DNA from: Ignavibacteriota bacterium
GTDB lineage: Bacteria; Bacteroidota; Ignavibacteria; SZUA-365
Assembly (NCBI GenBank): GCA_016218045.1
Contig: JACRFB010000022.1
Span: 1-64,000 of the forward strand
Reading direction: 5' to 3'
Length of the DNA: 64,000 nt
A program made the position numbers and the translations under genes. The notes beneath the pieces were generated by a model. That model did not search any database, was not told where the DNA came from, and was given only the letters and a program-made list of their open reading frames with translations. Positions 1-64,000 of the stretch are shown piece after piece; position 1 is the first letter of the stretch; each line of letters begins with the position of its first letter.

Positions 1-1
1 C

Positions 2-151
2 GCGCTGGAACTCGACAACGAATTCCTACAGCGCGGCGGTGTGTTCCCCGAGTCCCTCATCCGCCAGTGGCTCAAAGTGAAGCGCGAGGAAGTACACGCC
101 ATCGCCACCATGCCGCACCCGTTCGAATACGAGATGTATTTTACGCGGTAG
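2..151 (+). CDS. glnA: Glutamine synthetase, C-terminal end (partial)
   Basis: The reading frame enters from the left edge and ends at TAG 149-151, giving 49 residues. The sequence around 'RGGVFPESLI' and the ending 'MPHPFEYEMYF' match the usual C-terminus of glutamine synthetase, where the enzyme closes with a Pro-His-Pro-(Y/F)-Glu motif before a short aromatic tail. Glutamine synthetase makes glutamine from glutamate, ammonia and ATP in the cytoplasm. The active-site regions lie outside the window, so class and regulation cannot be judged. The following 180 bases hold no gene I can support. Confidence 0.85.
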   Translation, partial: ALELDNEFLQRGGVFPESLIRQWLKVKREEVHAIATMPHPFEYEMYFTR

Positions 152-331
152 GTCGGCGGCCGCGCGATCAGTGCGGTTGATACAAATTGTCCATCTCCAG
201 GACCGCCTGCGGCCACTGGACTTCCGTCTGGTCGTCTGCACGCGCGTACCGGACACCTTCGAGCACGCGCGCGCGGAGCGCATGAAGGTCTCCGGCAACC
301 CTTCGCAATACCACGACCTGCAGATACTCGC

Positions 332-541
332 GACAGCGGGACAGCGGGAGAGCGGGACAGCGGGAGAGCGGGACAGCGGGAGAGCGGCCGAAGGCCGCAA
401 GAAAAAAACCTCCTTTCCTCCGTTCCTCCTGTGTGATTTTTCCTCGCACGACTCCCCATCATCGGACCGAGGGATAGCAGGAGGCGGCCGAAGGCCGCAA
501 GAAAAAAACCTCCTTTCCTCCGTTCCTCCTGTGTGATCTTT
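332..541. repeat. Composite repeat: 8-nt array plus hairpin and CCTCC block, two copies
   Basis: An array of 8-nt units (gcgggaga / gcgggaca) at 332-386 runs into a block that starts with the perfect inverted repeat GCGGCC-GAA-GGCCGC (384-398). This is followed by an A-run and three CCTCC-type pyrimidine motifs, ending in TGTGTGAT. The block recurs at 484-540 and again near 15899 and 16081. The bases between copies (tcatcggac) are also shared. Open frames across it are repeat artefacts. It is a dispersed intergenic element of unknown role. Confidence 0.85.
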
Positions 542-584
542 CTTTGCGTGTTCACCCACAATCATCCCCATCTGTAATTGGATT

Positions 585-683
585 TATACCTGAACGGGTA
601 TATGTTTATATGTCATCCTCGTCGTTATACCATATCGGGTATAATGACAGCACGACGCTTTGCAATACACCCGATCAGGTACA
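585..683 (+). promoter_or_regulatory. Three HipB-type operators and a -10 box upstream of hipBST
   Basis: Two perfect inverted repeats TATACC-N6-GGTATA lie at 585-602 and 626-643. A degenerate third copy, TACACC-N6-GGTACA, lies at 666-683, ending right before the ATG at 684. The sites are spaced 41 and 40 bases apart, close to four helical turns, so bound regulators would sit on one face of the DNA. The middle site overlaps a TATAAT box (640-645). This is the geometry expected for autorepression by the HipB-like protein encoded next. Confidence 0.75.
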
Positions 684-953
684 ATGGATGGTGACATGAT
701 AAAGCTGGAACGCTTCATCAAACAGAAACGGAAAAGTATGGGCATGACACAGCCTGAACTTGCCGAACGTGCAGGAGTTGGCTTACGGTTTATCCGCGAG
801 CTAGAACAAGGAAAGACCACGCTTCGCATGGACAAAGTGAACCAGGTACTGCGCCTGTTCGGTCATGAACTTGCGGCGTCGCCGATGGATCGCGACAGCC
901 ATGCCGCGATGGTGAATGCCCGGTCAAAGGACGACGACGATGCGCGCCGCTGA
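684..953 (+). CDS. hipB: HipB-like XRE family antitoxin/repressor
   Basis: This small helix-turn-helix protein has 89 residues from ATG 684; ATG 696, which has GGATGG just upstream, is an equally possible start. The core 'GMTQPELAERAGV' followed by 'FIRELEQGKTTLR' is the XRE/Cro HTH of the y4mF/HipB type. It should bind the three palindromes upstream and repress the operon. Its 3' end overlaps the next gene by 14 bases, so the two are translationally coupled. The tail after the HTH (from about residue 55) is short and acidic/basic, unlike the beta-lid of E. coli HipB. The family assignment is firm; DNA targets are inferred from position. Confidence 0.85.
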   Translation: MDGDMIKLERFIKQKRKSMGMTQPELAERAGVGLRFIRELEQGKTTLRMDKVNQVLRLFGHELAASPMDRDSHAAMVNARSKDDDDARR

Positions 954-1269
954 CGTATACATGTACAATACCTATGCGGGCCGCCTCGTCGAGGACGAAA
1001 CGGGATACACGTTTCGCTATGACACTGCGTATCTCGCGTCGGCATCATCACAAGCAGTCAGTCTCACGTTGCCTCTGCAGAAGGAGGCGTTTCGGAACAC
1101 CGTCCTCTTTCCGTTTTTTGATGGACTTATCCCTGAGGGATGGCTCCTCGACATCGCGCGAGAGAATTGGAAACTTGATCCGCGCGACAGAATGGGTCTA
1201 CTCCTCGCCTGCTGCCGCGATTGCATCGGCGCCGCAAGCATCCGCGGGACTGCCGGAGAACTGCAATGA
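940..1269 (+). CDS. hipS: HipS-like protein (HipA N-terminal subdomain as a separate gene)
   Basis: The product has 109 residues from ATG 940, inside the end of hipB, to TGA 1267-1269, which overlaps the next start. It corresponds to the N-terminal subdomain of HipA ('YMYNTYAGRLVE', 'LTLPLQKEAF', 'FFDGLIPEGWLL'), here encoded apart from the kinase. In the E. coli HipBST system this free subdomain is the antitoxin, inserting a residue into the kinase active site. The gene order B-S-T and tight overlaps match that system. The role as antitoxin is inferred from that family, not shown by the sequence alone. Confidence 0.8.
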   Translation: MRAADVYMYNTYAGRLVEDETGYTFRYDTAYLASASSQAVSLTLPLQKEAFRNTVLFPFFDGLIPEGWLLDIARENWKLDPRDRMGLLLACCRDCIGAASIRGTAGELQ

Positions 1270-2228
1270 CACAACCGCAGCGGTGCCTGTTCTGCTATCG
1301 AGCGCTGGATGACGGTTCGCGTGATTTTCATGCCGCATGCAGCCGGAAGATGTTCGGCACGCCGCAGCCGCCTGAACTCCCGTATTCGGAGGCGGATATG
1401 TTCGACCTCGCCGTACAGGTTGTGCGCTCGCAGATTGCGGTCCCCGGCGTGCAGGAGAAATTGTCGCTCGAGTTGGAAAAGCCAGTGAAGAGTGCGGGAG
1501 TCCGACGGTTCACGATCGTCGGCATGTGGGGACGGTACATCCTCAAGCCACCCTCGCAGCACTACCCGCATCTCCCGGAAGTGGAGGACTGCACGATGCA
1601 TCTTGCGGAACTCGCGGGCATCCGCACCGTCCCGCATTCCTTGATACGCCTTCACACGGGCCAGTGTGCGTACATCACCCGGCGAATCGACCGCATGGGA
1701 AAGGACATGCTGCACATGGAGGATATGTGCCAGCTCACCGGGCGACTCACCGAACACAAGTACCATGGCTCACACGAACAGATCGCGACGGCGATACTGC
1801 AATTCAGCGCTCACCCGCTCCTGGACGTCGGCCTTTTTTATGAGCAGGTAGTGTTCTCGTTTCTCACCGGCAATGCCGACATGCACTTGAAGAACTTTTC
1901 CCTCATCAACCGTCCATCCATCGGGTGGACGCTCGCACCGGCCTACGACATGGTAGCCACGAAGCTGGTCATTCCGGAGGATAGGGAAGAACTCGCCCTC
2001 ACGCTCGACGGTAGGAAAAAAAACCTTACGAAGAAGAATTTCACCAACGCCTTCGACCGCGCGGGTATGGACGAGAAAGTTGTTGCAGCTATGCTCCGCC
2101 GTTTCGAAAAAGCGCTACCGAAGTGGGTGGACCGGATCCGCGCAAGCTTCCTCCCCGATCGCGTGAGCGAGCAGTACACGGGATTGATAGTGCAGCGTGC
2201 GGAACGTCTCGGCATCACCGTGCCCTGA
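1266..2228 (+). CDS. hipT: HipT-like Ser/Thr kinase toxin
   Basis: This is a 320-residue HipA-family kinase lacking the N-subdomain, close to HipT in length. It starts with a small CxxC...HxxC cluster (Cys7, Cys10, His22, Cys25), then the Gly-rich loop 'AVPGVQEKLS' (58-67), the ATP-binding Lys in 'YILKP' (Lys94), the catalytic loop 'GNADMHLKNFS' (202-212) and the metal-binding 'YDMVAT' (227-232). HipA/HipT kinases phosphorylate aminoacyl-tRNA synthetases and halt translation; the target here is unknown. The start ATG 1266 overlaps the hipS stop (ATGA). The serines that precede the GVQ motif in E. coli HipT do not appear conserved, which may alter autophosphorylation. Confidence 0.87.
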   Translation: MTQPQRCLFCYRALDDGSRDFHAACSRKMFGTPQPPELPYSEADMFDLAVQVVRSQIAVPGVQEKLSLELEKPVKSAGVRRFTIVGMWGRYILKPPSQHYPHLPEVEDCTMHLAELAGIRTVPHSLIRLHTGQCAYITRRIDRMGKDMLHMEDMCQLTGRLTEHKYHGSHEQIATAILQFSAHPLLDVGLFYEQVVFSFLTGNADMHLKNFSLINRPSIGWTLAPAYDMVATKLVIPEDREELALTLDGRKKNLTKKNFTNAFDRAGMDEKVVAAMLRRFEKALPKWVDRIRASFLPDRVSEQYTGLIVQRAERLGITVP

Positions 2229-2302
2229 CACCGGCGCCCTGGTCTGGCGAGTGGTAGAGTTATTTGGCATATTCCCGTCACGGACAGAGGAAGGAAGTGC
2301 CG

Positions 2303-2485
2303 ATGAAAAATCGAAGTTCACCGGGGAACAGGTCGTCCTTGCACTACACGTGCCCGAGGGCCGGGGTAGGATGGAGGAGGTCCGCTGGAAGTCGGGGATC
2401 GCGAAGGCGACGTTTTACGTCTGGGAGAAGAATTGCACTGCGCTGGGAGTGACGTACCTACACGTTGGCGGCTGCAAGAATAATT
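2303..2485 (+). pseudogene. IS3-family transposase OrfA remnant
   Basis: The translation 'KSKFTGEQVVLALH...' through 'GIAKATFYVWEK' is the start of an IS3-family OrfA (HTH_Tnp_1). An ATG at 2303 with an AGGAAG ribosome site lies just before it, but in another frame: one A appears to have been lost from the run after the ATG. The match fades near 2485, and no OrfB follows. It is a decayed fragment, now sitting in frame with the next gene's upstream region, which is why that gene looks longer than it is. Confidence 0.75.
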
Positions 2486-2499
2486 TGAGGTCATCACCC

Positions 2500-4533
2500 A
2501 TGAAGTACATCCACTTTCTTCATTATGCTATTTGTATTCTTGGTGGAATTCTGCCGACCAATGCGCTGCTGTGTCAGTGGAATAGCGATTCGCGGTTAAA
2601 TACGGCAGTATCAACAGCAAGCCATGCACAGTGGATACAGAGGCAAGGTGGAAATGTGTTTTTTACAAACACGTTGATACCGCGTGAAAGAGGCGATGGA
2701 TTCTATGTATCCTGGTTGTCGCATGATCCTTCAGGTGTTGTTCCTGGTATTGGGATCTATGCACAAGCGATGAGCCGGAGCGGAAATGCCCTATGGAGCA
2801 CAAACGGTATTGCAGTATCGGACACCCTGTGGAATTGGCCTGTGGACCTGTCTACCACAACCGACAACAGAAACGGGATGTTTGTCCTGTGGCACGGTTC
2901 GCCCATATCGGGGAATCGGGATTCCGCGATGCTGCACTTGCAGCGGATTGACTCGGCAGGCAATCCACGATGGGGACCCTCGGGTATCATCGCGGGCACT
3001 GAGCGTGCACAGTCGTTGTATCGTGTGCTATCAGACACGCACGGTGGAGCTTTCGTCTTGTGGACGGCGTTTTACGGGGTGAACCAAAAGCATATTATGA
3101 TTCAGCATTATGACTCTTCCGGGCGGGCGATATGGATGAACAATGGCGTTGTTGTAGCAGATTCCGCATATTATACGTATCAAGTAGAAATGGCCACGGA
3201 TGGGAACAATGGTGTATACGTGACGTGGATTACCACTGGTCATCCGTCGAAGCTAATGTTTCAGCGAATACGTGAAACAGGTGCCATATTATTTACTACA
3301 TCCGGCATTCAGATCGACTCATTAGCATCGCAGCCACGAATGATTCGCGCTGATGATGGAACAAATGACATTCACCTTGTCTGGCAGAAGCGGTCCAGAT
3401 TGTATGCACAACGAATCGATTCAGCGGGTACTACAAAATGGGGCGCGAATATTCGGATTTCTGATTCCCTCTCAATAGATAAGCATGTTATTACGTCTGA
3501 TGGCCATGGCGGAATCTACCTTGTCTGGTCAAACTTCCAGGTGACAGAAATTCGTGCGCAACGGATCAGTGGATCAGGTGATACACTGTGGGGTGGGAAC
3601 GGGGTTATTGCTGCGGTAAATCCCTTTTCATCTATCTATCGGGGGCAGCCGCAGGTAGTATCTGATGGATCTGGTGGTGCACTCGTTCTCTTCATTCGCA
3701 CCCGATCGGTGAACGACAATAGAGATCTGTGGGTCCAGCGTCTGGATGCGTCCGGTCGGATCACATGGCCTCAACTTGGCCGACCCGTGTGTACCGCTGA
3801 TTCAAATCAAATGTTTCCGCTGATGATCTCTGACGGCGAGGGCGGCGCATACATCATTTGGGAGGACGAGCGACAGGGGTACTACAACTGCGATCTTTAT
3901 GCCACACGTATCGATGGCGCGGGATTACACTACCCGGTCGAGTTCATCACTTTCACTGGGGAGCTTGTGCGCGATCAGATTCTGCTTCGCTGGATGGTAT
4001 CATCTTCGAATGATAATGCTGGATTCGTCGTCCAGCGCCGCGCAGGCGATGGAGAGGACTGGACAGGTGCAACCGGGCGACCCTGGACGGATATCGGATT
4101 TGTGCGTGGAAAATCTGATGGGGGATTTGGAGATACGTACAGCTACATCGACGATGTGCGCGAAGTGCCTGCGACGTATTTTCAATATCGACTGGTGCAA
4201 TTGGATTATGATGGGCTCCGGACATACTCGCCCGTTGTGGAAATATGGCGGCTCGGGGGTAACGAAAGCGCAACGCTGTTTGATCCGTATCCGAATCCAG
4301 CCAGCGGATGTATTCGAATTCCGTTCAGGACATCCTCAACACAGCGTGTGCGCATCAGCGTGCAGAATATGCTTGGCCAGAGTATCGAAATCGTCGCAGA
4401 CAGGGAATACGGACCAGGGATACACGAACAGGTTGTCAATCTGGGTCAAATACCATGCGGGACGTATCGATGCGTTTTGAGTACAGCTCTAGGAAGTCAC
4501 GCGAAGGTGATCACGGTGGACTCTTCCCACTAA
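2500..4533 (+). CDS. Secreted repeat protein with T9SS sorting domain
   Basis: The 677-residue product has a hydrophobic N-terminal segment (about residues 6-22, 'LHYAICILGGILPTNALL') consistent with export. The body repeats a pattern of about 50 residues built on 'V.QRIDSAG...W' followed by 'DG.GG.Y..W', likely a beta-propeller-like array. The C-terminal 80 residues ('DPYPNPASG', 'NMLGQ', 'CGTYRCVL') form a T9SS type A sorting domain, so the protein is probably exported through the Por system and anchored or released at the surface. ATG 2500 is chosen because a GAGG site sits 9 bases upstream; the frame before it is the IS3 remnant. No enzymatic motif is visible. Confidence 0.8.
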   Translation: MKYIHFLHYAICILGGILPTNALLCQWNSDSRLNTAVSTASHAQWIQRQGGNVFFTNTLIPRERGDGFYVSWLSHDPSGVVPGIGIYAQAMSRSGNALWSTNGIAVSDTLWNWPVDLSTTTDNRNGMFVLWHGSPISGNRDSAMLHLQRIDSAGNPRWGPSGIIAGTERAQSLYRVLSDTHGGAFVLWTAFYGVNQKHIMIQHYDSSGRAIWMNNGVVVADSAYYTYQVEMATDGNNGVYVTWITTGHPSKLMFQRIRETGAILFTTSGIQIDSLASQPRMIRADDGTNDIHLVWQKRSRLYAQRIDSAGTTKWGANIRISDSLSIDKHVITSDGHGGIYLVWSNFQVTEIRAQRISGSGDTLWGGNGVIAAVNPFSSIYRGQPQVVSDGSGGALVLFIRTRSVNDNRDLWVQRLDASGRITWPQLGRPVCTADSNQMFPLMISDGEGGAYIIWEDERQGYYNCDLYATRIDGAGLHYPVEFITFTGELVRDQILLRWMVSSSNDNAGFVVQRRAGDGEDWTGATGRPWTDIGFVRGKSDGGFGDTYSYIDDVREVPATYFQYRLVQLDYDGLRTYSPVVEIWRLGGNESATLFDPYPNPASGCIRIPFRTSSTQRVRISVQNMLGQSIEIVADREYGPGIHEQVVNLGQIPCGTYRCVLSTALGSHAKVITVDSSH

Positions 4534-4731
4534 CCTGCGAGTGTGCACGCTCCACGTGTCAGCCCTTCGCGTATATCCTGCAACCGCTGATGGTACATGC
4601 CTGCGCGGCATATAAGCAACGCCACTGCACACCACAGGGTCGCGTAGTGACTCCATGAGTGCATGACGGGGCGTCTGGGGTTCACGTGGTGACATCTGGA
4701 GGCGGAGTCCGCACATCACGCCCTTCAACCC

Positions 4732-5185
4732 GGACAATCGGTCACGCAACACTTAGGCTCAGAGTTCTGCGGCGGACAAAGCGTCGTTCAACGCGGACAA
4801 TCGGTACTGTAACTCTGCGAAACATCGTACTGCCCCGGACAAAACGTTGTTCCACCCGGACAATCGGTAATTCAACTCTGCGGAACAGCGTACTGCGGCG
4901 GACAAAACGTTGTTCAACGCGGACAATGGGTCACCCAACTCTGCGGAACAGCGTACTGCAGTGGACAAAACGTAGTTCAACGCGGACAATCGGAACTGTA
5001 ACTCTGCGGAACAGTGTACTGCGGCAGACAAAACGTCGTTCAACGTGGACAATCGGTACTGCAACACTGCGGAACAGCGTACCGCTGCGGACAAAACGTT
5101 GTTCAACGCGTACAACCGGTCATGCAACTCTGCGGAACAGCGTTCTGAGGCGGACGAAACGTTGATCGCAGCCGACAAACGGTGC
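4732..5185. repeat. 63-bp tandem repeat, about seven copies
   Basis: The landmark GGACAATCGG (with variants) recurs at 4732, 4795, 4858, 4921, 4984, 5047, 5110 and 5173, an exact 63-base period. Copies differ by scattered substitutions. Because 63 is divisible by three, several frames stay open on both strands. On the minus strand each unit reads as three heptads (LSALNNV / LSAAVRC / SAELQYR), which looks like coiled coil; one plus-strand frame is broken by a TAA in the third copy. The 200 bases before it (4534-4731) hold nothing I recognise. Confidence 0.85.
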
Positions 5186-5227
5186 TTCCAACCGGTGAAA
5201 AAGTGTTTCGCGACGGACAAAAAGTAC

Positions 5228-5668
5228 TCCGCGAGTTCAGCGCATGTCTTTGCGAGTTCGTTGCCTGTCGTCGCGAGATCGGTGTCACTCATTGCAAGTG
5301 CCGTCACCCTCGTTGCAAGTTCGATCACAGTGCTCCGCGAGTTCGTCGCCATAGCTCTGAGTTCGGTCACAGTCACGGTAAACCGGTCACGGCACTTTGC
5401 GAGTTCAGTCACTATCGCTGCAAGTTCGGTCACAGCACTCTGCGAGTTCAGTCACCATCATTGCAAGTTCAGTCACCATCGTTGCGAGTTCAGTCACCAT
5501 CGTTGCAAGTTCGGTCACAGTGTCCTGCGAGTTCGTGTCGACGCTCTCAACATGTGCGCGCACTCTGCGAGTTCAGTCACCATCGTTGCAAGTTCAGTCA
5601 CCATCGTTGCAAGTGCGGTCACAGTACCCTGCAAGTTCGTCACCATAGTCTGCGAGATCAGTCACAGT
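5228..5668. repeat. 21-bp degenerate tandem repeat (VTELA heptads on minus strand)
   Basis: Units like agttcagtcaccatcgttgc recur every 21 bases, cleanest at 5440-5520 and 5570-5630 and more degenerate upstream. On the minus strand the unit reads V-T-E-L-A-T-M, a heptad suggesting coiled coil, and the frame runs on into the 63-bp array (63 = 3 x 21). Some units are 22 bases long, which breaks the frame (for example near 5430 and 5545). Either this is a decayed long coiled-coil gene on the minus strand, or a non-coding array. Confidence 0.7.
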
Positions 5669-5811
5669 AGTTGAAATTCGTGTCACCATACTATGTTTTT
5701 GGACGAATCCTCGAAAATCGCCCGGAAACGCAGTTATCCCGATTTTCTACCACCGCTGCGGTGGCTCTGCGGGCGTGTGCAGCAGCCCGTCATGACAGCC
5801 GTGCGTTGGGC

Positions 5812-5945
5812 CGAGCCCGTGTCACCCCGAGCTTGTGTCACCCCGAGTTTGTGTCATCCCGAGTTTGTCGAGGGACGACGCGACTGCGAGATTGTGTGAC
5901 AACAACGTGGTGTCACCCCGAGCTTGTCGAGGGGCGACGTCGCAA
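5812..5945. repeat. Dispersed short repeat (GTCACCCCGAGCTTGTCGAG type)
   Basis: Three to four partial copies of gtgtcaccccgagcttgt and the variant ending gtcgaggggcgac occur here. This is the widespread 'gagc-(t/g)(t/g)(a/n)gtcga' dispersed repeat of Bacteroidota and other phyla, with ends that can pair. A sister form (gtcacgctgagcggagtcga) is found at 16012-16043 and in tandem at 54964-55288. Confidence 0.65.
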
Positions 5946-6590
5946 CGATCTTCCGAAACTGATGCGTGTCTGCATCGACGCAGCTCATCCCAACGCGCGC
6001 GCACTCGAACGTGAGACCGAGAATACACCACGCGCCGCACCCTTCCTTGACTTTGAACTCCATACGTGGTACTATCGCGATGAATCTCCACGGCGGAGCT
6101 TCGGGACAGACAATAGAGGAGTGATGCACGCTGTTGTAGTGTGGAACTCGACTACTGGGATGTACAGTACAGGAATGCAAAGGACATACCCCTTTGTGTC
6201 TGTGGAGCCGTTTTGGCAGTGGATGGTTCCACTTAAGGCATTTCTATACCACGCCTCTTCTGGAATCAGGGAGTGTCTGCCCAGCCGCCGACGGGGACAA
6301 TGGTACGATTCAGGCATTACTCGACCACACGGGCGTGAGCACAATAATTATCCTTTGCCTACGATAAGGACCAGTCTTCACGCTCGTGTTGAACAAGAGT
6401 GGCCATGGAGTGCGCTGCCACATGGACGATTTACGTGTGTCTGTTTATCCTTCCCCATATTATACGCCGTGGTACGAGACGAGATCGGAGTGGAGGCTAT
6501 GGGTAATCCGGATGTGTCGCGTTTGGAGTCGCGATTCGCGAAACCAATATGTTGGGCAACATCGTAGAAACCCGAGGCTTATCATGATTC
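5946..6590. other. No supportable gene
   Basis: Long open frames cross this stretch (one runs from 5671 to 6567), but they show no recognisable domain, no ribosome site at plausible starts and no consistent composition. A GTTGGGC at 6551-6557 resembles the R' core of an integron attC site, but I cannot find a matching R'' partner upstream. Confidence 0.5.
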
Positions 6591-6626
6591 AGCCACTTGT
6601 TGGTAAATCCCACCTGGAACTGGCCT

Positions 6627-7181
6627 ATGTACGCACTTTATAACAAGACTGGTGAAAATGGATCAATTCAGTATCGCTTTCAAGAGGGTATATCTCTTTT
6701 TGGATGTAACAAAGGATATATTCCGTGGTTGCTTGCAAATCAACTTACAGCCGAATTGTCCGAGCCGCTGTCGTGGCATGTGAACATTGAAAATTCTCTA
6801 AAAGCTGTAGGGCAAGACAATCAGACACTTGTCATTGACTTAAAACCAAACAGCAAATTGCCAAATCTCTCACTTTATGAGGTATTGGACGTATGGGGTT
6901 ACTCAGGCTCAGGGTGGACACCTATTCTGTTTCATCATGGCGGTCTATTCATTGACGAAGACCCCATACGCTTTGACAAGAATAACTTCGTTCGCTGGTC
7001 CGCGGAAGTAGACACTCCCATTTTCTCTATGATGTACTTGCGAGGAACTGTGAAGGATGGTCGGCTTAATGGAAAGTGGACTCCGCCAGTTCCGAGTCCG
7101 ACAAATTCAGTGTTACTGTGGCCCGGGGCTTTCGAGTTTTTCTGCCAACAGGCCAAAAGGATTATCGAAAATGCGGCTTAA
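6627..7181 (+). CDS. Hypothetical protein, possible integron cassette gene
   Basis: This 184-residue protein starts at ATG 6627 (in-frame TTG codons at 6597 and 6600 are alternatives). It is rich in aromatic residues ('GYIPWLLANQ', 'LDVWGYSGSGWTPILFHHGG') with no signal peptide or transmembrane segment. I do not recognise the family. The gene is visibly more AT-rich than the chromosomal genes further right, suggesting transfer. Its stop codon TAA (7179-7181) lies inside GCTTAAC, the R'' form of an attC site, a habit of cassette genes. It shares a reading frame with the next gene, with only this stop between them. Confidence 0.55.
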   Translation: MYALYNKTGENGSIQYRFQEGISLFGCNKGYIPWLLANQLTAELSEPLSWHVNIENSLKAVGQDNQTLVIDLKPNSKLPNLSLYEVLDVWGYSGSGWTPILFHHGGLFIDEDPIRFDKNNFVRWSAEVDTPIFSMMYLRGTVKDGRLNGKWTPPVPSPTNSVLLWPGAFEFFCQQAKRIIENAA

Positions 7182-7248
7182 CAAGCGTCGAGTTGGACTC
7201 GCGATGTCGGAGGTTCGCACTGCACTACCTCTGCGCGGCGCGCTTGGG
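7176..7248 (+). other. Possible degenerate attC site
   Basis: GCTTAAC (RYYYAAC consensus) at 7176-7182 contains the stop codon of the preceding gene. It is followed by AAGCG, and about 60 bases later by CGCGCTTGGGC, which can pair with it imperfectly; the R' core would be cTTGGGC, with the first G changed. Weak on its own, but two better sites lie at 10936 and 11297. Confidence 0.25.
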
Positions 7249-7307
7249 CAGCATTATTTCCCTTCACGATTGATCTTGAGCAATCACCCTTTACAATTCT
7301 CCGCGGC

Positions 7308-8066
7308 ATGGGTCACGAACGACTAGGTGCACTTCCTCGCTCGCGTCCTTGGCGGGACGTGGTTGCCCGTATGGGATCTTTCACCTCTGATGGAAGTGTT
7401 GAGTCTATAGCCAAGGCCGTAGTGGAGAACGTACAGCTTCGAATCCCAGACCTTCCTAGAGACAGAGGGGTACAAGCATCGTTTGCATTCCTTGTCGCAC
7501 TTGCAGTCGCGGCTCGCTCGGATGAGCCTTCTGATGTCCACGCGTGGGAGATTTGGCTCCCTAAGGGAGGCACTCCGCTCGAACTTAGTCTAGAACTCCG
7601 ACGGTGGATTCAAGCGCAGGGAGGCCAAGGGGAGTACTCTGAGTTGGCGACACAGGCGGCTACGGATGCACTCGTAGATTGGTATGAGAGAAATCCATCT
7701 TCGCAGCACGATCTCTTTGTCAACACTCCCGAACCCTACCAACCATGGCGCGGGGTGCGAGATGGAAGAGGCTTCAGCGAGTTAGCGCATGCCTATTTCG
7801 CAGCATTCACGAGACGTTATCTTGACTATTTCCTGGACCGGGAGGCATCCGCGGTCATCCCGACTATTGGGGAGCGCGAGCGGTTCAATAACGGTGTCGC
7901 TTTGCACTCGGCGGAGACAGCGAAGATCACGCAGTCATTCGCGGCAGGCTGGTTTAACGGGCGAACCAAGGAGGGGCTACCCACACTGAAGGAGATTCAA
8001 GACTTTCTCGGAGTTGCTTTCAGGAAGATCCGGGAAGAGCTTCTAAGGGAGCGGGACGCAGTATGA
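7308..8066 (+). CDS. Unknown partner of the QueC-nuclease fusion (possibly QatB-like)
   Basis: The 252-residue soluble protein is mainly helical by appearance. ATG 7308 is the first in-frame start after the previous gene's stop and gives Met-Gly at the N-terminus; ATG 7371 would also give Met-Gly. After 'RSRPWRDVVARMGSFTSDGS' comes a helical body with 'FAAFTRRYLDYFLDRE' and 'FNNGVALHSAETAKI'. The stop overlaps the next start (ATGATG), so the two are translationally coupled and probably act together. The arrangement of a basic Trp-containing stretch followed by '(S/T)xGSxxS' faintly recalls QatB of the Qat antiphage system, but the similarity is too weak to name it. Confident as a gene; function unknown. 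Confidence 0.7.
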   Translation: MGHERLGALPRSRPWRDVVARMGSFTSDGSVESIAKAVVENVQLRIPDLPRDRGVQASFAFLVALAVAARSDEPSDVHAWEIWLPKGGTPLELSLELRRWIQAQGGQGEYSELATQAATDALVDWYERNPSSQHDLFVNTPEPYQPWRGVRDGRGFSELAHAYFAAFTRRYLDYFLDREASAVIPTIGERERFNNGVALHSAETAKITQSFAAGWFNGRTKEGLPTLKEIQDFLGVAFRKIREELLRERDAV

Positions 8067-10033
8067 TGGACGTGGCTCCCCTCCGTATATTCCTTTGCAA
8101 TGGCGCATCGCTCAGTTCTACAGGCGGCGATGCGCAGGTGCTCGAATATCGCGATGGCCCGAATCGGAATCTCAGCCTCGGGCTTCCAAGCCTTGTGCGG
8201 TCTGTATGGCACCTCCCGGATCGTCTATTGGATCTCCTCGAGATCGTGTCATTCGTTCACGCTGGTGACCGACTTGTACACCGGGGGAGGCAAGATGCTG
8301 TCGTGTTTCACGCGTGGGCCCGCCGGTTCCTCTATCGCGTGAAGGTACGTGACTTCGACTTTTGGTCGCAGCCTGCAGTAGGAACGGCGCTGGCGGTGGC
8401 GTTGACATTCATGACCGGAGACGCCGAGTATCAATTTGAGTTCGAGCCAGGTCATAAGACGCCTGCTGCGGACCTCTTCGACCGAGAGAAGGCTTTACCA
8501 CCAGCGGACAACGAAGTTCGCGTCGCACTCTTTTCGGGCGGTCTAGATTCGCTCGTTGGTACACTCGATCTACTTAGCTTTGCTGAAGGGCACGGCGTGT
8601 ATCTTGTGAGCCACGCGTCAAATCCAGGAGCCAAGAAGACGCAGCGTGGGCTCATTAAACGGCTGCAAAATGAATTCCCTTCGCGGGTTTACCAATACCT
8701 CTTCGAGTCTCGCCTACGCGGTATCAAGGCACGAGACGAGACGCAACGGTCCCGTTCGCTCCTTTTTTGCTCTATCGCGTTCGCGGTCTCCTATGTTGCG
8801 GGATCAGGGCATATCCACCTCTTCGAGAACGGTATTACGGGGATCAACTTCCCTAGACGCCAGTATCTTATCAACGCCAGGGCGAGCAGGACCACGCACC
8901 CTAAGACTATTTCCCTCTTGGAAGATCTATTCTCCCTTGTTGCAGAGAGGGACATTAATATTCTGAATCCTCTACTGCGTCTCACAAAAACCGATGTGGT
9001 CAGACGTCTCAGAGATCACAGGCTGGCCGAGCTATACCCGAGTACAGTCTCGTGCGGCGTGACACGAGGGGCGCAGGGTGCGCGTAAACATTGCGGCATT
9101 TGTAACCAATGTGTGGACCGCCGGTTTGCGGCTTACGCGGCAGGAATAGGTGACTACGACGGAGGCACCGATTACGTCTACGATTTCGTAACAGAGGGGC
9201 TTGAGGAGAACAGACAGATAAAATCGCTGGTGGACTTTTTATGGCAGGCAGATCAGTTTCGAGAAGCGTCGCCGGCCGAGTTCTTCCGCGCGCACGTGAA
9301 CGATATCGTGGATCTCGTTGGGCACTTGCCGGGAACGACAGATCCGCACGGATCCGACACAACAATTGCTTTACACGAGTTGTGCAAACGACACGGGGAG
9401 CAGGTTCGTCAGGGGTACCTAGCGATGGAGGACGAACGGCGAACCCGCGGATTGCATGCTCCGACCCTTTCTCCAAGCACCATCGTCAGTCCAGGCGGGC
9501 GCTACGATTGTTCGTTTGACCCGGACGAGATGGTCGAGCGCCTCAGCCGTATCCCAATGGGGACGAAGTGCGCAAAAGCGTACGAAGAATATATGGAGGA
9601 AACGCTCCAGCTTATCTTTGAGCCTGACTTGACTACGTTGAAGCGGCAGGTTCGGAATTTCGACGGAACCGAGATAATCGACGTGACGATGGGCATCCGT
9701 GCCGAGAGTGGTTTCTGGCGTCACGTCGCAACCAAATATGGCAACACTCTCATTCCCGTGGAGCTAAAGAATAAGGCGAAGCTCAAGAACGAAGACGTAT
9801 CTCAGGCTGGTGGAAGGTGCTCAGTGCACAGAGGGCAATTCGTGCTTGTTTTCACCCGAAACATGGAGGAGCGCGACTATCAGCGGCTGCGGAAACCAAT
9901 GAGCGACGGGAAGATGATTGCAGTCTTGTGCGATTCGCATTTGAAGAAAATGCTCCTAGCTAAAGCAGCCGGTCACAGCCCGGGAGACATTGTGAATGAT
10001 CGGGTACGAGAACTTGCCGAGCTTTTCCCGTAG
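8063..10033 (+). CDS. QueC-like PP-loop ATPase fused to a PD-(D/E)xK nuclease-like domain
   Basis: The product has 656 residues. Residues 1-150 are an uncharacterised N-terminal region. Residues 150-370 are QueC-like: the PP-loop 'LFSGGLDSLVG' (156-166) and a zinc site of Cys331, Cys344, Cys347 and Cys350 ('HCGICNQC'), both features of 7-cyano-7-deazaguanine synthase. After a linker, residues 500-656 look like a PD-(D/E)xK nuclease: Asp540 in 'EIIDVTM', Glu567 and Lys569 in 'IPVELKNK', then Gln581. Standalone QueC is about 220-240 residues, so this is no ordinary queuosine enzyme, and no queD/E/F lies nearby. QueC relatives occur in Qat and type IV CBASS defence. The coupled upstream gene and the surrounding remnants of mobile elements point to antiphage defence. 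Domain calls are by motif; the role is inferred. Confidence 0.8.
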   Translation: MMDVAPLRIFLCNGASLSSTGGDAQVLEYRDGPNRNLSLGLPSLVRSVWHLPDRLLDLLEIVSFVHAGDRLVHRGRQDAVVFHAWARRFLYRVKVRDFDFWSQPAVGTALAVALTFMTGDAEYQFEFEPGHKTPAADLFDREKALPPADNEVRVALFSGGLDSLVGTLDLLSFAEGHGVYLVSHASNPGAKKTQRGLIKRLQNEFPSRVYQYLFESRLRGIKARDETQRSRSLLFCSIAFAVSYVAGSGHIHLFENGITGINFPRRQYLINARASRTTHPKTISLLEDLFSLVAERDINILNPLLRLTKTDVVRRLRDHRLAELYPSTVSCGVTRGAQGARKHCGICNQCVDRRFAAYAAGIGDYDGGTDYVYDFVTEGLEENRQIKSLVDFLWQADQFREASPAEFFRAHVNDIVDLVGHLPGTTDPHGSDTTIALHELCKRHGEQVRQGYLAMEDERRTRGLHAPTLSPSTIVSPGGRYDCSFDPDEMVERLSRIPMGTKCAKAYEEYMEETLQLIFEPDLTTLKRQVRNFDGTEIIDVTMGIRAESGFWRHVATKYGNTLIPVELKNKAKLKNEDVSQAGGRCSVHRGQFVLVFTRNMEERDYQRLRKPMSDGKMIAVLCDSHLKKMLLAKAAGHSPGDIVNDRVRELAELFP

Positions 10034-10156
10034 TCAACAGGGTCAATACTCAGGTTTTCGTCTGGGCACACGGATTACCGGTATGCCTCGTAACACTCCC
10101 TGAGTTCAAGAATCTTGTGCAACGGGGCAACGAAGAAATTCCGTATCCTAGAGCCT

Positions 10157-10429
10157 ATGACGTACACACGATTGACAAAAACTGAACGCGAACATATTGG
10201 GGCTGGTCTGGCTGAGGGCAAAGACCCAATGGAAATCGCCAACGAGCTGGGACGTCATCCGAGTAGTATCAGCCGGGAGATACGGCGTAATTGCGTGAAA
10301 CAGGAGCGATATTCGGTATTACGAGCGCTAGAGCGGAGTGAGTCATTGGCTGGTTCCAAGCATTCGGGTGGCAAACTCGAAAAGAAACCCCTTCTTCGGG
10401 ATATCGTGGGAGAGGGTTCCTACCATTGA
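10157..10429 (+). pseudogene. IS30-family transposase, N-terminal fragment
   Basis: This 90-residue frame has the IS30 helix-turn-helix: 'LTKTEREHIGAGLAEGKD', then 'IANELGRHPSSISREIRRN', followed by 'YSVLRALER' and 'GGKLEKKPLLRDIV'. The family then continues with 'WSPEQIA' and a DDE domain, neither of which is present; the frame ends in an unrelated tail. It is most likely a truncated transposase. A free-standing HTH regulator is less likely. No inverted repeats or target duplication were found. The 200 bases after it hold nothing recognisable. Confidence 0.7.
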
Positions 10430-10647
10430 GCTGCCATTCGGAGATCAACAGTCATGCTATGATCTATATCAATTCCACCGTTCTGTTGCGCGTAATTCTT
10501 GAGACAACCTTTCATTAAAACAACGGAAATTGATCAAACCGACCACCCTCATTTAGTTGGCGAAATGAAGCAACATGGGACATCTTAGCGTAAGGTGTAC
10601 AGCTAATTCCTTGGATCCTACTTGTTGCGACCCTTCTCCTCGCGTAT

Positions 10648-10941
10648 ATGGCCCTCCAAATCATATTCAAAACGATTCCCGCGGAACTTCTTGTGCCGTA
10701 TGCACACCGCGAGCTGAGTCGTTTGCGAGATTGTGTAGCCAAGTGCTCTACAAAGGAGCAGTTCCTTGAGTATTCAGATGCGGAGCACAATGCAAGGACG
10801 CTAGAGCACCTGAGGGAATTGATCGCGAGAGCAAAGACAATTCTCGGCAAAGTCGATTTCAAACTTGCGGACGAAATTCTCGGCGGATTATCAGAGGACT
10901 TTCCTGAACTCGACTCACCGCGTTATCATGGGAAGAGCTAA
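10648..10941 (+). CDS. Hypothetical protein, integron cassette gene
   Basis: This 97-residue, mostly helical protein ('YAHRELSRLRDCV', 'LEHLRELIARAKTIL') has no recognised family. Support for it being real comes from context: its stop codon TAA (10939-10941) lies within AGCTAAC, the R'' core of the attC-like site at 10936-11001, the standard arrangement for cassette genes. No good ribosome site precedes ATG 10648, which is also common in cassettes. Confidence 0.5.
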   Translation: MALQIIFKTIPAELLVPYAHRELSRLRDCVAKCSTKEQFLEYSDAEHNARTLEHLRELIARAKTILGKVDFKLADEILGGLSEDFPELDSPRYHGKS

Positions 10942-11001
10942 CAAATAGCTACACCGGACTTGGCTAAACGGCGGGCCACGCCGGTGAATATGGCGTTAGG
11001 C
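10936..11001 (+). other. attC-like recombination site
   Basis: AGCTAAC at one end and GTTAGGC (GTTRRRY consensus) at the other enclose a 66-base stretch with the inner inverted repeat CACCGG...CCGGTG. CTAAC pairs with GTTAG at the outside. This is the layout of an integron attC site (R''-L''...L'-R'), with two mismatches to the RYYYAAC form. It ends the cassette carrying the 97-residue gene and begins the one carrying hicB. Confidence 0.6.
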
Positions 11002-11042
11002 GCCATAGAGAAATGTTCGTATCGTTACATTCAGGAAGTACT

Positions 11043-11231
11043 ATGAAGTACACGATAGAGACTGAGCAGGAAAATAATGGGAGGTGGATCGCCGAGATCG
11101 TCGAAATACCCGGAGTCATGAAGTATGGTGAAACCCGGGAAGAAGCGATCAGCCAAGCAGAGGCCCTCGCATTGAGAGTGATGGCGGATCAAATCGAGAA
11201 TGGTGAATGTGCGGCAACACCATGGAGATGA
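11043..11231 (+). CDS. hicB: HicB-type antitoxin, C-terminally altered
   Basis: From ATG 11043, behind AGGAAG, the 62-residue product has the HicB fold: 'YTIETEQENNGRWIAEI' then 'IPGVMKYGETREEAISQAEAL' and 'LRVMADQIENGE'. These antitoxins are usually slightly longer and sit next to HicA, a small mRNA interferase. Here the last residues (CAATPWR) are not HicB-like because the sequence jumps into the 3' end of hicA in another frame. The fold may still form, but the partner is destroyed, so the module is probably not a working toxin-antitoxin pair. Confidence 0.8.
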   Translation: MKYTIETEQENNGRWIAEIVEIPGVMKYGETREEAISQAEALALRVMADQIENGECAATPWR

Positions 11232-11295
11232 GATCGGTCCACGAATGTTGGCTCGTATTGCCAAACATACGGGCCTTATGCCCGAAGATTTGTGA
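11209..11295 (+). pseudogene. hicA: hicA toxin remnant (C-terminal end)
   Basis: In the frame one base off hicB, the 28 codons before TGA 11293-11295 read 'GDEIGPRMLARIAKHTGLMPEDL'-like: the end of HicA, where a basic patch is followed by (L/M)L..I....G(L/I)..E.L. The first two thirds, with the catalytic His and the double-stranded-RNA-like fold, are missing. The join near 11206 suggests one deletion removed the end of hicB and most of hicA. Confidence 0.6.
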
Positions 11296-11296
11296 T

Positions 11297-11356
11297 GCCT
11301 AACACGTGCGTAGATCTAACTCGCTCCGCTCGCGGGTTACACGTTAACCGTTGGCC
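11297..11356 (+). other. attC-like recombination site, degenerate R'
   Basis: A perfect R'' core GCCTAAC lies at 11297-11303, one base after the hicA stop. TAAC-A-CGTG then pairs with CACGTTA downstream with an unpaired A, and TAACTCGC faces GCGGGTTA. Extrahelical bases of this kind are typical of attC. The R' end reads GTTGGCC (11350-11356), which is GTTAGGC with the A lost and one extra base. Confidence 0.5.
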
Positions 11357-11374
11357 GTCATCAAACAACCCCTC

Positions 11375-11899
11375 ATGAAACGACAATACCTCGGCGATTC
11401 TTACGACGCTGTAAAACGTCTCTGGCAGGAGGCGTTCGCGGAATGGGCGCCGCTGTATGCAGAACCACGGTTTATGCCGGAAGACATACGGGATGCATTC
11501 ACTGTCATCACGCGCATTCCGATGCTGGACCAGAATCACCCTCCACGCTACTCGATATTCAACGACCCCGACACAGGAATTCGTTCACCGGATCGGGCGA
11601 ACCAGCGCGAAGGTGTAACACACGTCGGCCTCGCGACAATCGTGAAACAACTTGATGATCGCGCGGTCCGTTGTGTGATCACCTTCGACCAAAGCCATCA
11701 CCGTGAGCCGGGTTTTTCGCCGGCAGATCAGCGCAAGACAAAAATGCTCTGCCTGCGCGGCAAGGGGTTACACTGCTTCTACTACGTGTCACATGCCCCG
11801 TTCTTGTTTGTCTTTTCCACGTTGGTTTCCCTGAAGGAGGCACGAGCAAGGCTGCGGGGTGTGGGTATTCCAGACCATCGGATAGAAATGCCACAGTGA
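11375..11899 (+). CDS. Conserved hypothetical protein, possible cassette gene
   Basis: The product has 174 residues from ATG 11375 (ATG 11351 is possible). The start 'MKRQYLGDSYDAVKRLWQE' resembles a family of uncharacterised bacterial proteins of similar size. Later parts include 'IFNDPDTGIRSPDRANQREG', 'CVITFDQSHH' and 'FYYVSHAPFLF', which look like an alpha/beta core; no catalytic motif can be assigned. It directly follows an attC-like site and has typical cassette size, but no attC is visible after it. Confidence 0.65.
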   Translation: MKRQYLGDSYDAVKRLWQEAFAEWAPLYAEPRFMPEDIRDAFTVITRIPMLDQNHPPRYSIFNDPDTGIRSPDRANQREGVTHVGLATIVKQLDDRAVRCVITFDQSHHREPGFSPADQRKTKMLCLRGKGLHCFYYVSHAPFLFVFSTLVSLKEARARLRGVGIPDHRIEMPQ

Positions 11900-11951
11900 T
11901 GGCCAGCGGGGGAGTGTCACGCTGAATCCCCGCTTCCGTCCTCGCTTCACT

Positions 11952-11970
11952 GACGGCCGAGACGGCCGTC
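11952..11970. terminator. Short GC hairpin, possible terminator
   Basis: GACGGCC-GAGAC-GGCCGTC is a perfect 7-bp stem with a 5-base loop, 53 bases after the preceding stop codon and before the leader of the VWA-domain gene. It lacks a T-run, so termination is uncertain. Confidence 0.35.
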
Positions 11971-12105
11971 CATAGATGGGCAATGGGCTTCGCGCTGTGC
12001 AGCTTGGATGGCCGGGACGGCGTGCGTGGAGGTCTAGGATGTAACGGATGCAAGAGCGAAGTTGTCTTTAGGAGACCACAATACCAGCACTTCCAGGGGG
12101 GCGCC

Positions 12106-15100
12106 ATGCGCTCGACATCATCGATTCTGTGGATCGTTCTCGTTGCCGTGTTGCTCGGACCGTTTTCGGCTGCGCAGCCGGTGCTGAACTTCAAACGGGT
12201 GGTGAACAACTGGCCTACGATCGAGCTGTATTATGCGGTGTCGTGCAATGGCAATCCTGTGTACTTGCAGGACACTTCGAAATTTCGTGTGTACGAGAAC
12301 GGGGCGCTGGTCAACTCCATCGTCCAGACTTGCCCGGATCTGAATGTGCCGTCACGTATCTCGGTGTCGCTTGTCTTCGATGCAAGTGGATCAATGATGG
12401 GTTCCGGGAATCTCGGAGCAATAGACGCGGGCCACGCGTTTATCGACTCTCTGGATGGCGTCACAGACCAGGCGGCCATCCTATGGTTTAACAGTGTGGT
12501 GACAACCGCCCTCCCGATGACGATCAGTACGACAGCGTTACACACGGCGATGGAAAGCCTCCCGGCAAGCGGCGCAACTGCGGTGTGGGATGGAATCTAT
12601 GCCGGTGTACAGCATGTGATAACCTACGGGACGAACCCTGTCAAAGTCGTTATCGCAATGACTGACGGTGGGGACAACTCCAGTTCCCGGGGTCCCAGTG
12701 AGGCAATTTCCCTCGCAAACAGGAATGGCGTACGGATCTTTACCATTGGGCTGGGGAGCGGTATTCAAACCGCAATACTTCAAAACATTGCAGACTTGAC
12801 GGGCGGACGGTATTACGAAACTCCGAGCGGCACACAACTCGCGGCGATCTACAAGGAGATCTTCACGATATTGCGGCAGAACCTGCAGGAGTGCAAAATC
12901 ACCTATCAGGCACAGTGTATGGATGGTGCCATGCGCAAGGTGGATCTACAGGTGGTGGATATCTGCGGCGGGACGGATACCAAAACAAAATCGTACAAGG
13001 CACCAAAGGATACATCCACCTTCACCCCGCTGAATATCGCCCTCGACAGTGTCGCCACCTTCGGCACCCGCAATGTGGTTGTGCCTTTGCGAGTCGAGAC
13101 TGCCATTCCATCACCCACCGTGTTATACCCGGCCACCTGGACGATCACATTCGATACCTGTGCGGAATTCTTCGACATCAAAACACCCCCGGGTTGTCTG
13201 TTGGAGGGAATCCCGATTACAATAACCCCCGCGCCCGGTGGTGTGACGTTGCAGACGATGGATTCAAAGATTCTGTCCGGGATACCAGCGTCGGCAAAAC
13301 TGGCGGAAATCACATTCAAGGCCGCAGATCCGCCCACGATGGATTCTCTCCATTGTCAGCTCCAACTTACACGGTGGACGTTTGAGGCCGGGTGTTACAG
13401 ACCGGTGCTCAGACATGGTTCCATGACCATCGCGCCACGCGAACCCCGGCCCGTCTGTGCTACGGAGCCACTGCCCGCCTTCCAGTGGGACACAAAAACG
13501 GAGCAGTACCTGCCGAAGCCGATCACCCTTGTGGGCGCGATTGAAAACGTGGGTGACAGGGATGTTTTGAATACACGTTTCACGTTCGAATTCGACAGCA
13601 GGGACATGGCGCTCGAAAATCCGACGACCGTGACACAGGATGCGACGCCCCGGGATATTCCTCCATCCAGTGTGTCGCGCGCACAATGGGATGTTGTGCC
13701 GCGTCCGCGCTTGACGTCGGACTCCGTTACCATCTGTTTCACCGCGTCATTCAGCAACTATGGAAACGTGCGCTGCTGCCGCAAACTCTGGATTCCAAAA
13801 TCCATTCCCCTCGTGCGGCATGCCGCTCCCGCGGTGTTCTGTGCGGGCGACAGCCTGTTGCTTCAGGCGGTGCGCGGCTATACGAACTACCGCTGGTCGA
13901 CCGGGGAACAGGCGCTTTCGATTATGGTGAAAACACCCGGATACTATTGGTATCAGGCGACGGATGCGTACGGCAGTGTTGAGCAATCCGACACCGTGCG
14001 CGTCTTCGTGCGTCCGCCCGTGCAGCCGGAAGTGCAACCCTCGGGTCCGGTGATACTGTGCAACGGTGCGACGGTACGCCTCACAACATCGACCCCGTAC
14101 ACAAAGTACGATTGGTCCACTGGCGAGAAGACGCGTTCCATCACGGTTTCGAAAGGCGGGACGTACTCGGTGCATGTGGAGGATGGCAACGGATGTACGG
14201 GAAGTTCCGCCTTCGTCGAAGTCATACCGCAGACCGGATCCGGACCGGTGGTGACGCTGTCAGGACCCGATACGGTCTGTGCGTTGTCGGCGTACACATA
14301 CACAATCAACCGTTTCACCGGAACACATCGGGTGTGGAATGTGACCGGCGGCCAGATCAAACGCGGGCAGGGGACCGACTCGGTGGATGTACGATGGGAG
14401 CCCAACACGACGGGCAGACTTCTCGTCTCCGTCACCGACACAAACACCGGCTGCGCGGTTCACGACACACTGCACGTGGCCATCCTCCAGGGGCCGTCGC
14501 CGCGCATACAGGCGTCCGGTGCACCCGCATTTTGTCAGGGCGATTCCGTTGTGCTGGATGCCGGAGCCGGATACACGAGCTACCTGTGGTCCGACGCTTC
14601 CACGTCGCGTTACTGCACGGTGCGGCAGCAGGGCAACCACTACGTGACTGTGAACGACGGCCGCTGCAGCGGGACCTCCGACACCATGACGATTACCGTC
14701 TTTCCCAATCCGCCGATACCGGTCATCACACGAAGCGGCGACCGGCTGTCGACCACAGTTGGACCATATCAGTACGAGTGGGCGCGAAATACACAAACAC
14801 TCCCCGCTGCCAGCACACACGAGTACACGGCAATACAGACGGGACAGTACACCGTCACTGTGCGCGATTCAAACGGGTGTTCCTCCACTTCCGCTCCCTA
14901 CGATGTGACAGTGTTGGGAATCGACGCCGCGCCGACAGTCGCGGACATGGACGTATATCCCGATCCGAGCAGAGGCGAATTCACGATACTGCTGGATGTC
15001 GATGGTGCGGAACCTGTACACATCGTGGTGACTGACGTGTTGGGACGTGTGCTGATGACAACAACCGCCGAGGTGGCGCCGGGCCGCAACACGATTCCGG

Positions 15101-15189
15101 TCCGCCTGCACAATGCCTCACCCGGATTATATTTCCTCGGACTTTCGACCCGCGTCAGCACCATACAGCGACGGATCACGGTGCAGTAA
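12106..15189 (+). CDS. Secreted VWA-domain protein with Ig-like repeats and T9SS domain
   Basis: The product has 1027 residues, with a signal peptide at 1-23 (cleavage after 'FSAAQ'). A von Willebrand factor A domain at about 85-265 has an intact MIDAS motif, Asp92-Ala-Ser94-Gly-Ser96, which binds a metal ion and often mediates adhesion. The middle is cohesin-like or Ig-like; from about residue 565 there are repeated modules of 80-90 residues with 'YxWSTGE' and 'GxYxVxVxDxxGC', as in gliding-motility/SprB-type proteins. The end ('DVYPDPSRGEF', 'DVLGR', 'PGLYFL') is a T9SS type A sorting domain. ATG 12106 is chosen because a GGGGGG site and the signal peptide follow it directly. Probably a surface adhesin. 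Confidence 0.85.
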   Translation: MRSTSSILWIVLVAVLLGPFSAAQPVLNFKRVVNNWPTIELYYAVSCNGNPVYLQDTSKFRVYENGALVNSIVQTCPDLNVPSRISVSLVFDASGSMMGSGNLGAIDAGHAFIDSLDGVTDQAAILWFNSVVTTALPMTISTTALHTAMESLPASGATAVWDGIYAGVQHVITYGTNPVKVVIAMTDGGDNSSSRGPSEAISLANRNGVRIFTIGLGSGIQTAILQNIADLTGGRYYETPSGTQLAAIYKEIFTILRQNLQECKITYQAQCMDGAMRKVDLQVVDICGGTDTKTKSYKAPKDTSTFTPLNIALDSVATFGTRNVVVPLRVETAIPSPTVLYPATWTITFDTCAEFFDIKTPPGCLLEGIPITITPAPGGVTLQTMDSKILSGIPASAKLAEITFKAADPPTMDSLHCQLQLTRWTFEAGCYRPVLRHGSMTIAPREPRPVCATEPLPAFQWDTKTEQYLPKPITLVGAIENVGDRDVLNTRFTFEFDSRDMALENPTTVTQDATPRDIPPSSVSRAQWDVVPRPRLTSDSVTICFTASFSNYGNVRCCRKLWIPKSIPLVRHAAPAVFCAGDSLLLQAVRGYTNYRWSTGEQALSIMVKTPGYYWYQATDAYGSVEQSDTVRVFVRPPVQPEVQPSGPVILCNGATVRLTTSTPYTKYDWSTGEKTRSITVSKGGTYSVHVEDGNGCTGSSAFVEVIPQTGSGPVVTLSGPDTVCALSAYTYTINRFTGTHRVWNVTGGQIKRGQGTDSVDVRWEPNTTGRLLVSVTDTNTGCAVHDTLHVAILQGPSPRIQASGAPAFCQGDSVVLDAGAGYTSYLWSDASTSRYCTVRQQGNHYVTVNDGRCSGTSDTMTITVFPNPPIPVITRSGDRLSTTVGPYQYEWARNTQTLPAASTHEYTAIQTGQYTVTVRDSNGCSSTSAPYDVTVLGIDAAPTVADMDVYPDPSRGEFTILLDVDGAEPVHIVVTDVLGRVLMTTTAEVAPGRNTIPVRLHNASPGLYFLGLSTRVSTIQRRITVQ

Positions 15190-15230
15190 GTGTTTTCCGC
15201 GCGCGGCTGCTGTCCGCGCCGCGGTGTATA

Positions 15231-15264
15231 GTGAGCCGCTCCATGTACCCCTGGAGCGGCTCAC
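15231..15264. terminator. Perfect 12-bp hairpin after the VWA gene
   Basis: GTGAGCCGCTCC and GGAGCGGCTCAC form a perfect 12-bp stem with a 10-base loop, 42 bases after the stop codon. The following bases (atgttatatt) are AT-rich but not a T-run. Position and strength suggest a transcription terminator or an RNA-stabilising hairpin. Confidence 0.55.
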
Positions 15265-15414
15265 ATGTTATATTCCCCCACACGCAGTACGGCCATAGAG
15301 CGTGCAGCAGCCGACCCTTCCGTATTCCATGATCCGGGGCAACACACAGTACTACACACACCATCACCACGCTGCAGGCGTTACCGCCCGCGTGGACGAA
15401 CGAAAGGACACGAT

Positions 15415-15858
15415 ATGACCATAGAGCAACACATAGGAGAACACATCGAGGAATACATCTCGATACAGCCCGAACAGAAGCGCGGCGACATGCAGCGCCT
15501 GCACGACACGATTCTCGCCCTTCTGCCCGAAGGCAGATTGTGGTATGACGACGGCACGGATGCACAGGGGAAAGTCGTATGTAATCCAAGCATCGGCTAC
15601 GGACTTCAGTCGCTGGTGTACGCCAACGGCAAAACGAAGGACTTCTATCAAATCGGCCTCAGCGCCATCTCCACGGGAATCTCCGTCTACATCCTCGGAC
15701 TCAGGGATAAAAAACACCTCGTCAACACCTACGCCAACGCCATCGGCAAAGCGCGTGTGACAGGATACTGTATCACCTTCAAGAAACTCGCGGATATCAA
15801 CATCGATGTACTCGTCTCCGCGATGCGGTATGGAATAGCGGAGACGCGGAGCAGCTAG
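15415..15858 (+). CDS. DUF1801-like protein
   Basis: The 147-residue cytoplasmic protein starts at ATG 15415 with AAAGGA upstream. An N-terminal helical region ('PEQKRGDMQRLHDTILALLP') leads to a beta-rich core with 'KTKDFYQIGLSA' and a C-terminal helix, a layout like the YdhG/DUF1801 family. The biochemical role of the family is not known. It stands alone between a hairpin and a repeat block. Confidence 0.6.
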   Translation: MTIEQHIGEHIEEYISIQPEQKRGDMQRLHDTILALLPEGRLWYDDGTDAQGKVVCNPSIGYGLQSLVYANGKTKDFYQIGLSAISTGISVYILGLRDKKHLVNTYANAIGKARVTGYCITFKKLADINIDVLVSAMRYGIAETRSS

Positions 15859-16140
15859 GCGGGAGAGCGGGAGAGCGGGAGAGCGGGACAGCGGGAGAGC
15901 GGCCGAAGGCCGCAAGAAAAAAACCTCCTTTCCTCCGTTCCTCCTGTGTGATTTTTTTCGCGCTACACCTCACCATCGGACAGCGGGAGAGCGGGAGCGG
16001 AACAACGAAATAGTGTCTCGCTGAGCGGAGTCGAAGCGCGACGGGACAGCGGGAGAGCGGGACAGCGGGACAGCGGGAGAGCGGCCGAAGGCCGCAAGAA
16101 AAAACCTCCGTTCCTCCTGTGTGATTTATTTTCGCGCCAC
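15859..16140. repeat. Composite repeat: 8-nt arrays, hairpin and CCTCC blocks, two copies
   Basis: This is the same element as at 332-541. Arrays of gcgggaga/gcgggaca units are followed at 15899 and at 16081 by GCGGCC-GAA-GGCCGC, an A-run, CCTCC motifs and TGTGTGAT. The second copy lacks 8 bases of the pyrimidine block. Between them (15995-16043) lies one copy of the gcggaacaac...gctgagcggagtcga unit that is tandemly repeated at 54964. The element ends about 60 bases before the aspS promoter. Confidence 0.85.
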
Positions 16141-16197
16141 ACCTCACCATCGGACCGCGGGAAGGGGGCGGTGCTTCTCCGTCTGCGGCCGTTTCGG

Positions 16198-16205
16198 TAT
16201 ATTTT
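16198..16205 (+). promoter_or_regulatory. Candidate -7 element of the aspS promoter
   Basis: TATATTTT fits the Bacteroidota TAnnTTTG -7 element, with TTC 20 bases upstream in place of TTG. It would start transcription near 16212, giving a leader of about 20 bases before the aspS ATG at 16232. Confidence 0.4.
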
Positions 16206-16231
16206 CCTTTTTTCATTCAACGGAACACATA

Positions 16232-18004
16232 ATGATTTTCGACAGACGGACTCATACCTGCGGGCAATTGCGCGGCGGAGACGCCGGGAAGACGGTGACA
16301 GTAAACGGATGGGTGAACGTGCGCCGCGATTTGGGCGGCATGATCTTTATCGACCTGCGCGACCGTTACGGCATCACGCAGATTGTGTTCACACCCCAGG
16401 AAAACGCCGACGTACACGCGCGCGCCCACGAATTGCGGTCGGAGTACGTGCTGTCGGTGACAGGCCGCGTGCAGCCGCGTCCGGCGGGCACGGTGAACGC
16501 CGCCATGCCGACAGGGGAAGTGGAAATAGTGGCCGAACGTTTCCAGGTGCTGAACACCTCGGAGGTGACACCCTTCGAGATTCTCGACGACGTGGACGCC
16601 AACGAGGATCTGCGCCTGAAATACCGATATCTCGATCTTCGACGTCCGATATTGCAGAAAAATCTCCTGTTGCGCAGCCGCGTGACACAGACCGTGCACC
16701 GCTACTTCGACGAGCAGCAGTTTGTCGAGATCGAAACCCCCGTCCTTATGAAAAGCACACCCGAGGGCGCTCGCGACTATCTCGTGCCCAGCCGCGTGCA
16801 CGAGGGACGTTTCTATGCGCTGCCTCAATCACCGCAGACCTACAAACAGCTCCTGATGGTTGCGGGCTTCGATCGCTACGTGCAGATCGTGAAGTGTTTC
16901 CGTGACGAGGATTTACGCGCCGACCGGCAGCCCGAATTCACACAGATCGATCTCGAGATGTCGTTCGTGCAACGCGACGACATTTTCCTCGTGATCGAAG
17001 GGCTCATTGCGCGCATACTGAACGAGGCCGCGGGTGTTACGCTCGCGCTGCCGCTGCCGCGCATCGATTATTACGAAGCCCTGACGAAGTACGGATCGGA
17101 CAAGCCCGATCTGCGCTTCGGCATGGAACTGCACACGCTCAACGACATCGTGGCCGGATCGGAATTTGCCGTGTTCTCGGCGGCCATCGCCGCGGGCGGT
17201 GTGGTGACGGGCATCAACGTGAAGGGCAAGTCCGACTTCAGCCGCAAGAAACGCGACGAACTGACCGAACGCGCAAAGGCGCTCGGGCTCGGCGGACTCG
17301 CCTGGCTCAAGGCCGCAGAAGGCGCGCTGCAGGGTCCGATCACAAAATTCCTCACACCCGACGTACTCGACTCCATCCGCGCGGAACTCGGCGCCGAGGA
17401 CGGTGATCTGCTGCTCTTCGCCGCCGATGCACGCCGACGCACGGCGTTGACGGCGCTGGGTACACTGCGCCTCGAACTTGGGCGCGAACTCGGTCTGGTG
17501 GATCCGGCAACCCATGCGCTTGCATGGATCGTGGATTTCCCGCTGTTCCAATACGACGACGAGGCGCAGCGCTGGGTGGCCGAACATCATCCCTTCACCG
17601 GACCACATCCGTCGGACGAACATCTGCTCGACACCGATCCCGCCGCGGTGCGGGCCGACTGTTACGACCTCGTGTGGAACGGCAACGAGGTGGGCAGCGG
17701 CAGCATCCGCATCCACAACAGCGAACTGCAGTCGAAGGTGTTCCGCACGCTGGGGCTGCCGGAAGAGGAGATACAGGAGAAATTCGGCTTCCTGATCAAC
17801 GCCTTCAAATACGGCGCGCCGCCGCACGGCGGCATCGCCCTGGGCCTCGACCGCATCATCACCATCCTGCTCGGCATCCCGTCGATACGTGATGTGATCG
17901 CCTTCCCGAAAACAAACAGCGCGTTGTCGCTCATGGACAATTCGCCGTCGCACGTCTCGGAACAGCAACTGCGCGAATTACACATTCAGATCCGTCCCTC
18001 ATGA
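16232..18004 (+). CDS. aspS: Aspartyl-tRNA synthetase
   Basis: This 590-residue enzyme charges tRNA-Asp with aspartate in the cytoplasm. The OB-fold anticodon domain fills about residues 1-105 ('GWVNVRRDLGGMIFIDLRDRYG'). Class II motif 2 is 'FRDEDLRADRQPEFTQID', the GAD insertion typical of bacterial enzymes lies at about 290-420, and motif 3 is 'GIALGLDRI'. Length is normal for bacterial AspRS. ATG 16232 has GGAA upstream and matches the family start; an upstream in-frame extension is repeat sequence. Its stop overlaps the hutI start (ATGA), so it heads a tightly packed operon. Confidence 0.97.
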   Translation: MIFDRRTHTCGQLRGGDAGKTVTVNGWVNVRRDLGGMIFIDLRDRYGITQIVFTPQENADVHARAHELRSEYVLSVTGRVQPRPAGTVNAAMPTGEVEIVAERFQVLNTSEVTPFEILDDVDANEDLRLKYRYLDLRRPILQKNLLLRSRVTQTVHRYFDEQQFVEIETPVLMKSTPEGARDYLVPSRVHEGRFYALPQSPQTYKQLLMVAGFDRYVQIVKCFRDEDLRADRQPEFTQIDLEMSFVQRDDIFLVIEGLIARILNEAAGVTLALPLPRIDYYEALTKYGSDKPDLRFGMELHTLNDIVAGSEFAVFSAAIAAGGVVTGINVKGKSDFSRKKRDELTERAKALGLGGLAWLKAAEGALQGPITKFLTPDVLDSIRAELGAEDGDLLLFAADARRRTALTALGTLRLELGRELGLVDPATHALAWIVDFPLFQYDDEAQRWVAEHHPFTGPHPSDEHLLDTDPAAVRADCYDLVWNGNEVGSGSIRIHNSELQSKVFRTLGLPEEEIQEKFGFLINAFKYGAPPHGGIALGLDRIITILLGIPSIRDVIAFPKTNSALSLMDNSPSHVSEQQLRELHIQIRPS

Positions 18005-19263
18005 GTTTCGACCTGCTGCTCTACAACGCCAGCCAGCTCGTGACCGTGGCCGCGGGCGGCGCGCGAGTCAAGACAGGCGGGGCCATGCGCGACATCGGTG
18101 TGATCGAGGACGGGGCGGTGGGCATCAACGACGGCGTGATCACCTTCGTGGGCCACACCGACGACATCGAGATCGAACGCGCGGCGCAGGCCGTCAACGC
18201 GATGGGCCGCGTGGTGCTGCCCGGCTTTGTGGACGCGCACACACACCTCGTGTTTGCGGGCGCGCGCGAAAGGGAATTCGCGCGGCGCGTGGCGGGCGAG
18301 ACCTACGCGCAAATCGCAGCGTCGGGCGGCGGCATCAATACCACCGTGCGCGCCACACGCGAGGCGCGGCATATCGACCTCATCGAATCGGCCCTGCACC
18401 GCCTCGACAGTTGCCTCTCCTTCGGCACCACCACCGTCGAGATCAAATCCGGCTACGGCCTCGACGTCGAGAGCGAGATCAAGATCCTCGAAGTGGTCAA
18501 CGAACTCAAGGACCTGCACGTGGTCGACATCGTGCCGACCTTTCTCGGCGCGCACACCATTCCGTTCGACTACAAGGAGCGGCGCGACGAGTACGTTGCG
18601 CTGGTGATCCACAACATGCTGCCCGCCGTGGCTGAACGCGGTCTCGCGGCATCCTGCGACGTGTTTGTGGAGCGTGGCGCCTTCACGATCGACGAAGCGC
18701 GCGCCATCCTCGACGCCGCACGCGCGCTCGGACTGCGCGTGCGTGTCCACGCGGATCAGATCTCCGCGGGAGGCGGCGCCGAACTCGCGGCTTCGTACAG
18801 CGCGCTCTCGGCAGATCATCTCGACCACATATCGGACGAAGGACTCGCGCGGCTGCGCGAAGCCGGCACCGTTGCGACGCTGCTGCCCGGCGTGTCGCTG
18901 TTCCTCGGCGAACCCATGCCCGACGCGCGGAAATTTATCGATGCCGGACTGCCCGTCGCGGTTGCAACCGACATGAATCCGGGAAGCTGCATGAGCGAGA
19001 ACCTGCAGCTCATGGCGAGTCTTGCATGTATGCAAATGCGCATGAGCATGGAGGAGGCGGTGACCGCCGTCACGTTGAACGCGGCCGCCGCGCTCGGACT
19101 CTCGTCCGAAATAGGCAGCATCGAAACAGGCAAACGCGCCGATCTGCTGGTATTCGATGTGCCGCGGTGGGAGTCCATTCTCTACCACTACGGCGTGAAC
19201 CATCTGGCCACGGTTGTCAAGAACGGAATTGTTGTGATGGACAAGAGGTACGCACATGCCTGA
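18001..19263 (+). CDS. hutI: Imidazolonepropionase
   Basis: This 420-residue amidohydrolase opens imidazolonepropionate to N-formimino-glutamate, the third step of histidine degradation. The metal ligands are visible in 'FVDAHTHLVFAG', 'VHADQIS', the 'SADHLDHIS' region and Asp in 'ATDMNPGSC'. The region 'SFGTTTVEIKSGYGLD' is typical of HutI. No hutH, hutU or formiminoglutamate enzyme lies in the window; instead hutI is coupled by a 4-base overlap to aspS and an 8-base overlap to an ABC ATPase, an unusual context. Confidence 0.93.
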   Translation: MSFDLLLYNASQLVTVAAGGARVKTGGAMRDIGVIEDGAVGINDGVITFVGHTDDIEIERAAQAVNAMGRVVLPGFVDAHTHLVFAGAREREFARRVAGETYAQIAASGGGINTTVRATREARHIDLIESALHRLDSCLSFGTTTVEIKSGYGLDVESEIKILEVVNELKDLHVVDIVPTFLGAHTIPFDYKERRDEYVALVIHNMLPAVAERGLAASCDVFVERGAFTIDEARAILDAARALGLRVRVHADQISAGGGAELAASYSALSADHLDHISDEGLARLREAGTVATLLPGVSLFLGEPMPDARKFIDAGLPVAVATDMNPGSCMSENLQLMASLACMQMRMSMEEAVTAVTLNAAAALGLSSEIGSIETGKRADLLVFDVPRWESILYHYGVNHLATVVKNGIVVMDKRYAHA

Positions 19264-20215
19264 CACATCCGGAGCAGTTGCAGCGCCAGAGATCAGCGTG
19301 CTGAAGACCAACGGCCTGACCAAACGATTCGGCACACGCGTGGCGGTGAACGGATTGGACCTCGACGTGCACCGCGGCGATATATACGGCTTCCTCGGGC
19401 CCAACGGCGCGGGCAAGAGCACCACGATACGCATGGTGCTCTCGCTGATACGTCCCAGCGCAGGGACTGTGCGTCTGTTCGGCAAGGATGTGGCCGAAGA
19501 CCGGTCGGTGCTCGCGCACGTGGGCGGACTCGTCGAGAAGCCGGACTTCTATCTGTACCTCACCGGCCGGAAAAATCTCGAGATCGTCTCGGCCCTCTAC
19601 GGGCATGTGGATACACGCCGCATCGATGAAGTGCTCGAGATCGTCGGACTCGCAGACCGCGGCGGCGACCGCGTGAAGGCCTACTCGCACGGCATGAAAC
19701 AGCGGCTCGGCATCGCGCAGGCCCTGCTGCCGAATCCCGATCTGCTCATACTCGACGAGCCCACGAACGGACTCGATCCGCAGGGAATGAAAGAAGTACG
19801 CGAACTGATTCTGCGCCTGAACCGCGAGCAGGGTATGACCATTTTCCTGTCGTCGCATCTGCTCAACGAGATCGAACAGGTTGCGACGCGCATGTGCATC
19901 CTGCATCAAGGCGACCTGGTCGTACAGGGCGCGGTGGCGGAGCTGTTGAGCCGCGAGAGCATATCGGTGCGCATCAGCGCCGAGCCCGCGGAGCGCGCCC
20001 TCGACGTGCTCGCCGCGATGCCGGCCGTCTCCGGCGCGGAAATCCGCGGCGACGAAATCGTCTGCACGATTCCGAACGACGCGCTTGCCGACGCGAACGC
20101 GGCCCTGCACGAGGCAGGCATACGCGTGGCGTCATTTGCGCCGCGCCGTTCGCTTGAAGATTACTTCCTGTCGATCACCGAAAACATGTCGACACAACCC
20201 GACCGGAAAAAATGA
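19256..20215 (+). CDS. ABC transporter ATP-binding protein
   Basis: The product is a 319-residue ATPase of the CcmA/bacitracin-export type. Walker A 'GPNGAGKST' is at 48-56, the signature reads 'YSHGMKQRLGIAQALL' and Walker B is 'LLILDEPTNGLDP'. The C-terminal 90 residues form the accessory domain seen in drug- or lipid-export ATPases of this class. Its usual partner, an ABC-2 permease, is not adjacent: the next genes are DUF2723 membrane proteins, so the permease must be elsewhere. Start and stop overlap both neighbours. Confidence 0.9.
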   Translation: MPDTSGAVAAPEISVLKTNGLTKRFGTRVAVNGLDLDVHRGDIYGFLGPNGAGKSTTIRMVLSLIRPSAGTVRLFGKDVAEDRSVLAHVGGLVEKPDFYLYLTGRKNLEIVSALYGHVDTRRIDEVLEIVGLADRGGDRVKAYSHGMKQRLGIAQALLPNPDLLILDEPTNGLDPQGMKEVRELILRLNREQGMTIFLSSHLLNEIEQVATRMCILHQGDLVVQGAVAELLSRESISVRISAEPAERALDVLAAMPAVSGAEIRGDEIVCTIPNDALADANAALHEAGIRVASFAPRRSLEDYFLSITENMSTQPDRKK

Positions 20216-22122
20216 CCGCCACGCGCCTGTCCCCTCGCATGCTGGGGCTTGTACTCGGCCTCGCCTTTTTTCTTCTCTATCTCGCGACACTCGCGCCGGG
20301 AGTCGTCTACGGCGACTCGGGCGAATACGCCGCCGCGGCGTGGACGTGGGGCATCCCGCATCCGCCCGGCGCGCCGCTCTACACACTTCTCGCGTTTCTC
20401 TGGGCGCATGTGCTGCCGTTCGGCACCGTGATACTGCGGCTGAATACACTCGCCGCTTTGTTTGGCGCCGCGGGAGTCGTGTTCCTTTTCCACGCCGTGC
20501 GGCACATGCTTCCCGACATTATAAAAGCATCGTCACTCTGGGATTGGAAAAAAGAGGGAGAGGCCGACGAATATCAGATCAGCGGATCCGATACTCCGAT
20601 ACTGCTCGCGGCGCTGTTCGGGGCTGCGGCAACCGGACTTACTCCCGCGTGGTGGAGCACCGCACTGGCCGCGGGTGCCGACAGTTTTCAACTCCTGCTA
20701 TTCCCGGCGTTGCTCTGGGCCTTTGTTACGAGTCAGACCGGTGATGTCTCCGCCGTGCCACAGCGCGGACGCCGCGCCGCCTATTTCGCCTTCCTGCTCG
20801 GTGTTGCCTTGACACACGGACTCGGCGCGCTTGCCCTGCTCCCCGTGTTCACGATCTGGTACATCGTCGAGAAGCAGCGGCGCAAGGAGTCACTGCGCGG
20901 TTTGCTGCGTTGCCTGCCCGCCTTTGCGCTCGGTCTCGCTCCGGTGTTGCTGCTGCCGTTGCGTGCCTCCGCTGATCCGGCCTGGAACTGGGGAGACCCG
21001 TCGTCGTGGGGGCGTTTCGTCGACGTGGTGACAAGCCGGCCGCTCAGGGCGTACTACTTTCTGGGTTGGGACGTGTTCCACGAGCAAAGCACGAACGCCA
21101 TCGAGATGCCTCCCCCCCTGTGGAGCGCGTTGTTCGTAGCGGCAGCCTTCTCCCGCGTCCGCGCATTGCCATGGTTACTCGGCATGGGAATCTGTGTCGC
21201 ACTGCTCGCGATGAACAACGCGGTGTTTACACTTACGCCGCAGCTTGTGCCGGTGTTCGCCATAGGTGGTGTGTTTGCGGCTGCGGTATTGTTTTCCATC
21301 CTGCGCATCCGCCGCGTTTGGCTGCGTGTATCGCTTGCCGTGCCGGCTGTCGCCGTACTCGCGTTCCACGGCGGCTGGAGCTGGCTGCGCAACGACACGC
21401 ATGACGATCGCGCGGTGGAGTCGTACACGCGCGACATCCTGGCGTCGGTGGACCGCGGCGCAGTGCTGCTCACCGACGAGTGGGGGCAGTGCTCCTCACC
21501 CGCGCTGTATCTGCAGCAGGTGGAGGGATTGCGGCAGGACGTGACACTGATCGACACACGCCTGCTCAAGCGTGGCTGGTATGTGGAGCAGTTGCAGGAG
21601 CGGTATCCGTCCCTGTTCACCGGCAGCGAGGCCGCCGCCGACGCGCTGCGCGCCGAGTATACGAAGTACGAGACGGACGGCTCACACGATCCTGCGCGGC
21701 TCGAGGAGTTGCGTTCCGCCCTCGCCCGGCATCTCGCCGCGGGCAACGCGGTCCGGCGGCCGGTATATGCCACGCATGCACTCGCGGGCAAACTCGGCGC
21801 ACCGCTCGACGCGGTTCCCGAAGGACTCGTCGTGCGGCTGTTTGCGCCCGGCCGCGCCATTGCATCCACGCGGCTGCCCATCGACACCGATCCGCGCGTC
21901 TTCACCTTCACACGACCGTCGCGGCCCAACGACTTCCATTCGTCAATCGAGGACCGCTATTTCCGCGCGTATGCCGCACGCGGCACATGGCATTGGCGCC
22001 AGGGCGACACCGCGCGCGCCAACATCCTCTTCTCGCGCGCGACACAATACGCACAATTCCATCCGAGCGACCGGTGGAAACAATGGGCGATGTTTGGTCC
22101 GCTGCTCTCCACCCGCTTCTGA
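20212..22122 (+). CDS. DUF2723 multi-spanning membrane protein (glycosyltransferase-like)
   Basis: This 636-residue protein has about ten transmembrane segments in its first 400 residues and a soluble C-terminal part. The N-terminal 'APGVVYGDSGEYAAAAWTWG' with 'HPPGAPLYTL' is the DUF2723 signature; the acidic residues in the first periplasmic loop resemble the active site of PMT-type protein mannosyltransferases, and members of this family are linked to protein O-glycosylation in Bacteroidota. ATG 20212 overlaps the stop of the ABC ATPase. A paralogue follows 12 bases downstream. Confidence 0.85.
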   Translation: MTATRLSPRMLGLVLGLAFFLLYLATLAPGVVYGDSGEYAAAAWTWGIPHPPGAPLYTLLAFLWAHVLPFGTVILRLNTLAALFGAAGVVFLFHAVRHMLPDIIKASSLWDWKKEGEADEYQISGSDTPILLAALFGAAATGLTPAWWSTALAAGADSFQLLLFPALLWAFVTSQTGDVSAVPQRGRRAAYFAFLLGVALTHGLGALALLPVFTIWYIVEKQRRKESLRGLLRCLPAFALGLAPVLLLPLRASADPAWNWGDPSSWGRFVDVVTSRPLRAYYFLGWDVFHEQSTNAIEMPPPLWSALFVAAAFSRVRALPWLLGMGICVALLAMNNAVFTLTPQLVPVFAIGGVFAAAVLFSILRIRRVWLRVSLAVPAVAVLAFHGGWSWLRNDTHDDRAVESYTRDILASVDRGAVLLTDEWGQCSSPALYLQQVEGLRQDVTLIDTRLLKRGWYVEQLQERYPSLFTGSEAAADALRAEYTKYETDGSHDPARLEELRSALARHLAAGNAVRRPVYATHALAGKLGAPLDAVPEGLVVRLFAPGRAIASTRLPIDTDPRVFTFTRPSRPNDFHSSIEDRYFRAYAARGTWHWRQGDTARANILFSRATQYAQFHPSDRWKQWAMFGPLLSTRF

Positions 22123-22134
22123 CAGACAGTATCC

Positions 22135-24090
22135 ATGACCATAACCCGATCCCATCCGCGCCCGGCCTCGTTCGCGACGGCCCTTGTGCTCTTTCTCCTG
22201 TATCTCGTCTCCCTCGCGCCATCGGTGTCGTTTATCGACGCGGGCGAATTGTCGGCAGTCGCGTACACCTTCGGTGTTGCGCATCCGACGGGATATCCGC
22301 TGTTCACACTCATTGCGGGATTGTGGTCGCACATTCCCGCCGGTGAGGTGATACTGCGGCTCAACACACTCGCCGCACTGCTGGCCGCGATCGGCGCGGG
22401 AATTTTTGTGCACGTGATCTGGCATCTGCTCGGCGCGGCGGTGAAGCGCAAGCCGGCAGCGAAGTCCACCGTGAAGGGGAAGAGCGCGCAGCAGAGCGCC
22501 CCGCTTTTGGGCGACGACCTCCGACTACTCCTATCCGTCTTTGGCGCGTTGATCATCGGCCTGTCGGAAACGTATTGGAAGACGGCGCTCGCGATCGAGG
22601 TGTACTCGCTGCATCTGCCGCTGCTTGCCCTCGCGCTGCTGACGTTTGTAACCGCGCATTTCGACGAGACCCTCGACGAGCGCAGCCGCGAGCGCCGCTT
22701 CCTCGCGGCCGCATTTACGCTTGGCCTCTCGTTCACAAATCACATGACCACCATCCTGCTGCTGCCCGCGTTTCTCGTGATACATTTCCGCAGCGAGGGA
22801 TTCGGTGCGCGCACGTGGAAACGCCTCGCGCGCCTGCTGCCCATGTTTGCGGCCGGACTGCTCCCGTATCTCTACCTCCCGATACGCGCGGCGGCACAAC
22901 CCGCGCTGAACTGGGGCAATCCCGCGGATCTTGACCGCCTGCTCTGGCACGTGTCGGGCAAGCAGTACCGCGTGTGGATTTTCACCAGCATGGAGGCGGC
23001 GCGCCGTCAGTTCTCGCTGTTCATCGACACACTTCCCGCGGAGTTCGCCTACGCCGGTCTCGCACTTGCGGTCGTCGGATGTATCGCGGCCTTCCGCGCG
23101 AACAGGCGTGTGGGGCTCTTCCTCGCCCTGCTCTTCGCGGGGTGCGTGGGCTACGCGATCAACTACGACATCCACGACATCGAATCGTATTTCCTCCTGG
23201 CCTACATCGTCACCGGCATCTGGGCGGCATATGGTCTGCACGCCGCTTTGCGGTGGTTCAAGGCCGGCAACACACGCACCGCGTTGCTCGCGGCAGTGCT
23301 GCTGGTGGGACTCGCGGCTGGCGCGCAGTATTCACGCGTATCCGAACGCGGGAATTACCTGGTCGAGGACTACACGAAGAATATGCTGGCGTCGTTCGAG
23401 CCGCGCGCGCTGGTGCTGTCGTATCAATGGGACTACTGGGTGTCGGCTTCGTATTACTATCAGTTCGTCGAAGGTCAACGACCCGATGTGATCGTCATCG
23501 ACAAGGAACTGCTGCGCCGGTCCTGGTACCTCGCGCAGTTGCGCCGCAATCATCCGGAATTCGCCGCGCGCTCGCAGAAGGAGATCGACGCCTTCCTCGA
23601 GGATCTCACCTTGTTCGAGCACGAGCTGCCCTACGATCCCGGGCGGATCGAAGATCGATTCAACGCGATGATCAACAGCTTTGTCACACGGAACATCAAC
23701 GACAGACCCGTGTACATGACCGTCGAGATGGAACAGCATTTTGCGCCGGGCTTCACACGTGTGCCCGAGGGCCTGGCCTTCCGTCTCTATCCCGCCGGTG
23801 TACCTGTGCAATCAGCGCCGCGCTTCTCGCTCACCGACGTGCAGGCGCGTCCGTTCGAAAGGACGGAGCGGCTCTCGACATCACTGTGGGAGATGTATCC
23901 GCTGATGCTGACGAACCGCGGCATCTGGCTGTATCAGCAGGCGCGCTACCGCGAAGCGGCGGGGTTCTTTGATACCGCCCTGCGCTTCGAGCCGGGATAC
24001 AGGGCCGCCTACGAGTGGCGCGCGCGCAACAGCCAGGCCATGACTCTTGGCGACGCGGGTTCCTCCGTAACCGACGCCTCGACGAACTGA
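22135..24090 (+). CDS. DUF2723 multi-spanning membrane protein (paralogue)
   Basis: This 651-residue protein has the same architecture as its upstream neighbour: 'APSVSFIDAGELSAVAYTFG' and 'HPTGYPLFTL' near the N-terminus, about ten membrane segments, and a soluble C-terminal region with 'YQWDYWVSASYYYQFVEGQR'. The C-terminal 45 residues look like a single TPR-type hairpin ('GIWLYQQARYREAAGFFDTAL'). The pair probably arose by duplication and may act on different acceptors in a surface glycosylation pathway; this is inference from the family. Confidence 0.85.
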   Translation: MTITRSHPRPASFATALVLFLLYLVSLAPSVSFIDAGELSAVAYTFGVAHPTGYPLFTLIAGLWSHIPAGEVILRLNTLAALLAAIGAGIFVHVIWHLLGAAVKRKPAAKSTVKGKSAQQSAPLLGDDLRLLLSVFGALIIGLSETYWKTALAIEVYSLHLPLLALALLTFVTAHFDETLDERSRERRFLAAAFTLGLSFTNHMTTILLLPAFLVIHFRSEGFGARTWKRLARLLPMFAAGLLPYLYLPIRAAAQPALNWGNPADLDRLLWHVSGKQYRVWIFTSMEAARRQFSLFIDTLPAEFAYAGLALAVVGCIAAFRANRRVGLFLALLFAGCVGYAINYDIHDIESYFLLAYIVTGIWAAYGLHAALRWFKAGNTRTALLAAVLLVGLAAGAQYSRVSERGNYLVEDYTKNMLASFEPRALVLSYQWDYWVSASYYYQFVEGQRPDVIVIDKELLRRSWYLAQLRRNHPEFAARSQKEIDAFLEDLTLFEHELPYDPGRIEDRFNAMINSFVTRNINDRPVYMTVEMEQHFAPGFTRVPEGLAFRLYPAGVPVQSAPRFSLTDVQARPFERTERLSTSLWEMYPLMLTNRGIWLYQQARYREAAGFFDTALRFEPGYRAAYEWRARNSQAMTLGDAGSSVTDASTN

Positions 24091-24211
24091 CAGCGGCAAC
24101 CGCGGGGTCACACGACCGTGTGTGTTTACACCTCCGCGCGCGCGTAATCGCCAATCGTTCACGGAAGCAAAAAAAGACACATCGGTGTGAAATAGCTCCG
24201 CCCATCGTGTC

Positions 24212-24240
24212 AAAAAAAACGCGCCCTGTTGGGGGCGCGT
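24212..24240 (-). terminator. Intrinsic terminator of the STAS operon
   Basis: On the minus strand ACGCGCCCCC-AACA-GGGCGCGT forms a strong stem followed by eight T residues. It lies 24 bases past the stop of the STAS gene and is the clearest intrinsic terminator in the window. It may also stop plus-strand transcripts from the DUF2723 genes. Confidence 0.85.
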
Positions 24241-24263
24241 GAAAAGCGGAGATACAACCGCGA

Positions 24264-24635
24264 TCAGATCGGCATCTGAATGCCGCTGATGGGATCGATG
24301 TGGTAGCTCGAGACGGCGCGTTCGGTGGACTCGTAGGTCTTGAACACCTTGACAAGCTGCGTGACGAGGAAGAGACTCTGGATCTTGTCGGTGATGTTCG
24401 CGATGCGGAGGTCTCCACCCTGGCGATTCAGCGTCGTCATCGCCGAGATCATGGCGCCGAGGCCCGCGCTGTTTACCCATGCGGCGGACGACAAGTCGAG
24501 AACCACTTTCAAAAATCCTTCCGCGGCGAGCGTCTTGATGCGGTCGCGAAAGGCCTCCGTTTCAGAGTCACCGAGCATGTTGCCGCGCAGCGTCAGCACG
24601 ACAACGTCTCCCTCCACCAATTCCTTGAGGCTCAT
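24264..24635 (-). CDS. STAS-domain anti-sigma factor antagonist
   Basis: The 123-residue protein is almost entirely one STAS domain of the SpoIIAA/RsbV type. The motif 'AAWVNSAGLGAMISA' carries the serine that is phosphorylated by the partner switch kinase in this family, preceded by the beta-strand 'KVVLDLS'. Such proteins release sigma factors or other targets when unphosphorylated. The kinase and sigma factor are not adjacent. Its start overlaps the stop of the zinc-ribbon gene (ATGA). Confidence 0.88.
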   Translation of the reverse strand: MSLKELVEGDVVVLTLRGNMLGDSETEAFRDRIKTLAAEGFLKVVLDLSSAAWVNSAGLGAMISAMTTLNRQGGDLRIANITDKIQSLFLVTQLVKVFKTYESTERAVSSYHIDPISGIQMPI

Positions 24636-24886
24636 TTCTGTGTATCCTTGTCTGATTGAGAGTTCTGTGTGATGGAATGCGATTGGTAGGCGCGGTGAAA
24701 ATCACAACTGCCCTGATGCGTGCACGAACCGCAGGCGACCTCGACGCGCGGGACGAGGGAGAAGCAGCGCGGACACCGGTCCGTCAAGGGATTGACCACG
24801 AGGTAGGCGCATTGCGGGCACTGCCTCTGTTCCGAGCGCAGTTGCTCTTCGAGCGCGCGAGTGGGTTCGTGAGCGCCTGCCGACAA
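24632..24886 (-). CDS. Small zinc-ribbon protein
   Basis: This 84-residue cytoplasmic protein has two CPxC pairs ('CPQCAYLVV', 'CPRCFSLV') that would form a zinc ribbon, and a third cluster 'CGSCTHQGSCDFH'. No catalytic region is present. It lies between a short unknown gene and the STAS gene, with overlap or near-overlap on both sides, so it is probably co-transcribed and may act with them. Confidence 0.75.
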   Translation of the reverse strand: MSAGAHEPTRALEEQLRSEQRQCPQCAYLVVNPLTDRCPRCFSLVPRVEVACGSCTHQGSCDFHRAYQSHSITQNSQSDKDTQK

Positions 24887-24891
24887 AAACG

Positions 24892-25137
24892 TTACAGCCC
24901 TTCCGCGCGCAAGGCCTCCGCGATGCGCTTCTCCGCTTCCGCATCCGGGACCAGCAACCGGGCCTGTGCGACGTGGATCGCCTCGGCGATCGACTCGTAC
25001 TGTTTGGTCAGGTAGAGGTACACGTGATAGCCGAGACGGTTGGTATCGTTCATTTCGACCGCCGGAACGAGTGCCGCGGCCGCATATGCTTTCGCCTCGA
25101 TGCTCTCGGGCGGAAAGGTCTTCACGGGAGGTGCCAT
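24892..25137 (-). CDS. Hypothetical small helical protein
   Basis: This 81-residue product starts at ATG 25137 ('MAPPVKTFPPESIEAKAY'); a longer form from 25206 is possible, but that extension runs into the upstream intergenic region. It is mostly helical and contains 'HVYLYLTKQYESIAEAIHVAQ'. The family is unknown to me. It is the first gene of a three-gene operon with the zinc-ribbon and STAS proteins, ending at the terminator at 24212-24240. Confidence 0.6.
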   Translation of the reverse strand: MAPPVKTFPPESIEAKAYAAAALVPAVEMNDTNRLGYHVYLYLTKQYESIAEAIHVAQARLLVPDAEAEKRIAEALRAEGL

Positions 25138-25314
25138 ACGTAGTGGTGTGGGTTGATCAGGAACTGTGATATCAATACAACCCAATATCAGGGATTCCGC
25201 CATCATCTCAAAGCAGGGAAATCGGACCGTCGGACGCCGTAATAGGGGAGCGGAGTGTCCGGAAAAGACGTATATTCGCCCGATCCGCTTCCGGCCACTA
25301 ATCACGAGGATACA

Positions 25315-26334
25315 ATGGAGCAGCCCATTCAGCCCTGGACGTTCGGAGAAATGTTCGAGCGTGTGTTCCGCCTGCTCGGGAGAACGTTCACGCGCAACTC
25401 CCTGATAGGGTTCCTGGTGCTGCTGCCCGGCGCGCTACTGCTCGTGTTTACACTCTCGAGTTTTGCCGGGGCACTGTCGGATTTGATCAGAGATCTCGAT
25501 CCTTCCGCGACGCCGTCCGACGACGAAGTCCTTTCGATGTTCTGGTCCATGCTGACGCCCCTGTTCGGCACACTCATCCTGCTCTTCGTGGCTGTGATCC
25601 TGTATTCGATCGGCTCGCTGCTTGCGTCGCTCGCCATGGCGCGCGTCTCGGCCTCGACACTCGAGGGCATACATGTCGAGTGGTCGGAAGCGCTCGGCGC
25701 CGTGGCCGGCGTGGTGCTGCTGCGCGGCCTCGGTCAGTCGCTCCTTCTGGCCTGCCTGATCGTGGGGATACTGATCGGGCCATACATTTTGCTGTTCCTC
25801 GGCATCGACACCCTGGTGCTTGTGGGCGTCTTCGGCATTGTGGGCGCCATACCCGTGATTATCTGGCTCAGCATACGCTGGCAGTTCGCGCAGATCGTCA
25901 TCGCGGTGGAGGAGGACACGGTCCTGCGCTCGTTTCAGCGCAGCGCGTATCTGGTGCGCGAGTGGTGGTGGCGCACATTCGGCATCACCATCGGTTTTGC
26001 GATCGTTGCGGGCATCGCCGTGCAGATCATCATGATGCCGCTCGGGCTTGTCGGCATGTTCGCCTTCTCCGCGAGTTTTGCGGACGTCTTCGTTTCATCA
26101 AACATGAGCGACACACCGTCGCCCGAGGCCATCGTCTCGGTGATCCGCACGATCGGCATCGCGTACATCGCCTTCATCACGCTCGCCTCGATCGTGTCAC
26201 AGATGTTCGCCTCGAACTATCTGGTGGTGATGTATTACGATCTGCGCGCCCGCAAGGGCGAATTCGCCTCGCCGCTGCGCGAGGGTCCGCCGCAGCAGGG
26301 CCTTGCCGACGACACTATTATGTCGCTCGACTGA
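25315..26334 (+). CDS. Integral membrane protein, GPDPase-membrane-domain-like
   Basis: The 339-residue protein has about six hydrophobic segments separated by amphipathic stretches. The start 'PWTFGEMFERVFRLLGRTFTRN' and the segment 'SFQRSAYLVREWWWRTFGI' are typical of the membrane family related to the membrane region of glycerophosphodiester phosphodiesterases, whose function is unknown. ATG 25315 follows a GAGG site. Its stop faces the DUF72 gene stop with only 8 bases between them. Confidence 0.7.
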   Translation: MEQPIQPWTFGEMFERVFRLLGRTFTRNSLIGFLVLLPGALLLVFTLSSFAGALSDLIRDLDPSATPSDDEVLSMFWSMLTPLFGTLILLFVAVILYSIGSLLASLAMARVSASTLEGIHVEWSEALGAVAGVVLLRGLGQSLLLACLIVGILIGPYILLFLGIDTLVLVGVFGIVGAIPVIIWLSIRWQFAQIVIAVEEDTVLRSFQRSAYLVREWWWRTFGITIGFAIVAGIAVQIIMMPLGLVGMFAFSASFADVFVSSNMSDTPSPEAIVSVIRTIGIAYIAFITLASIVSQMFASNYLVVMYYDLRARKGEFASPLREGPPQQGLADDTIMSLD

Positions 26335-26342
26335 GCGCGGAG

Positions 26343-27098
26343 TTATCCGAGTCCGAGCAAGGCGCGGAAACGCGCGAGCGTGGCGGGCGAGTGCCCCTCG
26401 TAGTGATTGTTGAAGTACCCGTAGATGAACAGCCCCTCGGTGCTGAGGCGGTCGACGATGTTTTTCCAACGCAGCAGCGCCTCGGTCCTCTCGAAGCGGA
26501 TGTGCGAAAAATCGTCCTCGATTTTTTTCCTGTCGCCGAGCCAGCGGATGTAGGTGAAGTCGGCCGTGGCCTTGTCCATCACCGGCATCCACGGATGATC
26601 GATCAGGGCGAGTGCGACGCCGCGCGCGCGCAACATTTCGGTGAAGCGGTCGCCGAGCCAGCTCTTGTGCCGGACTTCGACCGCAATGCGGCAATCGTCT
26701 GGAAGCCGCGCGAGGAAGGCATCGAGTTCGTCGTGCGCATCGACGCGGAAGCCGTAGGGGAATTGCAGCAGCAGGGGACCGAGTTTGGGCCCGAGCAAGC
26801 GCAGGCGTTCGATAAAGGCGCGCGCCTCGTCGACATGATCCTGCAGCCGCGTCTCGTGCGTAATTGACTGCGGGAATTTTGCGGCGAAGACAAAATCGTC
26901 AGGCGTCTCGGCGCGCCATTTCTCGACGGTGCTTTCGCGCGGTATGCCGTAGAAGGTGGAATCGATCTCCACTGTCGGAAAACGCTCCGCGTACACACGC
27001 AGGAATTTTGCCGCGGTGCATCCATCGGGATACACCGATCCGATCCAGTCCTTATAACTCCAACCCGAGGTGCCGAGACGGATATGTGTGTCGTCCAT
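26343..27098 (-). CDS. DUF72 (YecE-like) protein
   Basis: The 251-residue protein has a TIM-barrel fold of the DUF72 family. The start 'IRLGTSGWSYKDW' with 'FYPDG'-type continuation, 'VEIDSTFYGIP', 'LLLQFPYGF', 'IAVEVRHKSW' and the end 'FNNHYEGHSPATLARF' are all family landmarks. The family is widespread and has no proven reaction. Length is normal. Confidence 0.92.
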   Translation of the reverse strand: MDDTHIRLGTSGWSYKDWIGSVYPDGCTAAKFLRVYAERFPTVEIDSTFYGIPRESTVEKWRAETPDDFVFAAKFPQSITHETRLQDHVDEARAFIERLRLLGPKLGPLLLQFPYGFRVDAHDELDAFLARLPDDCRIAVEVRHKSWLGDRFTEMLRARGVALALIDHPWMPVMDKATADFTYIRWLGDRKKIEDDFSHIRFERTEALLRWKNIVDRLSTEGLFIYGYFNNHYEGHSPATLARFRALLGLG

Positions 27099-27143
27099 AC
27101 CGTGTTGCTCCTTTCCCTACGGACCGACGGGCCGCACACGCGA

Positions 27144-27171
27144 GAAGGCGCCGGTTGGAACCGACGCCTTC
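27144..27171. terminator. Terminator-like hairpin downstream of the YbjN gene
   Basis: GAAGGCG and CGCCTTC flank CCGGTT-GG-AACCGA, giving a stem of about 12 bp with one mismatch. It lies 20 bases past the stop of the YbjN-domain gene and upstream of the DUF72 gene. No T-run follows on either strand. Confidence 0.4.
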
Positions 27172-27190
27172 CCGATGTACATGCGGCTGA

Positions 27191-27988
27191 TTATTTCCCG
27201 GACTTCTTCTTCGCCGCGCCCTTTTTTGCCGCGGCTTTTTTGACGGGCTGTTTTTTCGGCGCCGCCTTTTTCGGGGCGGCCTTTTTTGTCGCGGCCTTTT
27301 TCGGCGCCGCCTTCTTTGCGGCTGCCTTCTTCGGCGCGGCTTTCTTGGCAGCCGCCTTTTTCGGGGCGGCCTTCTTGGCAGCCGCTTTTTTCGGGGCGGC
27401 CTTTTTCGCCGCGGCCTTTTTCGGCGCGGCCTTTTTCGGCGCGGCTTTCTTGGCTGCTTTGCCCGCGCTCTTGGCCTTTGCCGCGGTTTTCTTAGCCTTT
27501 GCCTTTCCCGTCTTTTTTGCAGGGATCACAATGGCGTCTTCGAGCATCTGCGCGTCGGCGTCCACCACGCGCATGCCGCCGTACCCGGCGCGGATGAGGT
27601 CGTCGGTTTCGTCGGCAACAAAAGCCACCGCCTGAATCGTGCGCTTCAGCTCGTTCATGTCGAGGTTGGCGCCCGCGATGCCGTGGCTGAAGGTGATGGT
27701 ATCGTCGAAGCTCACGCCAAAGGCGCCGATGGGATTCACGGAATTCATGCGCATGAGATAGTACAGCAGGTCATGTTCGATGCGCGCGCCCTTCACGACG
27801 TACGCTATCGCATGCACGATGCAGTCCGTTTTGAACAGCGGCTTGATGGTGACCGTGACAGCGGCTGAGCCGCGCTTGATGATGTACGCGTCGTCCACTT
27901 CGAGGACCTCATTCGCGTATGAGGCACCGTAGATGGCCTTGAGCAGGGATCCAACTTTCTGGTGAGTGATGGTGAGAATATCGGACAT
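27191..27988 (-). CDS. YbjN-domain protein with histone H1-like Lys/Ala tail
   Basis: Residues 1-150 form a YbjN-like domain (a T3SS-chaperone-type fold; '[24 protein letters not shown]'). From about residue 157 the protein is a tail of roughly 100 residues made of AAKKAAPKK repeats, like the C-termini of histone H1, AlgP and some HU proteins, which bind nucleic acid through charge. ATG 27988 has AGGAG 7 bases upstream. It lies 25 bases after pspA on the same strand. A YbjN domain fused to such a tail is unusual; linking a stress protein to DNA or RNA is my inference. The repeats may vary in number between strains. Confidence 0.8.
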
Positions 27989-28013
27989 GAGAGTCGCTCC
28001 TGAGGAATGATCG

Positions 28014-28688
28014 TTATTGGGGATCCTGTTGCATGGAGGCCTTGAGCTGAGCCAGCTCGTCGTCGACCGTGCTGGACGCCTCAAGTTTCTTGAATTCGTC
28101 GTCGAGCGAGGTCGACTCGCCCGCGAGTTCCGAGAATGCCTCGGCCTCGGATTCCTCTTTCAGGACTTTCTGCTCGTATTTCTCGAAGTTTGCGAAGGCG
28201 CCGTCGCCGATGCCCGATAGACTCTGCGCGATGGTCTTCTTCGCCTTGGCCGCCTGATGCCGCGCGATGAGCGTGCCCTGACGGACGCGCGCCTCGTCGA
28301 GTTTGCTCTTGAGCTGCTCGAGCTGGCCGCGCAGGGCGAGCGAGGTTTTTTTCGATTCCGCAAGCACGGGCTCGAGGTCGCCCGCCGCCTTTGCGAACAT
28401 GTTCTTTTTCTCGAGGGCCTGACGCGCAAGATCGTCGCGACCCGCGTTGACGGCCTTCAAGGCGCGTTCCTGCCACTCGTCGGCCTGCTTCTTTTTATCC
28501 GCATACTGGCGTTCGATCTGCTTCTCGTTTGCGATAGCGGATCCGACGGCGGTGGTCGCCTTGTTTACCGCTTCCTCCATCTCGATGACCATCTGCTTGA
28601 TCATCTTCTCCGGATCTTCGGCCTTGTCGAGCAAATCGTTGATGTTGGCCTTGAAGATGTCCGTGACCCGGGCAAAAATTCCCGCCAT
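28014..28688 (-). CDS. pspA: PspA/IM30 family protein
   Basis: The 224-residue product is an all-helical coiled-coil protein of the PspA/Vipp1 family, starting '[29 protein letters not shown]' (first 20 residues are the membrane-binding amphipathic helix). Such proteins form rings or rods on stressed membranes and keep the proton gradient. ATG 28688 has a GGAGG site. The gene order pspA-YbjN suggests a membrane-stress unit. No pspF or other psp genes are present. Confidence 0.92.
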
Positions 28689-28734
28689 GCGAAACCTCCG
28701 GTGTTGTCGTATAAAGTGAATGGGTGAATCGTCG

Positions 28735-28765
28735 TGAATATAGGAATCCGTGCGACGAAGGGCAA
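28735..28765 (-). promoter_or_regulatory. Candidate promoter of pspA
   Basis: On the minus strand TTG, 20 bases, then TATATTCA fits the Bacteroidota -33/-7 pattern. Transcription would start near 28728, about 40 bases before the pspA ATG. Confidence 0.4.
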
Positions 28766-28786
28766 CGATGCCGGGACGCGGGCCCG

Positions 28787-28830
28787 CCCCATAGGGACGC
28801 GCGTCCCGCGCGTCCCTATGGGGGGGGGGG
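28787..28830. repeat. 37-bp perfect palindrome followed by a G11 run
   Basis: CCCCATAGGGACGCGCG and its exact reverse complement flank a 3-base loop (28787-28823); the G-run extends to 28830, eleven G in all. It lies between the divergent pspA and acyl-CoA ligase genes. Such a hairpin plus homopolymer may be a mobile palindrome or a regulatory structure, and the G-run is a likely slippage site. Confidence 0.85.
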
Positions 28831-28933
28831 CATCGTGGCGTGTTTGCGCAGGCCGCGCCGGAGGCGCGTCCGCTTTGATATCGCATGGAATAACGATAAC
28901 ATTGTCAGATACAGACTATAATCGAGGTCCGTC

Positions 28934-30649
28934 ATGCCGAGATATCGTAAAACGGATGCGCTGTACGCGGTGACCACGTTCACGAGTTTTGCGGAGATGT
29001 TGGACCGCAACGCGGCGGCGTATCCGCATTTGCCCGCGCTTGCCGATCTGACGCCGACCCCTGTGCCGAAGCTCACGCATGCGGAGCTGCGCAGCGCAGT
29101 CCTGGCCTTCAGCGCCGCGCTGCGCGCGCTCGATGTGAGGGAGGGTGAACACATCGCCGTGCTGTCGGAGAACCGTGTGCAATGGTGTGTCGCGTATCTG
29201 TCGGCTATCACCATGAATTGTGTGGTGGTGCCGATCGACCGCAATCTCCGGGAGAACGAGGTTGTATCCATCCTGCACGCGTCCGGCTCGAGCGCAGCAG
29301 TGTTTTCGGAGGCCTACCGCGACATGTTCGAGGGCTTCCGCACCACACTGCCGGAACTGTCGCTGCTGGTGGACATGGATCTGCCCGCAAAACGCGGCGC
29401 GGTGGAATCGATGCCCGCGCTGCTCGCGGCGCATACAACGGATGCGGGCGCGGTGTTTCCTCCCGCTCGTCCCGACGCGCTTGCCGTGCTCGTCTATACG
29501 TCCGGATCGATGGGCAGCGCCAAGGGTGTGATGCTCTCGCAGGCCAACATCTGTGCGAATCTTGTGGCAATGCGCAGCATGATCGAGATTCCGCCTTCCG
29601 ACCGCTTTCTCTCCGTGCTGCCGATACACCACACGTACGAGTGCACCTGCGGTTTCCTGTGTCCGATCTCCTCGGGCGCTTCCACCACCTTTGCGCGCTC
29701 GCTCAAGACCGTGGCCGACGATATTCGGACCGTCCGCCCGACGGTGCTGCTGGGAGTACCCCTGCTGTATGAAAAGATGTACCGGCGCATCGTGCAGGGC
29801 ATAGCCGAGAAAAAACTCGCGGCGCTGTTAGTGCGTCCACTCAGCGCTGTTGCGGGCATGCTCGAATCGCTCGGCGCGGGCCCGCTGCGTAAAAAGATTT
29901 TCCACGAGATCCACGAGCGTTTCGGCGGCGCCATACGCATGTTCATCGTGGGCGGCGCCGCTCCCGATCCCGCCGTGGCGGCCGGATTCCGTTCCTTCGG
30001 TTTCACTTTCGTGCAGGGATACGGTCTCACAGAAACCTCGCCCATCGTGGCGCTAAACCGTCTCGGCAATACCCGCGACGATGCAGCGGGCCTGCCGCTT
30101 CCGAATCTGGAAGTGCGCATTGAAGCGCCCGACGACGACGGCCGCGGGGAAATCCTTGTGCGCGGACCCTCGGTCATGATGGGCTACTACAAAAACGACG
30201 AGGCCACACGCGCCGCCATCGACAGCGAGGGCTGGTTCCGCACGGGTGACTTCGGTTCGATCGATGCCGACGGCTTCCTGCACATCAACGGTCGCAAGAA
30301 GAATGTCATCATCGCCAAGAACGGCAAGAACGTGTTTCCCGAAGAACTCGAGGAACAGGTGAACCGCATGCCCTCCGTGCTCGAATCGTTTGTGTATGCC
30401 GACACCTCGAAAGGCGACGAACACATCGCCGTGCGTATTGTGCCCAACGCGGAACACTTCATCGAACTCGCGCATAAAACAGGGGGCGAAGTCACGCGCG
30501 CCATCATCGAGGAAACGATCAACAACGAAATCCGCGCCCTTAACAAGCGGCTGCCGGTCTATAAACAGATCCGCCGCGTCACAATTCAGGATACGGAATT
30601 CGAGAAGACGACCACGCAGAAAATTAAGCGGTATCTCGTAGGGAGATAG
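28934..30649 (+). CDS. AMP-forming long-chain acyl-CoA synthetase
   Basis: The 571-residue enzyme of the ANL superfamily activates a carboxylic acid, probably a fatty acid, with ATP and CoA. The P-loop is 'YTSGSMGSAKG' (188-198); 'GYGLTETSP', 'GWFRTGDFG' and 'GRKKNVIIAKNGKNVFPEELE' are the adenylate-binding and hinge motifs, and the lysine in the C-terminal 'TTTQKIKRY' region would complete adenylation. The lid and N-terminal 'ENRVQW' resemble FadD15-type enzymes. ATG 28934 has GAGG upstream. It appears monocistronic. Confidence 0.93.
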   Translation: MPRYRKTDALYAVTTFTSFAEMLDRNAAAYPHLPALADLTPTPVPKLTHAELRSAVLAFSAALRALDVREGEHIAVLSENRVQWCVAYLSAITMNCVVVPIDRNLRENEVVSILHASGSSAAVFSEAYRDMFEGFRTTLPELSLLVDMDLPAKRGAVESMPALLAAHTTDAGAVFPPARPDALAVLVYTSGSMGSAKGVMLSQANICANLVAMRSMIEIPPSDRFLSVLPIHHTYECTCGFLCPISSGASTTFARSLKTVADDIRTVRPTVLLGVPLLYEKMYRRIVQGIAEKKLAALLVRPLSAVAGMLESLGAGPLRKKIFHEIHERFGGAIRMFIVGGAAPDPAVAAGFRSFGFTFVQGYGLTETSPIVALNRLGNTRDDAAGLPLPNLEVRIEAPDDDGRGEILVRGPSVMMGYYKNDEATRAAIDSEGWFRTGDFGSIDADGFLHINGRKKNVIIAKNGKNVFPEELEEQVNRMPSVLESFVYADTSKGDEHIAVRIVPNAEHFIELAHKTGGEVTRAIIEETINNEIRALNKRLPVYKQIRRVTIQDTEFEKTTTQKIKRYLVGR

Positions 30650-30864
30650 GAGATAGGAGATAGGAGCTAGGATCTAGTAGATGGTAGATAGTAGATAGTA
30701 GATAGTAGATCAGTCTACTCTGTCCGTGTGAGGAGACAGGATGCAGGAGGCCATCAAGCCAAGGTCTGTCTCCTGTCTCCTCACTCTCGTAGAGCAGATC
30801 GCGCACCTACCATCTACTGATCTACCAACTACTATCTACTAGATCCTAGCTCCTAGCTCCTCTA
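30647..30864. repeat. Nested inverted repeats built from 7-nt units between convergent genes
   Basis: The left arm is made of taggaga and gatagta heptamers, and the right arm of their complements. AGGAGCTAGGATCTAGTAGA (30662-30681) is matched in reverse complement at 30835-30854. An inner pair, GAGGAGACAGGA (30730-30741) and TCCTGTCTCCTC (30771-30782), is also perfect. A long RNA hairpin could form in either direction and may end transcription from both converging genes. Confidence 0.8.
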
Positions 30865-30868
30865 TTCT

Positions 30869-33800
30869 TTACTTGACAACAACCATCGGTCGGACGACGG
30901 CGGCGTCGCCGGCGCTGAGACGCAGATAGTACGTGCCGGCGGGGAGTCCGCTGGTGTTGAACTGCACCGACTGCAGGCCGCGCTGGCGCAACCCCTGATC
31001 GAGGATGGCCCGCTGCTCACCGAGGTGATTATAGAGTTCGAGAATCACATCGCCCGCGGTGCCCAGCATGTAGTTCACCGTGGTGATGCCGGTGGCGGGA
31101 TTCGGGAAGCTGCTCAGAAGATCGAAGCCTTCCGGCAGCGACCCCTGCTCGCCGCGTATCGACAGCACCTGTGTGGTGATGCGCACGGTGTCGGTTGCCA
31201 GCGCGTTGCCCTGACCGTCGTAGGTGGTCCAACGGATGGTCGGTGCGCCACTCTTGGCGGAGTCACGCGCAACTACGAGGTTGAAGAAGGGCGAAACGGC
31301 TCCCGGTGCGATACGCTCGGCGAATTCGAACAGGGCTTCGGTCTGCCCCTGCTCGTATTCGGAAAGACGCGCGTAGCCGCTTTCGAGTGTTGTGCCGTCC
31401 CAATACTTGCCCGATGCACCCACGATGCGGTCGTCGCGGTCCACCACCTGCACCGACACCCATTTCACCGCGGTGTTCTGGCCGGTGTTCTGCAGACGCA
31501 GACGGTTCGCGTATACGCGCTTCTGTATCGGCAACGCGACAACGGTGCCGCCGCCGGTGGGAGGTGTGGCGGACCATGGCCCGTACGTATACGTACAACT
31601 GTCGCCGTCCGCATGGTGTATCACCAGTGTGATTGCACCGGTCCAGCCAAGCGTGTAATCAACGCCGAGATTAAACTTCACCGTCGTGTTGGCGCTGATG
31701 AGGCCCGCGAGCGGGATGCGTGTGTAGGGCACGGACCACGGTGTGCCGATGCCGTCGATCACGAGGCCGCCGCCCTGCAGGAACGCGGGCGGTGGTGTCG
31801 GCTTGATGTCGATCCACACGATCGGCGAGACGGGTACCTTGACGTTGTACACCGTGAACGTGCGGCCCGAGAGGTCGAGCCCGACAAATACGAAGGGCTT
31901 CACCGTGACGGAGTCGCAGCGCGTCAGCGGCGTACGGTCGCATTCGAAGCGTGTAATTAGGACACACGAGTCCTTATCTCCGTGATGAACAACAAGCTGC
32001 AGGCCGACGAGTCCTGACGGCAGCAGCGGCGTCACGGAAATGTTGAAGCCGAGATTGCCGACACACGCGGGCGAGAAGAGCAGCACGCCCGAGGTGCTGC
32101 CCGGCGCGGGGGCCGCGACGGGTGTGCAGGGCGTGGTGGTCATCGAGTTGAGTGTCGCGCCGACAAGCGACCAACTGATGCTGGTGATCGGCGAGGCGAC
32201 GTTGTTGGCGATGGTGAAATTGTACTGGCAGCACGCCGTGTCGAGCGAGGCGCCGATGAGCGAATCGCAGTGCTCGACAGGCACCACGATGATGGTGTCT
32301 TTCAGGCAGTTGCCGAAGTTGAGATTCGAGACGGTCTGCCCGGGCACCACCGACACGGTGTATGTGCCGGGAGACGTGGGGAAGCTCTGATACCACGGAT
32401 AGACGGTGGCTTCCGACACGGTGTAACTGCCGGGCGCGGGGACGGTGAGCGTCCACTGGCCCGCATTGTTGGTCGTTGCGGTCTGGCCGTTGCTGAGGTT
32501 GATCGTCCAGTTCGGCAGTGTCGGTTCCGTTGCCGGATCCCACTTGCCGTCGCAGTTCACGTCGTGGAACTTGACACCCTGCAGCGTGGCGGTGCCGAGC
32601 TCGTCGGGGCAGCAGATGTAGATCTGCAACTCCACGAAGTCGACGGCGGTGTTGTTCTGCACGAAGATGTTGAAGGTGCCCGACGCGATCGCCGCAAGCA
32701 CGCTTGTTGCACCGTTGGTACCCATGGGCAGATTGCCGAGATCAAGCACGATGGTCTCGGTTTGATTCGGCGCCCAGAAGCCGTTGGACGACACGCCCGT
32801 GATCGGGAGATACCAGGCGAGATTCGGCCCGGCCACAATGCCGATGCCGTCGTTCGCGGCGCCGGTGCCGATGGCCTTGAGACGGATGCGCAGGCGCGCG
32901 CCCATCACGAAGCAGCCCTGCTGCGCGTAGCCGGTGAAGGTCTGCCCGAAGAACCACCCCATGGGCTCCTGATTCCAGCGGTCGAAGCCGATGGTCGGGA
33001 GATTGTAGTTGGTGCTGTTCCACGCGGTGAGAGCGGGTCCGATCACGGATGCTTCGGGTCCGACAAAATTGTCGGTGGTGCCGAGCGAGAGATTGATTGT
33101 ATCTGTCGGTGTGGTACACGGTATGGTGGTGTTGCCGAAGTCGTGGTCGGATGTGTCGACCGGCGGCACGACGATGGTGTGTGCACCGCTCGCAGGAGAG
33201 GTCTGCGCCCAACCGACACGCTGCTCCTCCACGATGTGATAGGTGCCCGGCGCGATGCCGTCGAAACGGTAGCGGCCGCGCGCGTCGGTGCGTGTGATCA
33301 GCGGACGTCCGCCGCCGACGGGGATGAGTGTGATGGGCCAGTCGGCGAGGCCGGGTTCGCTCGCGTCCTGCACACCGTTGCCGTTCTTGTCCTCGAACTT
33401 CACACCGCCCGTGTTGCCGGTGTTGGTGTTCGGCGTGCAATCGATGCGCGCGGTGTCGCGGCAGATCACCGCGCCCTGTGCGTCGAGCCATTCGACAAAG
33501 AGGAGCTGCACCGGCGGCGTCACCATGTTGAAGCAGAACATCGCGGTGTCGATGCCGTTGCCCGCGGAAGGCGGCACGAGTGTAACGGACGGTGTCGGAT
33601 ACACGCCGCCCTGCGGGGTCGCGATCCAACCGGCCGGTGGCACGGTGGAGGTAATCGTGTTCGCCGGCTGAATGGTGAAGCGTATCGAACTCACCGCGGT
33701 GGTGCGGGTGAAGCGCACGTTCCAGCAGCAGTCCTTCTGTCCCTGTATGGGCAGGGCCTGCGCGCGGTATTCCTTGCAGTTCTGCGGCGTCTGTTCACGG

Positions 33801-36733
33801 AAGTACACTCCCATGTCCCAGGTTGTGTCGATCGCGTTTGCGGCGAGGGTCACAGGCACGGTCCAGCCGTAGGTCGGACCAAACACCGGATTCGCGTCGC
33901 TGTCGAGCTGCGGATTGCCGCCCTGATTCAACAGACTGACAACAAAGCCGGGAGGCGGGAAGAAGCGCGCATAATACGTGCCCGGCTGCAGATTCGTGAA
34001 CTGATAGTAGCCGGGTTGGCTGCTCATGTTGTTGGCGGTCATCACGAAGGGAATCGTGACGTTGGAATTGTTGACGGCCAGATAATCGTCGAAGGTGCCC
34101 GCGGTGACGTCGGGTCCGACGTTCCACAGTTCCACCATCACGCCGTTGAGGCCTGGTTCACCCGCTTCCTGGATGCCGTTCTGATTCAGATCGTTCCAGA
34201 CGTAGTCGCCGTATATCGCGGGATTGGGCTGTTTGATCTCGATGCAGACCTGCTGCGGTTCGGCCGGTCCAATCACCGCATTGTTGTCGGCGCGTTTTGC
34301 GACGTAGCCGAACGAGTTGCAGGCCACTGTGCCGATAGGCGCGCCGATGGGCGCGGTCATAGGCCAGGTAAGCGTGAAGGTCTGCAGCGGCGCGAGTGTC
34401 AATATGCCGAAGTCGAACTTCAGCGAGCGCACCTGCGTGACGTTGTAACCGCCGCCGATGAGCCCGGCATAGGTGTACCACACGGGCGCGACGCAGCCGC
34501 CCGGACCCGCCAGCGTCAGATCGGTGCGGCAGGGATTCGTCTGCAGCGAGTAATACACGGTGACACCCGGGGGCGCGGCAACGGGACCGATGAGATTCGG
34601 TGCCCACTGGCTGTTGCGCGCGGTGCTCCAGTTCACCACACCCACGTCGCCGATGTACGGCAGGATGTCCACAACGAGGATGTCCTTCATCGTGACATTG
34701 CCCGTGTTGGTGATGGTGAGCTGATAATCGACGGCGCCGCCTGACACGGTGTTGCCCGTGGCCGCGTAGGCCGTGTCGAGCGCGCCCTTCACGAGTTTCT
34801 TGGATTCGAGCGTGGGCACGCTGTTGACCACGATACACGCCTGATTCGAGTTCAGCGTCGGATGATTCGATCCGCCGAATGTGAACGTGTTGCAGTAATT
34901 ACCCGGGGCTGTGCCCTGCGCGATCACGGCGTTGAATTCGATGAGATAGATGTACGTCGGTCCCGTGCACGAATTGGCGGGCATCGGCGAACTGAAATTC
35001 CACGTCACTGTTGAGGGTGTGGTCGAGATCGAGGGTCCGAGTGTGGACGGATTCGGTGCGCCGTTGAGACTCGAGTATGTCACACCTCCCGCGTAGCTGA
35101 AGCCGGGCGGCAGATTGTCCACAACCACGGGATTGTTGAGCGGCGCGGTGCCCTGATTGTACAGGTACATGATGTACCGCACGGTGTCGCCGGGGAAGTA
35201 CGGCCCGGTGCTGATGACGCTCTTGTATGTGCTGAGCGACGGAGCGGCCGATGCGACGGTGAACGTCTTGCAGCTCGTGATGGGTGTGAGCGGATTGCCG
35301 CCGAACTGCGAGGTAAGTGTCGCGCAGTTGGTGATGGTGTCGCCCACAAGCACCGGCGCGCTGGTCACGAGGTCGTTGGGCTGCAGCGTGAAGTTGATGG
35401 TGGGCGGCGCGTTTGTCGAGAAGCCCACCGGCACTGTGCCGTAATCCCACTGCAACTGCGTGATGAACTGCACGGGTGGCAGACTGATCGGCGCACTGTA
35501 CACGTTGATCGACGTGTTTGTGGTGTATGTGCCGACCGTGGTCCAGGCCGCGTTGACGTTGGTCCGGTAGCGCACAGTGACGGATCCGCCGCTGAAGTTG
35601 TTATACGAGCCGGTCGTGAAGCTGGTAACCTTCACTTCGGTCGGCAATATGTCGGTGACCTTCATGCTGTCAACCGGCGCGTTGCCCGTATTCGACGGAT
35701 ACAGGTAGTAATATCCGTTACAGCCGGGGATACGATTCGGCATGGGCGACCACCACGGACCCTTGAGGAACTGCACACCCGGAGCCGCGGTGACAAGTGT
35801 CACACACGCCGTGTCGGGCAGCGATATCGGGGACGCGCCGACAGGAGTGCCGTGCAGCGTCGCGCGGTTGCAGACGGTTTGATTCTGCGTGAAGGGCGGC
35901 GAGGGGTACTGCACCGTGAGATAGAAGTCGTAGTAGGCGGGCTGATACCATGGACTCACAGCGATGGTGGGGATGCTCCATGTGACAACACCGGCGAGAT
36001 GCGAGCCGCCGCCCGTGGCGCTGACAAACACCGCCCCCGGAATCAGCGTATCCTTGATGGAGGCGGCGTTCAGGTTCAGTCCGCCGATGTTGTTGCCGGC
36101 GGGATTAATGACACGCAGGCGGTAGATCACGCTGCCGTTCAACGCGTTGCCGATAAAGTGTTCCTTCACAAACGTGAAGCGGTGCACCGCCCGTGCAACA
36201 ACACACACCAGATTGCTCACCGTGGCGGTGGCGTTGGATGCGGTCATGCGGGCCTTGTTGCACACGGTCAGATTGTTGGGTGTCGTGCCCGAGGGGAACA
36301 TCACGTTGATCTGCACGGAACCGGATGAGCCCGCGGGGAGCGGACTGATCATGGTGAGCGTGACAACGCCGGTCGAGGTGTTCACATTGCTGCTCGCCAC
36401 CTGCGCGTTGCCTATGACGGCCGCGCTGGTCCAGTCGAGTCCGGTCGGCAGCGAATCCACGATCACGGCGTTCAGCGCGTCCTGATTCGTGGACGACACG
36501 GTGTAGCTGATCGTGTACGTGAACATCACGCCCGACTGTACGGTGTCGACACTCGACGACTTCGTGAGCGAGAGTGTCGGAGCCAGGAGTTTGGGCGGAT
36601 CACCCGGTACGCGGCTCGCCGCGGCGGCACCTCGGCCGGACGGGAAAGCCAGTGCGCCTGCGACAGACGCGAGGAAAAGGACGGCGAACAACAGTGCCGC
36701 TCCAATATTCGGAAAACGTGACGGTGATCTCAT
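30869..36733 (-). CDS. Very large surface protein with DUF11 and SdrD-type repeats, T9SS domain
   Basis: The product has 1954 residues. ATG 36733 has AGGAG upstream and opens a signal peptide ('GAALLFAVLFLASVAGALAF', 10-29). The first half holds about six DUF11-type beta-sandwich repeats ('SxDTVxxGxxxTYTIxxxNxG'). Three SdrD_B/CNA-B-like domains follow, marked by 'YVWNDLNQNGIQEAGEPGL', 'KFEDKNGNGVQDASEPGL' and 'KFHDVNCDGKWDPATEPTL', which bind calcium in related adhesins. The end ('SSFPNPATGITTVNYML', 'GTYYLRLSAG') is a T9SS sorting domain. Probably a long stalk-like adhesin or sheath component. A long antisense frame is a composition artefact. Confidence 0.9.
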   Translation of the reverse strand: MRSPSRFPNIGAALLFAVLFLASVAGALAFPSGRGAAAASRVPGDPPKLLAPTLSLTKSSSVDTVQSGVMFTYTISYTVSSTNQDALNAVIVDSLPTGLDWTSAAVIGNAQVASSNVNTSTGVVTLTMISPLPAGSSGSVQINVMFPSGTTPNNLTVCNKARMTASNATATVSNLVCVVARAVHRFTFVKEHFIGNALNGSVIYRLRVINPAGNNIGGLNLNAASIKDTLIPGAVFVSATGGGSHLAGVVTWSIPTIAVSPWYQPAYYDFYLTVQYPSPPFTQNQTVCNRATLHGTPVGASPISLPDTACVTLVTAAPGVQFLKGPWWSPMPNRIPGCNGYYYLYPSNTGNAPVDSMKVTDILPTEVKVTSFTTGSYNNFSGGSVTVRYRTNVNAAWTTVGTYTTNTSINVYSAPISLPPVQFITQLQWDYGTVPVGFSTNAPPTINFTLQPNDLVTSAPVLVGDTITNCATLTSQFGGNPLTPITSCKTFTVASAAPSLSTYKSVISTGPYFPGDTVRYIMYLYNQGTAPLNNPVVVDNLPPGFSYAGGVTYSSLNGAPNPSTLGPSISTTPSTVTWNFSSPMPANSCTGPTYIYLIEFNAVIAQGTAPGNYCNTFTFGGSNHPTLNSNQACIVVNSVPTLESKKLVKGALDTAYAATGNTVSGGAVDYQLTITNTGNVTMKDILVVDILPYIGDVGVVNWSTARNSQWAPNLIGPVAAPPGVTVYYSLQTNPCRTDLTLAGPGGCVAPVWYTYAGLIGGGYNVTQVRSLKFDFGILTLAPLQTFTLTWPMTAPIGAPIGTVACNSFGYVAKRADNNAVIGPAEPQQVCIEIKQPNPAIYGDYVWNDLNQNGIQEAGEPGLNGVMVELWNVGPDVTAGTFDDYLAVNNSNVTIPFVMTANNMSSQPGYYQFTNLQPGTYYARFFPPPGFVVSLLNQGGNPQLDSDANPVFGPTYGWTVPVTLAANAIDTTWDMGVYFREQTPQNCKEYRAQALPIQGQKDCCWNVRFTRTTAVSSIRFTIQPANTITSTVPPAGWIATPQGGVYPTPSVTLVPPSAGNGIDTAMFCFNMVTPPVQLLFVEWLDAQGAVICRDTARIDCTPNTNTGNTGGVKFEDKNGNGVQDASEPGLADWPITLIPVGGGRPLITRTDARGRYRFDGIAPGTYHIVEEQRVGWAQTSPASGAHTIVVPPVDTSDHDFGNTTIPCTTPTDTINLSLGTTDNFVGPEASVIGPALTAWNSTNYNLPTIGFDRWNQEPMGWFFGQTFTGYAQQGCFVMGARLRIRLKAIGTGAANDGIGIVAGPNLAWYLPITGVSSNGFWAPNQTETIVLDLGNLPMGTNGATSVLAAIASGTFNIFVQNNTAVDFVELQIYICCPDELGTATLQGVKFHDVNCDGKWDPATEPTLPNWTINLSNGQTATTNNAGQWTLTVPAPGSYTVSEATVYPWYQSFPTSPGTYTVSVVPGQTVSNLNFGNCLKDTIIVVPVEHCDSLIGASLDTACCQYNFTIANNVASPITSISWSLVGATLNSMTTTPCTPVAAPAPGSTSGVLLFSPACVGNLGFNISVTPLLPSGLVGLQLVVHHGDKDSCVLITRFECDRTPLTRCDSVTVKPFVFVGLDLSGRTFTVYNVKVPVSPIVWIDIKPTPPPAFLQGGGLVIDGIGTPWSVPYTRIPLAGLISANTTVKFNLGVDYTLGWTGAITLVIHHADGDSCTYTYGPWSATPPTGGGTVVALPIQKRVYANRLRLQNTGQNTAVKWVSVQVVDRDDRIVGASGKYWDGTTLESGYARLSEYEQGQTEALFEFAERIAPGAVSPFFNLVVARDSAKSGAPTIRWTTYDGQGNALATDTVRITTQVLSIRGEQGSLPEGFDLLSSFPNPATGITTVNYMLGTAGDVILELYNHLGEQRAILDQGLRQRGLQSVQFNTSGLPAGTYYLRLSAGDAAVVRPMVVVK

Positions 36734-36910
36734 GATGTTACTCCTGACGGATTCTGAACGAACGAGCTCTTTCGAACGAAAGAACAATCCAAAACGAAAC
36801 ACGTCCCCGAAAATGGGAGCACCCGCTCCGATTCGGGGTTCTCCCACCGCTTCCGCGCTTTCACGTGCGGTTGCCGGCGAGGGAGGTAATGTGCTTCAGG
36901 CTGGACGGGA

Positions 36911-36940
36911 GAAATATAGAGAATAAATATCCCAAATCAA
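36911..36940 (-). promoter_or_regulatory. Candidate promoter of the giant surface protein gene
   Basis: On the minus strand TTG, exactly 19 bases, then TATATTTC fits TTG-N19-TAnnTTTG in an AT-rich patch that stands out from its surroundings. It would give an untranslated leader of about 170 bases. Confidence 0.45.
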
Positions 36941-36993
36941 GGTAAATCGGCGAATTTCCGATCCGCCCGCCTGTTATGGTTTGGAGATGTGTT

Positions 36994-38244
36994 TCAGAGA
37001 TTGATGCCGAGCGAGAGTCCGACACTGTACGAGGTCAGTCCGAGATCGAACGGCGCGACGACCGCGTATATGCTGCGCTCGTAGTCCATCACCTTTTGTT
37101 CGGGAATGCGGACGGATCCGGCCGTAAGCATGTCGACATGCAGACCCAGTGACGTGCCGCGGTCGAGCGCGTATTCGATGCCGCAGAACACCGTGCCTCC
37201 GGCCTGCGACTTCTGCAGCAGTTCCTCCTTGCCGGTCCGCAGATCATACCCGTTCACGTCGACGCGCAGTGAGGCGAGTCCGACCCCCGCGCCCACATGC
37301 ACGGAGATGCGATCACTCGGGCGGTACACGGTGTACTGTCCCGCCAGCATGACGAGTTCGAGCGTGCACTGGTTCGTGAGTGTCTGCACCACCGGCTGCG
37401 GGGGATTGCCCGGTCGCGTGTACGCGAGCGATTCGGTGAACCGCTGCACCCCGTCCCCCGCGTAGCCGATTCCCACTTCCACATCGTTGCTCACCGAATA
37501 ACCGACACGCAGCGAGCGTCCGAGATTGATCGACGTCATGTCGAGCGTTTCATCCGAGTAATAATAATTCTGCTTCGGCGCGTCGAGCGCGATGCCGTAT
37601 TTGGCGTGCTCGTTGTGCCAGTCGTCCTTGGCGCCGCCGAAGACAAAGGCGGCGGCGCTGCGGATGTGCCAGCGCGGCCGCGAGGCGTCGAGAAGGCGGC
37701 GCCACAGGCGTTCGTTTTCCGTACCGTCGAGCGCGATGGCCGGTCCGGGTTGCTGTTCTCGCTGGGCGAGCAGTCCGGCCGCCGCCGCCGCACCCGCTGC
37801 CAGCAGCACCGAGATGGGGGAGAGCGACGGAAACACCGCCTGGTTATCGTAGTTCGTCGCCGTGCCCACGTAGTAGCCGGGTGTGCCCTTCGGCGAGAAC
37901 GCCACCATCGACACCATGAACAACGTGCCCGCAAAAGCCGTGCGGAATGCGCTGCCATGGGGAATCTCGCGGATCAGGGCCACATCCTTCGCGGCGAGCC
38001 GCATGTCGCGCAATGTGCCCGAGATCAGAATCTCCCCGTCGCGCCAGCGGATGGAGGACGCGTCCGCCGACACGATGGTCCCGTTGCGCAAGGTCAGCAG
38101 CCATTCCGAAAACATGTCGGACGGCAGGCTGGTGGAATACAGGGTGCCCGGCCCGCCGGGCCGTAGTGTGTCGGCGCTCTGCGCGCGGAGCAGACCCGAC
38201 GCTGCGACGCACAATACCATCACAAACAGAATACGATGTTTCAT
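36994..38244 (-). CDS. Outer-membrane beta-barrel-like protein
   Basis: The 416-residue protein has a signal peptide (1-21, 'ILFVMVLCVAASGLLRAQ'). Residues 45-95 form a small domain ('LTLRNGTIVSADASSIRWRDGEILI'), followed by a hydrophobic stretch at about 100-160. The rest is alternating aromatic strands of an 8- to 12-stranded barrel ('INLGRSLRVGYSVSNDVEVGIGYAG', ending 'SVGLSLGINL'). The barrel ends with a hydrophobic residue as is usual for BAM substrates. No specific function can be assigned. Confidence 0.75.
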   Translation of the reverse strand: MKHRILFVMVLCVAASGLLRAQSADTLRPGGPGTLYSTSLPSDMFSEWLLTLRNGTIVSADASSIRWRDGEILISGTLRDMRLAAKDVALIREIPHGSAFRTAFAGTLFMVSMVAFSPKGTPGYYVGTATNYDNQAVFPSLSPISVLLAAGAAAAAGLLAQREQQPGPAIALDGTENERLWRRLLDASRPRWHIRSAAAFVFGGAKDDWHNEHAKYGIALDAPKQNYYYSDETLDMTSINLGRSLRVGYSVSNDVEVGIGYAGDGVQRFTESLAYTRPGNPPQPVVQTLTNQCTLELVMLAGQYTVYRPSDRISVHVGAGVGLASLRVDVNGYDLRTGKEELLQKSQAGGTVFCGIEYALDRGTSLGLHVDMLTAGSVRIPEQKVMDYERSIYAVVAPFDLGLTSYSVGLSLGINL

Positions 38245-38471
38245 GGGAGACTCCTTCGACTACAGGGGAGTTGGCCGGGCTGCGGCGCTGCGCGCAAACT
38301 ACGCAGCGCGACGTCCGCCCGCAATGCCGTTTCATGGTATGATGAGTAAAAGACTTTGCCTTTCCTTTTGCTTCTTTTTACCGTACAATTGCAAAACGAC
38401 CGTACGCGTACTCCACTCTTCCATCCCGCAGAACACGGACGCGGGATGTGTATGTCCTGAAGGAACCTGCC

Positions 38472-39629
38472 ATGATATCGCGCCGTTTCGTGCTCTTCGC
38501 CTTCACGTTCGCCCTCCTTGCCGTGGGCTGGCGTGCACCGATGTCGGCTCCCGCCGTGCGTGTGGATTTCGGCAAGATCTATCTGACTCCCACCCACCTG
38601 TATGTCGGCGAGATGTATCAGGGCATCAACATTTACGATGTGCGCGACCCGGCCGCGATACGCAGCGTGGGGTATGTGCCGCTGGAAGGCAACCTCGACG
38701 TCGTCGGCACGGGCACGGTGATGTATGCGGACAATTACGAGGACCTGCTCGTGTTCGACTGCACGGATCCCGCCGCACCCGTGGTAATCGATTCGCTGCA
38801 GAAGGTGTTCACCGGCCACACAAAGCCGCAGCCGATCGTGTACGGTGTCAACGAGAACACCTACGGCGGCAGCAGCGGCTGCTCGGGTTCGGATGGATGC
38901 GGCACCGCGCCGCCGCAGTACGATATGACCGACGGCGGACGCAACACGGGCGGCAGCGGCGGAGCGTCGGGACAGTCGGGATCGATGTCGCGATTTGCGA
39001 TCGTGGATCACTACCTCTACTGCATCGACGTGGCGAATCTCGTGGTGTTCGACATCATACAGCCGCGCGCGCCGAAACTTGTGGGCAAGGTCTCCATCGG
39101 CTTCGGCATCGAGACGTTGTTCCCCTACGAGAACTACCTCTTCATCGGCAGCCAGACGGGCATGTTCATTTTCGACGCCCGCGATGTGCGGCTTCCGATC
39201 AAGGTGTCGGAATTCCGCCACGCCCGGGCCTGCGATCCCGTCGTTGTGGAAAGTGAGCGCGCCTATGTGACGCTGCGCAACGGCACCCGCTGCGGTGAAT
39301 CCGAAAACGAACTGCACATCGTGGACATTGCAGACGTGAAGAGTCCGATGCTCCTCGCGAGCCATGGACTCGACGGACCACAGGGACTCTCCGTGCGCAA
39401 CAGCATGGTGATCGTGTGTGACGCCAACGACGTCAAGATACTCGACGTCCGCAACGAGAAGTCGCCCGTCCCCGTGTCGAGTATTCCCGTCGCAAACGGC
39501 TACGATGTTATCTGGTCGGGCGATCTCCTCGTGATTGTTGCGCCGAACGGCTTGTATCTGTACGATGTCGCTGATCCGGCGCAGCCGCGACAGTTGGCGA
39601 TGGTGAGTAATGTGCGGAAGGCGGCGTGA
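38472..39629 (+). CDS. LVIVD-repeat exported beta-propeller protein
   Basis: The 385-residue product starts at ATG 38472 with AAGGA upstream; ATG 38448 would add eight residues. A signal-like hydrophobic segment (residues 5-20) is followed by repeats such as 'GINIYDVRDPAAI', 'DLLVFDCTDPAAP', 'NLVVFDIIQPRAP' and 'GLYLYDVADPAQP', the LVIVD pattern that builds propeller blades. A Gly/Ser-rich loop at about 130-170 contains two cysteines. There is no T9SS domain, so it may stay in the periplasm. Function unknown. Confidence 0.8.
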   Translation: MISRRFVLFAFTFALLAVGWRAPMSAPAVRVDFGKIYLTPTHLYVGEMYQGINIYDVRDPAAIRSVGYVPLEGNLDVVGTGTVMYADNYEDLLVFDCTDPAAPVVIDSLQKVFTGHTKPQPIVYGVNENTYGGSSGCSGSDGCGTAPPQYDMTDGGRNTGGSGGASGQSGSMSRFAIVDHYLYCIDVANLVVFDIIQPRAPKLVGKVSIGFGIETLFPYENYLFIGSQTGMFIFDARDVRLPIKVSEFRHARACDPVVVESERAYVTLRNGTRCGESENELHIVDIADVKSPMLLASHGLDGPQGLSVRNSMVIVCDANDVKILDVRNEKSPVPVSSIPVANGYDVIWSGDLLVIVAPNGLYLYDVADPAQPRQLAMVSNVRKAA

Positions 39630-39635
39630 CGGCTG

Positions 39636-39770
39636 ATGGTGAAGGTGGAAGGTGGAAGGTGGAATGTGGAAAGTAGAAGGTGGAAGGTGGAAGGTAGAAA
39701 GTGGAAGGTGGAAGGTAGAAAGTGGAAGGTGGAAGGTGGAAGGTGGAAAGTGGAAGGTGGAAGGTGGAAG
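39636..39770. repeat. 7-nt tandem array (ggtggaa type), about 19 units
   Basis: Units ggtggaa, agtggaa, ggtagaa and similar run with a 7-base period from just after the LVIVD gene stop to just before the next gene. Open frames reading 'VEGGRWKVESGRWKV' are artefacts of the array. Confidence 0.9.
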
Positions 39771-39802
39771 ACGCAAATTCAATTTCTATAGACGGAGGAA
39801 CA

Positions 39803-40393
39803 GTGAAGCACAAACTCCTTTTTCCGGTGATTGTTTTCGCAACAGCGTTGCTGTCGTTTACGGCGGCGGCGCAGCATCGGCATACAAGCGCGGGCAGCAT
39901 CGCAGCGGGGTGGGACGGAACCTGCACCAGCGCGCCCGTGAGTCATGGAGACTATCCGTGGAATGGCGCATCGTGCGGCAGCGCGTCGTGTACACATAAT
40001 GGGGCATGCACTTCTGGCAGGAACACGTGTGACGGTCGCATGGATTGTGCGGGAGGCCAGAGTTGCGGCAGCGGGCACGCGCATGTGAAGCAATCGAAAT
40101 ACGGCGCGTCGTGGTGCCAGACCTGCTCGCACGAGCATTGCCTGCCCGGTCACCTCTACGCCAAGAACTGCTCGATGATCGACGCTCTGCAGGCCACATA
40201 CTGCGTGTCGACGAAATACCTCGTGTCGTTGCGTGAGCGCAACAACCAGTCCTACCGTCACGCCTGCGCAACGGGCGGACGCGGCTGTCCGACCTGCGCA
40301 CCTCCGCGCGACTACGCGCGGCGCGGCACACTCGAAGCCATACACGGCGAGCTTGCGGGTTTGCAGGAGCGCTGCGATTTCGGCCGCGAGTAA
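39803..40393 (+). CDS. Secreted cysteine-rich protein
   Basis: The 196-residue product starts at GTG 39803 behind GAGGAA. The signal peptide is clear ('LLFPVIVFATALLSFTAAAQ'). The mature part has 16 cysteines in about 175 residues, many in short spacings ('CGSASCTHNGAC', 'CQTCSHEHC', 'CPTCAPP'), and many His and Gly, suggesting disulfide crosslinks or metal binding. I do not recognise the family. It is followed 19 bases later by another exported protein, so the two may be co-transcribed. Confidence 0.7.
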   Translation: MKHKLLFPVIVFATALLSFTAAAQHRHTSAGSIAAGWDGTCTSAPVSHGDYPWNGASCGSASCTHNGACTSGRNTCDGRMDCAGGQSCGSGHAHVKQSKYGASWCQTCSHEHCLPGHLYAKNCSMIDALQATYCVSTKYLVSLRERNNQSYRHACATGGRGCPTCAPPRDYARRGTLEAIHGELAGLQERCDFGRE

Positions 40394-40412
40394 GGCCGAT
40401 ACGGTCCGGCTC

Positions 40413-41537
40413 ATGACATTTCGTCACAGGACCGCCGCGGCGGCCGCCGTGCTGCTGTTCGCCTGCTCCACCCTGCAGGCGCAGATCGACATCACGTCGC
40501 AGGCGCTGCCGCGTATCTCGCGGGGCATGACGAGTATGGACATCGCCATATTCGGCGTGCGGCTCGGAATGGCGTGGGACGACGCGCGCTTCATTCTCGA
40601 CCGCGACCGCGTGCCGTATCTCTTCACGCATTCACTTCCGTTGCGTGTGTATCTGCCGCCGGAAAATCCGAGCTGGTATTTCGGACTCAATCCCTCGTCC
40701 TACGAGGTCGAGGAGATGGGCATCTGTGGCGACGAACATGTGCCGCGGCCCAACCGCCTGCTTGCCGACGGTCAGCGCTGGAAACTCACCACCGCGCGCG
40801 CGCAGTTCTTCGGCTACGAGGGCGACTTCATCCGCAACGAGGAAGGGGAGGGCATTCACTATCCCGACATCGGCTTCGCGCTGAAATGTATCGACGGCAG
40901 CGGCTTCCGCTTTGTCATGCTCAAACCCACGGGCTGGCATCCGCGACCGCCCTCGTTTCCACCGTTGACCGTATCGATACCGTTTTTTGTCACAGGATAT
41001 TGGAAGCCCAACACCTCGGCGAATCTCGCCGAATTGCGCGCGGCCTATGCCTCAGGCGGCCTGCGCGCCGCGGGTATCATCAATCCCGGCGACGAGGATT
41101 ACGAGGCGCTCGCGCTCGATGTGGACCGTGCCGTGGCCGGCCTCGCGCGCGCGATCGAATCGCGGCTGATGGTGCTTGCACCCTTTTTCAGCGAGGTGTC
41201 GGTGGTGCTCACCACGGTGTCGGGTTTTTCGGATCCGCGTCTCCCGCGCGGTGGACGCTATCTCGGACCGATGGTACGCACCGGCGCGTTCACGATTCCC
41301 GACAAGGCGCGTATCGACGGAGCGGCGGGCAATCTGCTGCTCTCGCGTCTGCGCGCGGTGTACACCACACGCGAATTGGAAAAGGCGCTCGCCTCGTCCG
41401 CGGTGTATCAGCGTTTCAAAAGTGCTGGACGCATCCGCTGGGTGCCGGAGGGGCATGGCACACGCGACGGCAATCGCGACAACGTCCGCCAGAGGCGGGC
41501 CGAGATCGTGATGCGTGTCGAATACCGCAAACCCTGA
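40413..41537 (+). CDS. Exported protein with OmpA-like C-terminus
   Basis: The 374-residue protein has a signal peptide (1-24, ending 'ACSTLQAQ'). The middle, with 'YFGLNPSSYEVEEMGICGDEHV', is unrecognised. The C-terminal 60-70 residues ('LLSRLRAVYTTRELEKAL', then 'VPEGHGTRDGNRDNVRQRRAE') follow the OmpA-like peptidoglycan-binding pattern, with the Asn and Arg residues in the final helix. It may connect an envelope structure to the cell wall. ATG 40413 begins right at the signal peptide. Confidence 0.65.
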   Translation: MTFRHRTAAAAAVLLFACSTLQAQIDITSQALPRISRGMTSMDIAIFGVRLGMAWDDARFILDRDRVPYLFTHSLPLRVYLPPENPSWYFGLNPSSYEVEEMGICGDEHVPRPNRLLADGQRWKLTTARAQFFGYEGDFIRNEEGEGIHYPDIGFALKCIDGSGFRFVMLKPTGWHPRPPSFPPLTVSIPFFVTGYWKPNTSANLAELRAAYASGGLRAAGIINPGDEDYEALALDVDRAVAGLARAIESRLMVLAPFFSEVSVVLTTVSGFSDPRLPRGGRYLGPMVRTGAFTIPDKARIDGAAGNLLLSRLRAVYTTRELEKALASSAVYQRFKSAGRIRWVPEGHGTRDGNRDNVRQRRAEIVMRVEYRKP

Positions 41538-41547
41538 AGCGCCGCCG

Positions 41548-42186
41548 CTACCGTCTTGCGCCGAGTTCCGCGATCTCGGCATCGATCAGGGCGACCACCG
41601 CGGGGGGCGCGGCTTTCTGCACGCTGCGGTGCAGCAACTCTATCTCCTTGCTGTTCATCGCGCGCAGCATGAGGCGCAGCCAGATCTTGTAGCGCTCGGG
41701 CGTCTGTTTGGCCTGTATGCCGCTGCGGATGGCGAGGATCTGTTCGTCGCTGAGATATTTCCAGGTGGCGGGAAGCGCCGTGTCTTCCTCGCGGTTCATG
41801 TGATGCAGTTGTGATGCGACCAGCGTGTTGAAACTGCGCAGCAGTTCCGCGCCGGCAATGTGTTTATCCGCCGCGCCGGCGTTGCGCAGCGTCTCGATCG
41901 CGTCCTTCACTGAGTACGACACACTGGCGAGCTGTTCATGATCGATGCTCAGCATGCGCAACGTGCCCGGCTCCATCACCTGCACCGCGGGGAAAATGGA
42001 CGTGTCTTCATGCACGCCGTGTTCGTCGAGCAGGTCGAGGCACAATAGCACACGCGCGATGATGGCGGTCTCTTCGTCGCTGCGCGAGAAGTCCGTCCGC
42101 TGCATGTCGGCCGCCAGCTCGTAGAGCATGAGGCGCAGTCCCTTGTGGATGTGTGTGAAGAGGTCGGGTCGTTGTATCTGGTGCAT
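41548..42186 (-). CDS. Hemerythrin HHE-domain protein
   Basis: This 212-residue helical protein has histidines placed for a di-iron centre: 'FTHIHKGLRLML', 'DEHGVHEDTSIFP', 'SIDHEQLAS' and 'LHHMNREEDTALP'. Hemerythrin-like proteins bind oxygen or nitric oxide or sense iron and redox state. The C-terminal 50 residues are a helical extension ('YKIWLRLMLRAMNSKEI'). ATG 42186 has AACAGG upstream. Its stop faces the previous gene's stop. Confidence 0.85.
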   Translation of the reverse strand: MHQIQRPDLFTHIHKGLRLMLYELAADMQRTDFSRSDEETAIIARVLLCLDLLDEHGVHEDTSIFPAVQVMEPGTLRMLSIDHEQLASVSYSVKDAIETLRNAGAADKHIAGAELLRSFNTLVASQLHHMNREEDTALPATWKYLSDEQILAIRSGIQAKQTPERYKIWLRLMLRAMNSKEIELLHRSVQKAAPPAVVALIDAEIAELGARR

Positions 42187-42320
42187 GATTCACCTGTTCG
42201 TGGCTGAAGGAAACGCGCGCGGCCACGTGAGCTGTTCCGCGCCGGCAGGCATACCGTCGACCGCATGTGTCAGGCGGACGTGTTTCCTGTATAAATGTGG
42301 AGTCGAGCGACAGTCCCGGA

Positions 42321-42350
42321 TAAAGTATATCCGTTTTATGCTTTCTGCAA
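42321..42350 (-). promoter_or_regulatory. Candidate promoter of the hemerythrin gene
   Basis: On the minus strand TTG, 18 bases, then TATACTTT fits the Bacteroidota promoter pattern. The start would lie about 125 bases before the ATG. Confidence 0.4.
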
Positions 42351-42464
42351 GAGTGTTCCGAAAAAAATGTCGTGCAAAAATACGGGACATCACGCACGCG
42401 CGCGGATACACGACGAGCCGTCCTACTGCCGCAGGAGCAGCCCCTGCGGGGGAATTCGGGCTGT

Positions 42465-43334
42465 CTATCGCTTCGCCACGACCAGTTGGCGCTGCACGCC
42501 GTTGAAGGCGGTGAACACACCAAGGCCGTTCACAATGTTGGTGGCGGGTTCGTTCAAATCACGCGAATTCTGCTCGCGCGAAAGATACAGGGCCGCGTAT
42601 TCGGTGTTGATGCGGTACACCGTGACGGTGTGTCGCCCGTAATGGCTGAGATTCAAAATGCTGAGCGTGTACGCCGATCCCCCGATGGGAGGAGTGATGA
42701 AACGGCCGCGGGCTTGGCGCAGCGGATCGCTGCCCAGCACGATCGCCTCGGGATCGGTCTCGATATTGGCCGCGGTCACGTACCACAGCGCGCCCTCCGC
42801 CTGCGTCCATGTGACACGTGTGCGCGCGGAATCGGAACGCAGATATGTCATCGATGCCGACGCGGGTATCCATAGCGTGTCGGGAGCCAGCGTCACACCC
42901 GCGGGCGCGTCGGGCACAACCGTGCTCGACGTGATGTGCCGCGTGCCCCAGACGATGTCGAGATCAAAATGGTCGCCCGCAGCCACCACGGGATCCGCAC
43001 CTGCGGACGCGTACATGCCGTTGCCCGTGGAAATCAGCGGATAGGATTGTCCGTTTTTTATCAGCGTCACACGCGCGTCGTCGACGGGCGGCGCGATGCT
43101 GTCGCTGCTGCCAAGCGGCAGCGTGGTGGAAAGTCGGATGTCGCGCACGTTCTCGCCGGCGTACAGATAGGCCTGCACGACAAGACTCGGCGATTCGGCG
43201 GCGACCGGCGACTCTTCATCGCAGGCCGACAAGGCCGCAAGCAGCAGCACCATGCCGAGTACGGGGAGGCGGCGCAGCGTGCTCTTCACAGTGTATGAGG
43301 CGGACCGGAACAAAACAGGATGGGACGTGTTCAT
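42465..43334 (-). CDS. DUF4249 lipoprotein
   Basis: The 289-residue protein has a lipobox 'LAALSAC' (signal peptide II), followed by 'LVVQAYLYAGE', the usual start of DUF4249 domains, and 'VDDARVTLIKNG'. These lipoproteins accompany TonB-dependent receptors in Bacteroidota, and the receptor gene lies 8 bases upstream in the same operon. It probably helps that receptor bind its unknown substrate at the cell surface. Confidence 0.88.
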   Translation of the reverse strand: MNTSHPVLFRSASYTVKSTLRRLPVLGMVLLLAALSACDEESPVAAESPSLVVQAYLYAGENVRDIRLSTTLPLGSSDSIAPPVDDARVTLIKNGQSYPLISTGNGMYASAGADPVVAAGDHFDLDIVWGTRHITSSTVVPDAPAGVTLAPDTLWIPASASMTYLRSDSARTRVTWTQAEGALWYVTAANIETDPEAIVLGSDPLRQARGRFITPPIGGSAYTLSILNLSHYGRHTVTVYRINTEYAALYLSREQNSRDLNEPATNIVNGLGVFTAFNGVQRQLVVAKR

Positions 43335-43342
43335 GGCGGTCC

Positions 43343-45814
43343 TCAGAAATGCAGTGCAAGATTGACCGAGGGCGTGAAGCCGAGCAGCGCCACATCGGTG
43401 ATCGTGATGGGGGTGGTCGTGAGATTGTATTCGCGGTACGAGATGTTTTTCCTGTTGTACACGTTGAACACACTCACGCCGAAATCCGCGCGCAGCAGCG
43501 CCAGTTCGAACGAGCGTGTCACGCTCAGGTCCAACTGATGATAGGCCGGAAGCCGCGACGCGTTTTTCCCACTCACATGAATGTAGCCGAGCTGCTGGCC
43601 GTTCAGCATCTCGAGAAAGTACTGGCTCTCGGGCACGGTGACGGCATTGCCGGAACTGTAGACCCAACTGGCGGAGAAGGTCCACCCCGACACATTCCAT
43701 GTGAGCACCGACTTCACGTTGTGAAGATGGTCGTGCGAGGCGGGGAACGGAGTGCCGCCGTTCAGCGAGGGGAACGTGTGTTCGACACGCGCAAGTGTGT
43801 AGCCGATCCATCCGGACAGCGCGCCGCGTGTTTTCTGCGCGAGCACTTCGAGTCCGCGCGCCGTACCCGTGCCGAAGAAAAAGAAATTGGCGAAGTCGGC
43901 CTGCGCGCGGAAGCGGCGCGAGTACTCGGTCAGATTCTCGAGGTGTTTTTCATAGGCCTCGACGCTGAACGTGTATTCGTCGGCCGTGTACGCCACACCG
44001 AGGATGCGGTGTTCGGCGGCGCCGGGCGGTATGTCGGCATCGGCGGTGAGCCAGAATTCGCGGCTGCCCTCGAGCACGTTTTCGTTGGTGACACGGTTGA
44101 CGAACTGGTGATACAGACCCCACGCGCCGCGCAGGGAGAAACCCCTGCCGAGCGCATACTGCAGCGACAGTCGCGGCTCGATGTACACGCGGTCCGTGCC
44201 CTCGTACCAGGTGCCGCGCAGGCCGATGGTGCTTTCAAGCGCGCCCAGTTTCCATGTGTCCTGCACATACAGCGCAAACATCCAGGATGATCCCCCGCGG
44301 CGCAGCAGATCGGCGCTGTCGGAGGCGCTCGCCACATAGTCCGCCGCGAAGCGGCTGCTGGTGAAGCCACCGTCGAGGCGGTGATCACCCTCCGTCTGCC
44401 ACTTCACGTCGCCGCGCATGGTGAAGTCGCGCACGGAATTGTCCTCCTGTGTTGCGAGCAGCAGGCCGCGCCGCATGCCGGTGCTGTCGGACGGCGCAAA
44501 GAGCAGGTTCGTGTTTGTGCCGCGATTGTAGTTGCTCGTGAACTCCGAGGCCGCGATGCTCATGAGACTCGACACACGTTCCGACCACTGCCGGTTCCAC
44601 ATCCCGCTGAGTCCGGTGTTTGCCCAGCGTGTGTAATCGGTGATCGACAGACTCGCCTGGCCCTCGAGTTCGCGCACATTAAACACCGAGCCGGTGAACA
44701 CCTGCGACTTGTCGAGATCGTCCTTCCCGCTGTAAAAACTCAGGCTCACCGCATCACGCGATGTGGGGCGCACGGTGAGTTTTGCGTTGATGTCGTAGAA
44801 GTAAAACGAGGGGATGAAACTGCCTGTCATTGCGGGACGACCGCTGCCCGGACCTCCGCCACCCGAAGGACGGACGCCGCTGCCGACGCGGCCGCCGGTC
44901 TCGTCGCCCGTCACAAAATTGTAGAGATCCTCGTAGAGCCCGCTACGGATGAAGTCGGTGAACGAGCGGCGTCCAGCCACTAGATAGGTCGCGTCTCCAA
45001 GAAAGGGCAGCGGTCCCTCGAGCACGGCGTTGGCGCTGAGCAGGTTGAGTCCGACACCCAGATTTGTGGCGGCGGAACTACCCGTTTTGCCGGTCATCGA
45101 GATGACACTCGACAGGCGTCCCCCGTATTCGGCGGTGTATCCTCCGGTGAAGGCCTGAATGTCCTTGATCGCGTCGGGATTAAATGCGCTGAAGAAACCG
45201 AAGAAGTGATCGACATGATACATGGTCATGCCGTCGAAGAGGATGAGGTTCTGATCCGGCGTGCCGCCGCGCACATGTAATTCCGAAGATCCGCTGCTCC
45301 CCGCGTTGATGCCCGGCAGAAGCTGCAGCGCGCGGAACACATCGGTCTGGCCGATGGCGGGAAGCACGCCCAGGGCGCGCGGAGACAGGGTCACGTGACT
45401 GAGTGTGGTCGCGGTCTCGAGCATCAGCGGCGATGCCGTGACGGTGACACCGCGCAGGGCGATCGACACGGGCAGCAGCGGAATTTCGAGCCGCGGCACG
45501 GCGTCGGTCATGTCGACGCGTACGTCGCGCGGTCCGTATCCGACGTACGTTGCAACCAGGGTACACGAATCACCCGTCACGCCGGGCAGGAAAAAATGTC
45601 CCTCGCTGTTGCTGCTCGTGCCCTGGTCGCGGCCCGCGACACGCACGTTTGCAAAGGGGAGGCGTTCACCGCTCTCGGCGTCGATCACAATGCCGCGTAT
45701 ATCGGTTGCGCGTTCCTGGGCGTGTGCGGGAATAAAAAGGACAAGGAGGAGAACGAGGCCGGCGCACGCGGCCGCGATGTGCCGGCGGACCGGTTGCAGC
45801 GGAGGTGAGATCAT
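43343..45814 (-). CDS. TonB-dependent receptor with carboxypeptidase-regulatory-like domain
   Basis: The 823-residue protein starts with a signal peptide (ending 'IPAHAQ', 32) and a CarboxypepD_reg-like domain ('IRGIVIDAESGERLPFANVRV'). The plug domain follows ('ELHVRGGTPDQNLILFDGM', 'VDHFFGFFSAFNPD') and then a barrel of about 22 strands ending in 'VNLALHF' with a terminal Phe. It lacks the SusC-type length and motifs, so it is closer to ferric-siderophore or cobalamin-type receptors; the substrate is unknown. Operon with DUF4249. Confidence 0.92.
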   Translation of the reverse strand: MISPPLQPVRRHIAAACAGLVLLLVLFIPAHAQERATDIRGIVIDAESGERLPFANVRVAGRDQGTSSNSEGHFFLPGVTGDSCTLVATYVGYGPRDVRVDMTDAVPRLEIPLLPVSIALRGVTVTASPLMLETATTLSHVTLSPRALGVLPAIGQTDVFRALQLLPGINAGSSGSSELHVRGGTPDQNLILFDGMTMYHVDHFFGFFSAFNPDAIKDIQAFTGGYTAEYGGRLSSVISMTGKTGSSAATNLGVGLNLLSANAVLEGPLPFLGDATYLVAGRRSFTDFIRSGLYEDLYNFVTGDETGGRVGSGVRPSGGGGPGSGRPAMTGSFIPSFYFYDINAKLTVRPTSRDAVSLSFYSGKDDLDKSQVFTGSVFNVRELEGQASLSITDYTRWANTGLSGMWNRQWSERVSSLMSIAASEFTSNYNRGTNTNLLFAPSDSTGMRRGLLLATQEDNSVRDFTMRGDVKWQTEGDHRLDGGFTSSRFAADYVASASDSADLLRRGGSSWMFALYVQDTWKLGALESTIGLRGTWYEGTDRVYIEPRLSLQYALGRGFSLRGAWGLYHQFVNRVTNENVLEGSREFWLTADADIPPGAAEHRILGVAYTADEYTFSVEAYEKHLENLTEYSRRFRAQADFANFFFFGTGTARGLEVLAQKTRGALSGWIGYTLARVEHTFPSLNGGTPFPASHDHLHNVKSVLTWNVSGWTFSASWVYSSGNAVTVPESQYFLEMLNGQQLGYIHVSGKNASRLPAYHQLDLSVTRSFELALLRADFGVSVFNVYNRKNISYREYNLTTTPITITDVALLGFTPSVNLALHF

Positions 45815-45947
45815 GTGGGGGGCTGGCGGGATGATGCGGTGAGAAACATGCCGGGACAGAACGGCTCAGGTATGATGATCCAAGTGAGACACAGGGTTCA
45901 GAAAAAGGATTATTCCCGCCGAAATTCCCGTGACGGATCCGCGACGT

Positions 45948-47105
45948 TTAGCGCACAATAACCGGGCGCGACACCACATGCGCTCCGCGCGTGAGAACGC
46001 AGCGATACACGCCGGCGGACACTCCGCCTCCGTCCCACACGAAGGAATACTCCCCAGGCGCGATGGTGGCGTCAAACAGGAGCGCGGCGCGTCGTCCGAG
46101 CGCATCAAACATTTCCACACGCATCGGACCCGCGGTGCGCGCCTCGACGGTCACTGTTGCCGATCCCGCGACGGGATGCGGATAGATCGCGCCGAGCCGG
46201 AGGCCGTCCACGGCCGCATCCATCTCGTTCTGCACCGATGTGAATTCGGGCTTCCGTGTCACGTAGTACATCAGGTAGCTGCCGTTGCGCAGCACGATGG
46301 CCGGATCCTTTACGTAATCCGATTCGAGCGTGTCATTGCGTTCAACTTCGAGCCGTGGACCCGCATCCTGCTGCCACGCGGCGCCGTCGGTGCTGAATAT
46401 CGAACGAATGTCCCGCGGCGGACGGTTCGTAAATCCGTAGAACCTGTATCCTCCGGGCACGGCGATACCGTTCGACATCATCATGCCGTTCACCGTGAAT
46501 TCCGGCACCGCCGTGAAGGTGAGGCCGTCCGTCGACACGGCGTGCCAGTTGCGGTCGATGGCGCCTCCGCCCGCGAAGTAGTGCAGCGTGTCGCCGATCC
46601 ACAGCAGCGAGGGATCGAGCGCCGCGCGTGTGCCTCCCGAAAAGCGCGGATCCTGCTCGAGCGTGAAGTGAATGCCGTCGGTCGATGTCGCGGAATATGT
46701 CTCGGGAATTTTATCGTTCACTGGATCACCGGTCATGTACAGGCGGAACAGCCCGTCGCGATATATCACATCCGGATCACAGGGCCGCACCTTCCAGCCG
46801 CCGATTCCCATGATGGACACGGGTTGAAAACTCCAGTTGTTTTTTCCATCCGCCGAGATGCCCACAACGATCTGGTCGTGATTCGGAGGGAGGTTGCCCT
46901 GGAAAAACAGGAACACGGTTCCATCCGGTGTCACAACAGCATCGGGGACGTCGCCCTCGTTGAACACGGTCTGATGCAGTTTCGTAAATCGGAGTCCATC
47001 ATCCGATATTGCCAGCATGAGACGGTTCTGCATCGGCTGCGCATGTACCGCGGTGGCAATGGCGATGGTGATGGTGATGGTGAGGGTGAGGGTGTATGCG
47101 CGCAT
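45948..47105 (-). CDS. Secreted propeller protein with T9SS domain, glycosidase-like
   Basis: The 385-residue protein starts at ATG 47105; the signal peptide is a Thr/Ile/Ala-rich hydrophobic run ending 'AVHAQ'. The body has blades with Asp-box-like turns ('ISDDGLRFTKL', 'STDGIHFTLEQDP', 'STDGLTFTAVPEF', 'STDGAAWQQDAG'), as in sialidases and GH43-type five-bladed propellers. Catalytic residues cannot be assigned. The end ('GAIYPHPVAGSATVTVEA', 'DALGRR', 'AGVYRCVL') is a T9SS sorting domain. Confidence 0.8.
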   Translation of the reverse strand: MRAYTLTLTITITIAIATAVHAQPMQNRLMLAISDDGLRFTKLHQTVFNEGDVPDAVVTPDGTVFLFFQGNLPPNHDQIVVGISADGKNNWSFQPVSIMGIGGWKVRPCDPDVIYRDGLFRLYMTGDPVNDKIPETYSATSTDGIHFTLEQDPRFSGGTRAALDPSLLWIGDTLHYFAGGGAIDRNWHAVSTDGLTFTAVPEFTVNGMMMSNGIAVPGGYRFYGFTNRPPRDIRSIFSTDGAAWQQDAGPRLEVERNDTLESDYVKDPAIVLRNGSYLMYYVTRKPEFTSVQNEMDAAVDGLRLGAIYPHPVAGSATVTVEARTAGPMRVEMFDALGRRAALLFDATIAPGEYSFVWDGGGVSAGVYRCVLTRGAHVVSRPVIVR

Positions 47106-47117
47106 GTGGGAAGAGGG

Positions 47118-47161
<44 letters not shown>

Positions 47162-47185
47162 TGTGTGACGTGTGACGACAAAGGT

Positions 47186-48817
47186 TCAACGTTCTCCGAT
47201 GTTTGAAGCGGGTGTGAGGATGAAGCGGGTGTGATGTATACCGCGGCCGGCATGCAGGGTGGCGAGATAGACGCCGGGCGGGCGGCCGTGCAGATCGACG
47301 GTGTTGTGATCACCTGAGAGGAGTTGCCGGATGATTACGCGTCCGGCGGCGTCACGAATCGTTACAGACGCGGTGCTCCCTTCTCGTATGCCTTCCGTGA
47401 TGATGTTCAGTTTTCCGCGTGTGGGATTGGGGAATATGTGAAGCGCCGGCGCGGCGGAGGGATCGCCGGCGTGTATGCTGGTAATCCCGCCCGCGTTCAT
47501 ACTCGAACTGCGGGACACGTCGTGCTGGAACATCAACCACGGTGGACCGAAACCCTCTCCGAGGCGCACGGCGTAGGCGCGGCCGAAGTTTTTCGAGAAG
47601 TCGGGATAGTCGGCATGACCGCCCACGATTATCGCGTCCATCGCGCCGTCGCCGTCCACATCGGCGATCACGGGTGCATGATCGAGCGTAAATCGTGTGT
47701 CGCCGTAATCGGCGGCGAGATCCACATCATATACCGGCGCACCGGTGGTGCCTCGTAACGCCACGAGGCGTCCGTCGGACGTGCCGAACACCACATCGGG
47801 CAGGCGGTCGCCGTCAACATCACTCAGGGCCGCGCCGCGGAAGGATCCGGCGAAATTGCGTATGTCGTGTGTCCACAGCGCGCTGCCGCTGGCGTTGAAA
47901 GCCGTCACCTCGTACCAGCGTATCGTGACGAGTTCACAGGTGCCGTTGCCGTCGAGATCGCCTATCGTAACGGGTGCGCCGTGATAGTATCCGGGACGAT
48001 TCAGCGTATAAAGAATACTCCCGTCCTCGGCATTGAGCACGGTGACGGTGCCGCTGTAATCACCGATCACCAGCTCAGCTTTTCCATCCATGTCGAGATC
48101 GGCCACGGCGGTGCCGTGATAGACGACATCCGCAAGCGGGACACGCCAGAGTTCCTTCCTGTCTCTGCAGCGGTAGGCGCGCACGGTGTTGGTATCACCC
48201 GCGGTGCGGTTCCACGTTGCAACCACAAAGTCGAGAGTGCCGTCGCCATCGGCATCGAGCAGGGTCGGCGCCGTCTGTATCCATGAATGTGTGTCCACCG
48301 CAAGATCCCAGGCGAGTGAACCGTCCTCCGCATTGAGACAGCGCACCCATCCGCCGAATTCGCCGTGAAGTATTTCCGGCTTCCCGTCGCCATCCACGTC
48401 ACCCATGCTGGGCGGCGAATCGCTGCCGCGTGTGCGTGCCTCCCATAGAATTGCGCCGGTGCGGCCGTCGAAGCAGTAGGTTTTGGGATTGCAGGAACTC
48501 GCAACGATCACTTCGAGGGCGCCATCACCGTCGACATCAGCGATGAGCGGCGCCACATCGTTGCAGCCCTCGAAGCCGGGTGAGCTGGCGTTGAATTTCC
48601 AGAGCAGCGTGCCGTCCTCCGCGTTTAACGCATAGATGCAACTGTCGTTGCGATAGCAGCCGAAGACCACTTCGAGACTGCCGTCGCCGTCGATGTCGCC
48701 CATGGCGCTTTGGCCGAAGGAGGCGTCCCTGGTATCGAAGCGCCACAGAATGCGGGGCTGCGCGTGCAGTGTGGAGCAGAGCAGCGGCAGCAGCGCGAGT
48801 ACGAGCATCGGACGCAT
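47186..48817 (-). CDS. Secreted FG-GAP/VCBS propeller protein with T9SS domain
   Basis: The 543-residue protein has a signal peptide (1-19, 'MLVLALLPLLCSTLHAQ'). About nine repeats carry the calcium-binding turn 'D(I/V)DGDG.(L/P)(E/D)(V/I)(V/I)', the FG-GAP/integrin-alpha-like pattern, building a propeller with outward Ca2+ sites. The end ('IFPNPTRGKLNII', 'DAAGRV', 'PGVYLATL') is a T9SS domain. ATG 48817 is preceded by GAGG. It lies upstream of the previous propeller gene on the same strand with an 80-base gap. Confidence 0.88.
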   Translation of the reverse strand: MRPMLVLALLPLLCSTLHAQPRILWRFDTRDASFGQSAMGDIDGDGSLEVVFGCYRNDSCIYALNAEDGTLLWKFNASSPGFEGCNDVAPLIADVDGDGALEVIVASSCNPKTYCFDGRTGAILWEARTRGSDSPPSMGDVDGDGKPEILHGEFGGWVRCLNAEDGSLAWDLAVDTHSWIQTAPTLLDADGDGTLDFVVATWNRTAGDTNTVRAYRCRDRKELWRVPLADVVYHGTAVADLDMDGKAELVIGDYSGTVTVLNAEDGSILYTLNRPGYYHGAPVTIGDLDGNGTCELVTIRWYEVTAFNASGSALWTHDIRNFAGSFRGAALSDVDGDRLPDVVFGTSDGRLVALRGTTGAPVYDVDLAADYGDTRFTLDHAPVIADVDGDGAMDAIIVGGHADYPDFSKNFGRAYAVRLGEGFGPPWLMFQHDVSRSSSMNAGGITSIHAGDPSAAPALHIFPNPTRGKLNIITEGIREGSTASVTIRDAAGRVIIRQLLSGDHNTVDLHGRPPGVYLATLHAGRGIHHTRFILTPASNIGER

Positions 48818-49033
48818 GGCGGATGTCCTCGGGTGGGGAGGCGGGCGGGTATTGTCGAAATGTATGCAACCCGCGGACCATCCGCCACAGGAATCCTGCT
48901 GATGGACGGCCGCGCCGGCTGTGGATCGAAACATCGTTTCAGGGATCTGATCCGATCACGTCCGCGGATGAGTTACTCTACTTCGCGACGAGTCGGAGTC
49001 GGTGGCGCGCATGGGACGGTAGCAACCGTGGTA

Positions 49034-49063
49034 TTGTGCACGTGTCGTGCCGCCGTATATTTG
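49034..49063 (+). promoter_or_regulatory. Bacteroidota-type promoter
   Basis: TTG at 49034-49036, exactly 19 bases, then TATATTTG at 49056-49063: a full match to TTG-N19-TAnnTTTG. Transcription would start near 49070, some 25 bases before the ATG of the small lysine-rich gene. Confidence 0.6.
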
Positions 49064-49094
49064 CGCACACATTCACTCATCGACGGAGGTCCCC

Positions 49095-49193
49095 ATGGCC
49101 AAAGGCACGGACGCAAAAAAGGAAACCAAGAAGCCCGCAAAAAAATCCTTGAAGGAAAAGAAAGCAGAGAAACGTGCCAAGAACGCCAAGTAG
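49095..49193 (+). CDS. Small lysine-rich protein (32 residues)
   Basis: ATG 49095 follows an ideal GGAGG site and a consensus promoter. The 32 residues are 47% lysine and end 'KEKKAEKRAKNAK', much like short conserved basic proteins of unknown function ('KTLKEKRAEKKAKK' type) found in many bacteria. It may bind nucleic acid or ribosomes; this is inference from charge only. A GTG-started version of the next gene would overlap it. Confidence 0.7.
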   Translation: MAKGTDAKKETKKPAKKSLKEKKAEKRAKNAK

Positions 49194-49236
49194 GCGGGGT
49201 GCACGGCCGCGTCCTGGTGTCGCGGCCATCGGCACC

Positions 49237-50352
49237 ATGGTTTTCCTGCTGTTTCTCGCGCTGATCGAAACCTTCGGCTGGGGCGCGGACGGCCACCGCT
49301 TCATCAATCGCGCGGCCGTGCGTTTTCTCCCGCCCGCCATGGCGCGGCTCATTGCGGACAGCACCTTCCTCTCACAGCATGGACCCGACGCCGACTGGCG
49401 CCGCGACGCGCAGGACACCTCGCTCACCACCGAGGCGACGCGGCATTACATCGATATCGACGACTATCCCGATATGCGCGCCTTTCCGCACGATCATGGC
49501 GCGGCCGTCGCATTGTACGGATGGACTCGTGTGAAGGAAAACGGCGTGCTGCCCTGGGCGACGGTGTGGACCTACGACTCGCTTGTCGCGCGCCTGCGGC
49601 GGAACGACTGGAATGCCGCGCTGCAAGCCGCGGCCGATCTGGGCCATTATGTGGCCGACGCGTTTCAACCCCTGCACACCACCAAAAATTACGACGGGCA
49701 GAACACCGGCAACGGTGGCATACATTCGCGGTACGAGTCCACCATGCTGAACGCGCAGCATTACCTGTCCGCCCTTGCCGTGTCTCCCGATTCGGTGCGC
49801 TACATCGCGGATCCCACCGCGTACATGTTCGACATCGTGCTGCACAGTCTCGGTCTCGTCGACACGCTGCTCCGTGCCGATACCCGCGCAAAACAGGTCT
49901 CCGGCTGGAACGGATCTGGCGGTGTACCCGACACGTATTACGCGGCACTTTGGTCCTTTACACGAAGTGTGACACTGGACCAGATGCAGCGCGCGGCGCA
50001 GGCGCTCGCGAACCTGTGGTACAGCGCGTGGATCGATGCCGGCCTGCTTGTGCCATCCGCCGTCCGGCGTACACACACAGCCCCCGCGGATTTCGGACTT
50101 GTGAGTCTGTATCCCAATCCCGCGCGTGATGTGGTAACTGTGCAGTACACGCTGCCGCGGGAAGCACGTGTCACACTGGAACTGTACACACTCACCGGTC
50201 AACGTGTCGCGCGGCTCGAGCAGGGGATGTGCGCCCAAGGACCGCATCAAGCGGTGGTGGATACAAGAACCCTTCCCGCGGGATCGTACCAACTGCGCCT
50301 TCAGGGCGTTTCGAGAAGTGTGAGTCGTCGACTGGTGCTAATAGAACCGTAG
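49237..50352 (+). CDS. Secreted S1/P1-nuclease-like or phospholipase C-like protein with T9SS domain
   Basis: The 371-residue protein has a signal peptide whose predicted cleavage leaves Trp ('TFG|WGADGHRFINRAA'), as in S1/P1 nucleases where the N-terminal Trp binds zinc. Further ligand motifs are 'HYIDIDDYP', 'DLGHYVADAFQPLHTTKNYDG' and 'GIHSRYES'. The family cuts single-stranded nucleic acid or phospholipids with three zinc ions. The end ('SLYPNPARDVVTVQYTL', 'AGSYQLRL') is a T9SS domain. GTG 49174 would give a longer, arginine-rich signal peptide and overlap the small gene before it; the start is uncertain. Confidence 0.82.
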   Translation: MVFLLFLALIETFGWGADGHRFINRAAVRFLPPAMARLIADSTFLSQHGPDADWRRDAQDTSLTTEATRHYIDIDDYPDMRAFPHDHGAAVALYGWTRVKENGVLPWATVWTYDSLVARLRRNDWNAALQAAADLGHYVADAFQPLHTTKNYDGQNTGNGGIHSRYESTMLNAQHYLSALAVSPDSVRYIADPTAYMFDIVLHSLGLVDTLLRADTRAKQVSGWNGSGGVPDTYYAALWSFTRSVTLDQMQRAAQALANLWYSAWIDAGLLVPSAVRRTHTAPADFGLVSLYPNPARDVVTVQYTLPREARVTLELYTLTGQRVARLEQGMCAQGPHQAVVDTRTLPAGSYQLRLQGVSRSVSRRLVLIEP

Positions 50353-50486
50353 ACTGGATGTAGGGCCGCGATGTTGTAAAGCGTTATCTTGGGATGGTCC
50401 TCTTCTCCCTGCACCTTCTTATCCTACGCACATCATGCAACCCGTGGTGATCTGCGCTGTGTATCCGAAGTGCGCAGCGCGTCGTC

Positions 50487-52001
50487 ATGTCGAGTTCATC
50501 AAGCAGCTCACACACATATGTAGAGGAAACCGTGGGTAATCCCGTCCGACTATCCCGTGTGCTTCGATTCCGTAGTTCCTTTCTTGCCTACGGAGCGCTT
50601 CTCATAACGGTCTCGCTTCTATTGCTGGACATGCAGGGTGCGGGAATCCGTGTCGTCGGGAAGGAGTTTCTGCTCGTTCCGCTGCTGTGGACGCCTCTCT
50701 ATTTTTATTTCGGATATCTGATGGTTCGCGGTGATGCGACACTTGAACAATGGACGCGCGTGACCGTTCGTGTTTTCGGCTTGCACGCAGCATGGTTCGG
50801 GGTTGTATCTGCTGATCCTGCACGATATGGAATACTTGCCACCTTGTGGTTCATGGCAGGAATTGTCGGATTCAGCGGCAGTATCACACGACTGCAACTG
50901 TTTGGATTGTGGATACTTTTCGCGGCTGGTTTTTCTGTCGGAACCATGTTGTTCGGCACACCCGATTACGCAGAATCGGCAGTGATACTTATTTCCGCAG
51001 GTTTTTTCCCAGGTGTGTTTCTGCAGTTGTCGGAGTACGTGCGTAAGCTCTCGTCGAAGAGTCGGGAACTACTTGTCGCTGCGCGTGAGCGTAATTTTCA
51101 AATGAGACAGGCGCAGGCGCAGATCGAAGAACAATCGCGCTTTCTCGAACAGAAGAACCGCGAAATTTCGGCGACCTTGGATGCACTCCAGTCGACGCAA
51201 GCACGACTTATTCATCAGGAAAAACTTGCATCCCTCGGACAGCTCACTGCGGGCATCGCGCACGAAATTCGAAATCCACTGAATTTCATCATGAACTTTT
51301 CTACGGTCTCACTCGATCTCGTGGCAGAAATTCGACACAATGACACAGAGAGACGAGAAGACCTACTGGTAGATCTCGAAGAAAATCTTGAACGCATCGT
51401 TGACTATGGACGCCGCGCCGACGCGATTGTCAACAATATGATGAAACACTCGCGCTCTGAAGGCGCCTCGTCACAGGCCTGTGATTTGAACGCGATTACA
51501 GTGGATGCTGTCCACCTGTGCCTATCGGCGCTGCGTGCGAAAGAGGTATCGCGATTGCCGCAGGTCATCGCGTATCTGGATCCGACACTCGCACCAGTCT
51601 TCTGCGTTCCGCAAGATTTATCGAGACTCGTCATCAATCTCGTTCAGAATGCTCTCTATGCGATGCAGATCGAAGCCGAAGATCCCTATTCCTTCACTGT
51701 TCCAGCACCTGTCGATCCGATTCTTCGTATTCGTACGGGGATGAAGGATGGTGTCGCAGTAATGTCCATTCGTGACAACGGGGTGGGAATACCCGAGGAG
51801 GTACGATCACGCATCTTCCAGCCGTTTTTCACGACGAAACCTGCAGGGAAGGGAGCAGGTCTGGGCCTCTCCATGAGCCACGACATACTGGCGGCACACG
51901 GCGGTACGATCGAGGTGGATTCCGTCCCGAAGGAGTGGACGGAATTCGTCGTACGACTACCAATTGTCGCTGAGGGGGACTCTCCCATGCAGACTGCGTG
52001 A
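50487..52001 (+). CDS. Membrane sensor histidine kinase
   Basis: The 504-residue kinase has six transmembrane segments within residues 30-180, a coiled coil at about 190-250, and a kinase core. The H-box is 'GIAHEIRNPLNFIMNFS', the N-box 'NLVQNALYAM', G1 'DNGVGIP', and G2 'GKGAGLGLSMSHDI', with 'FFTTKP' as the F-box. The H-box is of the HPK4 type. There is no HAMP or PAS domain and no adjacent response regulator, so it is an orphan; its signal is probably sensed in the membrane region. Confidence 0.9.
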   Translation: MSSSSSSSHTYVEETVGNPVRLSRVLRFRSSFLAYGALLITVSLLLLDMQGAGIRVVGKEFLLVPLLWTPLYFYFGYLMVRGDATLEQWTRVTVRVFGLHAAWFGVVSADPARYGILATLWFMAGIVGFSGSITRLQLFGLWILFAAGFSVGTMLFGTPDYAESAVILISAGFFPGVFLQLSEYVRKLSSKSRELLVAARERNFQMRQAQAQIEEQSRFLEQKNREISATLDALQSTQARLIHQEKLASLGQLTAGIAHEIRNPLNFIMNFSTVSLDLVAEIRHNDTERREDLLVDLEENLERIVDYGRRADAIVNNMMKHSRSEGASSQACDLNAITVDAVHLCLSALRAKEVSRLPQVIAYLDPTLAPVFCVPQDLSRLVINLVQNALYAMQIEAEDPYSFTVPAPVDPILRIRTGMKDGVAVMSIRDNGVGIPEEVRSRIFQPFFTTKPAGKGAGLGLSMSHDILAAHGGTIEVDSVPKEWTEFVVRLPIVAEGDSPMQTA

Positions 52002-52154
52002 GACAGGTTTCGGTGAAAGAGTGCCGATATCGGGATCTATCAACGTATTCAACACATGCCCGGTAGCCGTAAGGGTTGATCTGGCGGGATGAAACCCTGA
52101 CTGTGTATGTGTTGTCATAGAGTAATTCCGTTTATTACACTCAGAGGTGTGCTC

Positions 52155-53282
52155 ATGGTGTCACGTGTGATATTGGTTCTGCTCGTCTGTGCCATGCCGG
52201 TGCAGGCGCAGCGGTATCTGAATCAGGTGTTTTCCTCCACATCAAAGACGGCGAACGTGCAGTACGGATCCGCCGTGAACGTGAAAGGACAGCAGGAAGC
52301 GCTGATGCTGGACCTGTATCAGCCGCAGGGCGACACCGCGCAGGCGCGGCCGCTGGTGATCTTCGTCCACGGCGGGGGCTTTGTGGGCGGAGACAAGGGC
52401 ACGCCGCAATTCGTGCAACTGTGCACGGATTTTGCGAAGCGCGGGTATGTCACCGCGAGTATCAATTACCGGCTCGACACCGTCACCGTCTCACGGGCCG
52501 TCATGAACGCCATGCACGATGCACGCGCGGCCGTGCGGTATTTCCGCCGGAACACGTCGCAGTACCGGCTCGACACAACCCGTATCGCAATGGGCGGAGG
52601 ATCCGCGGGCGCGTACACGTCGCTGTGCGTGGCCTATGTCAATCGCGTCGCGGAAGTGTATCCCGCCTCGGGCACACAGAGCGTCGAGGGCAACAGCGGG
52701 AATCCCGGGTACTCGTCCACCATCCACGCCTGTCTCGATTACTGGGGCGCGTTGCAGGACGTTAACGCGATCGAATCCGCGGACGATCCACCGCTGCTTA
52801 TTTTTCACGGCACAGAAGACCAGACCGTCCCATTTATAAATGCCGTGCAACTCCAAGCCAGGGCCGTCGCCCTTGGTCTGCCACACGAGTATCATCCCCT
52901 GCAGGGCGAGGGGCACGGCCCGTGGGGCTATATCGATTCCATCATCAGCACCACGGCGCGATTCCTGTACCGGAGTCTCTTCTCGCCGGCCACAGGCGGC
53001 GTGACCGACGGTGCCGCCCCGCAGGGTCTATATATCGGACAGAATTATCCGAATCCCATACTGGACGGCTCCACCGTTCCCGTCACCGTCGCACAGCTCT
53101 CGCGCGTCCGTCTGACACTGCACAGCATACTCGGCGGAGAGGTGGCGGAATTTTTCAATGGTGCACTCGCGGCCGGACAGCATCACATAACCATACAGCG
53201 CGGATCAATTCCTCCCGGATTGTATATACTGCGCCTCAGTGCCGCGGGCGCCACATCGCGCCGCGCCGTTGTGCTGCAATAG
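52155..53282 (+). CDS. Secreted alpha/beta-hydrolase (esterase) with T9SS domain
   Basis: The 375-residue protein starts at ATG 52155 behind AGAGG; the signal peptide ends 'AMPVQAQ'. The hydrolase has the oxyanion motif 'HGGGFVGG', the nucleophile elbow 'GGGSAGA' (Gly-x-Ser-x-Gly), and likely acid and base in 'FHGTEDQTVP' and 'GEGHGPWGY', the BD-FAE/carboxylesterase pattern. The end ('NYPNPILDGSTVPV', 'PGLYILRLSA') is a T9SS domain. It may remove acyl or acetyl groups from extracellular polymers. Confidence 0.88.
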   Translation: MVSRVILVLLVCAMPVQAQRYLNQVFSSTSKTANVQYGSAVNVKGQQEALMLDLYQPQGDTAQARPLVIFVHGGGFVGGDKGTPQFVQLCTDFAKRGYVTASINYRLDTVTVSRAVMNAMHDARAAVRYFRRNTSQYRLDTTRIAMGGGSAGAYTSLCVAYVNRVAEVYPASGTQSVEGNSGNPGYSSTIHACLDYWGALQDVNAIESADDPPLLIFHGTEDQTVPFINAVQLQARAVALGLPHEYHPLQGEGHGPWGYIDSIISTTARFLYRSLFSPATGGVTDGAAPQGLYIGQNYPNPILDGSTVPVTVAQLSRVRLTLHSILGGEVAEFFNGALAAGQHHITIQRGSIPPGLYILRLSAAGATSRRAVVLQ

Positions 53283-53297
53283 GAAACGCTGCAGCGG

Positions 53298-53579
53298 CTA
53301 TCCCTTGCCGCGCCGCACTCCGGAAGATCCTGCGGCCGTCCAGTACGGAACTTCCATCTCGAACAACACCCCCTCCATGTCTCCCGCCCGCGCCACGAGA
53401 TAGGCCTGCGCGTCGGCGATGGCGCGGTTGTATATCGAGGGACCGATTTCCTTCAGTATATAATCCAGCAGCAGCGCGGCCGGAAGATCGTCGAGTTGTA
53501 TATCGAGCCGCTCTTCCGCATAGCGCTTCAGCGAGGCGAGGAGGTGTTTTCGTGTATCGTCCGGAAGTTCGATGGACAT
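53298..53579 (-). CDS. DUF2164 protein
   Basis: This 93-residue protein begins 'MSIELPDDTRKHLLASLKRY' and contains 'YNRAIADAQAYL', the DUF2164 layout of two or three helices found widely in bacteria with no known role. The C-terminal 25 residues are extra. Its stop lies 15 bases from the esterase stop (convergent). Confidence 0.8.
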   Translation of the reverse strand: MSIELPDDTRKHLLASLKRYAEERLDIQLDDLPAALLLDYILKEIGPSIYNRAIADAQAYLVARAGDMEGVLFEMEVPYWTAAGSSGVRRGKG

Positions 53580-53583
53580 GGCT

Positions 53584-53711
53584 GGGAACGGTGAACGGTG
53601 AACGGGGAACGGTGAACTGTGAACGGGGAACTAGGAACTAGGAACTAGGATCTAGGAACTGGGAATGGAATAGACTGATTACCTTGCTACTTTTCCACCT
53701 TGCTACTTTCC
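53584..53711. repeat. 7-nt tandem arrays (ggtgaac, gaactag types)
   Basis: Heptamers ggtgaac/ggggaac change into gaactag/gatctag units (53584-53668), followed by two copies of accttgctactttt (53682-53711). The block lies between the start of the DUF2164 gene and the stop of the alcohol dehydrogenase gene. Confidence 0.85.
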
Positions 53712-53723
53712 ACATAAAACCGA

Positions 53724-54887
53724 TCAGATGCACTGCGAGAGTATGCGCGCGATGTAGTCCTCGTCGTACTTCTCCATCGACCACAGCGCGGCGAGGCGGC
53801 GGGCGTTGGCGGCGATACGCGGAATGTCCTGCGCGAGGATGCCGCCCTCGGCGAGAGAAGCGGGAGTGTTGATCGAGCGCAGCCAGGCGACGATGGAGGT
53901 GATGGTGGCATCAACCGCCGCGGTGTCGTCGGTCTCCGTGACACCGAAGACCGCGCGGCCGAGCTGCGCGATTTTTTTTGCCTTCTCGTCGCGCACAACA
54001 CGCAGCCAGCCCGGAAGCACGATGGCCAGACTCGCGGCGTGCGGCGTGTCGTACAGCGCCGACAGCGCGTGCCCGATCATGTGCACGGGGAAGGCCGCGC
54101 CGCCCATGCCGGCGGATGTCATGCCGTTGAGCGCATACGTGGCGCACCACATCATCACCGCGCGCGCCTGATAGTCGTCCGGTTTTTCGAGGATCGTGGG
54201 AATGACGCCCCGTATGGTGCGCAGCAGCGATTCCACCAGGCCGTCCTGCAGGGGCGCATCGGGATTTGCGCCGTTGAAGTAGGGCTCGAGCATGTGTACG
54301 GCCGCATCCACCGCGCCGTAGGCGCTGTTGGCGGCATCCACCGAAAACGTGACCGACGGATCGAGTATCGACACCTTCGGATACGTGTGCGGCGAACCCA
54401 TGTTGAATTTCTCGCGCGTCTCGTCGTGTGTGATCACCGAACCGCCGTTCATTTCGGATCCGGTCGCTGCCAGCGTCAGCACGGCGACGATCGGCAGGGC
54501 GCGTGCCACTGTTGCGCGGCGGATGAAGAAGTCCCACACGTCATGCTCCACCACTGCGCCCGCGGCGATGGCCTTGGCGCTGTCGAGCACGGACCCGCCG
54601 CCCACGGCCACGATCACGTCGGCACCGTACGCCTTGGCCGCGTCGATGGTGCTGTGCACTTTCGAGAGCAGGGGATTGGGCTGCACACCGTCGATCTCGA
54701 GACAGTCGAGGCCGGCCGCGCGGAGCGAGACGAGCACACGGTCGTACACACCGCTGCGTTTTGCGCTGCCCATGCCGGACAGCAGCAAGACACGTTTTCC
54801 GAATACGGCGGTTTCCGTGCCCGCGCGATCGATAGTGTCGCGGCCGAAGACGATTTTTGTGGGGTTGTGGAAGGTGAAGTTGAGCAT
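53724..54887 (-). CDS. Iron-containing alcohol dehydrogenase
   Basis: This 387-residue group III dehydrogenase reduces aldehydes or oxidises alcohols. The cofactor motif is 'VGGGSVLDSAKAIAAG', and the metal ligands lie in 'YGAVDAAVHMLEPYF' (Asp, His) and 'FPVHMIGHALSALYDTPHA' (two His). Similarity is to the YqhD/butanol dehydrogenase branch, which prefers NADPH and handles lipid-derived aldehydes. It appears to be a single gene flanked by tandem arrays on both sides. Confidence 0.93.
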   Translation of the reverse strand: MLNFTFHNPTKIVFGRDTIDRAGTETAVFGKRVLLLSGMGSAKRSGVYDRVLVSLRAAGLDCLEIDGVQPNPLLSKVHSTIDAAKAYGADVIVAVGGGSVLDSAKAIAAGAVVEHDVWDFFIRRATVARALPIVAVLTLAATGSEMNGGSVITHDETREKFNMGSPHTYPKVSILDPSVTFSVDAANSAYGAVDAAVHMLEPYFNGANPDAPLQDGLVESLLRTIRGVIPTILEKPDDYQARAVMMWCATYALNGMTSAGMGGAAFPVHMIGHALSALYDTPHAASLAIVLPGWLRVVRDEKAKKIAQLGRAVFGVTETDDTAAVDATITSIVAWLRSINTPASLAEGGILAQDIPRIAANARRLAALWSMEKYDEDYIARILSQCI

Positions 54888-54901
54888 TTGTTGGTGGAGT
54901 T

Positions 54902-54958
54902 AGGAACGGTGAACGGGGAACGGGGAACGGGAAAAGGGAAAAGGGAAAAGGGAAAATT
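54902..54958. repeat. 7-nt tandem array (ggggaac, gggaaaa types)
   Basis: Units ggtgaac/ggggaac pass into four gggaaaa units, just upstream of the alcohol dehydrogenase start on the minus strand. The first half has the same motif as the array at the other end of that gene. Confidence 0.85.
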
Positions 54959-54963
54959 GAAGT

Positions 54964-55288
54964 GCGGAACAACTAAATCGTGTCACGCTGAGCGGAGTCG
55001 AAGCGCGATGGAACGGTGACCGGGGAATGCGGAACAACTAAATCGTGTCACGCTGAGCGGAGTCGAAGCGCGACGGAACGCTGACCGGGGAATGAAGAAC
55101 AACTAAATCGTGTCACGCTGAGCGGAGTCGAAGCGCGACGGAACGGTGACCGGGGAATGCGGAACAACTAAATCGTGTCACGCTGAGCGGAGTCGAAGCG
55201 CGACGGAACGGTGACCGGGAAATGCGGAACAACTAAATCGTGTCACGCTGAGCGGAGTCGAAGCGCGACGGAACGTCAGACGGTGACC
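54964..55288. repeat. 65-bp tandem repeat, five copies
   Basis: Units start at 54964, 55029, 55094, 55159 and 55224, a strict 65-base period. Each holds aacaactaaatcgtgtcac, then gctgagcggagtcgaagcgc, the core of a dispersed repeat also seen at 16012, and ends with cggtgaccggg. Copies are over 95% alike by eye and adjoin without spacers. GTCACGCT and AGCGCGAC at the ends of the core can pair. Confidence 0.9.
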
Positions 55289-55365
55289 TCATAGAGGACG
55301 CGGGTATAATATCAGGTACAGGGTGGTGGGGAAAAAACCGGCCGTGTCCGTCGGTGTGCGCTTTT

Positions 55366-55752
55366 TCATTCACCGCGCACGGCATCCGCTTCAATTTCGA
55401 CGAGCATGGCGGGATCGACGAGTCCCGCGACCACAACCATGGTGGCGGCGGGACGGATGTCGCGAAAATACTCGGCGTGTGCACGGCCGACGTCGGCCGC
55501 GAAACCGCGGTCGGTGATGTATATCCGTGTGCGTACGACATCGTTCATGCTTGACCCCGCCGCAACAAGTGCGCGTTCGATGGTCCGCAAACATTGCACC
55601 GCCTGCGTGTATACATCACCCACACCCACAAGCTGACCCTGTTCATTATACGGCGCGGTGCCTGCCACGTACACAACATTTCCAATGGCGACAGCGCGGG
55701 AAAATCCGACAAGCGGTTCCCACGGTGAACGGCTGGATATTCGACGGCGCAT
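55366..55752 (-). CDS. RidA/YjgF family protein
   Basis: The 128-residue protein has the chorismate-mutase-like fold of the RidA family: 'FSRAVAIGNVVYVAGTAP', 'QAVQCLRTIERALVAAGSS', 'VVRTRIYITD' and 'PAATMVVVAGLVDPAMLVEIEADAV'. The Arg in 'VVRTRIYITD' and the Glu near the end are the positions used by enamine/imine deaminases. ATG 55752 has GAGGAA upstream, next to a 9-nt array. Confidence 0.9.
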   Translation of the reverse strand: MRRRISSRSPWEPLVGFSRAVAIGNVVYVAGTAPYNEQGQLVGVGDVYTQAVQCLRTIERALVAAGSSMNDVVRTRIYITDRGFAADVGRAHAEYFRDIRPAATMVVVAGLVDPAMLVEIEADAVRGE

Positions 55753-55763
55753 GGGTGTTCCTC

Positions 55764-55846
55764 GTGTGAATGGGGTGAATGGAGTGAATGGTGTAAATGA
55801 AGTGAATGGGGTGAATATGGCGAATCAGGTGCATGGGGTGAAAATG
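55764..55846. repeat. 9-nt tandem array (gtgaatggg type), about nine units
   Basis: Units gtgaatggg, gtgaatgga, gtgaatggt and degenerate forms run with a 9-base period, beginning about 12 bases upstream of the RidA start. The same unit is found at 58747-58817, on the far side of the next gene. Confidence 0.85.
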
Positions 55847-55884
55847 TGTACGACCGGGGGGAATGATTCCAGGTGAAGTGTGAG

Positions 55885-55915
55885 TTTGCTTTCACAGCAG
55901 TGATGTGTAGGTTCC
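55885..55915 (+). promoter_or_regulatory. Candidate promoter of the cysteine-protease-like gene
   Basis: TTTG (55885-55888), 19 bases, then TAGGTTCC (55908-55915) partly fits the Bacteroidota pattern. The -7 element is weak. Confidence 0.3.
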
Positions 55916-55990
55916 GGAAAATTTCTTCCCCCGCGCGTCCGACCAGGACGCTGTCCTCCCTCCCCCCCCCAACCTCCCGTGAGGATTGCC

Positions 55991-58723
55991 ATGGCTGCAC
56001 AGCGCCGCGGTTCCTGTACCGTCAGTCCTGTTGATTCCATCAGACTGTTCACCGTTGTTGCGTCGTTTCTCCTGCTCGTCGTGCCAGGCGCGCTTCGCGC
56101 GCAGCCGCGTATCATCTCGTTCACCGCGACAGCCGCCGGAACCGGGGCCGCCGTTACGCTCGACAGCATCCGCGTCCGCAACTTGACGCAGCGATGGGAC
56201 ACGCTGCTTGTCGGTGTCACCACGCTCAGTCTCGACCGTCCAAACGCGACGGAGCCGACGGCCGCGCCGGGAGCCCTCACGCTGCGCGCCGTTGCACCTT
56301 CGCTCCCGCACGCCGCCGCCTCGTTTACACTCACTATGCCGGCTGCCGCACGCGTGCACCTCGCAGTCTACTCCATGCACGGTGCGGAGGTCGCGACGCG
56401 GACCGACGAACTCGCCGTCGGCAGTCACGCGTACCAGCTTGGAAGCAGCGGCCTGGCGGCGGGCAGCTACATCGTGGTCGCCACCGTCGGGAACGAGATG
56501 CGCGCCGCAGCGGTGGCCTGCCTCCGCGCGGGCGAACCCGGACGCGCGCGGATCATGTACGCGGGAGTGTCGCCCTATATCCCTCCCGCTGCTGCGCCCT
56601 CCGCGGCGGACACCTACACCTTCATCGGCTACGTGCGGACCTGTTATGCCGACACGCTTGAAAACATCGCTGCGGAATCCGGACGAACGTACACGTTCAC
56701 CGTTCAGAAGCTGCCCACACGCGCTCTCGTGACAGGACCGCAGATCGAGGTCGCGCGGTCCGTCGTTGCCGTGTCCGGCGGTCGCGTTGTGGTGACGGCT
56801 CCGAACACGCCTGTCACCGGACTCACCATTGACGTGCCGCCGAACTCGTACACAGCGGACAGGACGTTCAGCGTCGCTTACTCCCGCATCCTCGACAGCG
56901 GGTTCGGCGATACGGTGCGATTGCTCTCCCCGCTCATCACCATCACAAACGGCGGAGGATACGCGGACTCCGCGATGCTCATCAAAATTCCCATCACACT
57001 CCCGCCGGGATTTTTCGCCATGGCCTTCTACTACGACCGCGACACGCGCGTTCTCGAGGGGCTCCCCATCGCCGGACTCACGGACAGTGCCGTGTACGTG
57101 TACACGCGGCACCTCTCGGGCGATCTGGCCGGCATGGGCAAGGCCGGCTCCGGTCCGTTGCTGCGCAACTGGGCCGACGTGATTGTGGCGGGCATTGCCA
57201 CCGGGGATCTCACCGGGAAAATATCCTCGGGATTCTCTCCGGGCGTCGACGACTGGGAATTCATCAACTGGGGATCATACATTGCTCCTGGGGGACACTG
57301 CACGGGCCAGAGCCTCACCGCGATGTGGTACTACGTGAACAAGAAGCTTCGCTTCGGCGCGGATGCACTGCACGATCTGCTTGATGAAGTACACGCGGAC
57401 TCCATGTGGATGGACAATCCACACGGTTACAAATTCGCATCCGTCGTGTGGGCCGGGCTCCACTGGCAACAGCGTTACAATTGGCGGACGAACCACTTCG
57501 AGGCGATAGGAAAACAGAAGATCTCGGAAGACAGTCTGCATTACCTCGGCTTCGCATTCTCCATTCGAAACACGGGGCATCCACAACTCGTCGAAATTTG
57601 GCGCTTGGACGGGACGTGGAAGGGACATGCGATGATTGTGTATGAAACCGAAGGCGGTTCGCTACGCATTGCCGATCCAAACTATCCCGGTACCATGCGG
57701 GGCACCCGTCTTAACGCCGGGAAATTCGATCCCTACCTCTCGGGCGACAACGCGGGCAATGTCGGGAACGCCTACCCGGTGATCACTTATATCGCAACCA
57801 GCGCGATCACGTCGTTCGGTGAAATCGGCGAACGATGGAAACAGACCTACGAGAAAACCATCGGCACCGTTCCGCCGAATTCTTTTCCGTCAACAAGTGT
57901 ATTTCTCCTCGAGGGAGGGCAGACGAACCCACTGCCGGATCTCGTGAACACCACGGAAGATTCCATCAGCGTTTTCGCGACATGTGCCACGTGCACCGAC
58001 AAGCTTGCCGGCGACCGCACGCCCATGCGGCTTACCGACGAGCAGGGCCGTTTCGTGACTTGGTCCGGTGACGACGGCGTGCTTCGCTTTCCTGTGAAAG
58101 GTGGAACGACCCGATACGGACTCACGATATACGGCTATGCGGGTCCGGGCAAGACCAAACGCGGTTACGTGGATTTCCGTTGGTTGACGGTGCAATCGCG
58201 CAATTATGTGAACGCCTCCATCTCGTGTTCGCCACTTGACGCACGCATGCGCGTGGAGGATCGCACAAGCGGCACGTTGGTCGTGTCGTTTGAAAACGAG
58301 ATACTACAGATGACCTCGCTCATGGCTGGGCCGCAGCCGGGTGTGTACGGCACCCTGAACAAGAACGTCTACACGCATGATACGACCTACACCATCGCGG
58401 GCAATTTCACGCACACCGAGCACATCCGTGTCGTCGTGAATGACTCCGCGACCATGGTAACGGAATTCACCTTCACGCATACCCGGCTGCAGGCAGGTGA
58501 CTGGACGGATCAGACAAGCATCACCGGCCGCGATATCCCTCTCGAAAAGAACGGCAGCACCGATGACTACGACCGGTTCTCCATCCTGACGGGCGACGTG
58601 ACCCCGCATCTCACCAGCGTTCAATACAACGACCAGCGATTGGACCGCGATTACAAACAATCCCTCGAGAGCTGGACAGCCCGCGGCGACACAAAAATCC
58701 GTATCACACTTTCGAAGAAGTAA
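55991..58723 (+). CDS. Secreted protein with papain-like fold motifs and an N-terminal T9SS/FlgD-like domain
   Basis: The 910-residue protein starts at ATG 55991 behind GAGGA; the signal peptide ends near residue 38 ('VVPGALRAQ'). Residues 95-180 look like a T9SS-type sorting fold ('ASFTLTMPAAARVHLAVYSMHG', 'AAGSYIVVATV') but at the N-terminal end. A middle region follows, and then a likely cysteine-protease-like domain: Cys437 in 'GHCTGQSLTAMWYY', His546 in 'GHAMIVYE', and Asp562/Asn564 in 'ADPNYPG', the order of a papain-type triad. No C-terminal T9SS domain is seen. Enzyme activity is inferred from the motifs. Confidence 0.7.
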   Translation: MAAQRRGSCTVSPVDSIRLFTVVASFLLLVVPGALRAQPRIISFTATAAGTGAAVTLDSIRVRNLTQRWDTLLVGVTTLSLDRPNATEPTAAPGALTLRAVAPSLPHAAASFTLTMPAAARVHLAVYSMHGAEVATRTDELAVGSHAYQLGSSGLAAGSYIVVATVGNEMRAAAVACLRAGEPGRARIMYAGVSPYIPPAAAPSAADTYTFIGYVRTCYADTLENIAAESGRTYTFTVQKLPTRALVTGPQIEVARSVVAVSGGRVVVTAPNTPVTGLTIDVPPNSYTADRTFSVAYSRILDSGFGDTVRLLSPLITITNGGGYADSAMLIKIPITLPPGFFAMAFYYDRDTRVLEGLPIAGLTDSAVYVYTRHLSGDLAGMGKAGSGPLLRNWADVIVAGIATGDLTGKISSGFSPGVDDWEFINWGSYIAPGGHCTGQSLTAMWYYVNKKLRFGADALHDLLDEVHADSMWMDNPHGYKFASVVWAGLHWQQRYNWRTNHFEAIGKQKISEDSLHYLGFAFSIRNTGHPQLVEIWRLDGTWKGHAMIVYETEGGSLRIADPNYPGTMRGTRLNAGKFDPYLSGDNAGNVGNAYPVITYIATSAITSFGEIGERWKQTYEKTIGTVPPNSFPSTSVFLLEGGQTNPLPDLVNTTEDSISVFATCATCTDKLAGDRTPMRLTDEQGRFVTWSGDDGVLRFPVKGGTTRYGLTIYGYAGPGKTKRGYVDFRWLTVQSRNYVNASISCSPLDARMRVEDRTSGTLVVSFENEILQMTSLMAGPQPGVYGTLNKNVYTHDTTYTIAGNFTHTEHIRVVVNDSATMVTEFTFTHTRLQAGDWTDQTSITGRDIPLEKNGSTDDYDRFSILTGDVTPHLTSVQYNDQRLDRDYKQSLESWTARGDTKIRITLSKK

Positions 58724-58746
58724 ACAGAAGCACCACGGCGATGCTG

Positions 58747-58817
58747 CGAATGGTGTGAATGGTGTGAATGGGGTGAATGGAGTTAATGGAGTGAAAGTAC
58801 TGAATCGAGTGAATGTG
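58747..58817. repeat. 9-nt tandem array (gtgaatggt type)
   Basis: Units gtgaatggt, gtgaatggg and degenerate forms, the same family as at 55764-55846, follow the stop of the cysteine-protease-like gene by about 25 bases. Confidence 0.85.
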
Positions 58818-58900
58818 AAAACAGCGGCGAGTATTTTCAACCTAACAGCATGTCCCGTGTCATACATGTGTTCACCACTCAGTTCCGCCTTGCCGGTCCC

Positions 58901-58947
58901 CTAGATCCTAGATCCTAGATCCTAGATCCTAACTCCTAGCTCCTCCT
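58901..58947. repeat. 7-nt tandem array (agatcct type) touching a start codon
   Basis: Four agatcct units and related actcct/gctcct units end 5 bases before ATG 58952. No purine-rich ribosome site is left between array and start. Related agatcct/agctcct units occur in the right arm of the block at 30834-30854. Confidence 0.85.
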
Positions 58948-58951
58948 TCAT

Positions 58952-60172
58952 ATGAAATCCTTCCTTATCCTCGTCGCCCTCGCTGCTCTGCCGTGGGGAA
59001 CAGTAGCGCAGACGCAGCCGCCCGTGTATGTGGTGCTCTTTACACACATCGAGGACAATACTCCCGCAGCCGATATCGGCACACCGCAGGCGCGCATCCA
59101 GTACATCACCATTCGCGATGGTATGCTGGCGATGGCGGCAACGGCGAAACGATACAACATGACGTGGGTGTTCCAGCCCGACTGGAAGGTGCTGCTCGCG
59201 GCGCTCGCCTACGAGGATTCATCGCTGATGCGGAATACCGCGGGCAAGAACGTGCTGCGCTATCTGCGCGAGGACATGGGAGTGCCCATCGACGCGCATT
59301 CGCATGAGAAACTGGGATACAACTACACCGATGTGGCGCATCTGTTGGATTCGCTCGGGGTCGGAGGCAGTACCGTCATCGGCGGACACGTGTGGGATCC
59401 ATCCATTCCGCAGTTTCAGAAGTGGGACCGATTTCGACTGCCCGTCGCGGGTGTGAAGTATCCGTGGACCACATGGCGGGGCGACATCCTGATGGGAAGC
59501 GGCACACCGAATCATGTGAACGATCCCTGCCCCAGCGGCGTATGGCGACCGAAGGACCGCAACCACTATTGGGAGGATGATCCGGCCGGCAACATCTATT
59601 GCATCGGGCAGTTCGCCGGTGATGTGCTCGGAGTGCAGCGCCTAGTGGATCTGTACCGCAGCGGCGCCATCAGACCCGTGAACATCCTCACCGCGAGTTT
59701 CCATATCAAGCCCGCGATGATCACGGCGCCCGCCGCGCTGCTCGCCGTCGAGGACACGATACTCAAACCACTCGAGACCCTCCGCGCGCGCGGCGAAGTG
59801 GAGATAACCGATTTTACGTCGCTCATCGACATCTGGAAAACCCGCTTCGGAGCGAAGCCGTTTCTCTTCGATGGAAAGACGGGCACCTCCGGCGGTACCG
59901 GCACGAACATGGCGGCCGAAACGGGATACGAACTCGTTGTACTCTCACATCCCGTTGTGGGGCAGGGGAGTCTGCAGGCATACTGCCCGGAAGACGGCCA
60001 TACCCTGATCGAAGTGAGCGACCTCAGCGGCCGCAGACGCGCCGTTCTTTCAAACACATTTCTCGATCGTGGCACACACAGCTTCAGACTGCCGCAACTC
60101 CCGGCGGGAGTATATTTCGTTACCCTTCAAGCGAACGTCCAAAATATCACTCTACGATATGTGCAGTTGTAG
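58952..60172 (+). CDS. Secreted polysaccharide-deacetylase-like protein with T9SS domain
   Basis: The 406-residue protein has a signal peptide (1-19, 'FLILVALAALPWGTVAQ'). Motifs 'VLFTHIEDN' and 'VPIDAHSHEKLGYNYTDVAHLL' place Asp and His residues as in the NodB/deacetylase barrel, and 'TVIGGHVWD' could supply another ligand. The middle is rich in Trp and Pro. The end ('LIEVSDLSGRRRAVL', 'PAGVYFVTLQA') is a T9SS domain, a little shorter than usual. A substrate cannot be named. Confidence 0.7.
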   Translation: MKSFLILVALAALPWGTVAQTQPPVYVVLFTHIEDNTPAADIGTPQARIQYITIRDGMLAMAATAKRYNMTWVFQPDWKVLLAALAYEDSSLMRNTAGKNVLRYLREDMGVPIDAHSHEKLGYNYTDVAHLLDSLGVGGSTVIGGHVWDPSIPQFQKWDRFRLPVAGVKYPWTTWRGDILMGSGTPNHVNDPCPSGVWRPKDRNHYWEDDPAGNIYCIGQFAGDVLGVQRLVDLYRSGAIRPVNILTASFHIKPAMITAPAALLAVEDTILKPLETLRARGEVEITDFTSLIDIWKTRFGAKPFLFDGKTGTSGGTGTNMAAETGYELVVLSHPVVGQGSLQAYCPEDGHTLIEVSDLSGRRRAVLSNTFLDRGTHSFRLPQLPAGVYFVTLQANVQNITLRYVQL

Positions 60173-60545
60173 GAGATGTGACTGAGTGGGGGATCGACTG
60201 CCGCGCGACACGAATCGGCGGGGGGCGTCACGTGCGCCAGTGACGAAGGGGAGCGGCACAGTGGGATACAAAACATAGTAGCGGCGGTCAACGCCCAACG
60301 TGGAGCTTCGGTAGAATCGGAGTGCATACGTGGTCTTCCGCTCCGCGCGTCACGCCTGGTGGATGAACATGCGTGATCGTGAGAATGTGGGTGGACCTCC
60401 CCCTGTCGCATAGGTGGTTCCACCCATGCGCACGATCCCCTATTCGGATAGATTTCGTCTTAAAAGTGAGCGCCGACGTGTCATGGCATAGTGGCACGCG
60501 CCGTCGCTCGCACGATCGATGAAAATCTTCTGATTGGAGGATGTG
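60173..60545. other. Intergenic region with one imperfect hairpin
   Basis: No gene is supported. GGGTGGA...TCCACCC near 60389-60423 can form a hairpin with further imperfect pairing inside (cctcc/ggtgg). It lies about 120 bases before the next start and could be a leader structure. Confidence 0.4.
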
Positions 60546-62657
60546 ATGCAAAAGAAATACCGATCAATCCTATTCGGGGTTGCAAGTCTGTTGTGCCTGT
60601 TCGCACCGTATCCGATCATTGCACAGTGGGCTCAGACGAATGGACCGTTCGGCGGTTTTGCCGATGCCATGGTAATGTCCGGAACCACTCTCATCGCCGG
60701 GACAAGCGCCGGCGTGTATGTCTCGTCCGACAACGGGGCCACTTGGAACTCGCGGAACATTGGTCTGACAAATCCTCGCGTGGAAGCGCTGGCGGTGTCG
60801 GGCAGTCTGCTCTATGCAAGCGCGGGCAGTATAAGTGGTCCGCGCGAGGTGTTCCGGTCCTTGGATCTCGGACTGACGTGGACGAAGTCCAACACCGGAA
60901 TGACAAGCACGGATATCCGCGCCCTGTGCATCCACGGCGGGTACGTTCTCGCAGGAACGGAGGCGGGAATTTTTCGCGCGAATACGTCCGGCGGAAGCTG
61001 GTCCAAAGTCACCTCGGGCACGTTGGGAACTTCCATGGTCCACGCGCTCACTGTCAGCGGCTCCTATGTCGTGGCGGGCTCCGCCGACGGTGTGTATCGG
61101 TCGGCCGACGCGGGACGGACATGGAAGAAATCGAGCAGCGGACTTCCGGGGAGCAGCCCGCGCATCCGCGCGCTCTGCGCCGCGGGGAGCGATTTATACG
61201 CAGGTGGTGATGCGGGCGTGTTCTACTCGTCAAACGGGGGAGGCAAGTGGACGGCGAGGAACACCGGGCTTGTGAACATAACGAATACCGGCATCCCGCC
61301 TGTGTACTCCCTCGCGGCGAATGGATCGCTGGTGTACGCGGGCACCTACGATGGCGGCGTCCTGAAGTCGACAAACAAGGGGGCAAATTGGACTCCCACT
61401 TCGATGACGTTCACCACGAAGATGATGGCTGTCAGCGGTGCGGCTGTCTTCGCCGGCACGACAAACAGTCTGCAACGAAGCATGAACGGCGGTGCGAGCT
61501 GGGCGCCAGCGAATAGCGGGATACTCGGATCATACGTGTACGCCTTCGCATCGGATGGAGCGATGCTCCTGGCGGGTGTGACGCAAACGGGGAGCGGAAC
61601 TGTGACCATGACCACCGACGGCGGCGCGTCATGGCTGCCCGGCGCGGCACAGCTCAGCATCATCGACGCCTTCCTTGTAAACGGGAGCGAGATCCTCGCC
61701 GGGTCGTGGAACGGCTTGTGGCGCTCAATCGATCATGGCTCAACCTGGACGAAAATTTCGACACTCAACTATATCAAGGCCTTCGCCAACGATGGCACGG
61801 CGCTCTTCATGGGCCTCAATGCCTGCTGTTCCACATCCTACAATGGTGTGTATCGCTCGAACGACGGCGGTACGACCTGGATCATGTCAAACAATGGCCT
61901 CACGGAAACAAAAGTCGAGGCGCTCGCCGTGGGCGAAAACGTCCTCTTCGCGGGCACGGCCGGAGGCGGCGTGTTCCGCAGCGACGATCACGCGGCGAGC
62001 TGGACCGCAGTGAACAACGGTCTCACCGACATGAACATCCGCGCTCTCGTTTTCGCGGGATCAGTGCTGTATGCCGGGACGGCGGGAGGCCAGGTGTTCA
62101 CGTCGACCGACGGTGCCGCATCCTGGTCGTGGGCGGGCGCCGGTCTGACCTCCGCAGCAGTGAATACACTCATTGCGGACGGCAGCGCCATGTACGCCGG
62201 TACCACGAACGGCGTGTTCGCAACGAACAACAACGGTGTTTCCTGGAACGACGTGAGCGCGGGCATGACCGGATGGAAACATGTGGAAGCCCTGCAGATT
62301 TTTGGGAGCGAGATTTTTGCAGGCACAGTGGGTCATGGTGTATGGAAACGCCCGCTGTCTCAATTGCCGAAACATATCGCGGAGAAACGGCCGTCGACAA
62401 TTCGTCTGGAACAGAACCACCCGAATCCATTCAATCCCTCAACGACGATCCGCTACACACTCCCGGAGAACGGGGCAGTGACGCTCCGCGTGTATGATCA
62501 CACAGGCCGTCTCGTCGGCGAGCTGGAAAATGGAATCAAGGACGCGGGAACACACACCGTTCTCTTCGACGCATCACACCTCGCGAGCGGCGTGTACTTC
62601 TACCGCCTCGAGGCGCTGGGACAGGCGCGCATGGGCACGATGATGCTCCTCAGGTAA
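60546..62657 (+). CDS. Secreted BNR/sortilin-like propeller protein with T9SS domain
   Basis: The 703-residue protein starts at ATG 60546, with GGAGG 9 bases upstream. The signal peptide ends 'APYPIIAQ'. About twelve repeats of around 45-50 residues carry 'AGTxxGVYxSxDxGxxW', the Asp-box of BNR/sortilin-type propellers. The end ('NHPNPFNPSTTIRYTLPENG', 'DHTGRL', 'SGVYFYRLEA') is a classic T9SS sorting domain. Similar proteins in this phylum are large extracellular binding scaffolds. Confidence 0.9.
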   Translation: MQKKYRSILFGVASLLCLFAPYPIIAQWAQTNGPFGGFADAMVMSGTTLIAGTSAGVYVSSDNGATWNSRNIGLTNPRVEALAVSGSLLYASAGSISGPREVFRSLDLGLTWTKSNTGMTSTDIRALCIHGGYVLAGTEAGIFRANTSGGSWSKVTSGTLGTSMVHALTVSGSYVVAGSADGVYRSADAGRTWKKSSSGLPGSSPRIRALCAAGSDLYAGGDAGVFYSSNGGGKWTARNTGLVNITNTGIPPVYSLAANGSLVYAGTYDGGVLKSTNKGANWTPTSMTFTTKMMAVSGAAVFAGTTNSLQRSMNGGASWAPANSGILGSYVYAFASDGAMLLAGVTQTGSGTVTMTTDGGASWLPGAAQLSIIDAFLVNGSEILAGSWNGLWRSIDHGSTWTKISTLNYIKAFANDGTALFMGLNACCSTSYNGVYRSNDGGTTWIMSNNGLTETKVEALAVGENVLFAGTAGGGVFRSDDHAASWTAVNNGLTDMNIRALVFAGSVLYAGTAGGQVFTSTDGAASWSWAGAGLTSAAVNTLIADGSAMYAGTTNGVFATNNNGVSWNDVSAGMTGWKHVEALQIFGSEIFAGTVGHGVWKRPLSQLPKHIAEKRPSTIRLEQNHPNPFNPSTTIRYTLPENGAVTLRVYDHTGRLVGELENGIKDAGTHTVLFDASHLASGVYFYRLEALGQARMGTMMLLR

Positions 62658-62760
62658 TACCGGGCAATTCTGTCGTGCCACTAATCCATTCGGGGTGTAC
62701 GGCGGTACGACACTCTCACTGTGATCCACAATTGTCGCATCATAAAAAGGAATTGACGCA

Positions 62761-64000
62761 ATGAAATACATATCTGTAAACAGACGACGCGAATCGGCAT
62801 GCAGACGGGGAACGGTACACACACGTGCCGCGGCATGCTTCCGGGGTACAATCGGTATGCTCATGCTGCTGTTCATTAGTGCCGCGAATCTGCACGCGCA
62901 GAATCAGGAGCTGTACTCCTGGGGATACAACTCTAACGGACAACTGGGCAACAACACAACCGCGAATACTAGCTCTCCGGGTCAGATCGGATCGAATGTG
63001 AACTGGGCGTTTGTCTCGTGCGGCAGCCGTTATACACTCGCAATCTCGACCGATGGTTCTCTGTATGCGTGGGGGAACAATGGTTCCGGGCAACTGGGTG
63101 ACGGCACACAACAGAACAGGTCAACACCCGTGCTGATTGGTACAGGGTACGTTTCTGTTGCGTGCGGCGCGCAACACACGCTGGCGATCAAAACGGACGG
63201 CTCACTGTGGGCTTGGGGTCACAACGCTTATGGGCAACTGGGCATCAATAATGCGATATGGCAATACTCACCCACCAGAGTGGGAAATGACGTCGACTGG
63301 TCTTCTGTGGCATGTGGTGATTACCATTCGCTTGCGATCAAGAACGACGGTTCCCTGTGGGCGTGGGGACGGAACAGTCTGGGACAGTTGGGCATACACT
63401 CCACAACATCCCAATCCGTTCCGACCAGGGTGGGATACGACTACAACTGGGCTTCAATCTCGGCCGGCGACAATCACACTGTGGCAATAAAAACAAACGG
63501 CGGTCTGTACGCGTGGGGACACAATGCCTACGGACAATTGGGTGATAACTCGACGGACACGCGCTTGTGGCCAGTCCAGATTGGACAGGATTTAAACTGG
63601 GCGACTGTCTCGTGCGGTCTGTACCATACCCTCGCAATCCGGAACGATGGTTCGTTATGGGCTTGGGGAAATGGGAGTTACGGCCAGCTCGGAATCGGGA
63701 GCACGCCGAGTGCGCAGTTGTATACTGAACGCGTGGGCAATGAATCGAATTGGGCGTCGGTCGCATGTGGCGACTATCACTCGCTTGCAATAAAAACCAA
63801 CGGCACCCTGTGGGCGTGGGGAAACGACTATGCTGGTCAGATGGGCGATGGCAACACTCAACAGAACGATCGGTATTCTCCGGGTCAGGTCGGTACTGCC
63901 ACAGATTGGGGGGCGATTGCGGCTGGGTACGCGCATTCAGTCGCGAGGTCATCCGCCTGCGCACCTCTCACGCCCGCCATCACGTCTTCTCCCGCGATTC
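62761..64000 (+). CDS. Secreted RCC1-repeat protein (cut by the window edge)
   Basis: From ATG 62761, behind AAGGA, the frame stays open to the right edge (413 codons). A basic N-terminus of about 30 residues is followed by a hydrophobic stretch ending 'ANLHAQ', so export is likely. Seven or so repeats of 'SWGxNxxGQLG' and 'VxCGxxHTLAIKxDGSLWAWG' are RCC1 blades, which form a seven-bladed propeller. After 'HSVARSSACAPLTP' a new, probably Ig-like or PKD-like section begins. A T9SS domain is expected beyond the window. Confidence 0.88.
   Translation, partial: MKYISVNRRRESACRRGTVHTRAAACFRGTIGMLMLLFISAANLHAQNQELYSWGYNSNGQLGNNTTANTSSPGQIGSNVNWAFVSCGSRYTLAISTDGSLYAWGNNGSGQLGDGTQQNRSTPVLIGTGYVSVACGAQHTLAIKTDGSLWAWGHNAYGQLGINNAIWQYSPTRVGNDVDWSSVACGDYHSLAIKNDGSLWAWGRNSLGQLGIHSTTSQSVPTRVGYDYNWASISAGDNHTVAIKTNGGLYAWGHNAYGQLGDNSTDTRLWPVQIGQDLNWATVSCGLYHTLAIRNDGSLWAWGNGSYGQLGIGSTPSAQLYTERVGNESNWASVACGDYHSLAIKTNGTLWAWGNDYAGQMGDGNTQQNDRYSPGQVGTATDWGAIAAGYAHSVARSSACAPLTPAITSSPAI

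Follow-up and report, generated by a model that had tools for sequence, protein, structure and literature searches.

Among the known systems closest to the locus described here are two QueC-based immune systems. QatB and QatC alone were reported to protect against some phages, with QatA and QatD dispensable for those, and this defence required the ATP loop and the TxT site of QatC, in which both threonines (T278/T280) are essential, and the N-terminal glycine (glycine 2) of QatB, which starts with MGTS (PMC13279940). QatC was reported not to make preQ0 (PMC13329287). In type IV CBASS, a deazaguanine acid was reported to be conjugated to glycine 2 of the CD-NTase (PMC11996544 and PMC13279940). 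The available sections of the QueC-family immunity papers mention neither a two-gene form nor nuclease or TIR fusions to QatC.

The window, which is the whole 64,000-nucleotide stretch of Ignavibacteriota DNA that was analysed, contains a pair of overlapping genes with the following layout.

7308..8066, + strand: first gene of the pair, partner protein of 252 aa, MGH family
8063..10033, + strand: second gene of the pair, QatC-like enzyme of 656 aa with a fused C-terminal nuclease-like domain
8063..8066, + strand: ATGA start/stop overlap of 4 nt between the partner gene and the enzyme gene

Both ORFs and their ATGA coupling were found as the earlier sequence-only reading had described them, and all residues that it had named in the 656-aa protein (SGGLDS, four cysteines, D540, E567 and K569) were present. 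Across the 72 contigs (4.77 Mb) of the host genome, one match to the 656-aa protein was obtained at the threshold used. A full-length relative, 88% identical to the large protein, was found in a MAG of another class of the same phylum (Rhodothermia). Comparison of the two copies gave dN/dS values of 0.14 for the partner, 0.13 for the QatC core, and 0.17 for the C-terminal part. All domains of the window pair are under purifying selection (0.13-0.17), and the C-terminal domain is constrained like the rest. Because of the QueC/QatC profile matches, the 88%-identical copy, and the low dN/dS, the pair is not a chance product.

Three motifs were located in the core of the large protein.

8534..8551, + strand: SGGLDS ATP pyrophosphate loop, residues 158-163 (SGGxDS in 107/107 family members)
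8885..8902, + strand: SRTTHP active-site segment, residues 275-280, a QatC-type replacement of the Tyr-x-Asp substrate site of QueC and Cap9
9053..9124, + strand: Zn site C331...C344-x2-C347-x2-C350-x-DRR

The 656-aa protein was matched by Pfam QueC (E 5.6e-8), by NCBIfam QatC (NF041925) over residues 54-385 (E 5.5e-52, 177 bits, under the curated cut-off of 280), and by PADLOC QatC (E 4.2e-46). The NCBIfam QatC model was also matched by all 57 family representatives, with a best E of 5.6e-66. In the AlphaFold2 model, core residues 1-465 were confident. In Foldseek, this core was closest to the QatC chain of the QatB-QatC structure (9y01_B, E 2.1e-20, TM 0.75, 472 aligned columns), followed by QueC and Cap9 (9nto_B, E 2.4e-4). 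Profile and fold comparisons placed both the N- and C-terminal extensions of QatC in the window enzyme alongside the QueC core. At the deazaguanine-reading segment, nearly all of the 107 family members carried [S/T]RTTHP, and a motif check of the window enzyme and these members found no YPDC/Y-x-D substrate motif of QueC. By its profile match, its QatC-type motif, and its best fold match, this is a QatC-like protein and not a housekeeping QueC or queuosine enzyme. The QueC family had been recognised correctly from the sequence; the label QueC-like is replaced by QatC-like.

The SGGLDS loop, the four cysteines and the Pfam QueC match would also suit a stray or paralogous QueC of the queuosine pathway. 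We consider this extremely improbable, since the QatC match is far closer (5.5e-52), the QueC substrate motif is missing, the host genome has its own QueC and QueE, both on another contig, and the enzyme is always paired with an MGH partner. No queuosine gene lies beside the window pair, as had been noticed before. A queuosine function for the large protein was rejected on the basis of its motif, its context, and the separate host QueC and QueE.

The remaining part of the large protein was assigned as follows.

9530..10030, + strand: C-terminal PD-(D/E)xK-like domain, residues ~490-656 (tblastn, catalytic-residue alignment, PADLOC PDC-M36A 5.8e-11)
9680..9682, + strand: putative catalytic Asp540, conserved in five near or remote homologues
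9761..9769, + strand: putative catalytic Glu567-Leu-Lys569, ExKN (ExK then Asn) kept in all aligned homologues

A tblastn search with this domain returned an Agrobacterium fabrum plasmid protein annotated as 'restriction endonuclease' (E 1e-4), along with other, larger plasmid proteins. D540 and E567-x-K569 aligned with the five homologues, one of them annotated as a restriction endonuclease. Pfam and PDB-sequence searches with the domain gave no match, and neither did a scan of viral contigs with the domain alone. AlphaFold2 modelled residues 466-656 poorly (mean pLDDT about 40-50, mostly below 60), so the PD-(D/E)xK-like assignment rests on sequence comparison. The proposed joining of a QueC-family enzyme to a PD-(D/E)xK-type domain was thus borne out by profile matches and alignment, and the structure prediction that was to examine the domain ended at low confidence.

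The partner protein is marked by its N-terminus.

7308..7328, + strand: N-terminal MGHERLG motif with glycine at position 2; [M/V/L]GH start in 84/87 readable non-redundant partners

The choice of start codons for the partners favoured GH, and the 84/87 count far exceeds what such a choice explains. In 49 aligned partners, chosen for [M/V/L]GH, M1, G2 and H3 were invariant, and R5, L9 and W15 were nearly so. The AlphaFold2 model of the partner (pLDDT 89) was all-helical, with residues 1-4 disordered. Membership of a known family was rejected, with no match in Pfam or NCBIfam and no significant match in PADLOC or among PDB sequences. A CD-NTase was likewise not matched in Pfam, NCBIfam, or PADLOC. 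Profile comparison with QatB by hhalign was weak, although colinear (probability 6%, E 0.006), and Foldseek returned no match of the partner model at E<=1e-3. The L9-P10...W15 segment is similar to Pro and Trp residues that are conserved in the tail of QatB, and the MGH start recalls the essential N-terminal glycine of QatB (MGTS) and of CBASS CD-NTases (MGGS). The partner had been called unplaceable. This holds for family matches; by analogy with QatB, it can be placed through its N-terminal Met-Gly, disordered tail, helical body, and overlapping upstream gene.

Homologous pairs were collected by a GTDB genome scan with the partner, which gave 34 loci from many phyla, and by an IMG/VR scan with the enzyme, which gave 80 more. 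An initial viral scan with only a single window protein returned no match. A Leptospira noguchii plasmid also carries the pair. About 96 non-redundant pairs were collected; the partner was immediately upstream of the enzyme in 93/96, and the other three loci were cut by a contig end. The coupled partner noted in the window is thus an obligatory one. The 4-nt overlap seen in the window recurred in 50/93 relatives. Pairing in the IMG/VR loci is not a selection effect because those loci were found through the enzyme alone.

In the tree, the pair clade was set apart from the classical MGTS-type QatC of qatABCD by a branch with support of 100/99, and it split into clade A (24 representatives, including the window) and clade B (33 representatives). 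The C-termini of 33 clade-A proteins comprised 19 DpnII/MboI-type nucleases, two of the window type, one TIR domain, 10 tails that were short and either HTH-like or unassigned (some of them cut), and a single tail of another kind. The PDH...E[AST]K[YF] motif was intact in 19/33 of them. Pfam DpnII-MboI REase was matched in 15/57 representatives, and PADLOC Aga_Helical-REase in 5/57 members. PADLOC ThsB matched a single member (4.8e-64), which has to be L036, the protein with the TIR domain. This Candidatus Poribacteria protein (L036 7001-9729) is QatC-like and ends in a TIR domain (TIR_2, E 1.9e-14). It was sister to the nuclease-bearing L035 with support of 100/93, and an HTH-like Ignavibacteria group was also nested among nuclease bearers. 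Therefore, the enzyme and partner stayed constant as a module while the domains attached to it were exchanged, and the fused C-terminal domain is interchangeable between the DpnII/MboI-type nuclease, the window nuclease type, TIR, and HTH/winged-helix. The fused nuclease is present here as first proposed, but as one of several exchangeable domains and not as a fixed part.

Clade-B tails were mostly winged-helix-like or undefined, with Trans_reg_C at E 1.1e-6 in L107. In over half of the non-redundant relatives (clade B and Ignavibacteria), the tail is HTH-like or undefined and not a toxin-like effector. When clade-B neighbourhoods were examined for a conserved third gene that could be the effector, no clear candidate emerged; the recurring genes were all mobile-element-like, the clearest being a large serine recombinase. 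On the Proteobacteria-like contigs of this clade (L070-L147), pairs recurred near this recombinase and other mobile-element-like genes. A separate arrangement was observed in the window's own phylum (G231, L030 5680-8498), where a 311-aa nuclease-like D..DAK protein, a 188-aa MGTSVSQRSPKTTMW-start protein, and a 452-aa QatC were encoded. The nuclease-like gene stands apart, upstream of the gene for the 188-aa MGTS protein, and matched Pfam FokI only at E 0.28. In this three-gene variant, what the window protein combines in one chain is encoded in trans.

The pair was compared with the described systems. With qatABCD it shares a QatC-type core with both extensions, SGGxDS, the Zn site and [S/T]RTTHP, and a helical partner gene just upstream whose product starts with Met-Gly. 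However, the partner starts with MGH and QatB with MGTS, and QatB homology of the partner rests on the weak profile match. In addition, the QatC-like enzyme of the pair carries a fused effector- or DNA-binding-type domain of ~120-300 aa, and the pairs form a separate clade (100/99), with 177 bits against the NCBIfam cut-off of 280. QatA (KAP ATPase) and QatD (TatD nuclease) genes were present beside classical QatC in the loci compared, and neither was found beside the window pair or in the loci inspected one gene at a time. The Cap9-CdnD couple of type IV CBASS likewise joins an enzyme of the QueC fold to a partner that exposes its N-terminal glycine (MGGS there, MGH here), whereas the window pair is without a CD-NTase or Cap10, its active site is without the deazaguanine-binding Tyr/Asp, and its effector-like domain is fused and not signalled by a cyclic nucleotide. 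Comparable PD-(D/E)xK and TIR domains act as interchangeable effectors in Thoeris and in short pAgo systems (Aga REase), but the sensor/activator of the pair is the QatC-like enzyme with its MGH partner and not Argonaute/APAZ or ThsA. With queuosine QueC, the family shares the fold, SGGxDS, and the Cys4 zinc site, and it differs in the absence of the YPDC substrate motif, in its long extensions, and in its location outside queuosine operons. Since a QatC-like enzyme is combined with a QatB-analogous partner, the pair is a variant of QueC-based immunity and not an unrelated system, with a fair chance of deserving its own system name. Its candidacy as an undescribed system stands to the extent that no description of it was found in the open literature (open PMC papers); novelty unrelated to known systems does not.

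Mobility was evident at and around the window pair.

7273..10035, + strand: mobile block common to the window and the Rhodothermia MAG (blastn against L025, 87% DNA identity)
10935..11003, + strand: attC-like site of a remnant cassette array, AGCTAACAAAT...GGCGTTAGGC
11296-11355: attC-like site
near 7178-7249: degenerate attC-like site
10115-10429: truncated IS30-like transposase (start)
about 11043-11231: HicB-like antitoxin ORF

DNA identity with the Rhodothermia locus (L025 of G219) covered an exact 2.76-kb block and ended at both edges of the pair. There, the pair sits between attC sites 8018-8143 and 10946-11071, two of eight attC sites, and the integron integrase is on another contig of that MAG. 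The housekeeping QueC and QueE of the two hosts were only 37-38% identical. The pair is one integron cassette that moved between bacterial classes. The entries below the shared block were read from the letters, 10935-11003 and 11296-11355 by eye; the attC-like sites of the window depend on this reading because the attC covariance model R1, built from the Rhodothermia array and strong there, gave no match in the window. The IS remnant, the TA-like ORF, and the attC-like sites noted before were thus found again by reading, but the model did not recover the attC sites. Up to 11300, the HicB-like ORF is followed by the apparent end of a HicA-like protein.

Neighbours of the pair in genome-derived loci were also searched. 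At E<=1e-20, 121 pair neighbours matched 205 PADLOC models and a small control of 121 proteins from distant stretches of the host genomes matched 22, which only indicates enrichment because the counts are of redundant models and not of genes. The suggested survey of homologues therefore found both the conserved pairing (93/96) and defence-rich surroundings. Relatives also adjoin integrase or recombinase genes. Downstream of the pair in three Ignavibacteria loci (L026, L027, and L055) lie genes for an excisionase-like protein, a tyrosine integrase, and a primase-like protein of ~780 aa; this is probably a satellite-like integrative element. In G031, a classical qat locus was observed on the same contig as the pair.

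The pair very probably serves in anti-phage defence. By a slight balance of probability, we take it to be a mobile two-gene anti-phage unit of the QueC-based kind, in which the N-terminal-glycine partner licenses the fused effector. A two-gene unit is plausible because QatBC alone can defend against some phages. The QatC-like half would bind the small helical partner and spend ATP to act on the glycine that the partner exposes at its N-terminus once methionine has been removed (MGH). This change would probably be the attachment of an acyl group derived from a carboxylate, for example a 7-deazaguanine-type acid. The complex of partner and enzyme would sense infection or be licensed by it, and this state would activate the enzyme's fused C-terminal domain. 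In the window, this effector would be a PD-(D/E)xK nuclease cutting phage DNA or all cellular DNA; in relatives, the module is joined instead to a winged-helix domain, a TIR domain, or a nuclease of the DpnII/MboI type. Modification of the MGH partner is suggested because the same ingredients occur in QatBC and type IV CBASS, and gating of the effector is suggested because the fused domains are interchangeable; we infer the modification, the switch, DNA cleavage, and defence itself from these features. A base- or protein-modifying step tied to cleavage had been proposed, and the MGH start and the QatC-type site make the partner N-terminus the likelier target, by analogy, rather than bases.

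A deazaguanine substrate may not be general because several MAGs hosting the pair matched neither QueE nor QueC, a count confounded by MAG incompleteness and diverse QueE types. Six Bacteroidota pair hosts (G395, G402-G404, G406, and G407) had a QueE match and no QueC at E<=1e-15. A broader reading, which is tentative and to us rather doubtful, is a separate and widespread immune system, in which the QueC-fold enzyme and the N-terminal-glycine partner would form a universal activation module for plug-in fused effectors (nucleases, TIR) or DNA-binding domains, licensed by covalent N-terminal modification and not by a cyclic nucleotide.

Other functions were weighed against the licensed-effector unit. 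One alternative is a restriction-like defence that has no switch: foreign DNA would be directly recognised and cleaved by the C-terminal domain and the partner, with the QatC half providing a regulatory or self-protection step, possibly a base modification marking host DNA. The relationship of the C-terminal domain to an annotated restriction endonuclease, the DpnII-MboI domains of relatives, and the winged-helix/HTH domains of clade B, which suggest that the C-terminus often meets DNA, are consistent with this. However, the pair has no accompanying gene for a transglycosylase or for DNA modification, the TIR domain of L036 cannot cut DNA, and the active site is of the QatC type and not of the base-making QueC type, with QatC reported to make no preQ0 (PMC13329287). 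We consider such direct restriction, together with this role of the QatC half, unlikely.

The TIR and nuclease domains are also toxin-like, and the two overlapping genes in order, their carriage on an integron cassette, and the integrase or recombinase genes adjoining relatives would suit a toxin-antitoxin or stabilising cassette for integron arrays and prophages, with the C-terminal toxin restrained by the upstream partner. A simple pair of that kind does not need a strictly conserved ATP loop, Zn site, and partner MGH, and HTH-like tails commonly replace toxins among members, which makes it quite unlikely. The winged-helix-like ends of many clade-B tails, including Trans_reg_C (1.1e-6) in L107, could instead indicate a regulatory module in which the C-terminal domain would bring the partner or the enzyme to DNA, and most of the nuclease-like domains would be derivatives that bind DNA. 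This is very unlikely given that the catalytic ExK is intact in 19/19 DpnII-type and 2/2 window-type members, that a TIR domain occurs in the family, and that the window C-terminus is under purifying selection.

The pair clade bears on the reaction of QatC and on how QatB modification stops phage. It provides natural versions of a QatBC-like core fused to a recognisable effector (DpnII/MboI-type, other PD-(D/E)xK, or TIR), so the effector readout, DNA cleavage or NAD+ loss, is directly assayable and could be related to the ATP site and to the glycine at the N-terminus. QueC-type immunity, with its defence role inferred, moves from one bacterial class to another in the form of a single integron cassette, and domain swapping across phyla suggests how it reaches its target.

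Repeats were observed elsewhere in the window. A 63-bp tandem repeat array at 4650-5280 (7 overlapping register copies, 61-83% alike) has long ORFs on both strands, probably as a by-product. Behind it, related repeats with 21/42-bp spacing extend to about 5660. Short interspersed repeats were located at 5812-5939 and 15830-16160, consisting of CCCGAGCTTGTCGAGG-type repeats and GCGGGAGA 8-mers with a 173-bp-spaced duplicate.
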